In this document: piece after piece, positions 1 to 64,000 of the stretch
Position numbering within the stretch: position 1 is the stretch's first letter
Layout of the letters: each line of letters starts with the position of its first letter
DNA from: Spizellomyces punctatus DAOM BR117
Taxonomy: Eukaryota > Chytridiomycota > Chytridiomycetes > Spizellomycetales > Spizellomycetaceae
Direction of reading: 5' to 3'
NCBI RefSeq assembly: GCF_000182565.1
Contig: NW_015971538.1
Location: 1,608,983 to 1,672,982, forward strand
Length of the DNA: 64,000 nt
Translations under genes and position numbers: made by a program
Notes under the pieces: generated by a model
Told to the model about the DNA's origin: nothing
The model's input: the letters and a program-made list of their open reading frames with translations, nothing else
The model's database searches: none

Positions 1-1
1 G

Positions 2-3000
2 CATGTTTTCATAGACAATATGGACTTCACAAATATCGACTTCGTTCCAGCCTTGAGATCATTCCTTCAAACATTTCGCTTGCCTGGAGAGGCTCAAAAA
101 ATTGATCGAATAATGGAGAAGTTTGCCGATCGTTACTATGAAAACAACCCGGACGTTTTTGCAAAAGCCGACACCGCCTACACCTTGGCTTTCTCCGTTA
201 TCATGCTGAATACAGATCAGCACTCCGCTGAAATAAAGCATCGGATGGATAAGAACGCATTCATCAAAAACAACCGTGGTATTAATGACGAAGGGGACTT
301 ACCGGAGGAGTATCTTGCTGCAATTTTCGACGAGGTGTCCAATAATGAAATTGTACTAGAAGAGGAACAGGCAGGGAAACTGGCACAAATGGCCATTGGA
401 TGGGGTGCCGGGGATCTCAACGATAGGCAGAGAATGGAACTCTATAGGAAAGAGATACAAATGGTGCAGAAGAAAAGCCAGCAGCTCATTCAAAATGCGA
501 ACAGAACAGTCGCACCATTCCGAACCGCAGTGAATGCTGATCTGGCGCGGCCCATGTTTGGAATGGCTTCTTGGCCTTTAATGGCGGTTTTCAGTCTTGC
601 CTTTGAGGCCGCCAACGACGAAGAGGATGTCGATGACGCAGCTGAAGGACCGCGCTCGCTGGAACCAAAGGCAGCAGACCTTTGCCTGGAGGGTTTTGCG
701 GGATCTATACGGTTGGCTAGTATTTTCAGGATGGAGACCGAACGTGATGCCTTTGTGACCTCATTGTCGAAATTGACTGGGCTATCTCACATTCAAGACA
801 TCCGACCAAAAAATATCAAAGCCATCAAGACGCTGATTATGATTGCGAATGTCCTTGGAGAGTATCTTGAGTCCAGCTGGATGCAAGTTCTAAAAGCAAT
901 TTCCCAGCTGGAGCGTCTCCAGTTGATTGCAAATCGGGGTTCTTTCGATAATGCTACGCGACAGAGTGGAGACGCGGTACATGCTGGTGATGAAGCAACT
1001 GCTGCAGATTTACCGTACGGCGGTTCAGCAGCCCCTGTACGACAAAGTGCATACCGCACCATTGAAGACTTGACTAGCAATTCTAGGCCAAACCCCGCCG
1101 TAGAAAAGCTGATCGCAGAGTTCCATAATCAAGCTACCGTAGTGGCGGTTGATCGTATCTTCACAAACACATTAAAACTATCCGCCACAGCCATTATTCA
1201 CTTCTTCCGGTGCTTATGCCATGTCTCCATGGAAGAGGTGGGACTCGATCCAAGTGCGCCGGTGGGTGGAATGCCGCAGGTTCTACATTCCGGGGCGCCG
1301 CGCATGTATTTGCTGCAAAAAATTGTCGAGATTGCCTATTACAACATGCCTCGAATTCGTTTCGAGTGGACGCAAATCTGGCGGATCCTTCAGCCGTACT
1401 TTAACACCGTTGCATGTCATCCCAACACTACAGTGTCCACCTTTGCGGTTGACTCTCTTCGGCAACTAAGTATGAAGTTCCTTGAGCGAGAGGAACTGGG
1501 ACACTACTCAGCGCAAAACGAATTCTTAAAAAGTTTTGAATGGATCATGAAGCACAATGCCAACCCGGCAATCAGGGAACTGATCCTCAGCAGCATGGCA
1601 CATATGATTGCTGCTCGTGCACGCAGCATACGGAGTGGATGGAGAAGCATTTTCGTGGTCTTGGCCAAGGCAGCACAGTCGAGTTCAGGAGACGAGAAGA
1701 TGATTAAGACAGCGTTTGGAATTGTGCAGGTCGTGTTTCGGGAACATTTCGATGCTGTGAATCATGCTGGAGGATTTGTCGATTATGTGGCTTGTTTGGC
1801 AGAGTTCGCGTTGTTGGAGGGTAGCGGGCAAACCTACGACGAGGTGGTGATGGGCAGTATTCAGCTTCTGCAGTCTTGTGCAAACTATCTTGTGAAACAT
1901 GGCAGCGAGACGCTTGAGGGAAAGCCGAGGCGGAGCTCTCAGGGGGAACTAGATGGACAGAAGCCCGTTCCGCCAGCGGTACTCCTTAACGGGACAGCAC
2001 TCTCGGTCCCGCCAACTCCGACCAGTACGCATCCACCTCGTGCCCCATCCCAGCCTTATCTCCAAGCAAACGGAATGGTGAGCGAGGAGCACTTCTTCCT
2101 GAAATGGTTCCCTATACTGTCTGCCTTCTCCCGTGTTGTGATTGACTCAGAAAGTGTTACCGTGCGCACCCGGACCATAGATGCATTGTTCGATACCTTA
2201 AAGTCCGCTGGCCAAAGGTTTGATGTAAAGTACTGGAAAAACATACAGCGGAGCGTTATTCTGCCCATTTTTGCTGATTTGGGTGAGCGCACCGACTCAG
2301 TTTCTCAAGAGCAGTATCGGCCACGAGGAAAAGAGGCAGACACCGCGATATGGGTGCACGGCTTGCGACTTTATGCGGATTTGACTACATCTTTTTTTGA
2401 GAAGCTGGCAACCGCGGGCCATGCCGAGCTGATGAAAGGCGTTTTGGACCTTTTAATCGGCATGTTACAGCGGCGAGACGAAAAGCTGGCGACGACAGGT
2501 GGTATCTGCCTGCACGGGTTTGTGCGAGACAATCTGGGTAGAATTGGCAAGTGCGGGTCTTGGGGGGTGATAACGGATGGAGTGGAGAAAGCCTTTGCGA
2601 CAACGTTACCGGCGGAACTACTATGCTGCGATTACGGAAAAGTTTCATCGAAACCGCTGGACGCGAATTCTAACAGGACAGAATCAGTAGGATCAGAGGT
2701 TGTAAGCGCAGGTTATACAGCTGCGCGAGCAGTAGGAACCGAAGTTACGCTGGATACGCTTGATTTTGAGCACACGTTAGTGAAATGTGTCACGCATCTG
2801 GAGCTCGTTCAAGCATTGCGAGATATCGCATTCACCAAGTTAGTCGGGAGCGGTCGAAGAGGGAGCGAAGCCAAGGTGTACGTTGACAAAACCCAAAGCG
2901 GTCGCAATTCCATAGTCGCAGATATGACTGCCACGGAGAGACCAGTAGATAAGAGCGACCCTGGAAGCACTCCTGTACCTCCAGTTGTACCGGAGCAAAA

Positions 3001-3718
3001 GCAAGTTCTGGCCATCAATATCATCCCTCCAGAATTCCGCCACCGCTGGCTTAAATGCTTGTACGACAGTTACGCGGTTGCGCGAGCGTTCAATGAGGAG
3101 AATGACTTGCGTTATGCCATATATCGACGGGGCCTGGTACCTCAGCTCCCACATTTGGTCAAGCAAGAGACTTTGAGTTTCGCAACATATTTGCGGATGC
3201 TGTTTGCCGTCTACCGTGCACAATCGTCCAGTACACCCTTTCCGAGGGAGCCTAAGAGTCCCTCGACTGAAACGATATCAATGGAGACAGCTGGGCAGGG
3301 CGACGCTAGTGTTCTACCAGAACTTGTCAAGCACACACTTGACGTCCTAGGGCGGTACGTCGAATGTCTGAATGACCAGCAACGCAATCAATTGCACATT
3401 GGATTATGGAGTCCAGTGGTTGCGATGGTTTTCAAGGAACTTTTGGGAATGGAAGGGCTGTGGACCGCACAAGCAGCAAATGGTGAACCGAGCGGAAAAT
3501 GCGCGGAAGCCAGGGAGCATTCCGATGGCAGTGTACATGAATTGGGTACTGCAGCACATAACGGCATATCAAATGGGCCACAGCACCATGTTGAACTGAA
3601 ACAACATGTGCCACGGTACTTCAAGTTTGCTGTTAAGATGATGGGTGTTGATCGCCCAGAGGTCCGAACTGCTTTGCAGGAATTCATGGAAAGAGTGGGG
3701 GATGAATATATACGATAG
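2..3718 (+). CDS. SEC7: Sec7-domain ARF guanine nucleotide exchange factor (BIG/Sec7 type), 5' partial
   Basis: Large ARF-GEF that activates ARF GTPases on Golgi/trans-Golgi membranes. The frame is open to the left edge, so the first ATG (position 20) is internal; it falls in the middle of the Sec7 domain. The motif FRLPGEAQKIDR and the following FAYTLAFSVIMLNTDQHS-like stretch (about residues 20-70) mark the second half of the catalytic Sec7 domain; the catalytic glutamate half is upstream of the window. Downstream are the long helical HDS regions typical of BIG1/BIG2/yeast Sec7 (for example AVEKLIAEFHNQATVVAVDRIF). No intron interrupts 3.7 kb, unlike most neighbours. The stop is TAG at 3716-3718. 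Family assignment is firm; the choice between BIG and Sec7 naming is convention. Confidence 0.93.
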   Translation, partial: HVFIDNMDFTNIDFVPALRSFLQTFRLPGEAQKIDRIMEKFADRYYENNPDVFAKADTAYTLAFSVIMLNTDQHSAEIKHRMDKNAFIKNNRGINDEGDLPEEYLAAIFDEVSNNEIVLEEEQAGKLAQMAIGWGAGDLNDRQRMELYRKEIQMVQKKSQQLIQNANRTVAPFRTAVNADLARPMFGMASWPLMAVFSLAFEAANDEEDVDDAAEGPRSLEPKAADLCLEGFAGSIRLASIFRMETERDAFVTSLSKLTGLSHIQDIRPKNIKAIKTLIMIANVLGEYLESSWMQVLKAISQLERLQLIANRGSFDNATRQSGDAVHAGDEATAADLPYGGSAAPVRQSAYRTIEDLTSNSRPNPAVEKLIAEFHNQATVVAVDRIFTNTLKLSATAIIHFFRCLCHVSMEEVGLDPSAPVGGMPQVLHSGAPRMYLLQKIVEIAYYNMPRIRFEWTQIWRILQPYFNTVACHPNTTVSTFAVDSLRQLSMKFLEREELGHYSAQNEFLKSFEWIMKHNANPAIRELILSSMAHMIAARARSIRSGWRSIFVVLAKAAQSSSGDEKMIKTAFGIVQVVFREHFDAVNHAGGFVDYVACLAEFALLEGSGQTYDEVVMGSIQLLQSCANYLVKHGSETLEGKPRRSSQGELDGQKPVPPAVLLNGTALSVPPTPTSTHPPRAPSQPYLQANGMVSEEHFFLKWFPILSAFSRVVIDSESVTVRTRTIDALFDTLKSAGQRFDVKYWKNIQRSVILPIFADLGERTDSVSQEQYRPRGKEADTAIWVHGLRLYADLTTSFFEKLATAGHAELMKGVLDLLIGMLQRRDEKLATTGGICLHGFVRDNLGRIGKCGSWGVITDGVEKAFATTLPAELLCCDYGKVSSKPLDANSNRTESVGSEVVSAGYTAARAVGTEVTLDTLDFEHTLVKCVTHLELVQALRDIAFTKLVGSGRRGSEAKVYVDKTQSGRNSIVADMTATERPVDKSDPGSTPVPPVVPEQKQVLAINIIPPEFRHRWLKCLYDSYAVARAFNEENDLRYAIYRRGLVPQLPHLVKQETLSFATYLRMLFAVYRAQSSSTPFPREPKSPSTETISMETAGQGDASVLPELVKHTLDVLGRYVECLNDQQRNQLHIGLWSPVVAMVFKELLGMEGLWTAQAANGEPSGKCAEAREHSDGSVHELGTAAHNGISNGPQHHVELKQHVPRYFKFAVKMMGVDRPEVRTALQEFMERVGDEYIR

Positions 3719-4222
3719 TAGGGGGGGATGGCTTTATTTGTACGTATATCAATTATATTTTTTGCCTGCTTTCTTAATGTCGCTTTGCCAAGCACGATGA
3801 TATTCCTATTTACTTCAGTGGTCGCGACTTTTCTACCTGGTGGTACTATTAAACTTAGTAGAGTAATAGCGCTACGCAGTCAGACCTCCGTCGACGACCA
3901 AGCACTAAATACACAATCGGTATCAAGAATTGCTCCGATGGCCAAAAAATCCGGACATTCGGACACTTACCTCTCCAGTAATATACTCTGCTGTCGCTAG
4001 GAACATGGCTGCCTGCGCAATCTCCTATAATCCGCGAGGCAAAGAACGCTTCAATGGAAAAAACGTTCCGTGTTTGCGCAACCGTGACATGTTACTACCT
4101 CTGGTTTTCCAAAGCGGCCCAGTGGTGTCGAGGAAAGAATCTCTTGTCTCTTGCGTTCTGACATCCCTTTGCAGGAGTACATCACAATTGAACACTAGGC
4201 TATTCGAGCGGATCGACGCCCA
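3719..4222. other. Intergenic, convergent 3' ends
   Basis: About 500 bases between the ARF-GEF stop and the 3' end of the reductase on the other strand. Open frames here show no recognisable motif and no splice-supported extension. AT-rich stretches directly after 3718 fit 3' processing. I see no gene. Confidence 0.6.
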
Positions 4223-5187
4223 TCAGAAAAAGTAGATACCAGCAATCATATCTGTTTCGATGTAACCCGGTGCTATCGCGTTAACACGAATGTTTCGACT
4301 TCCCAGCTCACGCGCGAGAGATTTGGTGAAGCCTGAGTAGTGGTGCGGTTAGGCACCCATCCAGGAGCGTCTTTAGTAGGGTACCTATAACTCCAGCTTT
4401 GGATGCTCCATACACGCTCTGCCCTTCGTTCCCTCTCAGTCCCACGGCGGATGCAATGTTCAAAATGCAGCCTAATATCGCCAGGTATGGAACATCAGCC
4501 GACGTTTGCATGAGGAAACGGGTAGAGTGTGGATTCGCACCCTTCTTTCGTTTCATCATTCCTTTGACAACCGCACGGCTAGTGAGGATAGTTGCCGTTA
4601 GGTTGATGTTCAGGAGCTCCAACGCTCGCGAAGAGTTTTGTACAGCAAGCACGGCGTCAGACACAATCCCTACAAGGGATGTGAGTTTGCTTTAGTAAAA
4701 CCTGTTCTTATGCGTATACGCAAATGATTGATTAGGAACCTGCAGAGTTTACGAGGATATCAACATCACCCAGGGCATTGATATGCTAGTTCATGAATGG
4801 TATTGGAATAACGCAGAAGGTTCCTTGCAGTTATGGCTTGGCAGAAACTCTTTGCGGTACCTTTCCTAGGTCCTCCACTTCCGAAATGTCTGCCAGGTTG
4901 GCTTGGAGGGTCACCACTCTGTCCCTCATTTCGTCATGTGCTATATGTCCTGTCAGTCTCTCGTTATTCAGCAAAGAGTAACGGGCCTCTTCTAAGTTTT
5001 CAGAGTTACGGGAAACGAGTACAATTCGACCCCATCGCTGGGCTGCAAGAAACGAGCGGGCGATTTCCAAGCCGATGCCACGGCTACCCCCTGTGATGAC
5101 AGCTATTGACTGCGACTTCTCTGGTGTTTTCGGTGCAGAACGGGACAATCCTGCGACGGACGCTAGACAACGTTGGCTTCGGAACAT
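4223..5187 (-). CDS. OAR1: Short-chain dehydrogenase, 3-oxoacyl-[ACP] reductase type (FabG/OAR1-like)
   Basis: Four exons on the minus strand: 5187-4861, 4785-4740, 4669-4385 and 4332-4223. All joins keep frame and use GT-AG sites, giving about 255 residues, the normal size of a classical SDR. Motifs in order: NAD(P)-binding [15 protein letters not shown] (the NNAG-type motif); a central Ser region before the catalytic YGASK; and the C-terminal [18 protein letters not shown] typical of FabG. The arginine/serine-rich start ([13 protein letters not shown]) looks like a mitochondrial presequence, which suggests mitochondrial fatty acid synthesis type II; that location is inferred. The 5187 ATG was chosen because upstream in-frame starts are not ATG. 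Confidence 0.87.
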
Positions 5188-5340
5188 GCCGACCTGCAAA
5201 AGCAGTCGAAATGGAGGTGTGAAAACAGACAAGAGACGCGTCGCGTTCGCTTACTCCCTTTGAGAATTGGCGATCGTTCGAATTAATCCGTTTGACAAAC
5301 ACATGCATCCTCGCTAGCTGTCCACGCCTCTCTAGCCGCT
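5188..5340. promoter_or_regulatory. Short divergent promoter region (reductase / POC1)
   Basis: About 150 bases separate the start of the minus-strand reductase from the proposed POC1 start, so both promoters must lie here or overlap 5' untranslated sequence. No specific element was recognised. Confidence 0.4.
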
Positions 5341-7712
5341 ATGATGGTAATCAGCTGAAATGGTCTTGATGTCAGCCGGGTCAAATCTCTTAAGATCATT
5401 TGTTGATCTCTCTTTCAGTCATCGTACCTCCAACTTCAAGATCCCACCCTTGAGCGTTCTTTCCGCGGACACAAAGATGTGATAACAGGCTTGTGCTTCA
5501 AGCCTTCCATGACGCAGCTGGCTTCGTCCTCTATGGATCACTCTGTAATGGTGTGGAACTTCAAACCACAATTGAGAGCCTTCCGCTTTGTAGGTCATAA
5601 GGTAAGCCTTGTAAACAAAAGTCATTCCGCAGATCGGTTGTTTCAGTTACGGTCTACACTTGCGGCGGGCATGGCAGTGTATCATAGAATTGCATATTGA
5701 CTCTTACGATACCCGAGTAGGGGCCCGTAACCAGCGTGGACTTCTCACCGGCTGGGCAGCTTTTGGCAAGTTCGTCTCGAGACAAAACAGTGCGGCTGTG
5801 GACTCCAAACGTGTAGGTGACCCTTCGTTCAACCGACCACAGCCTTTCTGCCTACTTTTCGGTTAACCCGATGGACAGCAAGGGTGATGTCACAGTCTTT
5901 AAAGCGCATACCTCCTCTGTACGCACAGTACAGTTCTCTCGCGATGGTGACTCCTTGTTAACGGCATCTGATGATAAAACTATTAAGGTGAAAGATTTCT
6001 TAAAGGCGGTGAATGGATGAGCTCTTCCTGATTACGGGCATTGGGTTGCAGTTGTGGTCGACTCACAGGACAAAATTCCAATATACCCTTGCGGGACACC
6101 TGAATTGGGTTCGAACAGCACGATTCTCCCCGGATTCGCGTCTGATTGTATCAGGAAGTGACGACAAAACGGTCAAACTATGGGACTTGGGCAGCAAATC
6201 TTGCGTGAAAACGTACTGGGACCATACGGGGTAAGGGTGGAACATTTTTACGTGCTACTTCTTTGATAGATACGGCCATGAATCAATTGAAATATGGCGA
6301 TCGATCTAGGATGGTGTCATCTGTTGCTTTCCACCCTGCAGGCACCGTCGTAGCATCTGCATCAACCGACCGATCTATCAAGCTTTTTGATATCCGAACG
6401 CACAAATTAATACAACATTACGGTGATGCACATGGAGGGGATCGTCAGTCAGCCGGTGGCGGAGCAGGGGTGAACAGTATAAGTTTTGGCGGACCTGCCG
6501 GCGAGTGGCTCATCAGCACTGGATGGGACGGTGTAGTGAAGGTACGCAGCGAACAGTGCATCGCAGATGTTGACTGCAGTCTGATCATATTACAACTATT
6601 TCCAGATATGGGATTTGAAAGAGGGGCACCTGTTCTATACCTTACATGGCCACAAACACGGACCAACCACAGCAGCGGTATTTTCGCCACATGGAGACCA
6701 TTTTGCTACGGGCGGCAGCGACTCGCAGGTCATGGTTTGGAAAAGCAATTTCGATTCCATTTCCAGTCCAGTGGGAACAGAGGACAAGGATGTGGAAGAC
6801 ACAGGTCAGTAGAGAGACCTTGCGGATGTTGACGAAAAAAACACCTTGTCCTGACTTTGCTTTTTGAAGGGGCAAACCGGCGCCCATTTTCCCAATCACA
6901 CCAGCATGCTCTGTATACCGAAGCATTTACAGCCGGTCGTTCGCGGGCGCAAAGCAAAAGTCCAGTATTGGCAGCACCTGTGCCAATTGCTGCATCCGGA
7001 GGTGTAACTGCGCAAAGAAAGGCCACCCAGATCTACGGTTCAGGAAAAGTTAATGGAGGAAAATCCGACCGACCGCCGATTGTCGATGTTGGTGCCTCAT
7101 TGTTTGCTGAAAAGGTCTATTCCCCTCCCGTCCTTTGTGCCACGGTATTCTCACGTCCTGACACGCAGAATTTGTATATAGGATCTTGAAGAGGATATTG
7201 TTTTGCCACCTTCGCGGCCTACCACATCACCTATCCGAGAAATGCGCAGTTCCCAACAGCACCAAGATAAACAGACGTATACCACACCTCTAGAAGTCCG
7301 AACAATGCCCAACGAGATCGCCTCTACACTTCAACATATTGTCCGACAGGTGGACGTTCTGACACAAACGATGAGCATTCTTGAGGTGAGCATCGTCTTC
7401 AGTTGTTTGTCAATCCCATGATAGTATGGTATTCAAATACACGAACAGAGTCGATTGACAATGAATGAAGATCGGGTAGTGGAAATGGGTCGACGATTTG
7501 GGGATGCGGTCGAGCGCATTGACTGGATGGCGTCTCGGTGGACCAGAGCTAATGCGTCTACAGTTAGCAGCAATGCGCCGGAAGGGGTCGGAATACCACA
7601 TGACGGAAACGATGCTCTAGGGCAGCAACCTGCCGCCCAGGATGCAACGACCGGGAGAGAAAGGGCTGTCCCTAATACTGATCACCCTGAAGCAGAGAGG
7701 ACGGGTATATAA
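5341..7712 (+). CDS. POC1: POC1 centriolar WD40 protein
   Basis: Ten exons proposed: 5341-5346, 5419-5601, 5721-5812, 5879-5987, 6052-6230, 6310-6541, 6606-6804, 6870-7114, 7182-7385 and 7449-7712. Every join keeps frame. The product has seven WD40 repeats beginning [17 protein letters not shown] and ending VMVWKSNFD, a pattern I know from POC1A/POC1B, followed by a low-complexity linker and a C-terminal helical segment ([20 protein letters not shown]), the conserved Poc1 tail. Poc1 stabilises centrioles and basal bodies, so it is expected only in fungi with flagellated stages. The two-codon first exon (ATGATG, then GTAATC) is the weakest part of the model; the repeat region is secure. Confidence 0.9.
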
Positions 7713-7848
7713 CACATATATACCGGTACATGAAAGAGAGAAGCAACGACGGCAGCTTCTGTAAATAATTATGGTCTACCTTGTAAGTCTAATTGTAAAC
7801 ACCGAGATATAATCTATCTATGTACAACTGGATTGAGGACAACAGTGG

Positions 7849-9113
7849 TCACCCGCCAGCGTTATCCCGCTCCTTTGTTGATATCAGCCCTTTCGAATTG
7901 CCGATTGGTCCAGCAGCTGCATTTTGGCGCTGCGCGTGTTGAAGTTTTGGCGTCCTACCGTTCTTCTTTTGTGTGATAGGTGCCGATGTTTTGACCGTTT
8001 TGATTCTCAACGGATAGTACGAGGCACTCCTGGCTGTCGACCTGGTCGTACCTGGAATTGCATTCGATGGACGTTGCAGCCACGGTATATTGGGGGGAGA
8101 GATTCTCGAGGCGACCAGAGCGCAGAGGTCGTCGAATCGTGGTGTGTCGTTCTGGGAGTAGACGTATCACGGTTATTCTACGGTAAACCCGTAGTCTCCA
8201 ATCCTAACTTACCCTTATACCCAGAATGGTCAGCCGCTTGATTCCTAACGCTGTTGCTAATGCAGCTTCTGCTCCTTTTGCAAATGGACATAGTAACACA
8301 TTGTTCCCGGCAAGGTAAGTGAGCGTTGGAATGTGAGCATACAGATGCGAAACTGGTACATCGCCACTGCACAGGAATACGAGACGCAGTTGGCTGGCTG
8401 TCGACGCTTGGGCTGTGGTGCAAGAATCTTCGAGGATTCGGGTAACTTTGTTGATGCCCAGAACAATATCCTGCAACGCTGCAAGCGCCCCAATACCGGT
8501 ATCACTGGGTGGGTTAGGCGGCTGTTTTGGGAGCATTTCCGGGATCTCGATGGCTCCACCACTCATGCCCTTCCTCTTTTTCTTCTTCTTTTTAGCAGCT
8601 TCTAGTTCATCTAATGTTTGCGGCACATCTTGGGTCGCAGGCTTTACAGCAGCAGCCAAAATGGCCGCTCGAGACTGCTTTCTTGCAATAATTTTGTGCA
8701 CAATGTCCTCCTTTCTTCGTTCACACTGGCCCCGTCGGTGTTCGCCTACGGATGTGAGGATCCTGGTAATCCGAGCATTAGATCGCCGACTCTTGAAATC
8801 CTGATGTCGAGTACAATACCTGCATAGCGCTTGCAGGATTTCCTCATTATCTTCCGTACTGAGTGCAGGCCTAGCATGGTGTGATAGCGATTAGAGAATA
8901 AACAAACAAAGGACAGACAAGCGTCCCAGTTCTGATACACTCCTAGCAAACTCACCACTCAAATTGAAACGGTGAATCAAAGACGTGCTTAAAAACGGTC
9001 CGCCTTGTCTTGTCCCGCAACACATTCTCCTCGTCCGCTATCAATGCTTCCTGGGTAAGTGCTCTCGCGTGCGATGTTGGTGTTGACTTGCGTTGCGGTC
9101 GGGGGGAATTCAT
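7849..9113 (-). CDS. POP3: RNase P/MRP protein subunit, Pop3/Rpp38-like (L7Ae family)
   Basis: Three exons: 9113-8956, 8870-8213 and 8151-7849. All are in phase with GT-AG introns, giving about 372 residues. The N-terminal part contains RTVFKHVFDSPFQFEW, resembling the start of the Pop3 domain; the middle has a lysine-rich basic run (AAKKKKKKRKG) and then DVPVSHLYAHIPTLTYLAG and PFAKGAEAALATALGIKR, the L7Ae/L30e-type core; the last exon has FDDLCALV and ISPPNIPWL, also Pop3-like. Function by family: tRNA 5' maturation (RNase P) and rRNA processing (RNase MRP), nuclear/nucleolar. It is longer than the yeast and human members because of low-complexity linkers. Confidence 0.75.
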
Positions 9114-9267
9114 GGTTGGCGAAAATGACACTGCAAACTGTGATCTGTATGGTTCAGATCGGCACAGTTTTATATGTTACATAATCATTGGAAGTCATGT
9201 GCTAATCTGAAGTTCAATACGATGGCCAGCACTTTCAGCAGTTATTTTATACAAATCTTTTAGATAT

Positions 9268-12200
9268 TCACATGGCCAATGCAGTACTTCTCGTTGCGGT
9301 GTATGCTCCTAATGAGCATTCTTGTGGGCTATTCTGGTCTGGAGTCAGAGCATCGACGGGTTGGGTCTCTTCCTCTTGTATCAAGTCGTCCCTAGCTGCC
9401 CTCAATGATGCCTCAAATGACTTTCGTGTTGTCTCATTATCTGGATCAAGTTCCAAACAAATCCGGAAGCATTCAACGGCGGCGTTTGGATTGCTGGTTT
9501 TTAAAAGATCATCGCCGACCGTTCTAATAAGTAGTGTTGGTTAAAACATAAGTCATAGAGACACTTGAGTATCCAGCGGCTTACCGTAGCACGTCAGCAT
9601 CTCTGATGCCCAACCGTAGCGCTTGCGCTATACACTGATTTGCTTCAAAGCTGCGGTTGAGCTTCAAGTTGAGTAATGCTAGATATGCCCATACATCTGC
9701 ATTGCGATTGTTAAGGACATTCGCTTCCTGTTGACAGCCACAAAGAGCGAGTTTAGGAAAAACATGTTGTTTTTGTTTAGCCAAAGTTCTTGCGCGTCAA
9801 ATGTAAGTACCGCTAAGGCATCCTCAGCTTCTTCCCAATCTTCAAGCGCCATGCAGGCTTTTCCAGCACCAAGCCATGATGCGGTGCTCGGGGCAATGCC
9901 ACTGGCTCGAAGGTACATCGACTTGGACAGTCGTGCCATTGAAACGTCAATGCGACTATTTTCGACAGCATTTCGAAGATATAGTGAACCAAGGCGGGTG
10001 TACACCATGGATATATCGGTTGGTTCTAAAGGGAGCCGGGTTGGCAAGGTCAAAATGCATGCATTGCAAACGAAAGATTATCCCGCAACAGCTACCTTGT
10101 GACAAGGAAAGCACTGTCTCGTATGACACCTGAGCACTATCCCAAAGTTTTTGTACGTATTGGAGGTGACCTTTTTGCGCCATATCAGTATGGTCGAAAT
10201 AATGCGTTTACAGACTCTACCCATACCCAAAGCCGCCCAAACGTTCGGCTCATCTTGCTGGATGCTCAATGCGTCTTTCAGGTGCTCATTTGCCAACTTA
10301 TAGTTCGAGCGCTGGACTTCAAGCTGACTAAGAAGTAGGTAAGGCTTAACTCGAGGACCAGATTCAAGGATTTCCTAAAGGACTACGGTTAAATCGTGCC
10401 CGTAAAATGGAAAACAGTGAAAAGTACCCACTTGCGAAAGCGCACGCTCTGCGAGCTGTCCAGCATGGCAGTGTATGAGGAACTCGGCTACCAATAAGAA
10501 AATTGATGGTGCGTCTGGTAACCGGTTAATTCATCGAGCGCTAACAGAGTGGATGATCAAAAAGAACCCTCTTATACCTGATGGCATAGTGCTATTGTGT
10601 AGCTTTGCAGCCTCCATTAGATAGTTTTCAGACTCTTCTTCCTCACTAATAACATCATAGAAAAGTCCCTGATAAAGAGCGTAGAACGACTCAGAATCTA
10701 CAATCACTATAGACTGCGAGATGCATTTAGTTCAACTCACCAAGAGTGTCAAGCTCAATGTATACTTGGGCTGCAGTTCCACAGCCGTTACGAGGTAAAC
10801 ACGCGCTTCCTCGAAGCGTTCATGAATACAACATAGAGCGCCATATGCTAGCAAACTGTCGGATAGTTGATGGCAGAGATGGTCAATAATAGATTTTAAG
10901 TGATGTCATCCGCTACTGCACCTTGGAATGTGCTTGGGATTTTTTGACAGTATCTCACGAAAGCATTCCTCGCCTTTCGACATCATTCCATTTCGCATAC
11001 AGAAGCATCCGTAGTCAAACCTAAACATAAATACATTAGGTTTCGAACAAAAGAAGGACAGCGCAAAGTAAACATTTCCCCACCATGCCTGCATGCTATC
11101 CTCGTACTTTACTATCCGCTCTTGATGGTACCTACTGGCAAGATCCGTAAGATGATCCACTTCTGCCGTATCAGCAAAATTCTTCAATATTTGGAAATCA
11201 GCCGTCTTCGTAAGGGTTGGGTCGACAAACGCCGTTGATTTGTCCCGGAACATCTGCCTTAGCCATAAGTTTGAGGCTAACTGTGGAACATGGTCGAGCC
11301 CCGATTCATACCTTGTTGATCAGCAGATGCATTTGGTCGACGAGGTAAACGTATACCTCGGACATGAACAGTTGGAGTTCACTTTTAGATGCGAAGGGAG
11401 ATTTGCGCTTGAATTGCTGGGGTCGGTGGAAGCCATCTATCAGTGAAAAGGGAGCGGATCGACACATTACAACTGTTTGTTTACCTCCCGCACGACCTCA
11501 ACCACGGCTCCCTTCAACTGCTCTTTGAACATGAAGTATGCTCCGCTCTTGTTCAGATGAAAGAAAAGCCGCTTTCTTCGCTACATTGCACCGGAAAGCA
11601 CTATCAGAAAGTGGTTCTCCTGGGTGAAAATCTGCGAGCCCAATACCCACTTGGAGCTCCTCCGACGAAGTCTCCGAGCCAACCGATATGCCGTCGATAG
11701 AATCCCCGCGTTTCTCTGCCTCCGCTACCAGTACTGTCTCATATTCCTTGACCAACTTTCGAACAACCGCTTGAACCTGTGTAAGGTACTCCTCATTGGC
11801 ACGTTTCGAACGTTTTTCGTAGAGAAGCTGAGGTGGAATTATGCGACGGGGAATGAAGTCACTGACTGATTTGGTTATCTGAGTGTCATATCAAATAGTA
11901 TCTTAGTGTCTCCACGTTGGATATTAGGAATAAAATTCGTGTCGTGCATACCGGCTGTAGCTTCTTCTTGTCGAGAAGAGGCTTTTCCAGCAACAGCTGA
12001 AGGCCGATACTGGTACCTAAGCTTTTATATAGGTTCGCTGTAAAATAGCATTCTGAGCACAGGTCCTTCCGACTGTGGCATAGACATTTCTCGCTGTATC
12101 TGAGAAAGATGGTACTTCACGCCTTACCATCATCCTTTGCTCCCCTTCCCTTCTTGCTTGGTGTCGGACCAGGAGCTTGACTGTCCAGTGTCGTTGTCGA

Positions 12201-13952
12201 ACTCGCCAGTGCACCACGTGCTTGGCCCAGACCCATTCCCTCGCTAAGTGGACTTGCTGGTGGTTCAAACACCTCCAACGGCCAGCGACCTTTCAAGCCC
12301 ATCACCCGCGGAAACAGAAGCGAAGACATATCCATGATGGCTCGACCGCGATATTTATTTACATTGGAGTCTACCACGTGAGCGAACTTGGGTTGAAGCT
12401 CTCGAACAAACTGATTTTTAGACAAAGCCGTCAATTAGAGCGCGCTATTTTCAATGTGCTCAGGTACTCGTACCTCGACCTCCGTCATATGTTTACTCTG
12501 AATCTTCTCCCTCAACCGGATAACTGCCTCGGGTGGCATCCAGACCACATGTGTGGTTGCCCATGAAACTTTCTTGATGGTTTCCGCAAAGACTGGCCGT
12601 TCCCTTTCAGATGGGGTGGGAGGGACAGTGGCAGAGTCGCTTTCGCCTGGGGCTGGAGGATGGCGAGTCTCAGAATCCAGTTGTGCAGTGTTGGTCCCCT
12701 GGCTACTTGTAGCAGGTTTGGGCATCATGATGGGCTGCGGGGTAGTGAGAGCCGCGTCTAGTATGGAATGTCGATTGGTCCTGAGACTGGACAATGGATA
12801 GTTATCATTATATTTACCTGTCACAACTGGTACATCAGTCACCATTAATGTTCCGTTTGGGATGGAAACTAGTCGTTCTGGGGTGGATTCGGCTGGTACC
12901 ATTAAGTTCAGAGTGTACGTGTATATATCTATCAGAAACAAGATGTTAGAAGACCAATCTTTGGACGTGCACTGAGCGGTATGTCACGCATCATACTCGA
13001 ATTCAAGTCTTTTTCATTCCCTTCCTTTAATGTCCACTCATCTGGGACAGGAAAAACATCGTCCACCTTAAATGTAAGGAAAGTGCCATTTTCGACGACT
13101 TCGGGTTCAATGAGAGGCGCTGAGAGTATGACCTCCACGTCAAACTCTGGTCCATTTTTAGTGTGCTCGTCCGCGTCTTTTCCCAGTAGACGTGCATTTG
13201 CGTAGCTGATGGGGACAGTTGCCTTGAACGACAGAGGTGGAGGCGGTGGCAATACATCTGGGTTATTTGGATCCCGCGCAGGATATTTGAAGAAATGTGG
13301 AAACATGCTCAATTCTCCTTCCCCAAGCACCGCGGTCTTCTCTTTTGGAAGAGATTCAATAAGAGTAAAGTGGAGTTTCTTGTTAGCAAATGTGTCGATA
13401 AGAGTCTGCCACGGGACAATTTGACGTCAGTATACTGTCTCCTGACGCTCCATTACATATTTCAAATACCTCATCCACAAGAAACGATTGCTTCACTCCA
13501 AAATTATACTGAGGGTTGGGATTATCCATGACCACTGGCGACTAGGTGATTGTCACGTTAGCATCTTCCCCCGCAACATCCAGAATCCCACGGCAATTGT
13601 CAACCCACCTCCTTGTAATCAAAATCTGCAAACTGTACTCTCACAAACGAGTTAACGTGATCTCCCTTGGCTCCCTTGATGTTCTTAGCGGACAGCACTT
13701 TGATGGGTAATCAGAAGAGTTAAGGCTTCAACAGAAACTCCATTTGCAAAACCATAATCAAGTAAAATATTGATAAAGGATATTAAGCAAAATCCCGCCT
13801 TCCATCGTCGGTACACCCGCATGTTCGTCCGTTACTTCCGATCTCGCGACATTGAGAACGTTGGTGGATGAGGTCACACTTGGCCGACGACTTGTTCGTC
13901 CACTGCCAGGTTTGGCACCTCCGACTTTCAAGCGAGCCCCTCGATCAGCCAT
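9268..13952 (-). CDS. CFAP70: Cilia- and flagella-associated protein 70 (CFAP70/TTC18-like)
   Basis: A long multi-exon gene (probably more than 12 exons, not all joins resolved) starting at the ATG at 13952 (MADRGARLKVGG) and ending with TGA at 9268-9270. The N-terminal region after the first intron reads KVLSAKNIKGAKGDHVNSF, a C2-like start characteristic of CFAP70, followed by NPQYNFGVKQSFLVDE and LGEGELSMFPHFFKYPARDP. The C-terminal third (about 11250-9268) is a run of TPR-like helices, for example DVWAYLALLNLKLNRSFEANQ and NAAVECFRICLELDPDN. CFAP70 is an axonemal protein of the outer-dynein-arm/central apparatus region. It supports a zoospore-forming fungus. Confidence 0.82.
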
Positions 13953-14200
13953 CCTGCTTGAAATCAATCTTTCGGTTAGCAGTATTCAGCTTTATGATGA
14001 ACAATTCGTTGTGTATTACCTTCAATAAGCCGTAGTCGCCTGGCGGTTGGTGACTCGTTTACTGGTAGTATGCCGAACTGACATCCAAGACGCGTGCACC
14101 AGACGCGATCGCTCAAGTCCGCCTGATTTCGTAATCAGGGTAGCATCCAGTGCCGATTACAGAAGGATCCTCTGGTCTTTCACACTCTATACGAGTAATC

Positions 14201-14597
14201 ATGAGCAGCCAAGACGAACTCGCCGACGCACTCATCCAACAACGTGGCCGCGAAGCAGAGCTTGAACTCGAAGTTCGAGGGCTCCGGCGCACAATTGAGG
14301 TGCTGAAAAACAAGGTACGTCGACTACATCGGTAACCGCAATGTACTGTCCAAAGGATTTGACGAATTATGCCTGCCGTTAAACAAACAGAATGCATCTC
14401 TCTCTAATCCTCCAGAAGAGCACACGCAGAAGATAGAAATTCTCGAAGCCGCCGTAAAGGATCTGCAACGTGAGCTGCGGAGACAGGAGTCAGAGCATGA
14501 TGACATTATTGAAAGGACACTGAATACATTGAGAAGGGGAAGTTCTGGTAGTGTTGGCGGGAAAGATATCAGTGGGGAGGGTGCTGACCGAAAATGA
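14201..14597 (+). CDS. Small coiled-coil protein, unknown function
   Basis: Two exons (14201-14314 and 14391-14597) joined in phase across a GTACGT...ACAG intron give about 106 residues. Most of the product is a charged helix with leucine heptads (LADALIQQRGREAELELEVRG in exon 1, KIEILEAAVKDLQRELRRQ in exon 2), ending in a Gly/Ser-rich tail. I do not recognise the family. The start ATG at 14201 is the first in the open frame. It is divergent from CFAP70 (248 bases between starts), which makes a flagellar link possible but unproven. Confidence 0.65.
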
Positions 14598-14900
14598 GAC
14601 TTGAAGGTGACACGAAGACCAAAGACTTGGACCCCAGGTTCAAAAACGGGGGGCAGGAATGTTCACCTGTCTTTGGTACCCTGTGCACCCAAAGGATACA
14701 GTCTGTCTTGAGATTTACTGGAGCATCATGCCAGCCAAGGTGAAGATACACCAGGATGTACTGGAGCAAATATTGTACTATGCAGCTTTGAAAGCTTGTC
14801 CATATTTTGGCAGCCTGTAGGTACCTTAATAACTGTCTCTACCAAGACCTTGCGACCCATCCTAGCTGTCATTCCGCGTGGATTACGACAAATGAGTTAC

Positions 14901-16037
14901 CTACACATCAGGTCGTTCCTCGCTGGCCTCCCCTTGCGGGCCCTTTCCTTCGCCTCCCTTTGGTCGTCCCGCCAGGCCTTTCCCTTCGCAAATACTGGGA
15001 TAATAAAACCGATAGCATATGTATGAAATCGTAAATCCAAGCAAAGCCCCAACTGAGACATCTTCCCAATGATGCATATTCTGCTGAAGTCGGGATACCG
15101 CTAGTAAGCAAAAGATAATGAGAGAGTTCGCGTACCGGTTAGCAACAAATTTCACTGGTAGTAAGAAAAAAAATGAAAGCACGATGGTACTCACCCACAT
15201 ACAAAACAACCAGTAGCGGCAGTGTACAAATCAACACTCTCCACACACGTCCTTCAGGCCTTCGTCCATCAAAACATCCTACACCCAAGGCCGCCACCAA
15301 ATACCAACATGCGAACCCAAGTCCCGCCGCTGTTCGAGAAGCGTGACCGGACGGAAACGACATGTGCCCTTTTCGAATCTCAGACGTATCGTTAGAGCGA
15401 CAATTTAAAGTTATGGGATCTGGCTGACATCGAGCCAAAAAATCAGGACGTAGCCGTCCAACGAGCAATTTCGTTACAGTGACCATGAAGAATGTCAATG
15501 TGACAGACAAGAATGTCCCCTAAGGAGAAGAATGTGTTGGATTTCTTGTCACTAAACAACTGTTCCAGGTCTGGAGCTCTTACTCACCAACAAGGCATGA
15601 TGAACGTCTTTCAAAACCACCTCCATCCACCACTGCTTTTCGTCAGCACCTTCTTCCTTTGACCACCAGTCTTCCTCATCTCCCCCTTTGAAAGACCATA
15701 CAAGCCTCACGACCCACACCAAAGTTACTACCAGCATTGCACCGCCCAAAGCCATGACCCAACTCATTGTCCTCGAAACGCTTTCGCCTTTTCGCGGGTA
15801 TGCAATGTCGGGGTCATTCAGCTGAAACTCGCGATGAAAAGGTTCTGGAACTGCATCAAGATACAGGGAGAAGCCGAGGAGCAAGAAGGTGAAGAGGTAA
15901 TCAAGTATGTACAGAGGGTGGAAGAAAGGACGTGAAACTTGTGGTGGCGGATGTCGGGCGGACGGATACAGGAGCGGGGTAGCCGACGTTGCACCTTGAT
16001 GATAATGTGGTCTATTATGATGGTGCGGGCGAGTCAT
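14901..16037 (-). CDS. PAP2-family lipid phosphate phosphatase (DPP1/LPP-like)
   Basis: Three exons: 16037-15588, 15519-15195 and 15100-14901, giving about 324 residues. The three PAP2 signature motifs are present in order: KLLVGRLRPDFLARC (KxxxxxxRP), SFPSGHAS (PSGH) and SRLQQNMHHWEDVSVG (SRxxxxxHxxxD). Hydrophobic segments around PLYILDYLFTFLLLGFSLYL, a Trp-rich acidic loop, and helices after each motif fit a six-helix membrane enzyme that dephosphorylates phosphatidic acid, diacylglycerol pyrophosphate or lysophospholipids. The third exon can also be read without splicing, but removing 15101-15194 puts the VSR motif directly after the preceding helix, as in relatives. Confidence 0.88.
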
Positions 16038-16261
16038 GGATACTTGTTTGAACCGAAATTCGCCTTGGGATGATGGACGGGGCAAGTGCTGGGGGGTGAT
16101 GACAGCAGTTGATTACGCGTTGTGACAAATCGACTCTAATCAATGAATCTTTCATGACTTTCTCTATCTCAGTGATGTTTTTTATAATTGCTATACAAAG
16201 GATGAAATAATTACGATGGCGTTCAACCTGCCAACAACCCCTCCTGGAGACAGCCCTCCTT

Positions 16262-17091
16262 CTATTCCAAAATGACAGTGGCCCCTAGTGCTTCCAGTGT
16301 TTTCTTCATCTTTTCAGCATCTTCCTTGTTCACGTTTTCTCGAATCACCTTTGGCACACTCTCGACAAATTTCTTGGCCTAGTACAAACAAAAGGGATAA
16401 GGATCACCAAGAAACAAGACGAACATGACGCTGTTGCAATTGTGCAGCTCACCTCAACCAAATTGGCGCCGGGAATCATCCCCTTGATCTCCTTAATAAT
16501 CTTTGCTTTGGAAGCAGCGTCGAACTTCTCTAGCTTGACTTTGAACTCGGTCTTCTCAGCAGGCTTCTCCTGAAAATAAATCACGGCGTTAACACGCGTT
16601 GCTGCAATCGGAAATGGACCGCCACATGGACACGATTATACCTCGGCAACTGGTGCAGCTGCGGCTGCCGCATTTCCAGCTGCCGCGGGGACTGCAACCG
16701 GCATGGCAATATCTTGGATGTTCAGGCGCGCCTGTTCCGTTCAATCTGACGATCAGTACATCTTATCCATATCATGACCTGTTCCTCTCTTCTCTTACAG
16801 TCATCCACACCTACCTTCAGCGATGAAACAAGCCCAGCCGTTTCCAACAAGGTCAAGGCTGCAATTTGATCCACAATCTTGGTGATCTTGGGATCAACCT
16901 GCTCTTGTCGTGTGGAGGGAGTAGAGGCGAAGGTGCGGACGGTGGCTGGGAGGATGGGGTTGCAGGTGGTGTGGTGACTAATCGGAAAAAGAAAGACAGT
17001 CCGTTAACGAAAAGCTCTAAACGAAAAGCTCTTGTTGACCTAGCGCCATATTCACGGCAATTCTACGTCTTCGGAAGAGCTCTCCCACCAT
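16262..17091 (-). CDS. MRPL12: Mitochondrial ribosomal protein bL12m (L7/L12)
   Basis: Five exons: 17091-17040, 16945-16815, 16731-16642, 16569-16453 and 16378-16262, total about 168 residues, all in phase. The Arg-rich N-terminus (MVGELFRRRRIAVNMA) is a plausible mitochondrial presequence. The N-terminal dimerisation part (KITKIVDQIAALTLLETAGL) is followed by an Ala/Pro hinge (VPAAAGNAAAAAAPVAE) and the C-terminal domain (EKTEFKVKLEKFDAASKAK, then KKFVESVPKVIRENVNKEDAE and the end LEALGATVILE), a textbook L7/L12 layout. It forms the ribosomal stalk that recruits translation factors, including the EF-Tu served by the EF-Ts encoded 10 kb away. Confidence 0.93.
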
Positions 17092-17511
17092 TAACCGTCC
17101 GACCACTCCGCCAAAAGCTTCTCACAGACAAGTGCACAAGTCTAGATACCCTATCGTCCCCCATATATATCCTATATCAGTCCTCAATGCTCACATTGTT
17201 TGTCGGCAAATGGGCCGGGCGACACTCGCGATGTTTCGTGCTACGAATGACTGAAATAGCAATATCCACAGATATTAATTCCTCACAATTTAAAGACATC
17301 CCTCCTCCACAGCAGATAAAGCACCAGGCCATGCAATGCATACCATTTTGGCAAAAGATATAAACAGTGATCTTGCTACCGACGCTGTCGCTCCTCTAAA
17401 GTCGGCCGAGTTCAAAATTTCGATGGGCATGGCAACCTACAGGAATCACCATAGCAACAAACGACCGAACGCGAGTCGCTTCTCGCCGACCTCCAAACGA
17501 ATGCCTTTGTC
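17092..17511. promoter_or_regulatory. Divergent promoter region between bL12m and SDHAF1
   Basis: About 420 bases between two divergently read mitochondrial genes. It contains a short upstream ORF just before the SDHAF1 start (17501-17515). Open frames across the region show no recognisable protein. No specific factor site was identified. Confidence 0.45.
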
Positions 17512-17515
17512 ATGA
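17501..17515 (+). promoter_or_regulatory. Upstream ORF overlapping the SDHAF1 start codon
   Basis: ATG CCT TTG TCA TGA: a four-codon reading frame whose stop TGA shares bases with the SDHAF1 ATG (ATGA overlap). If the transcript includes it, SDHAF1 translation would depend on leaky scanning or reinitiation. Confidence 0.45.
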
Positions 17516-17827
17516 CTATCCGGAGGACGGGACTGCAGCGGGATGTCTTGGACTTGTATCGCTCCTTGCTGCGTGTAGTGCGAACAAAGCCTGAGGTATA
17601 TGCCTGTGTACTGTTGCTGAGCCTCGTGCTCTTTGTCGTAACTTTTGACTTTGCAGTCATCGCGAGATCATTTCTACAAGTACATACGGTCTCAATTCAG
17701 GCAGGATGCTTCCAGCGTATCTCAGAGGGATATATCTACGATTGAGTTCATGCTGAGAAAGGGACGAAGACAACTAGAGGTCCTGAAGAGTGATAGTGTA
17801 GTGGATATCTCCCCTCCGTCATATTAG
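17512..17827 (+). CDS. SDHAF1: Succinate dehydrogenase assembly factor 1, LYR-motif protein
   Basis: Two exons (17512-17595 and 17657-17827) join in phase across a 61-nt GT-AG intron to give about 84 residues, the size expected for Sdh6/SDHAF1. The start reads GLQRDVLDLYRSLLR, carrying the LYR tripeptide used for Fe-S cluster transfer from the ISC machinery, and the second exon continues HFYKYIRSQFRQ and STIEFMLRKGRRQLEVL. Role by family: helps insert or protect the Fe-S clusters of the SDHB subunit in the mitochondrial matrix. Another small LYR protein (LYRM) is the main alternative. Confidence 0.82.
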
Positions 17828-17858
17828 AACCTCCACACTTTGGCGGATACCTTGTACA

Positions 17859-17891
17859 TAGTGCGGAGCCGATGGGTATTGGCACTAGTAC
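17859..17891 (+). repeat. Left terminal inverted repeat of the Fanzor element
   Basis: Pairs with 19968-20000, with two mismatches. The tetranucleotide CATA occupies 17857-17860 at its outer edge. Confidence 0.9.
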
Positions 17892-18022
17892 AAAGATTCC
17901 AACCAATTTAATCATAATTTTACTCGATTTAGACTCATGAACTATGGTTTGTTTGATCCAAAAATCCTATAATAGTCATCGTCCATTTTCCCAGGCTTTC
18001 ATCTTTTTCTACAGATATCAGC

Positions 18023-19901
18023 ATGCCACCAAAAAAGAAGCAAAAAGTCGACAAACCCACCTTACATACCTGTAACAAGACTTCCTTTGCAAAAGCTTTC
18101 CTGCCAAACGAGATCTATCGCCAACGGCTTCTAGACTTACATCACCATCATCCATCAACTCGCCGACCACGCTTCCCACGCTCTCAAATTCTACATCCTC
18201 TCCACATCCACATCCACATCGTCTTTCCCGGTTGTTCACAAAGATACAATCGAAGCCCTTCTCTATCTTCTCAACAAAGGAGAGGCTTGGCAACCAAAAA
18301 TTGATGCGAAAAGGGCATTGCGCAAATCCTTGTTGCCATATGTCCAACGGTACTGCCAAATCGTCGGCTTCGTTCCCCCAAATCTACAAAAAGAGCAGCA
18401 ATCAGTCAATTACCTGACAGCGAGTATGATGACGAACCTGAGAGTCAACGTTCAAGAGCATTTCATGCAGATGCTGCTCCGATATATCAATCTGCGGCTT
18501 GACGTGAAGAGACAGAAGCAACTGCCACTGAAAAGCAATGCGCGGAAAGCTTTCTTTACTCGACTACGCTACTTGAAGTCAGTTTTTCTTTTTGATATCG
18601 TGCCCGAGTCGCTGGATTTAACACCACTGGAGAGCGAGGTTCTTGAAGAGATTTGGTCATTGGATCTCCCATTCCTTCCCAACGATCCCCTTGCCTATGC
18701 CATTGTTGCTGATCCAATGTCATTTTTTCCCGCGTACTGCAAACTCTCTCGGCTGTATGAACGACATGGCTTCCGTCGGTTCAGTGCAATCCCTCTTCGT
18801 CGGTCTCTGATTCAGTCCCATATTCGCATTGACACGGTCATTCTCTACGCCCACATCCTCTGCATCACCCGCCAAGAAGCAGAAGCCGTAGAGAAGGTCG
18901 ATTTATGGTTGCGCGTCTGTAATCTACGTACCAAAGCTTTTCGGTCTCGCCGCAGTATGCAGTTTGAGGGTTCGATCACGACGGATGGAACCTCGGTGTC
19001 TGTATACCTAAAGCACCCAGAAGCAGACAAGTATGGAAAGCGCGGAGCGAGAAAGTCAGCAAAGAGTTTGGAGGACGAAGTGAAAGCGCAATACATGGAG
19101 AAAAACTTACCTGCTTGTCGAACAGCAGAGAATGTTGTTGTTATCGACCCAAACAAGCGCGACATTCTCTACTGCCAAGACGGCAATGGTACAACGTTTC
19201 GCTACACTGCAAACCAGCGAGCCATGGAGACAGGCAGCCGTCGGCAGCGAAAGGAACGACAGCAGATGAAGAAGGAAGCGGGAATGGACCTCATAGAATC
19301 ACGAATACCATCTCACAAAACAATGAACCTCATGGATTTTACTCGCTACCTCCTCGTCCGTCGTGTCGACTGGAACCGCCGCAAGGACTTCTATTCGCAT
19401 CCTGCTCATACTCGATGGAAATGGCACGCATTCATAAACCGTCAGAAGAGCGAATCAGACCTCATAAGTAACATGCGCAACAAGTACGGTGAAAACCTTA
19501 CTGTTGTAATGGGTGATTGGAGCGACGCCGGTCGAACTGCAAGATTTCAGACCTCATCAAAGACGAAAGGTTGGCGCACCCTCTTTAAGCGCAACAGGAT
19601 CAACTGCTTCCTTCTCGATGAGTACAAGACCTCATCTGTTTGCCCTCGCTGTTCCTCATCTGAGTTTGTGGAGAAAAAATTCAAAGAACGACCTCATTCA
19701 AGACCTTATCGACGACGAGAAGGCAAGATTGAAAAAGTCCACGGATTGCTGGGTTGTACCAACCCTAACTGTTTGCAGCAAGCCTGGACGATGCGCTACT
19801 GGAATCGAGATACGCTGTCAACCTGCAATATGCTAATGATCGTGCAATCAATGTTGGATGGACACGGTAGACCAGAAGTGTTCAGCAGGAGTGTAGCGTA
19901 G
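18023..19901 (+). pseudogene. Fanzor (eukaryotic TnpB homologue), RNA-guided DNA nuclease with one apparent frameshift
   Basis: Reads from ATG at 18023 (MPPKKKQKVDK, a basic likely nuclear localisation signal) to TAG at 19899-19901. Residues 1-38 are in one frame; from 18138 onward the protein continues in the next frame for about 587 residues. The switch sits at GACTTAC, where one surplus T separates RQRLLD from YITIIHQLADHASHAL; dropping it gives about 625 residues. Motifs: RuvC-I VVVIDPNKRD (Asp about 375), the alternative glutamate in FLLDEYKTSS (about 533), a zinc finger CPRC...CTNPNC, and RuvC-III YWNRDTLSTCN (Asp about 596). From memory this closely matches SpuFz1 (638 residues). All catalytic motifs are intact, so the frameshift could be a sequencing error, a young inactivation or recoding; I label it a pseudogene only because of the break. 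Confidence 0.85.
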
Positions 19902-20000
19902 CGTAGATTGGTTAGATTAGATTAGGTTTTCCGAACCGGTTGTCGCGCGGTTCAATCCCTGGTGCGGGTGCTAGTGCCAATACCCACCGGCTCCGCACTA
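19899..20000 (+). ncRNA. Putative Fanzor guide-RNA (fRNA/omega-RNA) region
   Basis: By analogy with TnpB and Fanzor elements, the guide RNA comes from the 3' end of the gene and the right end of the element, with the guide copied from the adjacent flank. The region shows TAGCGTAGATTGGTTAG (19899-19915, tRNA A-box-like, its first three bases being the Fanzor stop codon) and GGTTCAATCCC (19949-19959, B-box-like). GGTGCGGGT (19961-19969) can pair partly with ACCCACC (19982-19988). The exact ends are unknown. A TTTT at 19927-19930 between the boxes argues mildly against uninterrupted Pol III transcription. Confidence 0.5.
19968..20000 (-). repeat. Right terminal inverted repeat of the Fanzor element
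   Basis: Reverse complement of the left repeat. It lies 66 bases past the Fanzor stop codon and would form the 3' part of a right-end guide RNA. Confidence 0.9.
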
Positions 20001-20201
20001 CTATAGCATCGTTAGTAAATAAATATACCTGCACGCAAGCAATGGAATTCATGGTTCCACCAGTTACTGCTTCACGGCTGATTTGGCACGCTTGATAGGA
20101 CCGTCAAGCGTCCACGCGACCAGCGCCATACCGGTTCACGCAATAGTGTTAATATCAAAATTCATGTATTAGGCAATTCAGTTGTCATCAACCACGACAA
20201 T

Positions 20202-21827
20202 CTACACCAAGAAAAATCCCAATAATCCCCTAACAGCTGGCCTCAACGCCTTGTGATGGTACTGATAAGCACTCAACAGGTAGCCCATTCCCATCGCAAA
20301 CAAAGCCACATCTCCACCAGGAATCTTGATCCCGCCCATGCCAAGAGCATGAGTGATCCTCCACCACGAACTTTCCAGGGCCTTGGGCAGGCAGTATAAT
20401 CCAATTTCCCTACGCCGCGACTTTCTCTCAAGCAAAAGGGAGAAACCACAGAGGAAAGACCCTAAAAGGGGACCCAGAGTGGTGTCTTGCCGGGAAACAT
20501 TTCGCACGACGCAAATAGGGGCCCACACACCTGCAATGAATGTGGCGAGGAAAGTCGACGAGCGAAGGGCGTTTGTCGCAACGTGGAGGACCGTTGAAGG
20601 GAACTGGTTGGAAAAAAAGCGTCGCCGGTGGAAGATCAAGGCCGGAAGGAGGTGAACGGGGATGTAGATTTTCAACGCGTCGAAGAATCCGCTACGCCAT
20701 ACGTCCACCAGATGGGTCCAACAGCCTTCAATTCCGCAGTGGATCAGCGTACATGAAATAAAGCCGTTTACCGGATCCCCAGCAGCAAATCCATAACCCA
20801 TTTCTTCTGCATAATCGCCAACAAGATGAGCATGTCCAGTGTCTTTACCGTATACCATAACGCCTTTCCCCAAGAGCTTGACGGCCTCAAGAAGACGAGG
20901 GTCCATACGTGACATTTTCTGGATCCACTTCACATAGCTACGCGGTAGGGCTTCGGGACTGGCATAGCGAAATAAATGGTCCGAGATATCGTAAAGCGCA
21001 GAAATCAACGACTTAAATACTTACTAGTAAAACCAGCAATACATGATCTGGGTGCAGCATGCCACAAACACGGATGTGTCCATATTGTTCATCAATATCG
21101 GTGGGACCCATCGCAACATCCTTTGAATCTTGTGATTCTGGAACGAGGCAAAAGAGTCCATAGCTCTCACCAATGTAAACAGCGCAAAGTCGGCTCGCCG
21201 GGCGGGTTCAATGGTCAGGAGTGCCAATGCACTGGACGCAACTCCAGCAAGGAACGTTGGAGATAGGATGTTACGCGCCGGCGGAAGTTGCGGGGCATTC
21301 TTGGTGTCTATTTGACGTTTAGACTCAAGGTTGGGAGAAGCTTCGTATGGATGATCATCGGCTTCCGCGGCCATGGACACACCTTCAACAACAGATCCCA
21401 CCACCATTCCGTTTCCATTCTTTTTACCATCCCATGCGACAGCGGTCTTGCCATCCAAAGGCCTCCACCCAACCTTCCGCGCTATCTCCCAAAACAGGCG
21501 ATCGAATAGCCGAAACCCGCCAATCAAGACTAAGAAGAACCACGGCAACCGAGCCTTGAAACTTTTGCTCAAGATTTGAAAGAGTTGCCCGAGTAGCGAG
21601 TGCGCAGGAGCCTTGGAGCTGTTTTTTCCTCGCGAGACAAGTCTCTTAAGGATAAGGGACACGATACGCGGGATGCATGCCACGGCATAGCCAGAGAAAT
21701 ACGCTTTAAGGGCGGACAGGAAGATACGGTGAAAAGACGCCTTGAAAGGAGGCACAAAGAGTGGGCGAGATTCTGTCAACTCTGCGGCATCGTGAACAAG
21801 TTTCCGCGAAACGGGTGCTGACGACAT
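20202..21827 (-). CDS. TMEM135-like multi-pass membrane protein
   Basis: Two exons, 21827-21025 and 20958-20202, joined across a 66-nt intron; about 519 residues. The intron is in the same frame as the exons but carries tandem stops (TAG TAA) right at the donor, so it must be removed. Splicing restores the family motif CCTQIMYCWFY-YPEALPRSYVKWI. The second exon has the cysteine-containing segment VNGFISCTLIHCGIEGCWTHLV and the hydrophobic helices IYIPVHLLPALIF and SSTFLATFIAGVWAPICVV typical of TMEM135. Animal TMEM135 acts at peroxisomes, mitochondria and lipid droplets; the fungal role is not established. Confidence 0.85.
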
Positions 21828-21982
21828 TGCGAACCGAGTGTCCGCAAGTTGGAGACCCGCAAGTTTTAGGACGAGATGACAAAGGGAATTGACGGCTCCC
21901 GGACCAGCCGGGGACTTGATATTTCCGCGAAAGCGTGTAAACGGAGAATGGTGTATCCCATCGCCCTCCTTGTGGTACGCTT

Positions 21983-22006
21983 ACCAACCAACCAACCAAC
22001 CAACCA
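21983..22006. repeat. ACCA tetranucleotide microsatellite
   Basis: Five tandem ACCA-type units (TTACCAACCAACCAACCAAC) between the TMEM135-like gene start and tRNA-Glu. Short and possibly polymorphic. Confidence 0.75.
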
Positions 22007-22074
22007 GCGCTGTAATCGATTAGAGTTTTCATGCACTGAGTACATAGGAAGCAAGTATGTGTATGGATTTCAAG

Positions 22075-22146
22075 TCCGCATTGGTCCAGTGGTTAGGATC
22101 CCGCGCTTTCACCGCGGTGGCCGGGGTTCGATTCCCCGATGCGGAG
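22075..22146 (+). tRNA. tRNA-Glu (anticodon UUC)
   Basis: A 72-nt cloverleaf with no intron. Acceptor arms TCCGCAT and ATGCGGA pair over 7 bp with discriminator G; the anticodon stem CCGCG/CGCGG encloses loop CTTTCAC (anticodon TTC); the T-arm is CGGGG-TTCGATT-CCCCG. The internal A box (TGGTCCAGTGGTTAGGA) and B box (GGTTCGATTCC) are canonical. Confidence 0.96.
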
Positions 22147-22435
22147 TCAGTTATGACAAAGTTATACTTTTTGAGATTCTTAATTGACACCGCTTGATAT
22201 TTTGATGCACAGTCATTTGTATAATATAATGCTTGGGTTTATGGAAAAAATATCACAAACTATTGCAAACTGCGATGCCGGCCAAGGGAGAATGGCAATT
22301 GCGTGGCAAGTAATTGCATTGACCCCTTTACTTTTGATGGAATGCAATATATGTAAAGCCTCTCAATTAGATGAACTAGATTAGAACTCTCAGTAAATGA
22401 CAAAGTCTTTCCTTTCACCAAAACACACACCATCG
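22147..22435. other. Intergenic region after the tRNA
   Basis: AT-rich sequence between tRNA-Glu and the 3' end of the anoctamin-like gene. No coding or structural signal was found apart from short T runs. Confidence 0.5.
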
Positions 22436-25198
22436 TTACTCTCCCAAAACTTCATGAATTCCCTTCAATGCAATACCATACATGACAACACCCTCTCCAC
22501 CGGCGCTGCCTTGATCTCCTGCCCACCGGACAACACCTCCGTGCCTGCCCGCCAAAACATCAATGCCAGCACGAAGCAAGTATCGCTTCTTGAGTTCAAA
22601 CTCTGCCCGTTTACGTCGTTCCCAGCCGCGACTCGGCAAGGCTTTGGTGGCTTCTGAGACGAGGTAGTGAAGAAGCAGATACGCGTGTTCCGATAAAATG
22701 AGTGCCACGAGAAGTGTGGGAAGCCGTTGCTGAACTTGGTTGGTTGCTTGTTCGTCAGGGACCCATTTGTAGTAAAGAATACTGAGAGATGGGGCTGTCA
22801 AGGAGCTTAGCCAGCTAAATAGAGTCTATCGCGAAGAAGGACTGTCAACAACTGAACTTTTAAAGACAAATGACGTACTTTGCTACTCACGAGGTTCTTC
22901 AACCACGGTCCAATGTTGTCCGCACGTTGTGGAACTGGTCGCCTGATTATAAATCACAAGGTTAAAAAGTGTTGACGGCACTCTTTGAACTAGCAAACGC
23001 CTTCACCTGTTGGCCTTGCAAATCTTGAATGCGTCTGCTCTCAGTTCCAAAAAGTTATTTACTAGACAAGCCAACGGTGCCAGTGGCCACGCAACGGAAA
23101 ATAAGACAATATAACCGAACTATTATGGTCCATGAACGATTACCTTAGTAAAACGCATGCTCTGCACGTATGAATGCGATATATCAACCGTAAAAACCAA
23201 CCTGAATTACCATCTCGGAGTAATCCGCGTCAACGTCATACCCAGGTCTCTCAAACTCGCTTCGAACCCTTCGCACATAGCGTTCCTCCTCAGTCTCCTT
23301 GGCCTTTTCTGCCTTACTCTTGTGTAGTCCATGCATAACCGTTGTAGCTTTGGTCGTCAGCAGTGGCACAATCAACTCTGTTGCAGCGTTCAAGACCTGT
23401 CCCGTGATCATCAGATAGATCAGCCGTGCTTGCAAGGTTTCCGGTGTCACTTCAAACCCCATCGAGGAGATGAAGCCTTTCTGCTGAAGGACGGACCCAA
23501 TGGCATTGGACAGTGGGATAAAGAGATATGATTCCGCAAACAGTGCAATGAAAGCAACCAGAGAATTGAAGGTGAATAGCTTTTGTGTGAAGGATGCCGC
23601 ATGTTGCGTATCCGTAGGATGATTTTCATAATCGCTAAGGCTGGCGGCTAGTTTGATATATTTACTATGAAAGACGGGGATGCATCCACCGTATAGGATG
23701 GTTGGTAGGAATCCCTGATAAAGTTGACATGGAGAATTAATGCTGCATTCAGGCTTCGCCAAAGCTGCCCATTCCCTGCACTTACCATCAGGTCCTTGCC
23801 GGGGCCGTCATAAAACTTATGGAAGTATACATCCGCGGACACAATTCCCAAGACCACCAGAGTCAGCACAGCCGTAATCGCAATTGTGATAGGAGCCGTA
23901 ATCAGACATTTTACCGCCCATCGTTTATAGTACGGATAATAAGGTGTCCGCTCCTCTGTTACCGGATCAATGACAATCTTGGTAGGCCGGAATTCCGGGC
24001 GGATTTTTTCAATCTTGGAAAAGTTCCGGGTGCCCCACCGTGTTGCGTACCATTCCGCTTGTCGGTTCCATAGAGAAATGACAATGATGCTCCAGACAAT
24101 CTGAGCAGCGGGCGTTAAGCTACATCTTCAGAACATGTGAAGGTCGAGAGCTGGACATCCACTCACAGTGAGAACGCCGTAGTATGGCGAAAAGGCACCA
24201 TGCCACCAATAGTCAAGCACACCAATGAGGGCCGGAGCAATGAGGGAAGCAAGGTAGAATCGCAGAAACGCGAAGTAGTAGGCAACCTGAATGGGTACAG
24301 TCGGTGGCTGGTTCATTCAACGTAGCACCATTCATAAGAATACAAACTTTTTCGCCAGCATAATCCCTTATCGCATCAATATCCTGTTGAGATAGTAGCC
24401 ATCGCTTCGCCCACGACTTGACCCATTTCTGCCAGACATAATAAAGCTTGCATCGGTAGAGGTTCCACATGGTTCAGCTGACTGGATCACACTCACATCT
24501 GCAAACTCCCTATCATGCGGTGCGTATATTGCTTCGATGTACTTTCCCCCAACAGCGTCCGTATTTCCTACCACGTCTGCATCGCTGGTCAATCCCGCGC
24601 CACCTTCGTACGTAGGAGCAGTCAAAAGTTCGTGGACCAGACGGAGTCGTTCCGCAGGAGTGGTAGCAGGGGTACTAACTTCTGCACTTTCAGCATTGGG
24701 AAGCGCAGGTGGCTCCAGTTCTGATATACCCGAGTCATTTAGCCAGTCGACGACCCTGAAGAGAAATTGTGGCTCCTGTTAAACCAATTTTCTATCCCTA
24801 TCATATCTAGATATCGCGTGTTGTTAATTCCGCCGTACCTACCTAGATCTGTACACCTCTCTGGCCAAAACTTTTTCAGGGCAATATACGAAAATGGCCA
24901 GCCTTATTTCGTCCCACTTTTGAACCCTGAACTTCAACCCGACGGCTAGCAACCTGGAAACGACGTCCGCCCAGGCCTTCCTAACATCCGCTTTCGCCCC
25001 GTCGTAAAAGTGATCAACGTTAGGGGTGGCAGAAGGGGCAGCTTGTGTACCCTTCAATTGAGTCTTTGAGGACGTATCCTTTTTGTTTATCCTCGTGTTG
25101 AAGACGATGACCCAGTCCGTCGCGGTAAACGGGAAGGAGTCCCCGTTATCGCCGCGCTCTTCGTATGAGTTTGTTTGAGGTTTACGCAGCGCAACCAT
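22436..25198 (-). CDS. Anoctamin/TMEM16-like membrane protein (Ist2-type)
   Basis: Multi-exon minus-strand gene from the ATG at 25198 to the TAA at 22436-22438; some joins near 24100-24800 and 22800-23180 remain approximate. The N-terminus (MVALRKPQTN...FTATDWVIVFNT) is a cytosolic domain like that of fungal Ist2/afTMEM16. Then come PHDREFA, VAYYFAFLRFYLASLIAPALIGV, TPYYPYYKRWAVKCLITAPITIAITAV, SLVAFIALFAESYLFIPLS and a C-terminal LPTLLVALILSEHAYLLLHYLV helix, the usual anoctamin order. Family functions are phospholipid scrambling, ion conduction or ER-plasma membrane tethering; the sequence alone does not say which. Confidence 0.8.
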
Positions 25199-25361
25199 TT
25201 GGTATGTGTAAAGAATGTCAAGATGAGAGTGTTCAAAGTGCGAGAAGAAACCGTGCAGATTGGTGATGACATGACGCGGATCACGTGACGATCGAGATTA
25301 CGCTGACATTACAGCTGGCAATTCCAATGCTTGCTATGGTAGATTATGGGCACTCTTCTAG

Positions 25362-27211
25362 TTAGATAGCTGGCAATTCTTTATCGTACATCCATTTACC
25401 CAACCTTTCGATGGTTCCACCACCCAGACAGATATCACCTACATACGCTACGACATGCTACAAAACCATGCGCAAGCTTGGGCGTGAGTTTGCGTTCGTT
25501 CCAGAAAGCATATGATACAAGGTGCCCACCTGGCCCATTGCTAACCCATTTTGAGGTTCATCCAAAGTAATGTCATATCCACCTTGTGATTCTTCACTTC
25601 TTTGCATCATGCATGGAACTAGTGATCAACAATATCAAAAATATCAACAAAAATCCCAGGTCATATTTTACTTTCACCTTCATAGTCCTACCTGGATCCA
25701 TGCGATACCGATACTTTACAGCAAACCTGATGCTACCCTGTGAGTACAGCTCCACTGGCTCCTCTCCAGATACCCAGTGCCAATTCTTGACCCCTAGGGA
25801 ACGACGGCATAAAGCCGGGTGTGATCTGCAATGTGATGAAGCACCGGATTCAATGCTATAGCAAAAAGCCAATGTACAAGACCGGCGTTCGTTCATACCT
25901 GCCGGATGCGATATAGATTATGTTTCTCTTGGGGTCTTTCTCTGCAACGTACCATCTGAAATGGGCCCATGTCAGTCCGAGTGCTCACAAAGATGAATAG
26001 CCATCTAGAATGATCCATACTTCTCGACCTCCCCGGGTATTCTGGCTCGCTGCCCAATGGTGTACCTCGAGATACCTCTGTGTTCCCCTTTGACCTCTCC
26101 ATCGACCGACACGAACGCGCCATGTGGCTGAACCAAATAGTCATCTAGTAACATAGGTCCGAGGCCTGATGAGACTTTTCGAAATCACTTCATGCCACTA
26201 TGGGTCAACCTACCAATAAAATCACCAAAATTCCTCTTTCCTACAAAGCATATCCCCATACTTTCTCGCTTCACAGCTGTGTGAAGACCAGCCTCCGCGG
26301 CGATGCGCTTAACGGTTGACTTTAAGTAGGCGCCAATTGGAAAAAGTGTGCGTTGAAGGGCAGTGGAAGGGACAGTCGAGAGGTAGTAGGTCTGGTCTTT
26401 TGTCTTGTCGATTGCTGCGGTGAGGATGCAGCTCAACGTTAACCATGAAAAGAGGAGATGGCAAGGTATCTTTCCTACCTCTCAGAAGCAGAGCACGGCC
26501 ATCCGGCAAGTGGTGGAGCCGTGCATAGTGACCAGTCGCAATTAAATCAGCATCAGCCTTTATAGACTTTTCCAATGATCGGCTTTGGGCGCATTGGTCA
26601 TTTCCCACAGACTCCAATGCTGTTGTCCCTAGTTTGATTTCTCCACTGTTTTCGCGTCGTATGAACCGATCAAAGAAGGAGCCAAACTTTATCTCACGAT
26701 TGCACGCTATATCTGGGTTGGGCGTCCGACCCATAGCCAGATTCTCCAGGAAGGCATCAAAGACATTTATCCAGTATTCCTTTGAGAAATCCACCTATGA
26801 AGAGCGCCTCGCTCCGTTAATCACCTGGACTGTATCTCGTCGATATTTCAAAGAGTTCAACCAAGCGTTTGAACGCACCCGATGAGACTTTATTCCCAAC
26901 TTATCGCAAACTCTCAGAACGTCCTTCCAGTCCTCCTCCGACGGACAGACGCCGTTCTCGTCTCGCTCATCCCAGTTGCGCATGTAAACTCCTTCTACCT
27001 CGTACCCTTCCTTCAAGAGCATGTACGCTGACACACTGGAATCAACACCGCCTGACATGCCGAGTATGACCCTTTTGCGACGAATGCCGTGAGGTGGCAG
27101 ACCGTGCGAATGACGACATTTTTGACTTCGACGGTTGATTCTACAGGAGGTAAAGGCGGTATTCACAGACGTTCGCAGGTATGCCAGAAGGGATTCGGAC
27201 GGTAAGAGCAT
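25362..27211 (-). CDS. MTU1: Mitochondrial tRNA-specific 2-thiouridylase (MnmA/TrmU family)
   Basis: At least eight exons. The downstream ones are 25898 and upstream to about 25954, 25825-25692, 25582-25530 and 25457-25362. Start proposed at the ATG at 27211 ([14 protein letters not shown], a presequence-like N-terminus). Motifs: PP-loop [15 protein letters not shown] for [15 protein letters not shown] with the first catalytic Cys, [28 protein letters not shown] with the second Cys, [29 protein letters not shown], and the C-terminal GLAMGQ...[14 protein letters not shown]. It thiolates the wobble uridine of mitochondrial tRNA-Lys, -Glu and -Gln. An open frame inside its intron at 25586-25861 on the plus strand is a shadow. 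Confidence 0.92.
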
Positions 27212-27370
27212 GCTCAACCGATGCAAACAAATGGGAAGATAGCTTTGTTGAAGTCCAAATACGTGGGATCTCATCGGCTTGACGACCGCGTTGCCAAGGG
27301 ACTCACCTATTCCGATTCCCTTTACCCATTCCTTCTGAGATCCCATTCGTTTCGACCTCACAAGCTCAAA
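27212..27370. promoter_or_regulatory. Bidirectional promoter between MTU1 and EF-Ts
   Basis: Only about 160 bases separate the starts of two divergently transcribed mitochondrial translation genes, so they likely share a promoter. I did not recognise a specific element. Confidence 0.5.
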
Positions 27371-28516
27371 ATGGTCTTCGCGGCACTCACTCGGTCTTGG
27401 TGCCAAGCACAGGCCTCTTCTGCATCCTGTCGTTTCATTCCGCTTTCATCTACACACCTCCGACGTACATTCTCCTTGACGATCCCTCCCCATGCATCCT
27501 CGACGGTAGCCCTCGTAGCTCGCCTCCGTAAAGAAACGCAGTGCAGTATCACAAAAGCTCGTGAAGCTATTGCTGCGACAGGAAGCTCATCTTATGAAGA
27601 GGCTTTGAAATGGCTTAACAATGACCTCGCACAATCGGGTGCGAAAAAGGCCGCGAAAGTCGGGTCTCGGGTGGCGGCCGAGGGCCTTGTTGGAGTCATT
27701 TCAACGGACTCTAGAGCGGCGTTAGTGGAAGTCAACGCTGAAACCGACTTTGTTGCACGTAGCAAGGATTTCTCAGAACTGGTTCAAAGGATTGGTGCTA
27801 CTGCTTTGGTGGTAGGCGAAGATGTGGTGGCCGCCGCCGGAACTCCAAGCTCTTCCATTGTCGAAATACCATTAGATGGTCTGCTTGCCTGTCCAGCGCT
27901 ACCTCCCGCTTCAGCAACATCTCCTGCTGTAGACTTTGATGGCAAAACTGTCCAAGAATCCATTGTGGAGACTATCGGCAAATTGGGTGAAAACATCAAG
28001 ATCCGGAGGGCAGCAGTTACTGTAGCTTCTCCAAACGCTTCGGGTGCCACTTTTGTTGGAGGCTACGTCCATTCCGGGGGGGATGGATCAATTCCGGCTG
28101 GTCTGGGACGTATCGGCGCCTTGGCCATGCTGGAAGCCACTCCAGCTTCGTCCTTGACATCAACTTCCTCAACATCCCTTTCGCGCCTCGCAAGGCAGCT
28201 TGCACAGCACATTGTAGGCTTTGATCCAGCTGTTGTCAGCGAGTCGGGTTTAGAGAGAGCGGTCCAGAAGGAGAAATCCGCCAGACTTGATGGCGAGAGC
28301 GAGCAAGAACATCTTGACCGCGTCGTCCTCCTGCGACAACAGTTTATCTTTGGTAACGGAACCGTTAAAGAGGTTCTCAAGCAAGCAGAGCAACAGATTG
28401 GTCCGGATGCTTCGATTGTGATCAAAGAATTTGTGAGATGGGAATGTGGTGAAGGCATTGACAAGAAGGAGGACAACTTCGCCGAAGAGGTGATGAAGCA
28501 AGCAGGAATGGCCTAG
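27371..28516 (+). CDS. TSFM: Mitochondrial elongation factor Ts
   Basis: A single-exon gene of 381 residues. ATG 27371 was chosen because it starts [14 protein letters not shown] with an Arg/Ser-rich presequence before the conserved domain, and because upstream in-frame codons overlap the MTU1 promoter. The N-terminal UBA-like module reads [19 protein letters not shown]; the diagnostic [11 protein letters not shown] motif (TDFVARN in bacteria) follows at about residues 115-130; the C-terminal dimerisation part ends [23 protein letters not shown]. It recycles mitochondrial EF-Tu from GDP to GTP form. Absence of introns is unusual among its neighbours. Confidence 0.94.
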
Positions 28517-28674
28517 ACTACAATTTATTATTTAAATGCGGTTATGTACCATGTGTAGATTATTTCCAGTTACATTCAATACATTAAAATGCTCATATAC
28601 GACGAATGATTAAGCAATAGCACGAGAGCACATACCGGACGGCCCATACAAAGAAACAGATAGAAAAATACATA

Positions 28675-31104
28675 CTAAACAGTAGGGGCACGCTTTACTT
28701 CCCCCTTTGCCGAGAACCTTGGCCTAACCGTTGTTTGCTGTAACATATTCAGCAAGACATCGGCAGGTATGCCATCTACGCGTAACGTTGTCGGTTTTCG
28801 TTTAAACAGGTCGTTAACAGCTTCTGGAGTCCTTCTCTTTGTTTCCTGTACTGGAGCAGAAGGAGCTCGCACTGGCGGGGCAGGTTTGGGGATCTCCGTA
28901 GCACTTGTTTCCCCAGTGGCATTTGGACTAGTTTGACTCTCCGCAGCATGAGCAATGGATTTTTCCTGCTGCTTATCCTTCCCGCTCTCAATCCGAGCCA
29001 AAAATTCTGGTGTAAGCTTAACCGACTCATCCCGTATAATAATTCCAGTGTCTTTCTCCAATTGTTTTTTAACTTCCTTGATCCTCAACGGAATCGACTC
29101 CACGATCCTTCTCAATTCCCATACTGATGCACCCGAGAACGCAGTTCGGAGAGCGTCACCCATATTTCGGATATCCGCCATCGTGTCCACCAGTTGTTGA
29201 TACGCAGCAACAAGTGACGCGTCAGTGGCCATGAGCTTGTTGAATATGAGAAGATATTGAGGGTAATCACTCTGCTCATACATAAGTTTTCTGTGCTGCC
29301 ACCGTTCCCACGCTTGTCGGCTCTTGAGTGAATTATCTTTTGGCGGTTCGGGATCATTGAACGGTGGCGGTTGAGGGGGAAAGCGTGGACCGACCAGGAG
29401 GGCAATCTCGTCTAGGACATGCTTCTTTGTTTTCTCGTCAAAGCGATACAGGTGCACACGCGTGAGGATTTGCGCTTCCCCATTCTGGTCAACTAGGTCT
29501 GCTTCGACTGCATCGGGAAGGTCAATGGCATTAGTCCATTCTCTCCCTGGCCAAACTTGGCATGGTTTAGCTGGCTTAGCATCCTGCCCGTCCACAAGGC
29601 GATATCCAACAAGCCATCCTCGCCGAATAAGCGTGAAAATGAATCCACGGCCAGTGTTGGTGACTGATTTGCATTTTTCAGCGAGCTCTTCAATATTTCC
29701 ACCTGGTGCTTCCATAAAACCCAACATCTAGGGATCCAAGCATGATCAATGATAAATCAACGTATAAATGAGAAACGCGCATTTTGTACCTCGATGAAGA
29801 GCTCGCTCTTTTCCATTTCAATGTCTTCTTCTGTGGGCCCAGTCTTTACTGGAGTCGCCACAGGCTTTGGAGCAGGAGCTTGCACCTTGCGAAGCTTCTT
29901 TCTACGGTTGGGGTCGCGTAGCTCCGCCAAAAACGCCGATTGCAGGTCTCCAGCGTCCATAACTGGAGTACTTGCTGGCGGCAGTCCCCTCACCGACGGC
30001 GGAGGTGGGGGCGGTGGCGGACCTCCTCCCATGGTCGGTAGCGGCGGCGGAGGAGGTGGAGGTGGTGGACCTCCTCCCATGGTCGGTAGCGGCGGCGGAG
30101 GTGGAGGAGGTGGTGGACCTCCTCCCATGGTCGGTGGTGGCGGCGGAGGAGGAGGTGGAGATGGTGGCCCACCTGCCATGGTTGGTGGTGGCGGCGGCGG
30201 AGGAGGGGGAGGAGGAGGTGGTGGCCCTCCTCGCATGATCGGTGGTGGAGGAGGAGGCGGTGGCGGCGGACCTCCTCGCATGATTGGGGGCGGGGGAGGT
30301 GGTGGTGGTGGTGGTGCTGGCGGCATAAGCCCTTCTCCGGTCACAGCGAGCGTTGATGAAAGTGAATCTCTACTTTCTGTAACAGCATCAAGCTTCTTTT
30401 CTGGAGAGGCCCGCGAATCTAAATCGATCGATCGACAGTCAGTTGTCAGCTAATGTCACCAATTGGGCCATCAAGGGGAGTACCTCTCTCGGTCGTCCTC
30501 TTTCTGACAGCAGTCCTCCTGCCAATTCCTCCTGGTTTGGAGGAGACGGGCCCCGACACTGGGGCAAGCTCTTCTTCGTTGGTAGAAGTCACTTCGACGG
30601 GGCCGGGTGCTTCATTGAAAACTTTCTGGAATGGTTGAGGGATGTTTTTCACCTCATGCGACAGCAGCGCCAACAAAATCTATCGAATATGTAGTCATTA
30701 ATATGAGCGTTCGGTCTCTTCGCAAAGTTCAGTAGACAACCCACATGGTCTTTCCGATGCACGCTCGCAACCGATTCGCCACCAAAAACACTCCGCCCTT
30801 CCAGAGTTTTCGCTTGTACCAGTTCCACACCCTGGAAAGCTTCCGAGGCCTTCTTCAGCAGCGCATTCAAATCAACATTGTCGGGAACAGTAACTTGCAG
30901 TTGTCCTTTTGAAGTGATGATGGTGAACTCAAGGTCGCGAGTTGGGGTTGCTGGAAGAGTGGTGGGAGATGTTGACTGTACTTGTGGAGGTGGTGTAATT
31001 GACGGCATTATGGGCTCTGGCAGTGAAATTGTTGCCGCTCCTGCAGTAGCAGCAGGCCTGGGGGCCGACGCAAGCAGTAGATCGTGCACACGGCTCCTGC
31101 GCAT
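28675..31104 (-). CDS. Polyproline/WH2-like putative actin regulator, unknown family
   Basis: Four exons (31104-30745, 30679-30484, 30418-29790, 29727-28675) join in phase to about 745 residues. Order: a possible ubiquitin-like segment (DLEFTIITSKGQLQVTVPDN) near residue 55; a linker; seven tandem blocks of poly-proline (7-14 prolines) separated by MRGG, MAGG or MGGG spacers at about residues 215-325; then a WH2-like stretch LQSAFLAELRDPNRRKKLRKV; then a C-terminal region beginning MLGFMEAPGGNIEELAEKCKS with WLVGYRLVDGQ, which I cannot place. Polyproline next to a WH2-type motif suggests profilin/actin binding as in WASP/WIP or VASP-like proteins. Function is inferred. The GC-rich repeat gives a long glycine-rich open frame on the other strand, which is a shadow. 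Confidence 0.75.
29990..30325 (-). repeat. Tandem GC-rich repeat encoding polyproline blocks
   Basis: Repeating GGTGG/GGCGG units of about 48-60 bases, each ending near the recurring CCTCCTCCCATG or CCTCCTCGCATG (plus strand), code for proline tracts on the minus strand. Copy number is likely variable between strains. Confidence 0.8.
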
Positions 31105-31590
31105 AATGCACTGTCGTGGTTGCAGACAATAAGTGTATTAACGTGGTTACAGTATAAGTGAAGCACAAAGCAACATGGTCTGGTAGCGTGTGAATGGAAA
31201 TGCCAATGTGATGAGGGTGAAAGTAAGTTCTTTTTCAACGTCAAGAAGGCGACAAGGAACTTATCGCGTGGCTCAGCGCTACACTCACGTGATGCACGCG
31301 CTCGAAAGCTGTGGGTGGAATTTGGGGGATTTGGCCATCCAGCAATTGAAACGATTCCCAAAAGAGAGGTAAGTGAAGGTGTAGATTGTGGCAAGGATGG
31401 CTACAGGATCAAATGGGAAGGTGCTGTGAGAAACGGTTTGGTCAGCGTCTTCTGGTTGAGGAGTGATCACTCAAGGTATAATAGCGACTTTTCCAGCTCA
31501 TCGTTCCTTCCTGTCTGTCGATATTCTGTAGTCTCTATCTCTCAATCGTAACACCAATACCAACACCCGCTAGGCCACAGTCAGACTACA
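31105..31590. promoter_or_regulatory. Divergent promoter region (polyproline protein / V-ATPase subunit F)
   Basis: About 490 bases upstream of both genes. Open frames here carry no recognisable motif and are not supported by splice continuity. Confidence 0.4.
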
Positions 31591-32150
31591 ATGGCCCACC
31601 TCCAAAAGGATCGCTCGCTCATTGCGGTGCTCGGAGATGAGGTGCAATAGTTTGCCAATGATATTTGCAATAACCCTTCTATGTTGGCTTACTCGACCAT
31701 ATTCAAAAGGACTCTGTGACAGGTCTCCTCCTTGCGGGGATTGGTCATATCGATTCTAAGCAAAAATCAAACTTTCTTGTAGTCGACTCGAGTAGGTCAC
31801 GTTGTCATACCAGGGCATTCCAATATCCATTGTTGTTTATCCGTGATGGACATAGAAACACCACTGGCCAAGATTGAAGAATCGTTCGAAGAATTTACAA
31901 ACCGCAAAGATGTTGCTATCATTCTGATCACACAGCAGGTTGCCGATGAGATTCGTCATATATTGGATGATTATGATCAAGCTTTTCCAACAATTTTGGA
32001 AATCCCGTCCAAAGACAGGCCGTATGATCCGTCAAAAGTACGTGAAGGGGAATATAAGACTTGCAACATGATGCGTTACTTAGCAGCGTCTTCCTCTCAC
32101 AGGACTCGGTATTGAAGCGTGTGCAACGATTGTTTGGTGAAGGAGCTTAA
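31591..32150 (+). CDS. VMA7: V-type ATPase subunit F
   Basis: Four exons, 31591-31641, 31710-31791, 31856-32037 and 32103-32150, give about 120 residues, matching the usual 118-120. Motifs: AVLGDE, DSVTGLLLAGIGHID, SNFLVVDSKT, the long DVAIILITQQVADEIRH, and PTILEIPSKDRPYDPSK followed by DSVLKRVQRLFG. Subunit F sits in the central rotor of the V1 sector and couples ATP hydrolysis to proton pumping in vacuolar and endosomal membranes. All exon joins are in phase. Confidence 0.95.
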
Positions 32151-32298
32151 TGTGGGCATGACATATATGGTAGATGTAGAACGCTTTGTAACATGTGCTT
32201 TCTTTCCAAGCTGGATCTCGATGCAGAGCGACACTGCTTTATTTACTACGAGAGAAAGAGGATCTACCTGTACAATAAAAACCGGAACATAATCATCA

Positions 32299-35200
32299 TC
32301 ACCTTGCTCTCTCCGTCTTACTCTTCTTGTTGGGCCGTCCAATCCCATTCTTCTCCATTTCCAAAAGTTCCTTCCCACTCTTAATCTCACTTTCATTCAC
32401 ACTCAAACCCGGAATATTAGGCTCCACCAACCGCAACGTCAACTTGCTCCTTCTCGCCGCCCCACCAGCCTCCTCAACGTTCACAACGACCACAACTTTG
32501 GAAAACAACTTAATGGTCGCATTCATCGCCACAAGACGGTTGCTGTCACGGTCATATGTGAACGGTGATGATGCTCCACCATCAGCAGATTCTTCTCGCG
32601 TTGAGTAGACATAACCTTCAATACCGTACTTCGGGATGAGGACAGAAAACCCGTTCTTCATCACGCGGACAACGTAGCCTTCCTCTTTAATGACCTTGTC
32701 CTTGAAGAAAAGGTTTGTGAAGAGCTCGACGGAGGATCGGGAAGCTTGTTGAGCCATGCGATGGCGGTAATTGAGAACTAGCAAACAGAAAGTGTGTCAA
32801 TAGGTATTGACATCAACCAAACCTAGACATTTGGCTCCTCACCATCACATAATTCCTTCAACTTGACTTTATCTATCAGTTCGGATGAGTAATTCTTCTC
32901 ATACCCGATGGCAACCGCCAACAATCTGTGCACCACCAAATCAGAGTATCGTCGAATAGGCGATGTGAAGTGTGTGTAAATCCTAGTTGCAAGACCGTAA
33001 TGCCAAAAGTCGGGTTCGGATATCGTCCCAGAGCAAAAGTAAACGGCTTGCATCATGCATCGTGTGGTCATGATTCGGATGAGCTTATTGATATATGGTT
33101 CGCGTGGTACCTAATTAACGACTGTGTAAGTAACCGTAGAGGATTGACCCGCATTGTTCAAGCAGCATACGTACAACCGCTTTATCGAGAGAATCAGCCA
33201 ATGTCTTGGACGTCTGCACGTCAAGGGTTATGCCAAGTTCACCAACTGCTTTGATCAAAGCTTCAAAATTCGAGGTGGGCGGCTTAGGATGCCTTCGTAG
33301 CATGGAGGATTCCGGAAATGCGGAATAAATTTTCGTCGCAACCCAAATATTGGCGAGCAACATGAACTCTTCCACTAGAGCATTTGTCTCCTTGAGTTCC
33401 TTCATCTCCACGTCAACGGGATCTTGTTGATCCTCCTCCAGCTTAAATCGAATCTCGGGTGACGCCAATGTCAGAGCCCCGGCTTCCATTCGTCGTGCCC
33501 TAAGCTGCTTGGCGAGCCGATTCAATCCTTTGATACCCATGGTCACAGGGTCTGTCAATGTTGCATCATCCAGACGAGCTTGTGCTTCATCATAAGTTAA
33601 CGATGCTTTTGACCTGATAACACTCTTAGTGTACCGCACATTGACAACATCGGCATTTTGTGTCATCTCCCAGATACATGAGAATGCCAATCGATCGACA
33701 TTGGACCGAAGGGAACATAAATTTGTTCCCAACAATCCCGGCAACATATCGATCCGCTTATTGACAAGATAGACAGTTGTACCTCTCCGCCGCGCCTCCA
33801 GATCCATTGCATTCTCGGGTTTTACAAAGTGGCTCACATCGGCGATGTGCACTCCTACTTCGAAGTTGCCATTTGGTAATGAACGACAATGAAGGGCGTC
33901 ATCAATGTCTGTGCATCCAGGTGGATCGATACTGCAAACGTCGAGATGCCTAAAATCCTCGCGACCTTCCAAGTGCTCATTCCGCACAATCCATGAATCC
34001 CCCTCTGGCGGCAAAAAGCTCAATACTTGCGGAGAGAACGGAGCGAAAGGGACGTCATGCTCAAGCAGTACCACCTCTGTCTCAGTCGCCTGCTCGCCAA
34101 CATCCCCCAAAGTCCGTATGTAATGTCCCGACGGGTATCTTGCATTCTTTGCCCATCCGTCAATCGCAACAACTATCCTTCTTCCCACGAGCTTTTCCGC
34201 CTGGCGCGTTCTAATGCGAATCTTTGGGATTTTCTTATCCATAGCCCAGAAGAAGACCATTTGCTGTGTCGATAGACCACTGCTTGACCGAACCGAGGAC
34301 TTATCAATGGTTCCACAGTACGGTCTCCAGTTGCGCTTGATGATGCCGACAATCTTCCCTGTGGGTACCGTCTCTTTGGCAGCCTCATCGACATTCATTC
34401 GATCTTCTGCTCTCGCCATTGAATCTTCAGCGTTTACTGGTTCATCATCACCATTTTCGACTTCCTCCTCTTCTAATATGACGCCCACAGGAGCCCTCCA
34501 TTCCGACCGTGGGAGAAGTTGCACCGCCACCACGTCCCCATGTATACCGCGGTTCAGATGTTCGCGTCCAACAATCATCACCGTTTTCTCTTCCTTATCA
34601 ACTTCAGCAAAAATGCTCCCCTGGAGGCCATAGGTAAGCCCATGTACATCATAGTTCATCCTCGTTATGGAAACGCACCTCTAAGAAGTTATTTGAACTG
34701 ATGCTTAATTTTCCTTGAAGGAAGGCGCCTGATCTCAGACCAGCTGACATTTGACTCACTGACAGGTGCTAACATGAATTATCATATCAGCATCTAGCAC
34801 ATTTAGTATTCGAGAATAGTTTGTCACGGACTGGTACACACCTCAGGGTAGCTGAACTTATCCTCCTCATCAACATGCTCTTCGTCCACGGCCGCTACCA
34901 TGTCAACAAGCTCTGGGTGATCCGTCATTGATGCGACATACTGTCGAACTAGTCATGGTATGGACAATTTAATTTCTTTTGCGTTTACCCACCAACTTCG
35001 ACGTACTACTAACCCGAAAATGTCGTCAACCCTTCTGCTTGTGCTTTCTTTCGGTTGTCCGCATCGTCGGTGACAAGAACGAAAGTCCACCTTCCCCCAA
35101 CATGCTCATTATACCAACGTGTAGCAGCTCGTATCGCTGATCAAAACAATTTCATAAATTATCTCACTATCTAGGTCCAACCTTAAGTGCGATCTTACCT

Positions 35201-35827
35201 CGATCATTACGATCGTTTGGGGTCTCATCTTTCTGTTTTTCAATGTACGTCTCTCTAAAAGAAAGCATTAGAATTTCAAAAGGAACCTAAGCGTCTTCAA
35301 AGGCGCATTTTACCTGTTGTGCTCGTTCGAAAAAACGTAGAAACGACGAGCGGGATCCGATATCAGTGATCGTACGCGATTGTAAACTGGGAAACTTCTA
35401 TGTCGTAACTCTTCTAACACTGTCTGTAAAACTACTACATCTGTAAATGCCTTGTGCTCTATTACATCGATCTAAGATAAAGAAAGCGTTGGTTGGATCA
35501 GAGACAAAAGTGACATGCTCTTATGAAGCGAGCACGCACCTGGTGGTAGAGCACATTGGTGTCTGGCACCAGAAAGTGTGGTGTGTTGACTGTCTTGGAA
35601 GTCCGAGGAGACGTCAAAACGACATTCTGCTCCACGCATAGTTTACAACCAGCTACACCACAATATATATCGTCTCGCAAATCTGTCACATAGCATATTC
35701 TCAGCAACTTGGTGTGGCAAATTGGGATATAGCAGTCGAGATCTAGTCTGAACTTACAGTGCTCTTTCACCACTTTCACGATTGTCCCTCGCTTGGTTTT
35801 TCTTATGAAAGCTTTATTTCTTAGCAT
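32299..35827 (-). CDS. DIS3: Exosome catalytic subunit DIS3/Rrp44
   Basis: Multi-exon minus-strand gene starting [20 protein letters not shown] at 35827, a typical Dis3 N-terminus. The CR3 cysteines follow ([10 protein letters not shown]), then the PIN endonuclease domain ([53 protein letters not shown]). The cold-shock domains ([20 protein letters not shown]) lead to the RNB exonuclease centre [20 protein letters not shown] with its metal-binding aspartates, [11 protein letters not shown], and [15 protein letters not shown]. The end carries the S1 domain and a basic tail ([11 protein letters not shown]). It is the 3'-5' exonuclease and endonuclease of the RNA exosome, in nucleus and cytoplasm. 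Intron positions in the PIN part (35828-34680) are approximate. Confidence 0.95.
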
Positions 35828-36031
35828 GTTGGGCGAGCAGTTACCCTATCTTTACGGTGATCTCGGTATCTGAAGGCAGGTGCTCGAACCAGACCACATG
35901 TAATTTCCATGGCAACAAAGCGAAGAATCATTAAGCCTATTTTGGTTTAATCATGATTAAGCTGTCTCAAGGCCCCTGTGCACTCTGGTGTCGTTCATGA
36001 AGCGAGGAAAAATGGAATTCTCCTTGCGGAC

Positions 36032-38660
36032 ATGGCTCCAAGTCCGCCAACGAAGCGACGAGCTGGCGCTAGCTTGACACAACGTGGGAAACGAGGAAAG
36101 TGGAAGGAGGGGCGTGGACTGGGGCCTCGAAGCCCGAGACAGCGAACGCTCCGGAACTTTTTTGGAGACTCAACGACTCACGGACCGGACCACGAGTCTG
36201 CCGGCAGCAAAGAAACTTTCTTTGAAGACGACTTGGAGGAAGTGTTAGATTTATCTGGGCATGCTTCAGATCCAACGCGCAAGGGTCACCTCGTCGTACC
36301 GCTGCCGTCTCCTCCGACCGACTCTCCTGACGAAGATGGTGAAGGTGGCCAGAAGCCTGAAGCATTTCGGTTTTATACTCCTTACTATCAGCGTGTTTTT
36401 GAGGAAGGTTTGAAAATTGTGCTAGATGGGGAGGGATATCTATTGAATCAAGAAGAACTCACGCTTGTATCGAGGTACATGAATTTGCATGGTATGATTT
36501 GACATCTGTCTTGTAAAGGAAAATGGTACCCATCTGATCGTGCATATAAATATGTGCAGTTGATGCTCAGCGCTTGTTTATCAGGCTTTTCTCCCGAGAG
36601 TGCAAATGGTTGCGACTGGCATCCCTGAAGTACCCCGAGATAGATGATATCCCGCTAGGTGCCGCAGAATTGTGCAGTTTAGATTTTGCAGATAACGGTA
36701 GTGTACTATCGCGAAACGCGATGTCCAAACTAGCGTATTAATTCTGGGACCATACTCAGATATTGAGTCGCTCTCCGATCTCCTTGCCGTCATGGGAATC
36801 ATGGAATTGAAAGAATTTATGAGGGACAGTTTGATGGTGTTTAAGACTACGTCTATAGTCACCAAGTCGGCTCTCATTGAAGCAATTATTGCGAACGTTA
36901 AGTCCCAGCGCCTGATCACAGGTGATCCGATAGCTAGATTGAGGAAACGGGTCGTGCAGCTTCTGGGTAAGGTCTGGGACGCAATTTCCATTACCCCTTC
37001 TAACGTTTTACTACTAGGACCTATAATCAAAATTAAAGAAACGATTGTAGATCTTTTTGAACGAGTGATGGTGATTTATTTCCGATCTTTGGATATTCTC
37101 GAACGACCAATGACGGCAGGTATTTTGTCGGAAGTGGAAAGGTGGTCATTTCCAGAATACGAAGTGGATCGGAGTCGTATTTTTGAAAGCAGAGAGATAT
37201 GCATCCAATGTAAGGACAATCATCTGCCCAGTCACCGCCGATCCGACGAATGACATGTGTCTGTAGATTTTGATGCTTTGAAGCTCCACGCCAAAATTGA
37301 GCGATTTATAGAGAAAAGGCTGCTCTCGGATGCTCTTACACACCTGCCGGAGATCCAGTCTGCATGGGAGTCGTGTGTCAAGCATGGGCGTTTAGCCGAA
37401 CCATCACAATACTTCCTCTTGCAATTTACGCCACCTCGTGTTTATACCCTTCTTTTGACAACCTTTGCAATCCACATCCTACCACCACTTCATCAGTACG
37501 ACCTTGCGATTTCCTTGCTCCATAACCTCCTATCACAGCAATTTTATGGTCGCGGGTCGCGCGGGAAATGGTGGGACCAGCTCTCGCATCTAATGCTCAA
37601 TCATGCAGACATGTCACCCAGTGATCGGGAAGAAACGTGTCTGGAGCTTTGTGCTGAAGCTGTCCGAGATCCGCTCGTGCGGGCTGGAAGGCTAGTGAGT
37701 ATACGAAAACGCATGGAGAGGGTGGCAAAAAAAATCTGGGAACGGATCCATTTGATAGCACGAACTAATACCGGGAAAGGAAAGCCTGGCAAAAAGGACA
37801 AGGTGATGCTTAGCGGATGGGAACAAATTATACCCTCGGATGTGAAGAAGAGATTGGTGGATTTGACGATCAGAGATACGCCGGAAGTGATCTTTGAAGG
37901 AGAAAAGCTGCCAGATGGGGTCACAGGTCACAAGTCACAGTGGAGTACACTTCCTGAACCGTCGTCTACATCGCCTCTACAAGTGGAGACTGAACCCCGG
38001 ATAGGAGAAATAGCCACAGCTTCTAGCGTCGAAGAACTCGCGCTTCAGCACTATGCAAGGCGCGGCTACCATGGCCTGCATGTGGAGAATGCGCTTTTCC
38101 ACCATTTGTTTGGCCTTCTTCTCTATCCGATTCTTTTCTCACCGGTTCCCGCCGTTTTCCAAACGCGCTTCCAGACATACCCACTTGACCTATTCACGGA
38201 CGATTTCTATTTAGGCAGAGAACTGGTAATTCGAAGTCGTTGTGAGGAAATCTCAGGGTGGAGTCGGGAAGAACTTTTGGCTGAGATTGTTGATGCAGAC
38301 GCTAGGCTACGGCAGAAAAAAATTAGAGCTGCCGGATTGGCCTGGAGTTCGTTCGACGATGTTGTACTGAGACACATCGTCTCGTGCATGGACCCCAAAG
38401 CTGTGGCGGCTGTAGTCAAGTGCATGGCAGAAGGGTATAGAGAGCATTGTGGTGGGTTGCCAGATCTGGTACTCTGGCAGTTGCCCTCCACGGACGCTGG
38501 AATCGGGAAAGTGAAGCTGGCGGAAGTGAAAGGACCAGGGGATCGGTTGAGTGAGAAGCAAATTATGTGGATGGATGCGTTGGCTGCGGCTGGATGGGAG
38601 GTAGAGATTTGTAAGATAGTGGATACGAACAAGATCCGCCGCAAAAAGTTGATTAGATGA
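36032..38660 (+). CDS. FAN1: Fanconi-associated nuclease 1 (VRR-NUC)
   Basis: Five exons (36032-36491, 36560-36697, 36760-36966, 37018-37209, 37267-38660) with all joins in phase; about 796 residues. The N-terminus is basic (APSPPTKRRAG, RQRTLRNFFGD; the latter may be a PIP-box-like motif, QRTLRNFF). The SAP-like/helical region reads AQRLFIRLFSRECKWLRLASLKYPEI, then FPEYEVDRSRIFESRE. The C-terminal PD-(D/E)XK nuclease has GLPDLVLWQLP and LAEVKGPGDRLSEKQ, and LQHYARRGYHGLHVENALFH is also family-typical. FAN1 is a structure-specific 5' exonuclease that unhooks interstrand crosslinks. No N-terminal UBZ finger is visible, as in other fungal members. Nuclear. Confidence 0.93.
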
Positions 38661-39208
38661 TATTTAGAGGTAAACATTACAATTGACAGCATCCAAAAAA
38701 TCGGCTCGTATCTGGGTCTATAATCTGCTCTCCGTTCTTGACACTCGCTATGCCAGAACCGCGGCTCTTATAACCGACAACAACTACCAAGAGACTGTTC
38801 AAGATCTGTCTTCTTTGCTGTTTCAATCGGAAGCTCATTCAAGTGACGTCTTCTCTTTTGTTCCTTACTCACGCGACCTTCTACACTAATATTCCAGCGT
38901 TGCAGGTCCCCTCTACCAGGGCCGGAACTGGAAAGAACTATAATTGCAATTGGCTACATATTACCTGGTAGAAGACTGAGGTTTCCTTGGGTGATGGACG
39001 ATAACTGCTGTACCGTTCAGCCCCATTTTGGCCGCTTGACGATGTTGCGATCACCTATCGCAATCCTTAGCGCAAGTGCGATCAATCGTGAATCGCCATT
39101 TAGACAAAAATGGCAAGATGCGGATGACTCATGTTGCCCATGGCGACGCGGAAATAACAGCAACCACTTGCTTGCTGTCGAGCGCTCTACGACCAATTCC
39201 ACACCGTC
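38661..39208. other. Intergenic, no gene recognised
   Basis: About 550 bases between FAN1 and the small mitochondrial-like gene. A 68-codon open frame at 38683 begins at a non-ATG codon and has no family motif. I see nothing else. Confidence 0.5.
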
Positions 39209-39553
39209 ATGACCAGCGTTCCACGAACGGCATTTCGCGGGTTTGCCCGCACCGCTTCTTCCATGCCGCGCACCGCGCGCTCATCCTTCACTCGTCCCGC
39301 CGCTTCTGCGTTTGCTTCAGCGCCAGCGGCAGTCCCACTAACGCGCGGGATCTCATGCGCTCCAACCCCAGGAAGTGCTCTACTGGTGAGGGTCAACTGC
39401 AGTCCTGCGTGTGGCCTAGGGATCCATCGCCAAATGGCTTACTGATGCTCTTGTATTTAGAAATGTGGCTCAACAACTGCAGGACATTTGGCCGCGTTGA
39501 TGCGAGGGCGTGCTGTTCGGACATGGTACGGTTCGCTTAAAGATGATATTTAG
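39209..39553 (+). CDS. Small putative mitochondrial protein, unknown
   Basis: ATG at 39209 opens a presequence-like N-terminus rich in Arg, Ser, Thr and Ala without acidic residues (MTSVPRTAFRGFARTASS). Exon 1 (39209-39385) joins in phase to 39461-39553 across a GTGAGG...TTTAG intron, ending RGRAVRTWYGSLKDDI; total about 89 residues. The length and composition suggest a small matrix or inner-membrane protein, perhaps a respiratory-chain accessory subunit. I do not recognise the family. Alternatives are a non-coding transcript or a longer gene with a further exon. Confidence 0.5.
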
Positions 39554-40168
39554 GTACGGCATCTTCGTCAGGCCCTGCCGGCACAGATTATCTTGTCGGG
39601 CGGTTTCCGGTGGGCGAGAAAAATCTGTGTTCTGGCGAACTGGGCTGGCAGAGTTCAATCGCCGCGTCCTCGTTCTCTTTCTGCTCGACGAAAATGGATC
39701 TTACTGACGCCGGTTGTTTGGCTTTTCTATAGCGGGATGGGCATATTAGAAGATCGCTGACACTCCATTGTGATTACTTAACATCAACCAAACCGGGCTC
39801 ACGCATGCCTCGATAGTATGATGCTCCAAAAGTTCGGCATTCGGACCTTTTCACCTGAGTTGTTGTACCGATGATGCGCTCGTACTGTAATTTGTCACTT
39901 GATATATTTATTGTAAATTGAAGACGTTGAGCTGTCATTCTCTCAAGCACTTGAAATAGATTGATTTTTCACCAATGAAGATTGATATCTTCACGAAGCA
40001 TACATTGAGATGTGAGGAAGAGTGACAAGACAGCTTGCACCACTGAAACCACCATTATTCAAAGGTTAAACAAATACATCGCGCTAACTACACCGCAATA
40101 TGCTACTATACGTTATTCAGACAAATTCTTAGTGTCGACTCACTTGATCCCTGCCCCGTCCTTTAGCG
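39554..40168. other. Intergenic, no gene recognised
   Basis: About 600 AT-rich bases between the small gene and the 3' end of BUB3. Probably 3' untranslated sequence. No RNA gene or repeat was seen. Confidence 0.5.
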
Positions 40169-41738
40169 TCAAATATCCATAGGCAGAGGGGTTGCTTCCG
40201 AGTTTGTCACAGCGCGAAGGGTCACTTTGATTGGCTGACCGTGGGTTCTTGGCTTCTTGTGAATCTTAGCTTCGCCGAATGAATCTGCGTAGTGATGACA
40301 TCTGCATACCTCTTGATCGCAAGTAGATGCGAAAGCCATGATTGTACCGTTCGGGTTGAAAGTCAAACTAGTGATGGATGAACTGGCTTGGATGGACCTT
40401 TTCAGTCGTCTTCTTTGGGTGATATCCCAGAAATTGCTGTCAAAAGTGAAGATACCAGATGATATGCATTAGTACGTGGCTGCTGATTGCAGGCAGGAAC
40501 GCGCTGCGTACCACACCCCGTCCGCTCCCCCAGTTGCGAGTGCTCCAAAGACGGGATGGAAAGCCATGCAATTCACTGGTGTCTGTGCTTCCTCTTGGGC
40601 CCGGAATATGTAGCCTTGTCGATCGGCGTATTCTACTGCAACATGGCCATCCACACCTGGCAAGGAAGACGCCTCTATATGGTGTCAGCTGACAATAAAA
40701 AGCAGAACATACCACCGCATGCGTAGCTGGTACCCGACGGAGATACGGATACGCATTGGATCGGGCGGCGGAGCGGACCTTGGTCACCCTGAACACTATG
40801 CATGAGCGTCGTGGTTATGCAGAGAGAATTCAATTTAGTGTCAACCTTGAGGGGCTCGCAAGGTTTTCTCATATCATATACCCCAATCTTTTTATTCTCC
40901 ATTCCCACCACCAATAGAGAAGTTGCAAAGTCTAAAGGAGGGAAACGGGACAGCTGTTATAGATTGGATTGCAGGGAAGGATGAATTATGTACATACCCA
41001 TTGACTTCGCGCGCTCCGGAGTTTCTGATGTCAGTACGCTATTGGGAGCACGAAGATCCCAATACTTGACAGAAGTGTTGGAGGCTGCCGTTTGGGAGTC
41101 CCAAACTCAGGAATGTGATACCTTCATCTGCTTGTCCCAACCAGCAGTGCAAACAACAGCGTCATCCACAACACGAATGCATCTGAGGGGCTGTATAAAT
41201 GGAATGCTGCCGATTAGTATGATCCTATGTTTAACACGCAAACCGTTAGGCGCCGGGGGTCGCATACCGCCGCATGCCGGGCAAAAGGCATCGGTTGCGG
41301 TGTTTGAAGATCCAAGACTGCGCCAATCCCGTTAGAGCTGCCACAGAATATTTTCTCACTATCCTACATGAAAGGATGTAGTTTAGCATATACATGCATT
41401 TGCTATCATCATGAGCGTTCGGCGTACCTTGCTCCATTGACAGCAGAGAGTAGTCGGTCCGCATTGCCAAATGTACTTGCCGACAGTCAATCCTGGAACA
41501 ATGTAATCCATTTATATAATCAATGAGTTTTTGCTTGCTTGAAGAGAAACACACCGCTTTGTTGAATTTCCCAGACTCTGACGGTACCGTCCCAGGAAGC
41601 CGCCGCAAGATGCTCCGAGCGAGGTCTGAATGAATGAGAAGTCATCTAATCATCGTGACAGTTTTCCTAACACGATCTCAAAACCTACGAGAAAGCCAAC
41701 TCGGAGACAGTGTCTGAAGGGGGCTGGACTGCAGCTAC
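40169..41738 (-). CDS. BUB3: Spindle checkpoint WD40 protein BUB3
   Basis: Multi-exon minus-strand gene. The TGA stop is at 40169-40171; the 5'-most supported exon starts at 41738 (VAAVQPPSDTVSELAFS), and the initiator exon further upstream (about 41740-41800) is not resolved. WD40 blades include EHLAAASWDGTVRVWEIQQ, NKKIGVYDMRKPCEPL, SPLRRPIQCVSVSPSGTSYACGG, VDGHVAVEYADRQG (the Bub3-type RVAVEY motif), NCMAFHPVFGALATGGADGV and SLTFNPNGTIMAFASTCDQE. BUB3 brings Bub1 and Mad3/BubR1 to kinetochores to delay anaphase. RAE1 is the closest relative, but the VAVEY and FHPV segments favour BUB3. Confidence 0.87.
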
Positions 41739-42258
41739 CTGACAGCGTTCAATGGAATGGAAGATAAACAAACGATTTAGTAGCTGCTCGCGTCAACATG
41801 AGCATTATTTTGCTCTTGCACAATTGCTTCTCATCCACTACTTTTGTGAAAGAACATCACCTCAAATTCCATGTTGCTGTTGAAAACGATAAGTCAAGAG
41901 CGGGAGACTATGGAGAGAGTAAGCTTCGAAGTGGAGCTCAGGACACGGATGAGGTAAGCGGTACGATCGATTTGTCACATGACCCATACATAGGGGTAAT
42001 TTGGAGTCTGTTCTCCTTTCTTCCTTCCGAGGTTTTGAAGGACTGCTGAACAGAAAATACGAGCAAGAGTATAGTTGAAGGTGCTATTGTCTACTTTTAG
42101 GAGATAAGAATTGCTTGGAAACCCCCGGATAGAGCTGGTTCGCGGGAAAGGTTGGCTTTGCGGACAGCGCTCAGCTCTATCGGTTGCGGTTGCGGCTCAT
42201 TGACCTTGAACCCTCGGGGCTTCTCTGCCAGACCCTCACCAACAGCACCATTTACTGT
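41739..42258. promoter_or_regulatory. Divergent upstream region (BUB3 / Clr2-like gene)
   Basis: About 500 bases that must hold the missing first BUB3 exon on the minus strand and the promoter of the Clr2-like gene on the plus strand. No clear element was recognised. Confidence 0.4.
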
Positions 42259-44044
42259 ATGGCAGCTATTACAAACCTCACATTAGTTGCAATGGAGGTG
42301 AAACCTGTCGCAATGGCTCCGGATGAGGAGTCGCTGTTTGCCAGCGACTCGTCGCTGTCGGAGCTTGGAAGCGACTTATGCACGAGTGGAGACGACGATG
42401 AAGTTCTAAAAGGACAGAACGGTTATGATCTTACAAAAGATCCGTCAATGGCGGACTCGTCATCGGTGCGGAGAAAGAGAAAAGGAGCAGGAACACGATC
42501 AGAGGAAAAGAAGGTAAACTTTCGCTCAATTCTCCTGTTCGTACCAGGATGTCAGCCATCTTCATAGACGAACAGAACGGGTGTATTTTGTTAAGCAATG
42601 CACTGAGATACACCGTTTATGACAATGATTGCTAACCTTATTGTCTGTCGGGCGCCACTTGATTTTCAAGCGTTTGCACATCGACGCAGCTTTGCTAGCA
42701 CCATCGGTAATCCCAAAGTTTTCGGACGGTGATGCGAGCCTGCACCCACCACTTTCCGACACGGTCACCATTCTAGAAGGGGAGGATACTCCCGCGCGAC
42801 ACGTCTGGCTTCCGATGCTCGGTCTAAAAGCCTTCCCCACAGGATATACACTTTTCACAGTAAAATCACGCTCGTGGACGCAGGACGGGCAATTTCGGAT
42901 TGATCAGTACTTATACGGGCATCCCTCTGGCGGCTCTTATCGCAGCGCAAAAGAATTCCGCCCGCATTTGGAATGGCTAGTTACGGGTGACCGAAATGCA
43001 ACTTGCATCTGCCTGTTATGTGCACGCCTCAGCCGTTCGTTCGAAGCAGTATCTGCGAATCACACATCTGAATTGAACAAGAATAAGCCAGAAGATACCG
43101 CACTGCTCAAGCCACAAGAAATGGACGTAGCCGAAGTGATGGGCGATGCTTCCAAGCCGCGCATAGCCAGGAAGGCGGGCAGTGTACCAAAGCCAGTGCA
43201 AAATGCCAGCCATAATACCTTGCCACAGCTGGAGGTACGACCTAAACGGAAGGCGAGCATGAATAACAAGGTACTAGCTATGTTGCGACCAAGCATGAAC
43301 CGAACGAAGAAACCGGCAAAGAAGAGAATTCCGATTAAGCAAGAAAATCCCGCACCGAGAAAGAGTTCAACGAAGGCCGGGCGTGACTTGCATGTCCAAG
43401 TGGACGTCGACAGCACAACTTCAACTCCTTCCCCTTTATCTGACAATTCAAAGCAAACCCCGGATTCTGAAAGGCGGCGAAGGTCCCGGAGAGGCGAAGG
43501 CGGTGGTGGAAAGTGGAAATGGACGATGCGTGGATGGGTTTGGGTGGATAAGGATGGAAATGAAGAAGTGTTGGACGGTGATTTTCTGTCCCCGGCCGCA
43601 GAGGTTGCAGGGAGAAAGTTGGGTTTTACGGAAGTTCCACCATCTATGAGTCCCACGGAGAAAAAAGCTTCTGCTCCTGGAGTTCTTATTGAGACAAGCG
43701 TGGCAGAGCAACGCTTGGTAAGTCGAGTGCTGTAGAGGGGCTGACGCTGCATGGAAGTTGCTCTCTAAGCTAAAATTGCTTGCTTATAGAAACCGTCGGC
43801 TACCGTGACTGACAACATGATCAAACCGCAGTCACCAACGACCACAGGCGTTCCTCTACCCGCCTCAAACCTAACCGTCCCTTCATACTTACGCTCGGAG
43901 GACATTGAACCCCTTGAAATAAGCAGCATTTCCAGTGCTGATCTGGAAGCGGCGGAAGTTTTGGTGATGGTTGCACGCCGGGGCTCTTTCGGACATACCG
44001 AGATGTTGCAAGGGAATTTCGCCGCCCACGCTGGGCAAGTTTGA
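42259..44044 (+). CDS. Clr2-type transcription-silencing domain protein
   Basis: Three exons (42259-42513, 42671-43717, 43790-44044), in phase, about 518 residues. After an acidic Ser-rich N-terminus, exon 2 holds WTQDGQFRIDQYLYGHPSGG, YRSAKEFRPHLEWLV and ATCICLLC, a pattern I know from the N-terminal domain of cryptic loci regulator 2. The rest is basic and low-complexity (MNRTKKPAKKRIPIKQE). A segment GKWKWTMRGWVWVDKDGNEE near residue 410 is Trp-rich. In fission yeast Clr2 is part of the SHREC complex that deacetylates heterochromatin. Whether a SHREC exists in chytrids is unknown; chromatin function is inferred from the domain. ATG 42259 is the first in frame; 42292 and 42310 are alternatives. 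Confidence 0.75.
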
Positions 44045-44274
44045 AATCTGTGGGGGATATATATACCCGTTTTATGATTAGAAGCCTTGACACTTATTAA
44101 TGTGCTGGGCACTGTGCGATCTGGGGATTGTATATAGGTGATATTTTTGCAAGTGTTTTATAGAGACACTGAAGAATAATAATATTTTGAAACGAACCAG
44201 TCGAATCCCAATGATATTTTTCCTGCTATCGAAGCGGGATGTATGGACAAGACAAAATATAGTACAAAAAATCA

Positions 44275-44297
44275 ATTGGCCGGAAGAACCGGCCAAT
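44275..44297. repeat. Perfect inverted repeat between convergent genes
   Basis: ATTGGCCGG-AAGAA-CCGGCCAAT: a 9-bp perfect stem with a 5-base loop, between the 3' ends of the Clr2-like gene and GCN5. It could form a hairpin in either transcript. Confidence 0.7.
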
Positions 44298-44340
44298 GTA
44301 GCTATTTCAAAGGACAGTATCAGACAAATGACAGTTGAGC

Positions 44341-46534
44341 TCATGTGACAGGAATGCCATAATCCGCGGCCAACTGTCGTATCCGCTCTTTGCAGAACTT
44401 CTCCAGCCGATTTGCGCTAATGGAAAGTATGAGCTGCATATCAACCATGTCTAGGTCGTCCGGTAGGCACTCACCACTTGACGTACGGCGTGTGGTCCTC
44501 GTTATAAATTTTACAATTCTGAACAATCAATGCGAATTCAGCCTCGAATTCAGCTATAGATTGATATTTCCCATCCTCCAGATGCTCGCCCATTGTTCGC
44601 AAGTCTGCGGATGCGACATGTTTATCACAACGCAATTGAGGAGCAGACATGGATTGGGACGGAAAGGGAACTTACCCATTGGATGCTTAATTATATCATA
44701 ATAGTCAGGTACTCCAGATACAGGCTCTGTAAAGGGCCAAGCATTCTGGTTCTCTCTAAGCTCACCAAGTAGTTGGCTCAGCATATAATACATTGGACTT
44801 TTGGTGTCGTCTGAGCCTCGTATTCTAGTGCAGCAGAAGGTCAATGCGGTTACGACTGGCGTTGATGCATAGATACATACTTTTCTTCAATATCGGGCGT
44901 CCAGCCTGCCTCCTCTACGAATTGTGAACAATAAGTAAAAGTAATTTAAATCAGGAGCGCATCTGATGCAACATACGAAGTCCAGGGATGTCCTGGGGAT
45001 TGACATGCGTTGCGCCCTTTTTAAATGCATCCAAGCCGGGGTACACAATGTGCGACTGGGATATTTCTTTTATCTTTTGGAACACAGCCTGCGATTCCGT
45101 GCGTGAGTTGCATCCGCATTTAGCCAACATGCGCCTTTGCCCGAAGCATGGGAAAGTACCTTTCGATGCGCCGCATATATGGTATAAATTTCAAGATACC
45201 GGACCTTGGGGAAAAATGTGCATTGGAGGAGAGTGGCACCTTCATAATCTTTTATATATCCGACCCAGATTGCTTTCTCGAGGGTTATCTCCGAAGTGAA
45301 GCCCTAAAAGCATGCGATTATGGCCCGCTCACTAATGAAGGCATGAAACTGCGCCATTACTGAACTAACCTGCTTCTTAAAAAACCCGATAGCAAAATTG
45401 TCGGCGTAGGTGAGGAGATGTTGCACGCCAAAGGTATCACGTACGTAGTCTTTGAAATGGGCCATAAGACGTGCCCCATATCCCTATGATGATCATGGTT
45501 CATGTAAGGACGGAATAAACCCGTCATGTATACGTCAGGACCTCGTACCGAAGTTTGATTGCCACTCAATACAGCCAAGAACACAATTTCAGCAAACTTC
45601 CGTGCTTCGAAGGGTCGAAACGTGATACCTCCGATCACCTCACGATTGGCTCGGACAACGACGTAGCTAAAGTGCTCCCTGCAACCAAGGGAGGTCAGCT
45701 CCAATGACCGTCCGACCACACGTGCCGTTTATTACTCACCTTGAATACACCACGCGAGCGATATACTCTCTTGGCATTTTCGGCAATTGAGCTTGAATGA
45801 CGGCTTTGAGTCTTGACAGCAGAACAAGATTCTCCTTGCGGCCATCATTGTGCGCCAGCTTAAAACTCACGAATCCAGACTGCTCTTCCTCTAAGATTCG
45901 CTTGTATTTCGCGGAGCGGACCTAAACGACACCACACGTCAGTACTCAAAGATGGCAGATGCTTTGCACTTCAAGATCTGAAATTCACCTCGTTAAATTT
46001 TTCTGGTGCGGGTTGGACACCATCTTGAATATCATCCACAAGTGTTGTTGGGGCAATCAATGGACTTGGCAGCTTCGGTGGTACTTCGCCCGTTGTGAGC
46101 GCTGATGCTGTGTCACCATTTGCCACATCCCCGTTTTCATCCGCCTCTCCTTGTACACCAATACTCTGATTAGCCAACGTTCTTCCACTTTGAGCAGGGG
46201 TATTTGTAGGTGTGTCACTGGCAGGAGTCTCTTGGGAGCTGAATATTTGCTGACCCATTCGACGGCGTTTCGATAGTGGCGCCTCGTCCTCTTCCGAGGA
46301 GGAGGACATGCGCCTCGCGGGTTCTGGTGTACCACTTCTACTTCGTTTGGGTTTACTGCTTAAGGTAGGGCTGGCCTCCGCCCCAGCAAACAAACTATCT
46401 GGTGCTTTGATAACATCATCGCTGGCAGTTCTCCGGCGTTTGGAGAGCGGTTCTTCGTCGTCGTCTGAGGATGGTGGTTGTGGCAGACGTTCAATGGAGG
46501 GAGTTCTATGCCGCTTTGCGGTTTCCGGTGACAT
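44341..46534 (-). CDS. GCN5: Histone acetyltransferase GCN5
   Basis: Multi-exon minus-strand gene from the ATG at 46534 ([13 protein letters not shown]) to the TGA at 44341-44343. The N-terminus is low-complexity with two copies of an acidic-then-basic motif ([10 protein letters not shown] and [10 protein letters not shown]), likely nuclear localisation signals. The GNAT domain reads [46 protein letters not shown] and [16 protein letters not shown], then [23 protein letters not shown]. The C-terminal bromodomain includes [22 protein letters not shown] and ends [16 protein letters not shown]. It is the catalytic subunit of SAGA, acetylating H3 for transcription. Exact intron ends are partly approximate. 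Confidence 0.93.
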
Positions 46535-46795
46535 CGCTAAGAATGATAAGGTATCTGAGACGTTGAAAGAACCTGCTTGCAACGGGTTAAGCGCTTATGA
46601 AAGCGCTTAGATGAGTCCTACAGATTGCGAGCCAGATGCGAAAAACCTCACGCCGAAATCTCCGCCGATGACAAGAATTGCTTTGCCCCCGACTTAACCG
46701 ACTGGAACCGTACAATTTGTGGTTAAGTCACGATTGTCATGCTGAAGAAGGAATGTTGGAATCTGCTGGGACCCTCCATTGACTATCGCTCAGGC
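46535..46795. promoter_or_regulatory. Divergent promoter region (GCN5 / SBDS)
   Basis: About 260 bases between the start codons of GCN5 and SBDS, enough for a shared bidirectional promoter. No specific site was recognised. Confidence 0.4.
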
Positions 46796-47813
46796 ATGTC
46801 ATCAAATATTTTCACTCCGGTCAATCAGGTATGATTTGTATCTTATCGAACTATAGACAATGTCGTCTGACAGTAGGAACCAAGGTGCGGTTGACAAATG
46901 TGTCCGTGGTACGGTTGAAGAAGGGTGGGAAACGGTTTGAAGTTGCCTGTTACAAAAACAAAGTTCTCGAATGGCGGAACAATGTGTAAGTCATTTGCAA
47001 GCAACAAAATTGATGCGAGTCAGAGATTGAGTTTAGTGCAGGGAAACCGACCTCGATAATGTCCTGCAAACCCGCACAGTTTTTGTGAACGTCTCAAAAG
47101 GGCAACTTGCCAATAAAGAAGACCTCAACAAAGCCTTCAAAACAACCGACACGGACAAGATCATTTTGGAGGTACGCAATTGGGCTATATCTCAGAAGAC
47201 TGAGAGCTGTAACCACCGACATGAAACAACCTTGGCATAGTTAGATTTTGCGAAAGGGTGAATTGCAAGTTGGAGAAAAAGAACGAACACAGCAGCTAGG
47301 GAACCTTTCGAGAGATATTGCTACCACGGTTGCGGAAAAGTGTATCAATCCCGATACCAAACGCCCGTATACCGTGACTATGATTGAAAAGGCCATGGCG
47401 GACCTTCATTTTTCGGTCAACCCGAATCGGAACGCGAAGCAGCAAGCCCTTGAAGTGATCAAGCAGTTACAAGAAAAACAAACCATTCCAATAGCTAGAG
47501 CACAGATGCGCCTTCGTGTTGCCATACCTGGGAAGGAAGGAAAGAGAGTAAAGGAGAAGATCTCGTCACTAATAGAGAGCACAGAAGACGAAGATTGGGG
47601 CGATGAATATGAGCTGGTGAGCCTGATATCAGTTTCATGAAGTTGCATGAATGATGGATGATCTAATGCGCTCGAAAATTTTAGATATGCCTGATCAATC
47701 CTGGACAATTCAGGGCATTGACAGATGTTGTGCAGAAGGAAACAAAGGGTAGAGGACAAATTGAGGTGTTGAGCATTCGAGATACGGACGACAGGGATGA
47801 AGCTTTTGCATAA
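46796..47813 (+). CDS. SDO1: Ribosome maturation protein SBDS/Sdo1
   Basis: Five exons, 46796-46828, 46885-46985, 47042-47171, 47245-47616 and 47685-47813, give 254 residues, the family length. It starts [30 protein letters not shown], followed by [56 protein letters not shown] and [15 protein letters not shown]. The protein works with the GTPase Efl1 to release eIF6 (Tif6) from the 60S subunit in the cytoplasm. All joins are in phase with GT-AG sites. Confidence 0.96.
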
Positions 47814-48080
47814 ACTATCTAGTCCATAGAATCTGAAGCGCATGTGTTTAATTATCCATTCTGAAGAGAACATCTGCATTATCCAAACACGCTCTGTATG
47901 CACGGAATAAACGGCAATCCGGAATGTTACCAATTATAACACTATAGGGCTGGTGAACTGACGGCATTAGGTGGAATGTGCACATCAGCAATTGGCCAAT
48001 TCAGCGTGACGAGAACACCCGACACACAAAGAGGCACTGCCAGTATCTTGTCAAATCGTTTTACCCTGGCTTCTTTGGCA

Positions 48081-50320
48081 TCATCGTGAAGGGAGAGGAG
48101 ATGCTTGTGCTCGGCCATGACCCCCACTTCCAGGAATCCCTTTGGCAGCCTGCTTTCTCTTCTTAAACGCTTTGACTTGCTCGTGACCCTCCTCAGTTAC
48201 CACCAAAATCCGCTTCTTATCATTCTTCCAGAGAATCGCACCAAATGGCTCTGCATAATCGCTGAGTTGCTTGTACTCCTGTATGTCGGGGAAGTCGTTG
48301 TACATGTAGGCTGCCATGTGACGTACAATGAATATAGCTAGAATTTACACAATATAGGAAATTTGAGACTTTACCTCTAGACACTCGCAGTCTATTCCGC
48401 TCCATTTCCCATAATCGAATCTGATCAACAACCGTCTCGGGCAAAATTGGCGACTGTATATATGGCAACATATTCGGGTCAAACGCTCTTCCTTGAGGCA
48501 CCCAAACCGTACACCAACCTGTTTCCTCATCTCCGGATGTGCATGTGCGGTGAGGTAGGTAATGATCTACGCAACATAATGAGACAGTGCAGCGGGTACA
48601 ACGGCAATCTTGAACAAAGCAGTACATACTTGATCGGCTGTGATTCCTTTCGCTAGCGCATCTCTTACTCCATCACGTGTAATTAGCCCCACAACCATAT
48701 TCTGGAAGCGTGCTTGCAGGGAGACAAAGAGACTTAAAATAGCGATTTGCAAAGGAGACTCTACCGGAATTCATAAAATGAGTGCAACTGAAAGCGCTTC
48801 AGAGAACCATAAATACAAACCCGTATAAGCATATATTCGATAGTTGGTTTCCACAATAATATATCCATGACCTTCTTCTGGCTTCCGTGCAGCAATCATT
48901 GAACCTGACGTGAGGGATGTCGCCATTCGTGTGGGGTAAAACCTGCTCGATTTTTTCTATTCCAAAGAGTGCTTCAAGTCAGTAATTTCGGCGTCGTGCA
49001 CATTGGCCCTTCCCAAGTATACCAACCTTCCTTTGATAGAAGAGGCCAAACCATTTGAGGTCTTCCAGAACCATCTTTTGAGTGTCCGTCAAAGGATCTA
49101 TTGAATATGACTGCCATACCATTCATAAGCAACAACCATATATGGCCAAGTGAAGAACATATCGGGTCGCGTCACTAACCTGACCAAGCTCCAAACTGCC
49201 AACTTGGAACAGGAAATTCAGGACCTCCACGATATCCATTTGCAGTTGCCTCTGATAACACATCCGTTTTAGCGTGGAAACCTCAGAACGATTTGTACTT
49301 CCAGGCTCTCACCTCTGCCAGTTCAAGATACTGGAGCAAGAGCGACCACACTTGAACATTGACATCTAGCAATAGAAATTGAAATCCTTTGCTTGTGATC
49401 ATGGTTCTTTCATCGTCCGTTACACCAGACCGGCCACTGGAAGAACGCTATGTATTAGAATTTGTGCCAGAGGATAGGCGATCGTTTCGCGTTCTTACTC
49501 TTGCTCTTGTAGTCCAGATGCAACAAGTAATCTTCCGACTGCCTTCGGTCGTTTCTCAGTTGGTGTGCCAACAAGGTAGTGTAGTACCGCCTGATGAACA
49601 GAGCTGATAAGGTTACACTCTCAATTGTAATCTATCAGTTCGTTGACATACCTCCCAGGCTTCAGATGCATACCGATCGAGAAAAGGAATGTCTACCTCA
49701 TATTTATCCTGGGTATCGGCAGGCTTTCCGAAACTCGCATGTGTACCACTACATTAGGGTAGCAAGTAAACGTGCGTCATTACAATACTGGTGCTCACTC
49801 CCGCCCTATTGGTCCTCACCCGCCAACCAGAGCATTATGCATATTCTCTTGAAAGATTCGATTGATCTGGAGATGTTCGCTACCGGTCTCTGTGCAAATA
49901 TTCATTTTGGCAAGCTTTTTCAGACTATCTCGGAGATCGCTGGAACATAGCAGTCGTGTTATACTATTGCTGTTCAGAAGAAAGGTCGTAATAGGCCCAT
50001 GTGACGTACCTGCGATGCTCCTGAAAGCACCAAGCTTCAACATCTGCTTTCAGGACGGGGCGTTGTGTATAGAGTAGTCGCATCACGATCTGCTTGGCGA
50101 CAGGTGGAAGGAGTCTATTTCCAGGTCTCAGCTTCGAGTTTTCAAGGAGCTCTCCTGATATCAATTCTCACCGAAGCGCGGCTAAACATGTTGCAGGCTG
50201 AGTGTAGAGTTTGTCAAATGTTTGTTTGGGGAGAGTTTCTAGGTACTCTTGGATACTATTCTGTTGCAATTGGCCATTTTAAGTGTCATGTGAACGCTTT
50301 ACGTGACTATCCAGTGCCAT
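48081..50320 (-). CDS. TFB2: TFIIH core subunit p52/Tfb2
   Basis: Multi-exon minus-strand gene. The proposed start at 50320 reads MALD, then an intron, then [26 protein letters not shown]; the donor of that first intron is weak. Then come [41 protein letters not shown], the winged-helix parts around [26 protein letters not shown], and the C-terminal [45 protein letters not shown] and KAFKKRKQA, which matches the p8/Tfb5-binding end of p52. It anchors and stimulates the XPB/Ssl2 helicase in transcription initiation and nucleotide excision repair. Internal exon ends between 48700 and 50000 are approximate. Confidence 0.88.
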
Positions 50321-50609
50321 ACCTTTACGGTAGCCAATGAGTCCGACATGTTTCGATCGCCTGAACATCTCCAGATCCCGGCACTAGATGTTTACGAAAA
50401 CTCCGTCAAGCGACAGGAAGATACAGTTCCACATTGGTCAATGACATCTCAGACTTGGATGCAATTTGGATATAGTGTGGATCATTCCCAAAGTGGTTAA
50501 ATTGTGATCTGAGCGGCTGTGAAAACTATATACAGCCAGATATGGATAAATGACGCGCAGCATTCCATTACTCACAAATACCAATGCTCGGTTGGTGTGA
50601 TCTGCCAAA

Positions 50610-53068
50610 ATGCCCAAGGAAATCGTAACTCTGCAGCTAGGCCACACAGCTAATTGGGTCGGAACACATTTCTGGAATATTCAGGTAAAACATGTCGTGC
50701 TCTGGGCATATGGACATTCTCATACCGTTATGTTTAGGAATCATATTTTCACTTCAACCCAGACGATGAACCAGAAATTCAACATGATGTTTTGTTCCGG
50801 GCCGGGAGCAACGTATATGTAACTATCCGTTTTCATTTCCAAAAACGACAACCGGTGTACCAACGTATCCTTTGTGATCGGAAAGGGTGAAGAAACATAT
50901 ACCCCGCGGTTGATCCTGTTCGATCTGAAAGGTGTACCCGTGTCTCTACTGATTTTTGGCGTACGTACAAGATGCAAGTGTTGACATAATGTCAAGGTGG
51001 TCTGGGGACCTTGAAGAAAGTTAGTCCTCTATACGAACCTTCAAACGAGAGCGCATCCTACACCGCTGACACTTGGTAAGAAGCGCTGATATCTATAACT
51101 CTATTGCAAGAGCTAAGACGCTGTAGGAGTGGCAAAGTTGAACGATATGCAGAAGAGCCGTACCCGAAAAACCAATTCCTTCATCATCTGGACGAGGTAG
51201 CATACGAGACTCACTTGTTATCGTAGGCGGGCCTTTAATCCAAACTTTAGCCCCCGCCAGAGACTACAATACCACTCACTTACGCCGATGAGCTTGAAAG
51301 AAAAGTGTCTGTATGGTCAGATTTCAACAAGCTTTATTATCATCCCAAAAGTATAGTCGAGATACCCCACTACTTGCACGAGGACGACAGGAATCCTTTT
51401 TCAACATTCACCCAAGGTCTTGACATTTTTTCGCAGCCTGACGTTGTGAGTACCCAGCCGTGCCCATTTCATCGTCCCCTAAAAAGTAAATGTGCATATT
51501 CAAATACGGTAATAGAAGGAAGACGTCCTTGATGAACGACTTCGCTTTTTTGTCGAAGAATGCGATTCGTTGCAGGTGCGAGTTTAAATCATTACCATGA
51601 TTGGAAATGCTGTACTTACGAACCAAGTAGGGGTTTAACCTTGTGGCGGATGCTGTAGACGGATTTTCAGGCATTACCGCCAGTCTGTTGGAATATCTTC
51701 GTGATGAATTTCCCAAGAAAGCTGCCATAACTTTTGGAATCCACAAGCCGCTTCCGCACGAATACACTGAGGTGGAATCATTTTGTTCCCTAGAGTGCCT
51801 TCAGCGTACAGCTCACTTTACAATCTACAGAAAAGCCGAACCATATGTTCTATCAATTCAGCACTGCTTCTGGAGGCCGCCTGCCGAACAAGTTCCTTGT
51901 ACATTCCTATGTTTCCACCTACGAGAAATGATCTTGATCCCAATGGATGGTCTAAGTATCTCAGCACAGATGTGCGTATGGCACGTATTTTTTTGATTGA
52001 GTGCCGGCTGACAATTTGTGATTCTATCTAGTTTACCTCTATATATCATTGGAGTGCCTACCTGTCTACTGCCATAGAGACCACACTACTCCCGGTTCGG
52101 TATGTCCGTCCCCTTCTCCCCATATTACAAGTGCGCTGAGCACTTGATAACCCCCTTCATTCCAGGGTAAAGGCGAATCCGCTACATATGCTTGACATGG
52201 CTGATGTTGTCAGTGGCGGAAGCGCCCGTACATTGGCGGCATTAGCCTCTTCTCTTCCATTTCCCATGCCTAAGCATGCACCTTTTACCACCGTGATGAG
52301 CCCCCAAAATTCAAGGATACGATGGATGCGGGACTTGACTCAGCAGCTGCCATATGACTCGGTGGGTTCCCACAAATTAACATATGCTACAGGTGCGCCA
52401 AACTCATGACATTTGCTGCAGATAGGAGACCATTTCGGACACGTCGCCGTTTCACGAGGTGTAGCTGAGATTGCAAAGTTTCAAAATCACGAACATCAAC
52501 AATGGTGAGCGTTTGTGGGGGATATGAATAGCAAAATCCTAACCATTCTCATCTAGTCCGCCTACCAAATCTCAAGTACAAGAGGCACTTGACAGGCTTT
52601 ACAATTCGCAGTCAGCAATGGCTGGTGGCCGAAGGTAAGTCTCTTATTCCTCTCAATAGACCCACCATCGCGCTCAAAGAGATGACGGTCCAGCATCGCG
52701 CTCGACCAGGCCATGCCGGTCGCGGAAACTTTTCCTCAATTTTTCACCGAGCATGTTGATAACAATGGTCTTGTCGATGATCTGGCTGAGCGACCTAGCG
52801 GTAAGATTACAGAGCGATGTGATTTTGATTCCGTTTTCTCATGAAATCTATTGATGCAGGGGTTGTAACCCGAGTAGCTACAATGACTCACCTACAAATA
52901 TCACCTCAGCTGAAGAAATTGATCATTGATGCTGCTCGGACACTGACCAGAATTTCAACACCTATTGCTGTCTTATATGAGAAAGGGGAGCATGGGATAT
53001 CTGGAGAGGATTGGCGGGCAATGAGAGAGGCCATTGAACAGCTGGCAGAGAATTATGAAGAAGAATAA
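50610..53068 (+). CDS. DML1: Misato/DML1 tubulin-like protein
   Basis: About ten short exons on the plus strand from ATG 50610 to the TAA ending at 53068. The N-terminus MPKEIVTLQLGHTANWVGTH is the diagnostic Misato motif. Next comes DDEPEIQHDVLFRAG; then PRLILFDLKG; then SVWSDFNKLYYHPKSIVEI; then GFNLVADAVDGFSGITASLL, the Misato tubulin-like GTP-loop-equivalent region; and the C-terminus LTRISTPIAVLYEKGEHG. Yeast Dml1 affects mitochondrial DNA inheritance, and animal Misato influences mitochondrial distribution and tubulin handling. Several internal exon ends were not fixed. Confidence 0.87.
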
Positions 53069-53270
53069 AGGTACTGTCATACCTCATGTAAAATCGCAAC
53101 TGATACTAATACTCCACCCACCAGACTCGTGGTATTGGCACATTACCCCCACCAATTGTAGATGTCTGAAACCTTTAGCATAGCCGCGGGCAAATCTTTC
53201 TGACTCGAGCTGAGCAGTCAGTTCATATGTTAACTTTTGTATTTGCTTTTTGTATGAACGACAAAACAGA

Positions 53271-54032
53271 TCAATCTTCTCCTGCTGGCACCTCCTCCTC
53301 TAGATATTTGACCAGCTTTACGCGCATCTCCGTTAAGTCATCCCCTCGTAGGATGTCACTGACGAATGCCACCTCCACTTGCATGTGAACCATTTCTAAG
53401 GCCCCTCGTAGTACCCCGCACAAAACATTGGAATACCACAATTCGGTCACGGCATCCTCTGGAAGTTCCACGAAATCTGAAAGCGGGTTATCTTCGAGGA
53501 CTAGGGAGAATTCTTTGGAGTCTGCGGACCAGTTTGTTACAGTGGGTGATATACCGAGGAATATTTTGAAGCCAATCTGTCCGAATCGCGGCGTAAATTA
53601 ACGAGGCACTAGCAATCAAGCCTTCAAAGGCCCAACACCCACTTTTGCTATTGTATCTGCCGTTTCCCGAAAGTCACCGCACTTGGTAGTACCAGATTTT
53701 GCCAGGAAATCTTCAATCAACCGTACTCCGATATTATATCCCCTGTGGTAGAAACAGTTTTTAGCAACGAGAACGATATATCTCCCCCACAGAACATTCA
53801 ACCAACCCACATCTTCTCCAAGTGCTTATTTACTTCTATATAGTTTTCGTGATCTTTCATGAGTTGCGCCACGACTGAACCGTACGTCAGCGTAAAAAGT
53901 TCGGCGCTCTGTGCAAACGTTCGTTAGAGTCTAGAAAACGCAGATGAGGGGCGATCCTTTGAACCAGCATACAATTTTATCCACTTTTGTCTTCCATATC
54001 TCATCTCCAGTTTGTCGTGGCTGCCGAAGCAT
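53271..54032 (-). CDS. BET3: TRAPP complex subunit BET3
   Basis: Four exons (54032-53973, 53908-53811, 53742-53643, 53576-53271) in phase, 187 residues, close to the usual 180-193. Motifs: [96 protein letters not shown] and [16 protein letters not shown]. The conserved cysteine in the LTYG-to-HLEKM region that is palmitoylated in other Bet3 proteins was not checked. It is the central TRAPP subunit for ER-to-Golgi vesicle tethering and Ypt1 activation. Confidence 0.95.
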
Positions 54033-54195
54033 GGTAATCTTAGCTCTTTGGTGGTGTAAATTGAGGAAAGATGGGGGAAGCTAAACGGGCAGAACGCGTT
54101 GACGGTTGACTCACCGCCAGTGAACGTGATCCAGCATCCAGAATCCAACTAACTTGTAAAAACCGACATGTTCATTTTCATGTAGACTATTATAG

Positions 54196-55872
54196 ATGAC
54201 CTCCACGGTTACGACCCGCACTCACGTTCGGATAGATACAGAGTACAGCGCTGACGCTGTTGAGTTCTGTCCGATACATCCCTTTACGCATGTGGTAGCG
54301 GTTGGAACTTATCAAGTGGTCAAAGACGGTAACCTCTGGTCCCCAGACGCAAATGGGAATATAAAGGAGACGACAACAGAAATCGCGGAGGACAAGGGAA
54401 ATTTCAATACCGGTAGGCTTGGTCGACTCTTATTGTTCGGTTTGACAGAGTCGGGAGAGAATGAAGAATCCATCGTAGCGTGAGTTGAATATTTATTGTC
54501 AACAACGCTTCCGAAACCTCACAAAATTTCTGTCTAGGAAGGAGGTTTTCCGGATGGAAACTGGTGCCATTCTTGATATGAAATGGTGGGACTGCTAGTG
54601 TCAACTCTGTTGTTCCAACATTAAGCGTGATCTACGCAGGTCACACCATCCAGTTGATGGTCAGGCGTACTTGGGGCTTGTCGATGCGTTGGGACAAACG
54701 CAGCTTCTTGGCTTGAATGAGGTTGGTGAAAAATAAGTGCATAAAGAATTACCGTGAAACTAAAGCCAGACTATGTGCAGGGCTCTGAGGAGCTGGTGCC
54801 AAAGGCCTCACATTCTAACGGGAAGGATGGAGTCCTCAGTCTATCCCTGGACTGGTCAAATCGCGTCAATAACAGGTAAGATGCACCTCAGTATGAAAAT
54901 TGTGATCGTTTTTTGTGTCCTGAACAATAGTACTCTGTGTTGTCCGCCAGCGATCCACGAATTATAATCAGCGAAAGCGATGGAAATATTGCCCGCCTTT
55001 CAATAACCGGCGGGTCGATTGTGCGAAGCGAAGAATGGCACGCACATGAATTTGAAGCTTGGATCTCGGCCTTTAATTACTGGGAGACGGAGATTGTTTA
55101 TACTGGTATGAATCGTCTGTCTACAGTCACGATTCCTTCGCATGTATTTGCTAACATGTTTGCCATCCCTTCACAGGTGGCGACGACTGTACTCTCAAAG
55201 GATGGGACCTTCGAATGAACCCGGCGTCACCCACTTTTACGAATAGAAGGTGCGTACTGGATCTTGTCTCCTGATGTCATTGCTGTAGTGCTCACATTTT
55301 GTCATCGATTATTCTAAGGCATCAGGCCGGAGTTTGCAGTATTCAATCGCATCCTCATCGCCAACATATACTTGCAACCGGAAGGTGATTGCTTGTCTCT
55401 CGCGAGAGAAGTACTCTTTGTCCTTTTGCATAACTATTCTACCCCCAATGTCAGCTACGATGAAAGCATCATGATCTGGGACACACGAAAAATGCGCACC
55501 CCATTATTAGAACATCATACGGGGGGAGGAGTCTGGCGTCTGAAATGGCACCCGACAGACCCCGGGCAGCTGCTCGCTGCATGTATGCACAATGGCTTTC
55601 ACATCCTAAACGTCGATACAGGTAAATGGAAGCACCACATCTTCCAAACATGACTCTAATAATATATCCTGACAGACGCAACTCGATGTGAAACTGTGTG
55701 CAGCTATATGGAGCATACCTCCCTTGCCTACGGTGCAGACTGGTGCTATTCTAACCTCAAGCCAAAGCTAGAAGAAACTTCTGTCCGAAAATCGGCAAAG
55801 GACACTTTGGGAACATGTTCATTTTATGATCACATTTTCCACGTGTGGGATGTTGCACAGCCTCTTCGATGA
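54196..55872 (+). CDS. DPH7: Diphthamide biosynthesis WD40 protein DPH7
   Basis: Multi-exon plus-strand gene beginning [30 protein letters not shown] and [12 protein letters not shown], a characteristic DPH7/WDR85 start. WD repeats follow: [101 protein letters not shown] and [14 protein letters not shown], ending [12 protein letters not shown]. The enzyme demethylates the diphthine methyl ester before final amidation of eEF2. The first exon ends about 54479; the other internal joins were not all fixed. It is divergent from BET3 with 163 bases between starts. Confidence 0.9.
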
Positions 55873-55922
55873 CTGCACAAAAGTTGCGGAATCTATTAGC
55901 ACCTGAACATTATCTACTCTCT

Positions 55923-58516
55923 TTATGATCGTAATGGAGGGCCTATATGTCGTAGGGTATCGTGTTCTGACACAAGAGGAGGTGGAGGTGATCCGTTTCT
56001 GCGTGCGACGTACAAACCGAGACCCTTACGTGGAAGTGAATGAGCCGGCGGACCCCACTGTCGAACTTCTCCTAGAAGGTATTCGCTTTTCGTATTCTGG
56101 ATATTTGAAATGTTAGAAACCCATATAAAATCATTGATCAAACGGTGTGTACATACTGGACCGAATGGCAAAGGTGCAGTTTGCACAGCTACGTCGCGAT
56201 ATGCTTCATGGTCTGATGAACTAGACTGCAAATTTTCTTTTTGCGTTGACGGTATTGCCGCGATTACAGCCTGCAACCCGGCTGGAGGCAGTTTTCTAGG
56301 AAGGCTATGCGCATTCACCGACTCAGGTGTTCTTCGTGGTTCTGCTGGGGCTTGACGACCAGCTTGAGATTCCAATGGGGCAGTCTCTTGACGCAACATT
56401 TTATCCGTTTCGATTTCCTCAGAGCGCCCCATTTGATCATTATGTGTCTCAGCAAAGGAGTCTGTCGCCACTGAATCCAAATGCAACCGGATGTGTCGGA
56501 ATCATATGTACCGTTGACGCAATCAAGCTGCATACTTACTTGAAGCGCTGTTAATGTCGACCAACCCCTAAGTGCGAGAAAGTTGGAGATGTTTGTACAT
56601 GGGTTTGGTTGTCAACCTTGTGCCGGGATAGGGTACTCGTACCTCGTGGTTGATAGCAGCCACTGCTTCCACCAAGGTGCTCCGCAATCTTGAAAGTACT
56701 GTTGTTCACTTCTGCTGTTCCGGAGAAAGCAAAACGGCTCTTGGAACCCTACCTTTCAATATAGGCGCCAAAATCGGTCGATATCACATCCTGATTATGA
56801 AGTCTGTGTTCATCCCAGTATTCAGTCATATCATCTGCTACCCGACAGACTTTCATTAACAATGAAGAGAGCTGCGAATTTTTGGTCTGTAAATCTTCGT
56901 CTATCTGCAAGGGAGTATAGGTTCAGCGACGACAGTGTAGCATGAGAGCGTATAAATTACTGTACCGGCAGATCAGCATTGCTACTCCTATCCGACTCAT
57001 ATATCTGATCTGTTGATTCCTCTTCTCGGTCTTCGTACTCGTATTGCTCACGATCATAAATGACATTTCCCTCTAGATCCAACAAACCGCTTTCATATGC
57101 CATCTCCAGCATCTTGTCGCTCTCTGCAATTCCGTATCGTCAGTTAGGAGTTTTTCCAGGTACGTTTCTAAACTTTACCTTTGAGCTTCTCCACCAGCAT
57201 TTTGATAACTCGCTGATTGGTCTGATTCTTCTTGGCCAATTCTTGTTCGGATTCCGTGAGCAGCCCATTACCTGTTCGTAATTGTGCCACCTTTTGTTTG
57301 AGTGAATCGTTTTCGCCGATCAGTTCGATCGTCTTTGCGCTCATTTTTTTGAGTTGAGACGTTATGGCCATGTTCTCGCGGATGGCTCGTTTCGTTGTCT
57401 GTTAACACAAAACCGCAGGATCAGAATGCATTTTGAAATCAGCCTCCAGTTTCCCAGCCGCATTATACCTCTGCCATCTGCTGATCCGCAACTCGTCGGA
57501 AGCTGGCCACCGCTTCATTGACCTTTTGTAGCATCTCTTTCTTGACGGAATTCTATGTAGATGCCTCTTTAAGCAAAATGCTGCCAGTTTCAGTACAACT
57601 GGTTATGTACCTTATCCTGAAGTACTTTTCGCTCAATATTGTGAATAGTCTCCTTGTATGACCGCTCCTTTGCTTCCAACTGATTCTTCAACGATTTCAG
57701 CTGCTGTTCTAGCTCGTCCTTTATCAAGTGACAAGTTGGCGTCGTCAATGTCCACCACTGGTGAGGAGACCCTGAACAATGCAGTCCTCACCTTCCTTGC
57801 AGCAAAAGTATTCAAGTCATGCAGTTGAGCCTTATAAACAGCAACCTGACTCTGCAGGCCTTCGATCTCTTTATGAGCAGCTCCCACCGCGTGCTCCACG
57901 TCAGTCTTGGCTTTCGCCTCGAGGTCTCTTTTTTCTTGGTCCATTTGAACCACCTTTTCCTCCAGATCACTGATATGCTTTTCGTGTTCCCCTACTTTAA
58001 TGTTCAGGAATTCCACAATGTCTTGCTGTACCAAGTTGTTGTGAGTGCGGGGTACCAGACAGCGAACGCTTCAATCACAGGCGGCTATGGCACCTTATCG
58101 TGGCTGGCTTTTGCTTGAGCTTTGCCCAAGGCGTCGTTTTCTTTGGTCAACACATCGCACTTGCTTTTACTTTAAGAATAAGGTAGCTGTTAAATTCAGT
58201 AGATTAACATGAATAAACGTTAATATCCGGACTTACTATCGCTCAAGCTTCTCCATGAGGTCTCGAACTTTGGCCTCATAAATTTCAATGGTGACCTCAT
58301 CTAGTTTTGATTTCTCGGCCTGCTTAAAATCTCCTTCATCTGTGCTGGAGGCAAAGTGTCAAGAAAGACAACAGTCAAGGGTTAAGGACAACTGTCAAGC
58401 AAATCGGATGAAACATGAGCATGCTCATATTTCGTATAAAACACAAAAGGATATCTGTCCCCTGTAGCGCTAGCCGATTTTCTTCCACCTTTCTTCCCGC
58501 CCTTTTTGTCAGACAT
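55923..58516 (-). CDS. CFAP157: Cilia- and flagella-associated protein 157-like coiled-coil protein
   Basis: Multi-exon minus-strand gene from ATG 58516 (MSDKKGGKKGGRKS, a lysine-rich start) to the TAA at 55923-55925. The middle is a long coiled coil: QDIVEFLNIKVGEHEKHISDLEEKV, then SLKNQLEAKERSYKETIHNIERKVLQDKN, then MAETTKRAIRENMAITSQLKK and MSAKTIELIGENDSLKQKV. The ETTKRAI.EN segment is what I associate with CFAP157, a FOXJ1-target axoneme/basal-body protein. The C-terminal exon is low-complexity and ends with a proline-rich tail. Exon ends between 56550 and 57100 were not fixed. A related coiled-coil protein such as BBOF1 is the alternative. Confidence 0.75.
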
Positions 58517-59970
58517 GGCGACGTGAAAGCGGTTGTCACTGGCTGAATGCTCGCGGGCAAGATTATACTTGAGGAATGTCGATCATTTGATCGAAATTTC
58601 GAGCGGACTATTTGGCTGGATGGCTTACCAAATCCTTGGATTCCAACCATGTTTAACCATCATTCGAGCAATATTGGATATCAAAAGAGAAATCCCAGCC
58701 CAGCAGTTTCGACTTCCCTCTGCGAGACTGATCAAAGGCTCTTCCAAAGCAAAAGAGACTGGCAAACGGTCTTGTTTGCAAAGGCCATTTGTGAGCATCA
58801 AGGCGGCTGTGGATCCAAAGTATGCACGGGAAATACCGCGTCGGCTTCTCTTTGTCAACATATATCATATTTCATCCTATTTCATCCTTTATCACAGGCC
58901 CTTCCCCCGAAAAGGATGCCATCATCGCCCGAAGGCTCCGGCGAGTCGTTGCTCCTACCATTTCTGGCGCGCGCACACGATCAGTCCCAGGCGCCCACCT
59001 CAAAGAGGTTAGTACGTTGCATTACTACAACGGCCTTTAAAGTTATCCGGTTATGACTTTTCGACCGAGTTGAGTTTAGCGCCAAGTTCCCAGGGCGGGC
59101 TCGAGTTTTACGCCATCCCAAGGCGAGTGAAGAGAGAGTGGGGGGGATGCGGGAGAGAGTGCCTTTTTATAACCCTGGGGGAACTGCGCTTTTTTTTTTT
59201 GCAATTCGGAATTCTCGGCGGAAGATTCCGTATCCTGCGTACGTCATTCTTGTGAGCACGCCATGAACGCCCAATCATCGTCGTCGCTTCCACCTCCTGG
59301 CAGCCCCTTGCCCACGGCGCGCGAGTCAAGATTATGTAAACGCGTGAAGCGAGTCATTTGTTTATCTTGATTTTCCCACGGTCCTCCCCCAACGAGATGA
59401 AGAACAAATATCGTACGCACAGACGACAAAGTTCACTACTTGATGGACGTTCAGTGAGGCGGAAATCGGACAGTCTGTATATGGCTTTCCTTCTCCCGCT
59501 CTCAATTGCAGAGACACATCTCATTTTTTTTTGGACATGACAATTCAAGCCGCGACGGGCATCATCTTATTTGCGAGTGTGGTAGGGAGCCCGATACAAT
59601 AGCAGGCTGCATTCGTCGAACGCCAGATCAATGGAGCTTCATTTGTTATGACAACATTTGCTGCTGTAATCACACCTATTGAAGCGGCTATTGAAAATGC
59701 TGTTACACTTCATTGGATAGCCGGTGCTATATGCTCAGAGGAAGCAGGTTCATTCCAAAAGCGATAGATATGGAAGATTTGTGACACAGAAACAAGATGT
59801 TATTCCCCCCGCTTCGACCTGCTATCTTGCAAAATCAGATAAATGTCGGTGTGCAGGAACGCATCCTATGTTATCTAAAAAGAAACTATGCAATGGCATG
59901 TAATGCTACGTGTATGTACATAATCCATCGGAAAGGAGGCCAGAAACGTCAACATGTGGTAATACCCCAG
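58517..59970. other. 1.45 kb without a recognisable gene
   Basis: Upstream of CFAP157 and downstream of the BTB gene. Overlapping plus-strand frames of up to 169 codons (58533-59056) exist, but none has a family motif, a clear codon pattern or a splice-supported extension. The stretch includes a GGGGG-rich segment near 59140 and an 11-base T run near 59190. A lineage-specific gene or a non-coding transcript cannot be excluded. Confidence 0.4.
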
Positions 59971-62145
59971 CTAGGAGCTGCTTTCAATATCAACTTGCTC
60001 GTTAGACACGTCAAACTTTCCGGTAGACTCGACGCCAGTAGCACGGCGCGGGCTTTGCGGTCCAGTTTCGTTATCATCCTTCTCAACCGGGCGGGTAATC
60101 GTATCATCATCTACGGCGTGCCGTTTTCCTTGGAATTCTTGCCGCTGAACTGTATCAAGGTATGCATCCGATCCAACAAACGCTGGGGCATCCCGGAAAA
60201 TTTCTTCCTCATCATCGTTGGCTTCTCGGTCCAATTCATCCACATTTGCTATTGCATCTACTTCCCCGAGCATCTGTTCGTATTCAGGTACTTCGGTTTC
60301 ATTTTCCCAGCGAGATGCTTCGGTCTGTTCAAAGTCTTTCACAACTAGGTGTTCAAGTATTTCATCCATGAGGGTCACGTACTCGGGATACAGATGGGGA
60401 TGTCGGACAACACGCGCAAATCCATCGCTTTTTCGTACCGCGTTGAAATCGGCTAAGACGTACTGTAGCACTAACCGACGTAAAGGTTCGTACTTGTATG
60501 CAAAGGAGAACAAGAATTCAGTGACGGTATCTGGTTGAATATGGGTTTGTAAAAGGCTTTTGGCTTTGCTCATCAAATCGTGAACCTAGTGTATGTTGTT
60601 AGGAAGAAATATATCGGCCGCAGGTGACTAGAGTGGTAGTACTAACCTGATATTTGTCCGCAATGACGTACAAGTACCCGATTTCTGATATCGACGATGG
60701 TGGATCGATCTCACGGACGTAGAGGTATAGCAACATGTTGCGGACTGTACTATAGGGGAAATCCGGTATCTCCACAACAGTGATATCACGCTCAGTCGTG
60801 CTTTCTTGAAACCCTCTCGTGAACATTGCCAGAAAGTAGTCAGAAAGGCTAGATAACACACTCTTTTGCGCTGTCAGAATCTTCCCTTCAACGACAAAAT
60901 GCACATCGGCAACTGCTGGATTCGCCAAGAGAGAGCGAAAGGCCATCGATCGACGCCAATCCAGATTCCCAGCTGATTCAGTTGGCTCGAAAATTGGTGG
61001 TCTATGTGGCGCAATAACTTCCATTCGTCGTAAAATAGCTAAGAGGCTTGCAGTACTCCGACGAGTAGGATGCGTACTTAAACGTCGAAACGCATCGCTC
61101 GATCTGATCTCAGCAAAACTCTGAATGATGTAAACGCATATCAGTTCCCGTAACGATGGAGACAGGCCACCGAGAGCCATGTAAACATCCAGAGCATCGG
61201 TAACCGTGAGACAACTGTAGACCATTCTTCGAGACGTCCTTCTCAGTTGCTCCATGCCAAAACGCTCGGCAAGGACCTGTAGATATGCATGATTCTTGGC
61301 AGTGTTTTCTACATGCAGTGCACCGGTGTAGGCATACGCAATGGTGGCCCGTACAACCTCATAAGGGATATCATCAATGACCAAAGGCGATCCATCCTCG
61401 GGAAGTTCACATCCCGGTAACCTGCTGGCAAGGACTGATCTTTGCACGTATATCGGCTTTCCTCCAGCTATCACAGTCAGATCGGAAATCCTTGCGTCAT
61501 CAAAAAGGCCTGCCGGTAGAGCACCAGCGGCTTGCACAGGCCCAATAGGTAAGGTAATTACATCTTTTCCATTGATAACGTCGGGTTTCTGGCGCAAGCC
61601 GGCTTCGCCTGTCGTGAAAGAGATCCTAATGATCAACGTGTCATCGGTCAACTCCATCAATCTTGGCGAGCTTCGGAGGCTTATCAACCACCATCCAGCA
61701 GCATCCTCCATGTCACACCAAGTTGACTGGCTGCTTCGAACAACATGAAGGGCGGCTGGTTCAGGCTCTGTGATTGTTATCTGAAAATCAATATTGTTTG
61801 CACGAATCCAGGAAAGGAACTGCTCTTCCGTTTCGTTTGCATTTTGAGCCCATATATGTAGGTATATATCAATCCTAGACATACTCGTGAGAAAGCAACA
61901 CAGGCACCGCTCTTGTGTTTTCTGGATCCTCACCTTTGCCCATAGTCCTTTGACGCCGGCCGTAAGCCAAACGGATATACATTGCACCCCCATTTTCGGT
62001 TGCATACTAGAAATGGAGTTGCCCCATAAGAGAAAGTTGTTTTCCCATGCTCGGCCTTGCTAAAATTTCGGATTGCAAGTTCCAGAGTCCTACGGTTCTC
62101 GGTCAACTTCAAGGGAGTGATAGCAACGTTGTTGGAGGTCCCCAT
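59971..62145 (-). CDS. MATH-like plus double BTB/POZ domain protein
   Basis: Three exons (62145-61934, 61874-60647, 60585-59971) in phase; about 684 residues. The N-terminal part looks like a MATH/TRAF-type domain: FLVCNRKWGCNVYPFG, then after the intron IDIYLHIWAQNANETE. Then a first BTB (DDARISDLTVIAGGKPIYVQRSVLASR...VVRATIAYAYTGAL) and a second BTB (NPAVADVHFVVEGKILTAQKSVLSSLSDYFLAMF...VRNMLLYLYV), each followed by helices. The acidic C-terminus ends in a Glu/Ser tail. BTB-MATH proteins are often Cullin-3 substrate adaptors; that role is an inference. ATG 62145 is the first in-frame start upstream of the MATH motif. Confidence 0.78.
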
Positions 62146-64000
62146 GACCAAGAGGTCTGACTGGGAAGCGGCAGATCTCAAGCTGCTCAAAGAGGGCTGG
62201 AGGTCTGATCGCGACAGTCACATGGGCTTGCTTACGTTCCCATCGCCCGCTGTTGCAAAGCGTGATATCTAAACGGGCATCAATCCTGTAGGCTACATGA
62301 ATTGTCTTTCCACTGGTATTTTCCAACACATTTCTTCAGTGAATTGTTCCTGGCTCTATTCACATACCGGTGGACCTTTTATCCAGAATTTCTGCGTTGA
62401 TGCTCTCCCATCTCCCTCCCTCAGCCCACTGGTTTCGGTGTTATGAGCCTCATCATCCAACTCTACCAAAACCCTTCAATGATTTCTCCTTTTCCTTATC
62501 ATTGAGCTAAAAGATGCATGTCAATATGTAGAAGGTCTCACCGAGTTTTTGGTTAACCCCTTCCTTACTCAGCTGTCACCATCGGCCCCTTCCACCATGG
62601 TAGCTACGTTGAAGATTGACCCACAGATGCAGTGACACTATTTGTTAGATGGCTTAATCTTGTCTATACATTCCTGCGTTCAGCTTACTTGCTGGCTTAT
62701 GTATCTGAAGACAGTGTACAGAGAGGCAACGGTATATATTTGTGGAGCGACACAGGACTGCCTACGAATTCTTATAGAAGGCTGGTTAGTCTATCCAGGC
62801 TACCCGGATATGGATGCGAGATTTTGTGACGATTGATGCTTGTACTGAACGACCGGCGATCCTCTTTGTTGGAGAATCGTAAGTTTGTTCGAGGTCAAGG
62901 GAGACAAAATGCCTTTAGCACTCGTCTTGACTTTTGTCCTTTGTATTCAAAGCATGCCTAAGAATCACCACTTGGCTTTGATGATGCTGATTTTTACAGC
63001 TCTCAGCGATCTATCAGGATGTTGGGCTTATCATTCTTCTCTCGCTTCTTTTTTCCTACTTGCTTTTGTTTCTGGTTTCTTTTCTGTTTCTGTTTGTTTG
63101 GTTTCATGTTTGTACCGGTTAGGACACTAAATGCAGCAGGTGTCCTTGTCAATAGGGGTTGCTGACTGCCCGAAGCATACTCTCATCTTGCACATGTTGA
63201 CGATACTCCTCCCTATAATGAGGATCTTGCATGGATGAGTAACAGGAAAATCGAGCCAGACACACTTTTATCCCTGTAGCGAGTGTCAACTTTGGGCAAG
63301 CTATGATGTGAGGAGGAGAATAGTCAATTTTTACCATGATATGGCTAGGTGTCGTAAGCTGTCGTCTAACCTGCTTTCCCTGCCCCAACCGAGGTCCCCC
63401 GTGTTTCTCTTCGAGCTGGCAATGTGGCTGCTTCCCTGGCGCTGCTTACTGGCTTTCCAGTACCGCAACAGCAAAACTTGCTGATCGCAGACATATCCAT
63501 ATGACCGAAGGGTAGGGCGGCTGGTGGGACTATTTGTGCCTAGGAGTGCTTTCTTTTGTTGCGGATGGCGATAAGTTCATACTCGTAAACTCGATCAGGA
63601 CATCCTCAGCATTCGATTCGAACTCCCTTTACAATAGGTTCCTCTGATACCATTGTGTTAACATAGGTCATGGAGGCCGTTGGTTGAGAATGGCACTTCT
63701 CAACATCAATGGTGCTTTTCTCCTCCCTGCGCAGCATTGAACTGTCGAGAAAAGGCCTGCAGAACGGTCAAAACCCTTGGGCAAGCGCTGGAAATAGTGC
63801 TTTGCGAAACAAAATAGACGACTGGTTCGCGATTTCAACAGGTAGAGAGACGGAAAAGCGTTGAAATGGGTGTATGGCAGGTGGTTAAATGATGGCCTTT
63901 CCGCTGATTGCTGTAGGAATTCGGAATTGCCTGCATGATATACATAATACCATCACCCACAGAACCATTTTTGGAAATCTTGCAGTATATCTGTGGAACT
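62146..64000. other. Right-edge region without a recognisable gene
   Basis: About 1.85 kb to the window edge. Open frames at 62642, 62885 (with hydrophobic and T-rich composition) and 63388 (minus) have no known motif and no splice-supported continuity. A T-rich tract at about 63030-63100 (TTCTTTT and TTTCTG repeats) dominates one stretch. It may be the upstream region of the BTB gene and of a gene beyond the edge. Confidence 0.4.

Follow-up and report, generated by a model that had tools for sequence, protein, structure and literature searches.

The 2.1-kb unit at positions 17859 to 20000 of the window, the 64,000-nucleotide stretch of Spizellomyces punctatus DNA analyzed here (C2:1608983-1672982; the genome comprises 24.0 Mb on 29 contigs), is a genuine and already published element: a copy of SPu-1, the Fanzor prototype of this species. 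In the explanation that we favor, this frameshifted SPu-1/SpuFz1 copy is probably a non-autonomous, TA-ended transposon with terminal inverted repeats (TIRs) that carries Fanzor1 and a wRNA and is moved in trans by a Tc1/mariner-type enzyme, with the nuclease favoring retention. The element family itself is a rediscovery, having been in print since 2013 (Bao and Jurka) and again in 2023 (Saito), and the novelty implied by the initial annotation of this DNA does not hold. What is added here beyond those publications is the restriction of CATA to left ends, purifying selection on the nuclease, covariation between TIR and RNA scaffold, and a candidate transposase. With a candidate transposase, CATA confined to one side and a dN/dS value of 0.15, the missing transposase and the biological role of Fanzor, which Saito 2023 states to be unknown, become experimentally approachable.

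SPu-1 has been described as an element of about 2,100 bp with 33-bp TIRs, putative TA duplications and 17 full-length copies (Bao and Jurka 2013). For S. punctatus, Saito 2023 reports 42 Fz loci and 134 ghosts, mentions Gypsy/Ty3 insertions, and demonstrates RNA-guided DNA cleavage by SpuFz1, for which CA precedes the left end, the TAM is CATA, and the 88- to 90-nt ncRNA comprises a 75-nt scaffold and a 14- to 15-nt guide. The unit in the window shares with this locus a length of about 2.1 kb, 33-nt TIRs, TA termini, a single Fanzor1 open reading frame (ORF), CA before the left end and a wRNA at the right end. It differs by a frameshift near 18137 and is otherwise a member of the family, to which we assign it because of DNA identity over its whole length. 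The ghost Spu-1 elements of the same report resemble SPu-1 in their CA-biased left end and homologous wRNA right end but lack the Fanzor gene, have distinct TIRs and, in the 18 that we delimited, span 701 to 785 nt. The features of the unit and its borders are the following.

17857-17860, + strand: CATA, made up of CA and the TA of the terminus, identical to the TAM published for SpuFz1 (sequence; CA counts over the family; Saito 2023)
17859-17891, + strand: left TIR, starting with TA (31/33 to the right arm; mean pairwise identity of 0.958 over the 18 complete copies)
18023-18136, + strand: first piece of the Fanzor1 ORF, matching residues 1-44 of the 638-aa ORF found at locus L004 (tblastn, element frame 3)
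18138-19901, + strand: remainder of the Fanzor1 ORF in another frame, with a Met-started part from 18426 (491 aa), a stop at 19899-19901 and the motifs IDPNKRD, LDEYKTSS and WNRD (tblastn; 996.5 bits to 8gkh; ORF list)
19925-20000, + strand: putative wRNA scaffold, homologous to the 75-nt scaffold in print (two helices that covary in an alignment of 34 distinct right ends; Saito 2023)
19960-19967, + strand: scaffold arm pairing with the 8 terminal nt of the right TIR (19993-20000; alignment columns 37-44 against 70-77; SPu-1 and ghosts differ at both positions of two pairs)
19968-20000, + strand: right TIR, ending with TA (31/33 to the left arm; mean pairwise identity of 0.964 over the 18 complete copies)
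20001-20015, + strand: predicted guide region in the flanking DNA, from the published 14- to 15-nt extension (Saito 2023)

The two 33-nt arms are 94% complementary and enclose 2076 nt. They are not a product of chance, since a 30-nt end pattern has 74 matches in the genome at up to 3 mismatches, against none for a reversed-pattern control, and whole-length copies lie elsewhere: among the 40 of 150 candidates that were scored, at least 13 further places align across the entire query (1-2142) at 83 to 87% identity. The borders are identical in the 18 copies having both ends, and none of these ends at a different point; partial copies are also present, several of them interrupted by a long terminal repeat (LTR) element. 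Both ends of the unit carry TA. The TA target duplication stays putative because no empty site was found, either genome-wide for 18 joined flanks, where all 36 matches were the elements' own flanks, or for 52 joins in the extracted locus DNA.

The Fanzor1 protein of the unit was matched to the S. punctatus Fanzor structure (PDB 8gkh) at the score given above, and a by-eye comparison shows that the 638-aa L004 ORF resembles a stretch of the same protein. With that ORF as the tblastn query, the frame of the window copy is broken near 18137. The 491-aa part stays open and retains the catalytic motifs, those around the RuvC residues D383, N385, E541 and D606 of SpuFz1 being present in the alignment. 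As read from its DNA, the window copy can no longer make a full-length nuclease and is dead as a nuclease gene, although it could still be a source of wRNA, the role given to ghosts in a published proposal (Saito 2023). The longest other ATG-started ORF in the unit has 106 aa and is antisense, and no DDE transposase appears in the list of ORFs of at least 60 aa. The initial annotation had correctly recognized a chytrid Fanzor transposon that has TIRs, ends in TA and lacks an internal transposase; its description of the element as complete holds for the ends and fails for the gene. Since SPu-1 lacks the DDE transposase of its own that defines a Tc1/mariner element, it works like a non-autonomous one, without proven membership.

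In sister copies, the nuclease appears to be kept working. Fourteen SPu-1 ORFs exceed 600 aa, and 12 pass a filter for length, an MPP start and the NRD motif (L017 and L020 fail). Over the 66 pairs of these intact ORFs, the median dN/dS is 0.148 (0.113 to 0.228) at a median dS of 0.530, and the four catalytic residues are kept in all 12. Across the 18 two-ended copies, identity is lowest at third codon positions (0.722, versus 0.904 at first and 0.921 at second positions), while the inner scaffold reaches 0.938. These values indicate purifying selection. Five broken copies show dN/dS values of 0.14 to 0.24 to their nearest intact copy, as if they had been broken late. Recent duplication and strong selection were both left open by Saito 2023, and the dN/dS and dS values favor selection. 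That wRNA ends and TIRs owe their conservation just to the youth of the copies, the nuclease being under no selection, is highly improbable: a close pair does exist (L008/L012, dS of 0.046), but the medians over all pairs contradict this reading, as does the greatest divergence at codon position 3.

Covariation links the right TIR to the scaffold of the guide RNA. Thirty-four distinct right ends (19 from SPu-1 and 15 from ghosts) fold into two helices with 99.3% of the scaffold cells paired, and in the outer stem the scaffold pairs with the final 8 nt of the right TIR, including its TA. Two adjacent outer-stem pairs are C-G and G-C in 19 rows and U-A and A-U in 15. Cells changed on both sides number 34, against a shuffle mean of 12.4 (reached by 0 of 500) and 0 to 6 when slid; by contrast, the number of double-changed pairs, four, is attained in 71 of 500 shuffles, and the number of pair types in all 500. 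The U-A and A-U rows are exactly the 15 ghosts, which corresponds to about one event per pair, in addition to a change from G-C to A-U in the other helix in 3 rows. The covarying helices point to the structured wRNA ending at the right border that is expected of an OMEGA system, and for the Fanzor1 RNA of SfAV both TIR and target site duplication were predicted to lie within the scaffold (Yoon 2023). The covariation suggests that one TIR of such an element is constrained by two machines at the same time, with the guide RNA as well as the transposase depending on it.

A Pol III origin of the wRNA was considered on account of tRNA-like boxes at 19899-19911 (TAGCGTAGATTGG) and 19949-19959 (GGTTCAATCCC), a reading that draws on the tRNA-like box consensuses, and was dropped as unsupported. 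Neither an Rfam search nor ARAGORN reported a tRNA over the region 17700-20200, and the second box reads GGTTTATTCCC in 12 of the 15 ghost rows, which counts against such an origin.

The sequence outside the terminal TA differs between the two ends. CA is found there at 30 of 33 SPu-1 left ends (the other three have TA) versus 5 of 39 right ends (Fisher, 1.1e-11), and in ghosts at 19 of 25 left ends (the others being 3 CT, 2 AT and 1 TT) versus 1 of 17 right ends (6.4e-6), on a background of CA before TA of 0.086 in the analyzed DNA. T at position -4 has a background of 0.258 and occurs at 23/33 left and 25/39 right ends of SPu-1 and at 7/25 left and 12/17 right ends of ghosts. The ghost left-end set consists of all 25 exact left-end matches on contigs C1 to C6, ghosts picked by their CATA being counted only if they belong to it; L063 and L066 (duplicates of L046 and L048) and ends with less than 20 nt of flank were left out. 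The SPu-1 ends therefore have a symmetric part, the T at -4, as expected of a transposase acting on TA, and distinct from it an asymmetric part equal to the TAM. Fanzor is a plausible cause of the one-sided CATA. The same data are compatible with a transposase that is oriented at its target, and such an enzyme stays in consideration because the ghosts lack the symmetric T at -4. Two of the 39 SPu-1 right ends, L043 (C7:276422) and L044 (C7:283420), lie 7 kb apart and share the same 20-nt flank; they are probably one duplicated segment.

As to what could move such elements, Saito 2023 states that no transposases flanked by Spu-1 inverted repeats were found, and among the matches listed from the Fanzor and S. 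punctatus literature we recognized no further report of a transposase for SPu-1 repeats. A genome search with PF13358, whose positive control was detected in 3 of 14 genomes, returned two places, one with an open 408-aa frame, and a protein search of the genome returned the same 408-aa gene together with four weak, stop-bearing matches. Genome searches with PF03184 and PF01359 gave no matches, their positive controls being equally silent. The open frame belongs to a transposon on contig C3.

C3:531540-534565 (L087:1641-4666): transposon unit of 3.0 kb with its own TIRs, single copy
L087:3451-4671, - strand: DDE_3 transposase gene, open 408-aa frame

This protein resembles the IS630/Tc1/mariner superfamily in having DDE_3 (47.9 bits versus a cut-off of 28.6) and HTH_23 domains above their cut-offs and a D-D-E motif, D214-D294-E339, of which D214 and D294 are invariant and E339 nearly so in 13 sequences. 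The NCBIfam IS630 model matches it at 2.8e-24, below the cut-off (86.1 of 100 bits). It differs from the superfamily in that 44 residues separate the second D from the E, the spacings common in Tc1/mariner groups being shorter. A protein search over public sequences gave 44 relatives, up to 70% identical, three of them named from chytrids (Phlyctochytrium arcticum, Lobulomyces angularis and Clydaea vesicula); in viral contigs, no relative of either this transposase or SpuFz1 was confirmed.

The TIRs of the C3 unit are 25/27 identical to each other and occur nowhere else at up to 3 mismatches. The left one starts with TA and the right one with AA, leaving the TA duplication off by one base; CA is present at neither end, and no wRNA was seen. 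Compared with the ends of ghosts and SPu-1, the C3 left TIR is identical at 21/27 positions to ghost left, 18/27 to ghost right, 19/27 to SPu-1 left and 18/27 to SPu-1 right, values reached by 0, 6, 0 and 1 of 200,000 shuffles, respectively. Without the outer 7 nt, the identities in the same order are 14, 12, 13 and 12 of 20, reached by 14, 348, 37 and 87 of 200,000 shuffles. Among 549,463 analyzed 27-mers, two outside the ghost/SPu-1 class as scripted reach 18/27 (one of which looks like a SPu-1 variant) and none reaches 19/27 or more except the unit's own ends; some of the TIR matches are thus within reach of chance in so wide a scan. Two complete ghosts, mutually inverted, lie 656 and 167 bp from the unit, and random placement of 114 to 134 ghosts would bring both within 656 bp with a probability of about 1e-5, assuming that ghosts are evenly spread. 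On these similarities, the C3 transposase is a candidate mobilizer of the SPu-1/ghost family, and the chance that the mobilizer belongs to the lineage of C3:531540-534565 is about even.

Other candidates were rejected. The DDE_3 gene is not the content of one ghost TIR pair, as it has TIRs of its own and lies between two complete ghosts, and for the second DDE_3 match (L088) and the relics on C2, C1 and C7 (L089 to L091) the TIR comparison gave nothing related, 17/27 being the best value. As possible large autonomous elements, seven pairs of SPu-1 ends lying 11 to 31 kb apart were considered, and all seven contain pieces of one LTR-retroelement family; three of them include runs of N (1,172, 2,558 and 13,860 letters), and in the seven a transposase is excluded by the PF13358 search alone. 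Within the C3 transposon, overlapping ORF pieces at L087:2040-3371, on the strand opposite to the transposase, match SUKH-3 below the cut-off (19.3 of 23 bits) and are perhaps captured cargo.

Mobilization in trans by an IS630/Tc1/mariner-type enzyme, as also suggested in the initial annotation, is the best-supported inference for SPu-1 now that a candidate with related ends exists, although the TIR of this candidate agrees with the left end of SPu-1 at only 19/27 positions. Published Fanzor1 TIR elements have TA duplications, and some, like SPu-1, lack a transposase of their own; they differ in that their TIRs were stated to be identical to those of confirmed Mariner elements, and in SPu-1 the TA duplication is putative. 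With IS200/IS605 TnpB OMEGA systems, SPu-1 would share an RNA-guided nuclease, a TAM at the left border and a guide from the right flank, as published; it differs from them in having TIRs and TA termini, in lacking TnpA and in placing the target dinucleotide inside a scaffold stem. In our favored explanation, an IS630/Tc1/mariner-type DDE transposase would move the family in trans, and the nuclease, guided by right-flank sequence, would cut unoccupied sites consisting of CATA and the guide sequence. Repair from the occupied copy would then keep or spread the insertion, and insertions in the wrong orientation, giving no TAM, would be lost more often, leaving CA at left ends only. Counting against this explanation, the searches turned up no transposase whose ends nearly match those of SPu-1, the C3 unit exists as one copy with an imperfect TA duplication, and CA is missing at 3 of 33 left ends in SPu-1 and at 6 of 25 in ghosts. 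That ghosts have T at -4 on one side lowers our confidence both in this explanation and in the reading of Fanzor as a drive.

A more specific version is tentative and on balance doubtful: a symmetric, TA-targeting transposase of the C3 lineage would insert SPu-1 and ghosts either way, and mainly insertions with CA at the left end would persist, since without that CA Fanzor would lack the TAM it needs to cut empty alleles and so drive the element through repair. If this is true, Fanzor acts in trans as a retention or drive nuclease serving a community of ghosts and of elements that carry the nuclease, and the lineage of the transposase moving Fanzor is now identified. The competing account, to which we give an appreciable chance clearly below even, is that CA reflects asymmetric target choice by a transposase oriented by its unequal ends, the nuclease having later used this site as its TAM, as in IS200/IS605. 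It would explain why CA is equally left-sided in ghosts, which have no nuclease gene, and why their T at -4 is one-sided; however, SPu-1 has T at -4 on either side, which looks symmetric, Fanzor could filter ghosts in trans, and the C3 unit, in which no wRNA was seen, has CA at neither end, albeit as a single case.

As to the mobilizer, it is not far short of an even bet that the C3 transposon is a mere superfamily cousin sharing TIR features by descent, the true enzyme being lost or missing from the assembly. The modest TIR identities (19/27 to SPu-1 left, 18/27 to ghost right and SPu-1 right), the absence of any other copy of the C3 TIRs at up to 3 mismatches and the room that the searches with silent controls leave for other transposases all fit such a cousin, but the inner TIR is also alike (14/20 to ghost left and 13/20 to SPu-1 left) and two ghosts closely flank the unit. 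Single-strand peel-and-paste movement by an HUH enzyme with CATA as its target, and with no DDE transposase, is quite improbable. The position of CATA 5' of the left end does resemble target placement in IS200/IS605, and promotion of single-stranded DNA transposons was raised as a general Fanzor possibility (Saito 2023), but long, near-perfect TIRs and the T at -4 on both TA sides in SPu-1 fit a DDE enzyme.

The ghosts have further features in common. A TATA-like box, TCTATAAAAGGGG, is found in 17 of the 18 delimited ghosts at up to 2 mismatches (L067 to L087), and they may have a promoter of their own. A short ORF with WWCRGP is kept in 14 of the 18, with a pooled pN/pS of 0.68 over 48 codons.

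An LTR-retroelement family with a 572-bp LTR directly abuts SPu-1 sequence in 9 distinct copies; the junction differs from copy to copy and falls between SPu-1 positions 129 and 1991.

C10:440819, C11:908345, C12:163921, C15:68223, C17:447122, C8:806916/815750, C8:959766/975224, C9:315857 and C9:1020441: LTR/SPu-1 joins (loci L018, L024, L029, L031, L033, L038, L039, L045, L049 to L052 and L059)

Since SPu-1 makes up an estimated 0.35% or so of the genome, this family may target SPu-1 by preference. In the window itself, a tRNA-Glu (TTC) gene was located by ARAGORN at 22075-22146 on the + strand, about 2 kb to the right of the element.
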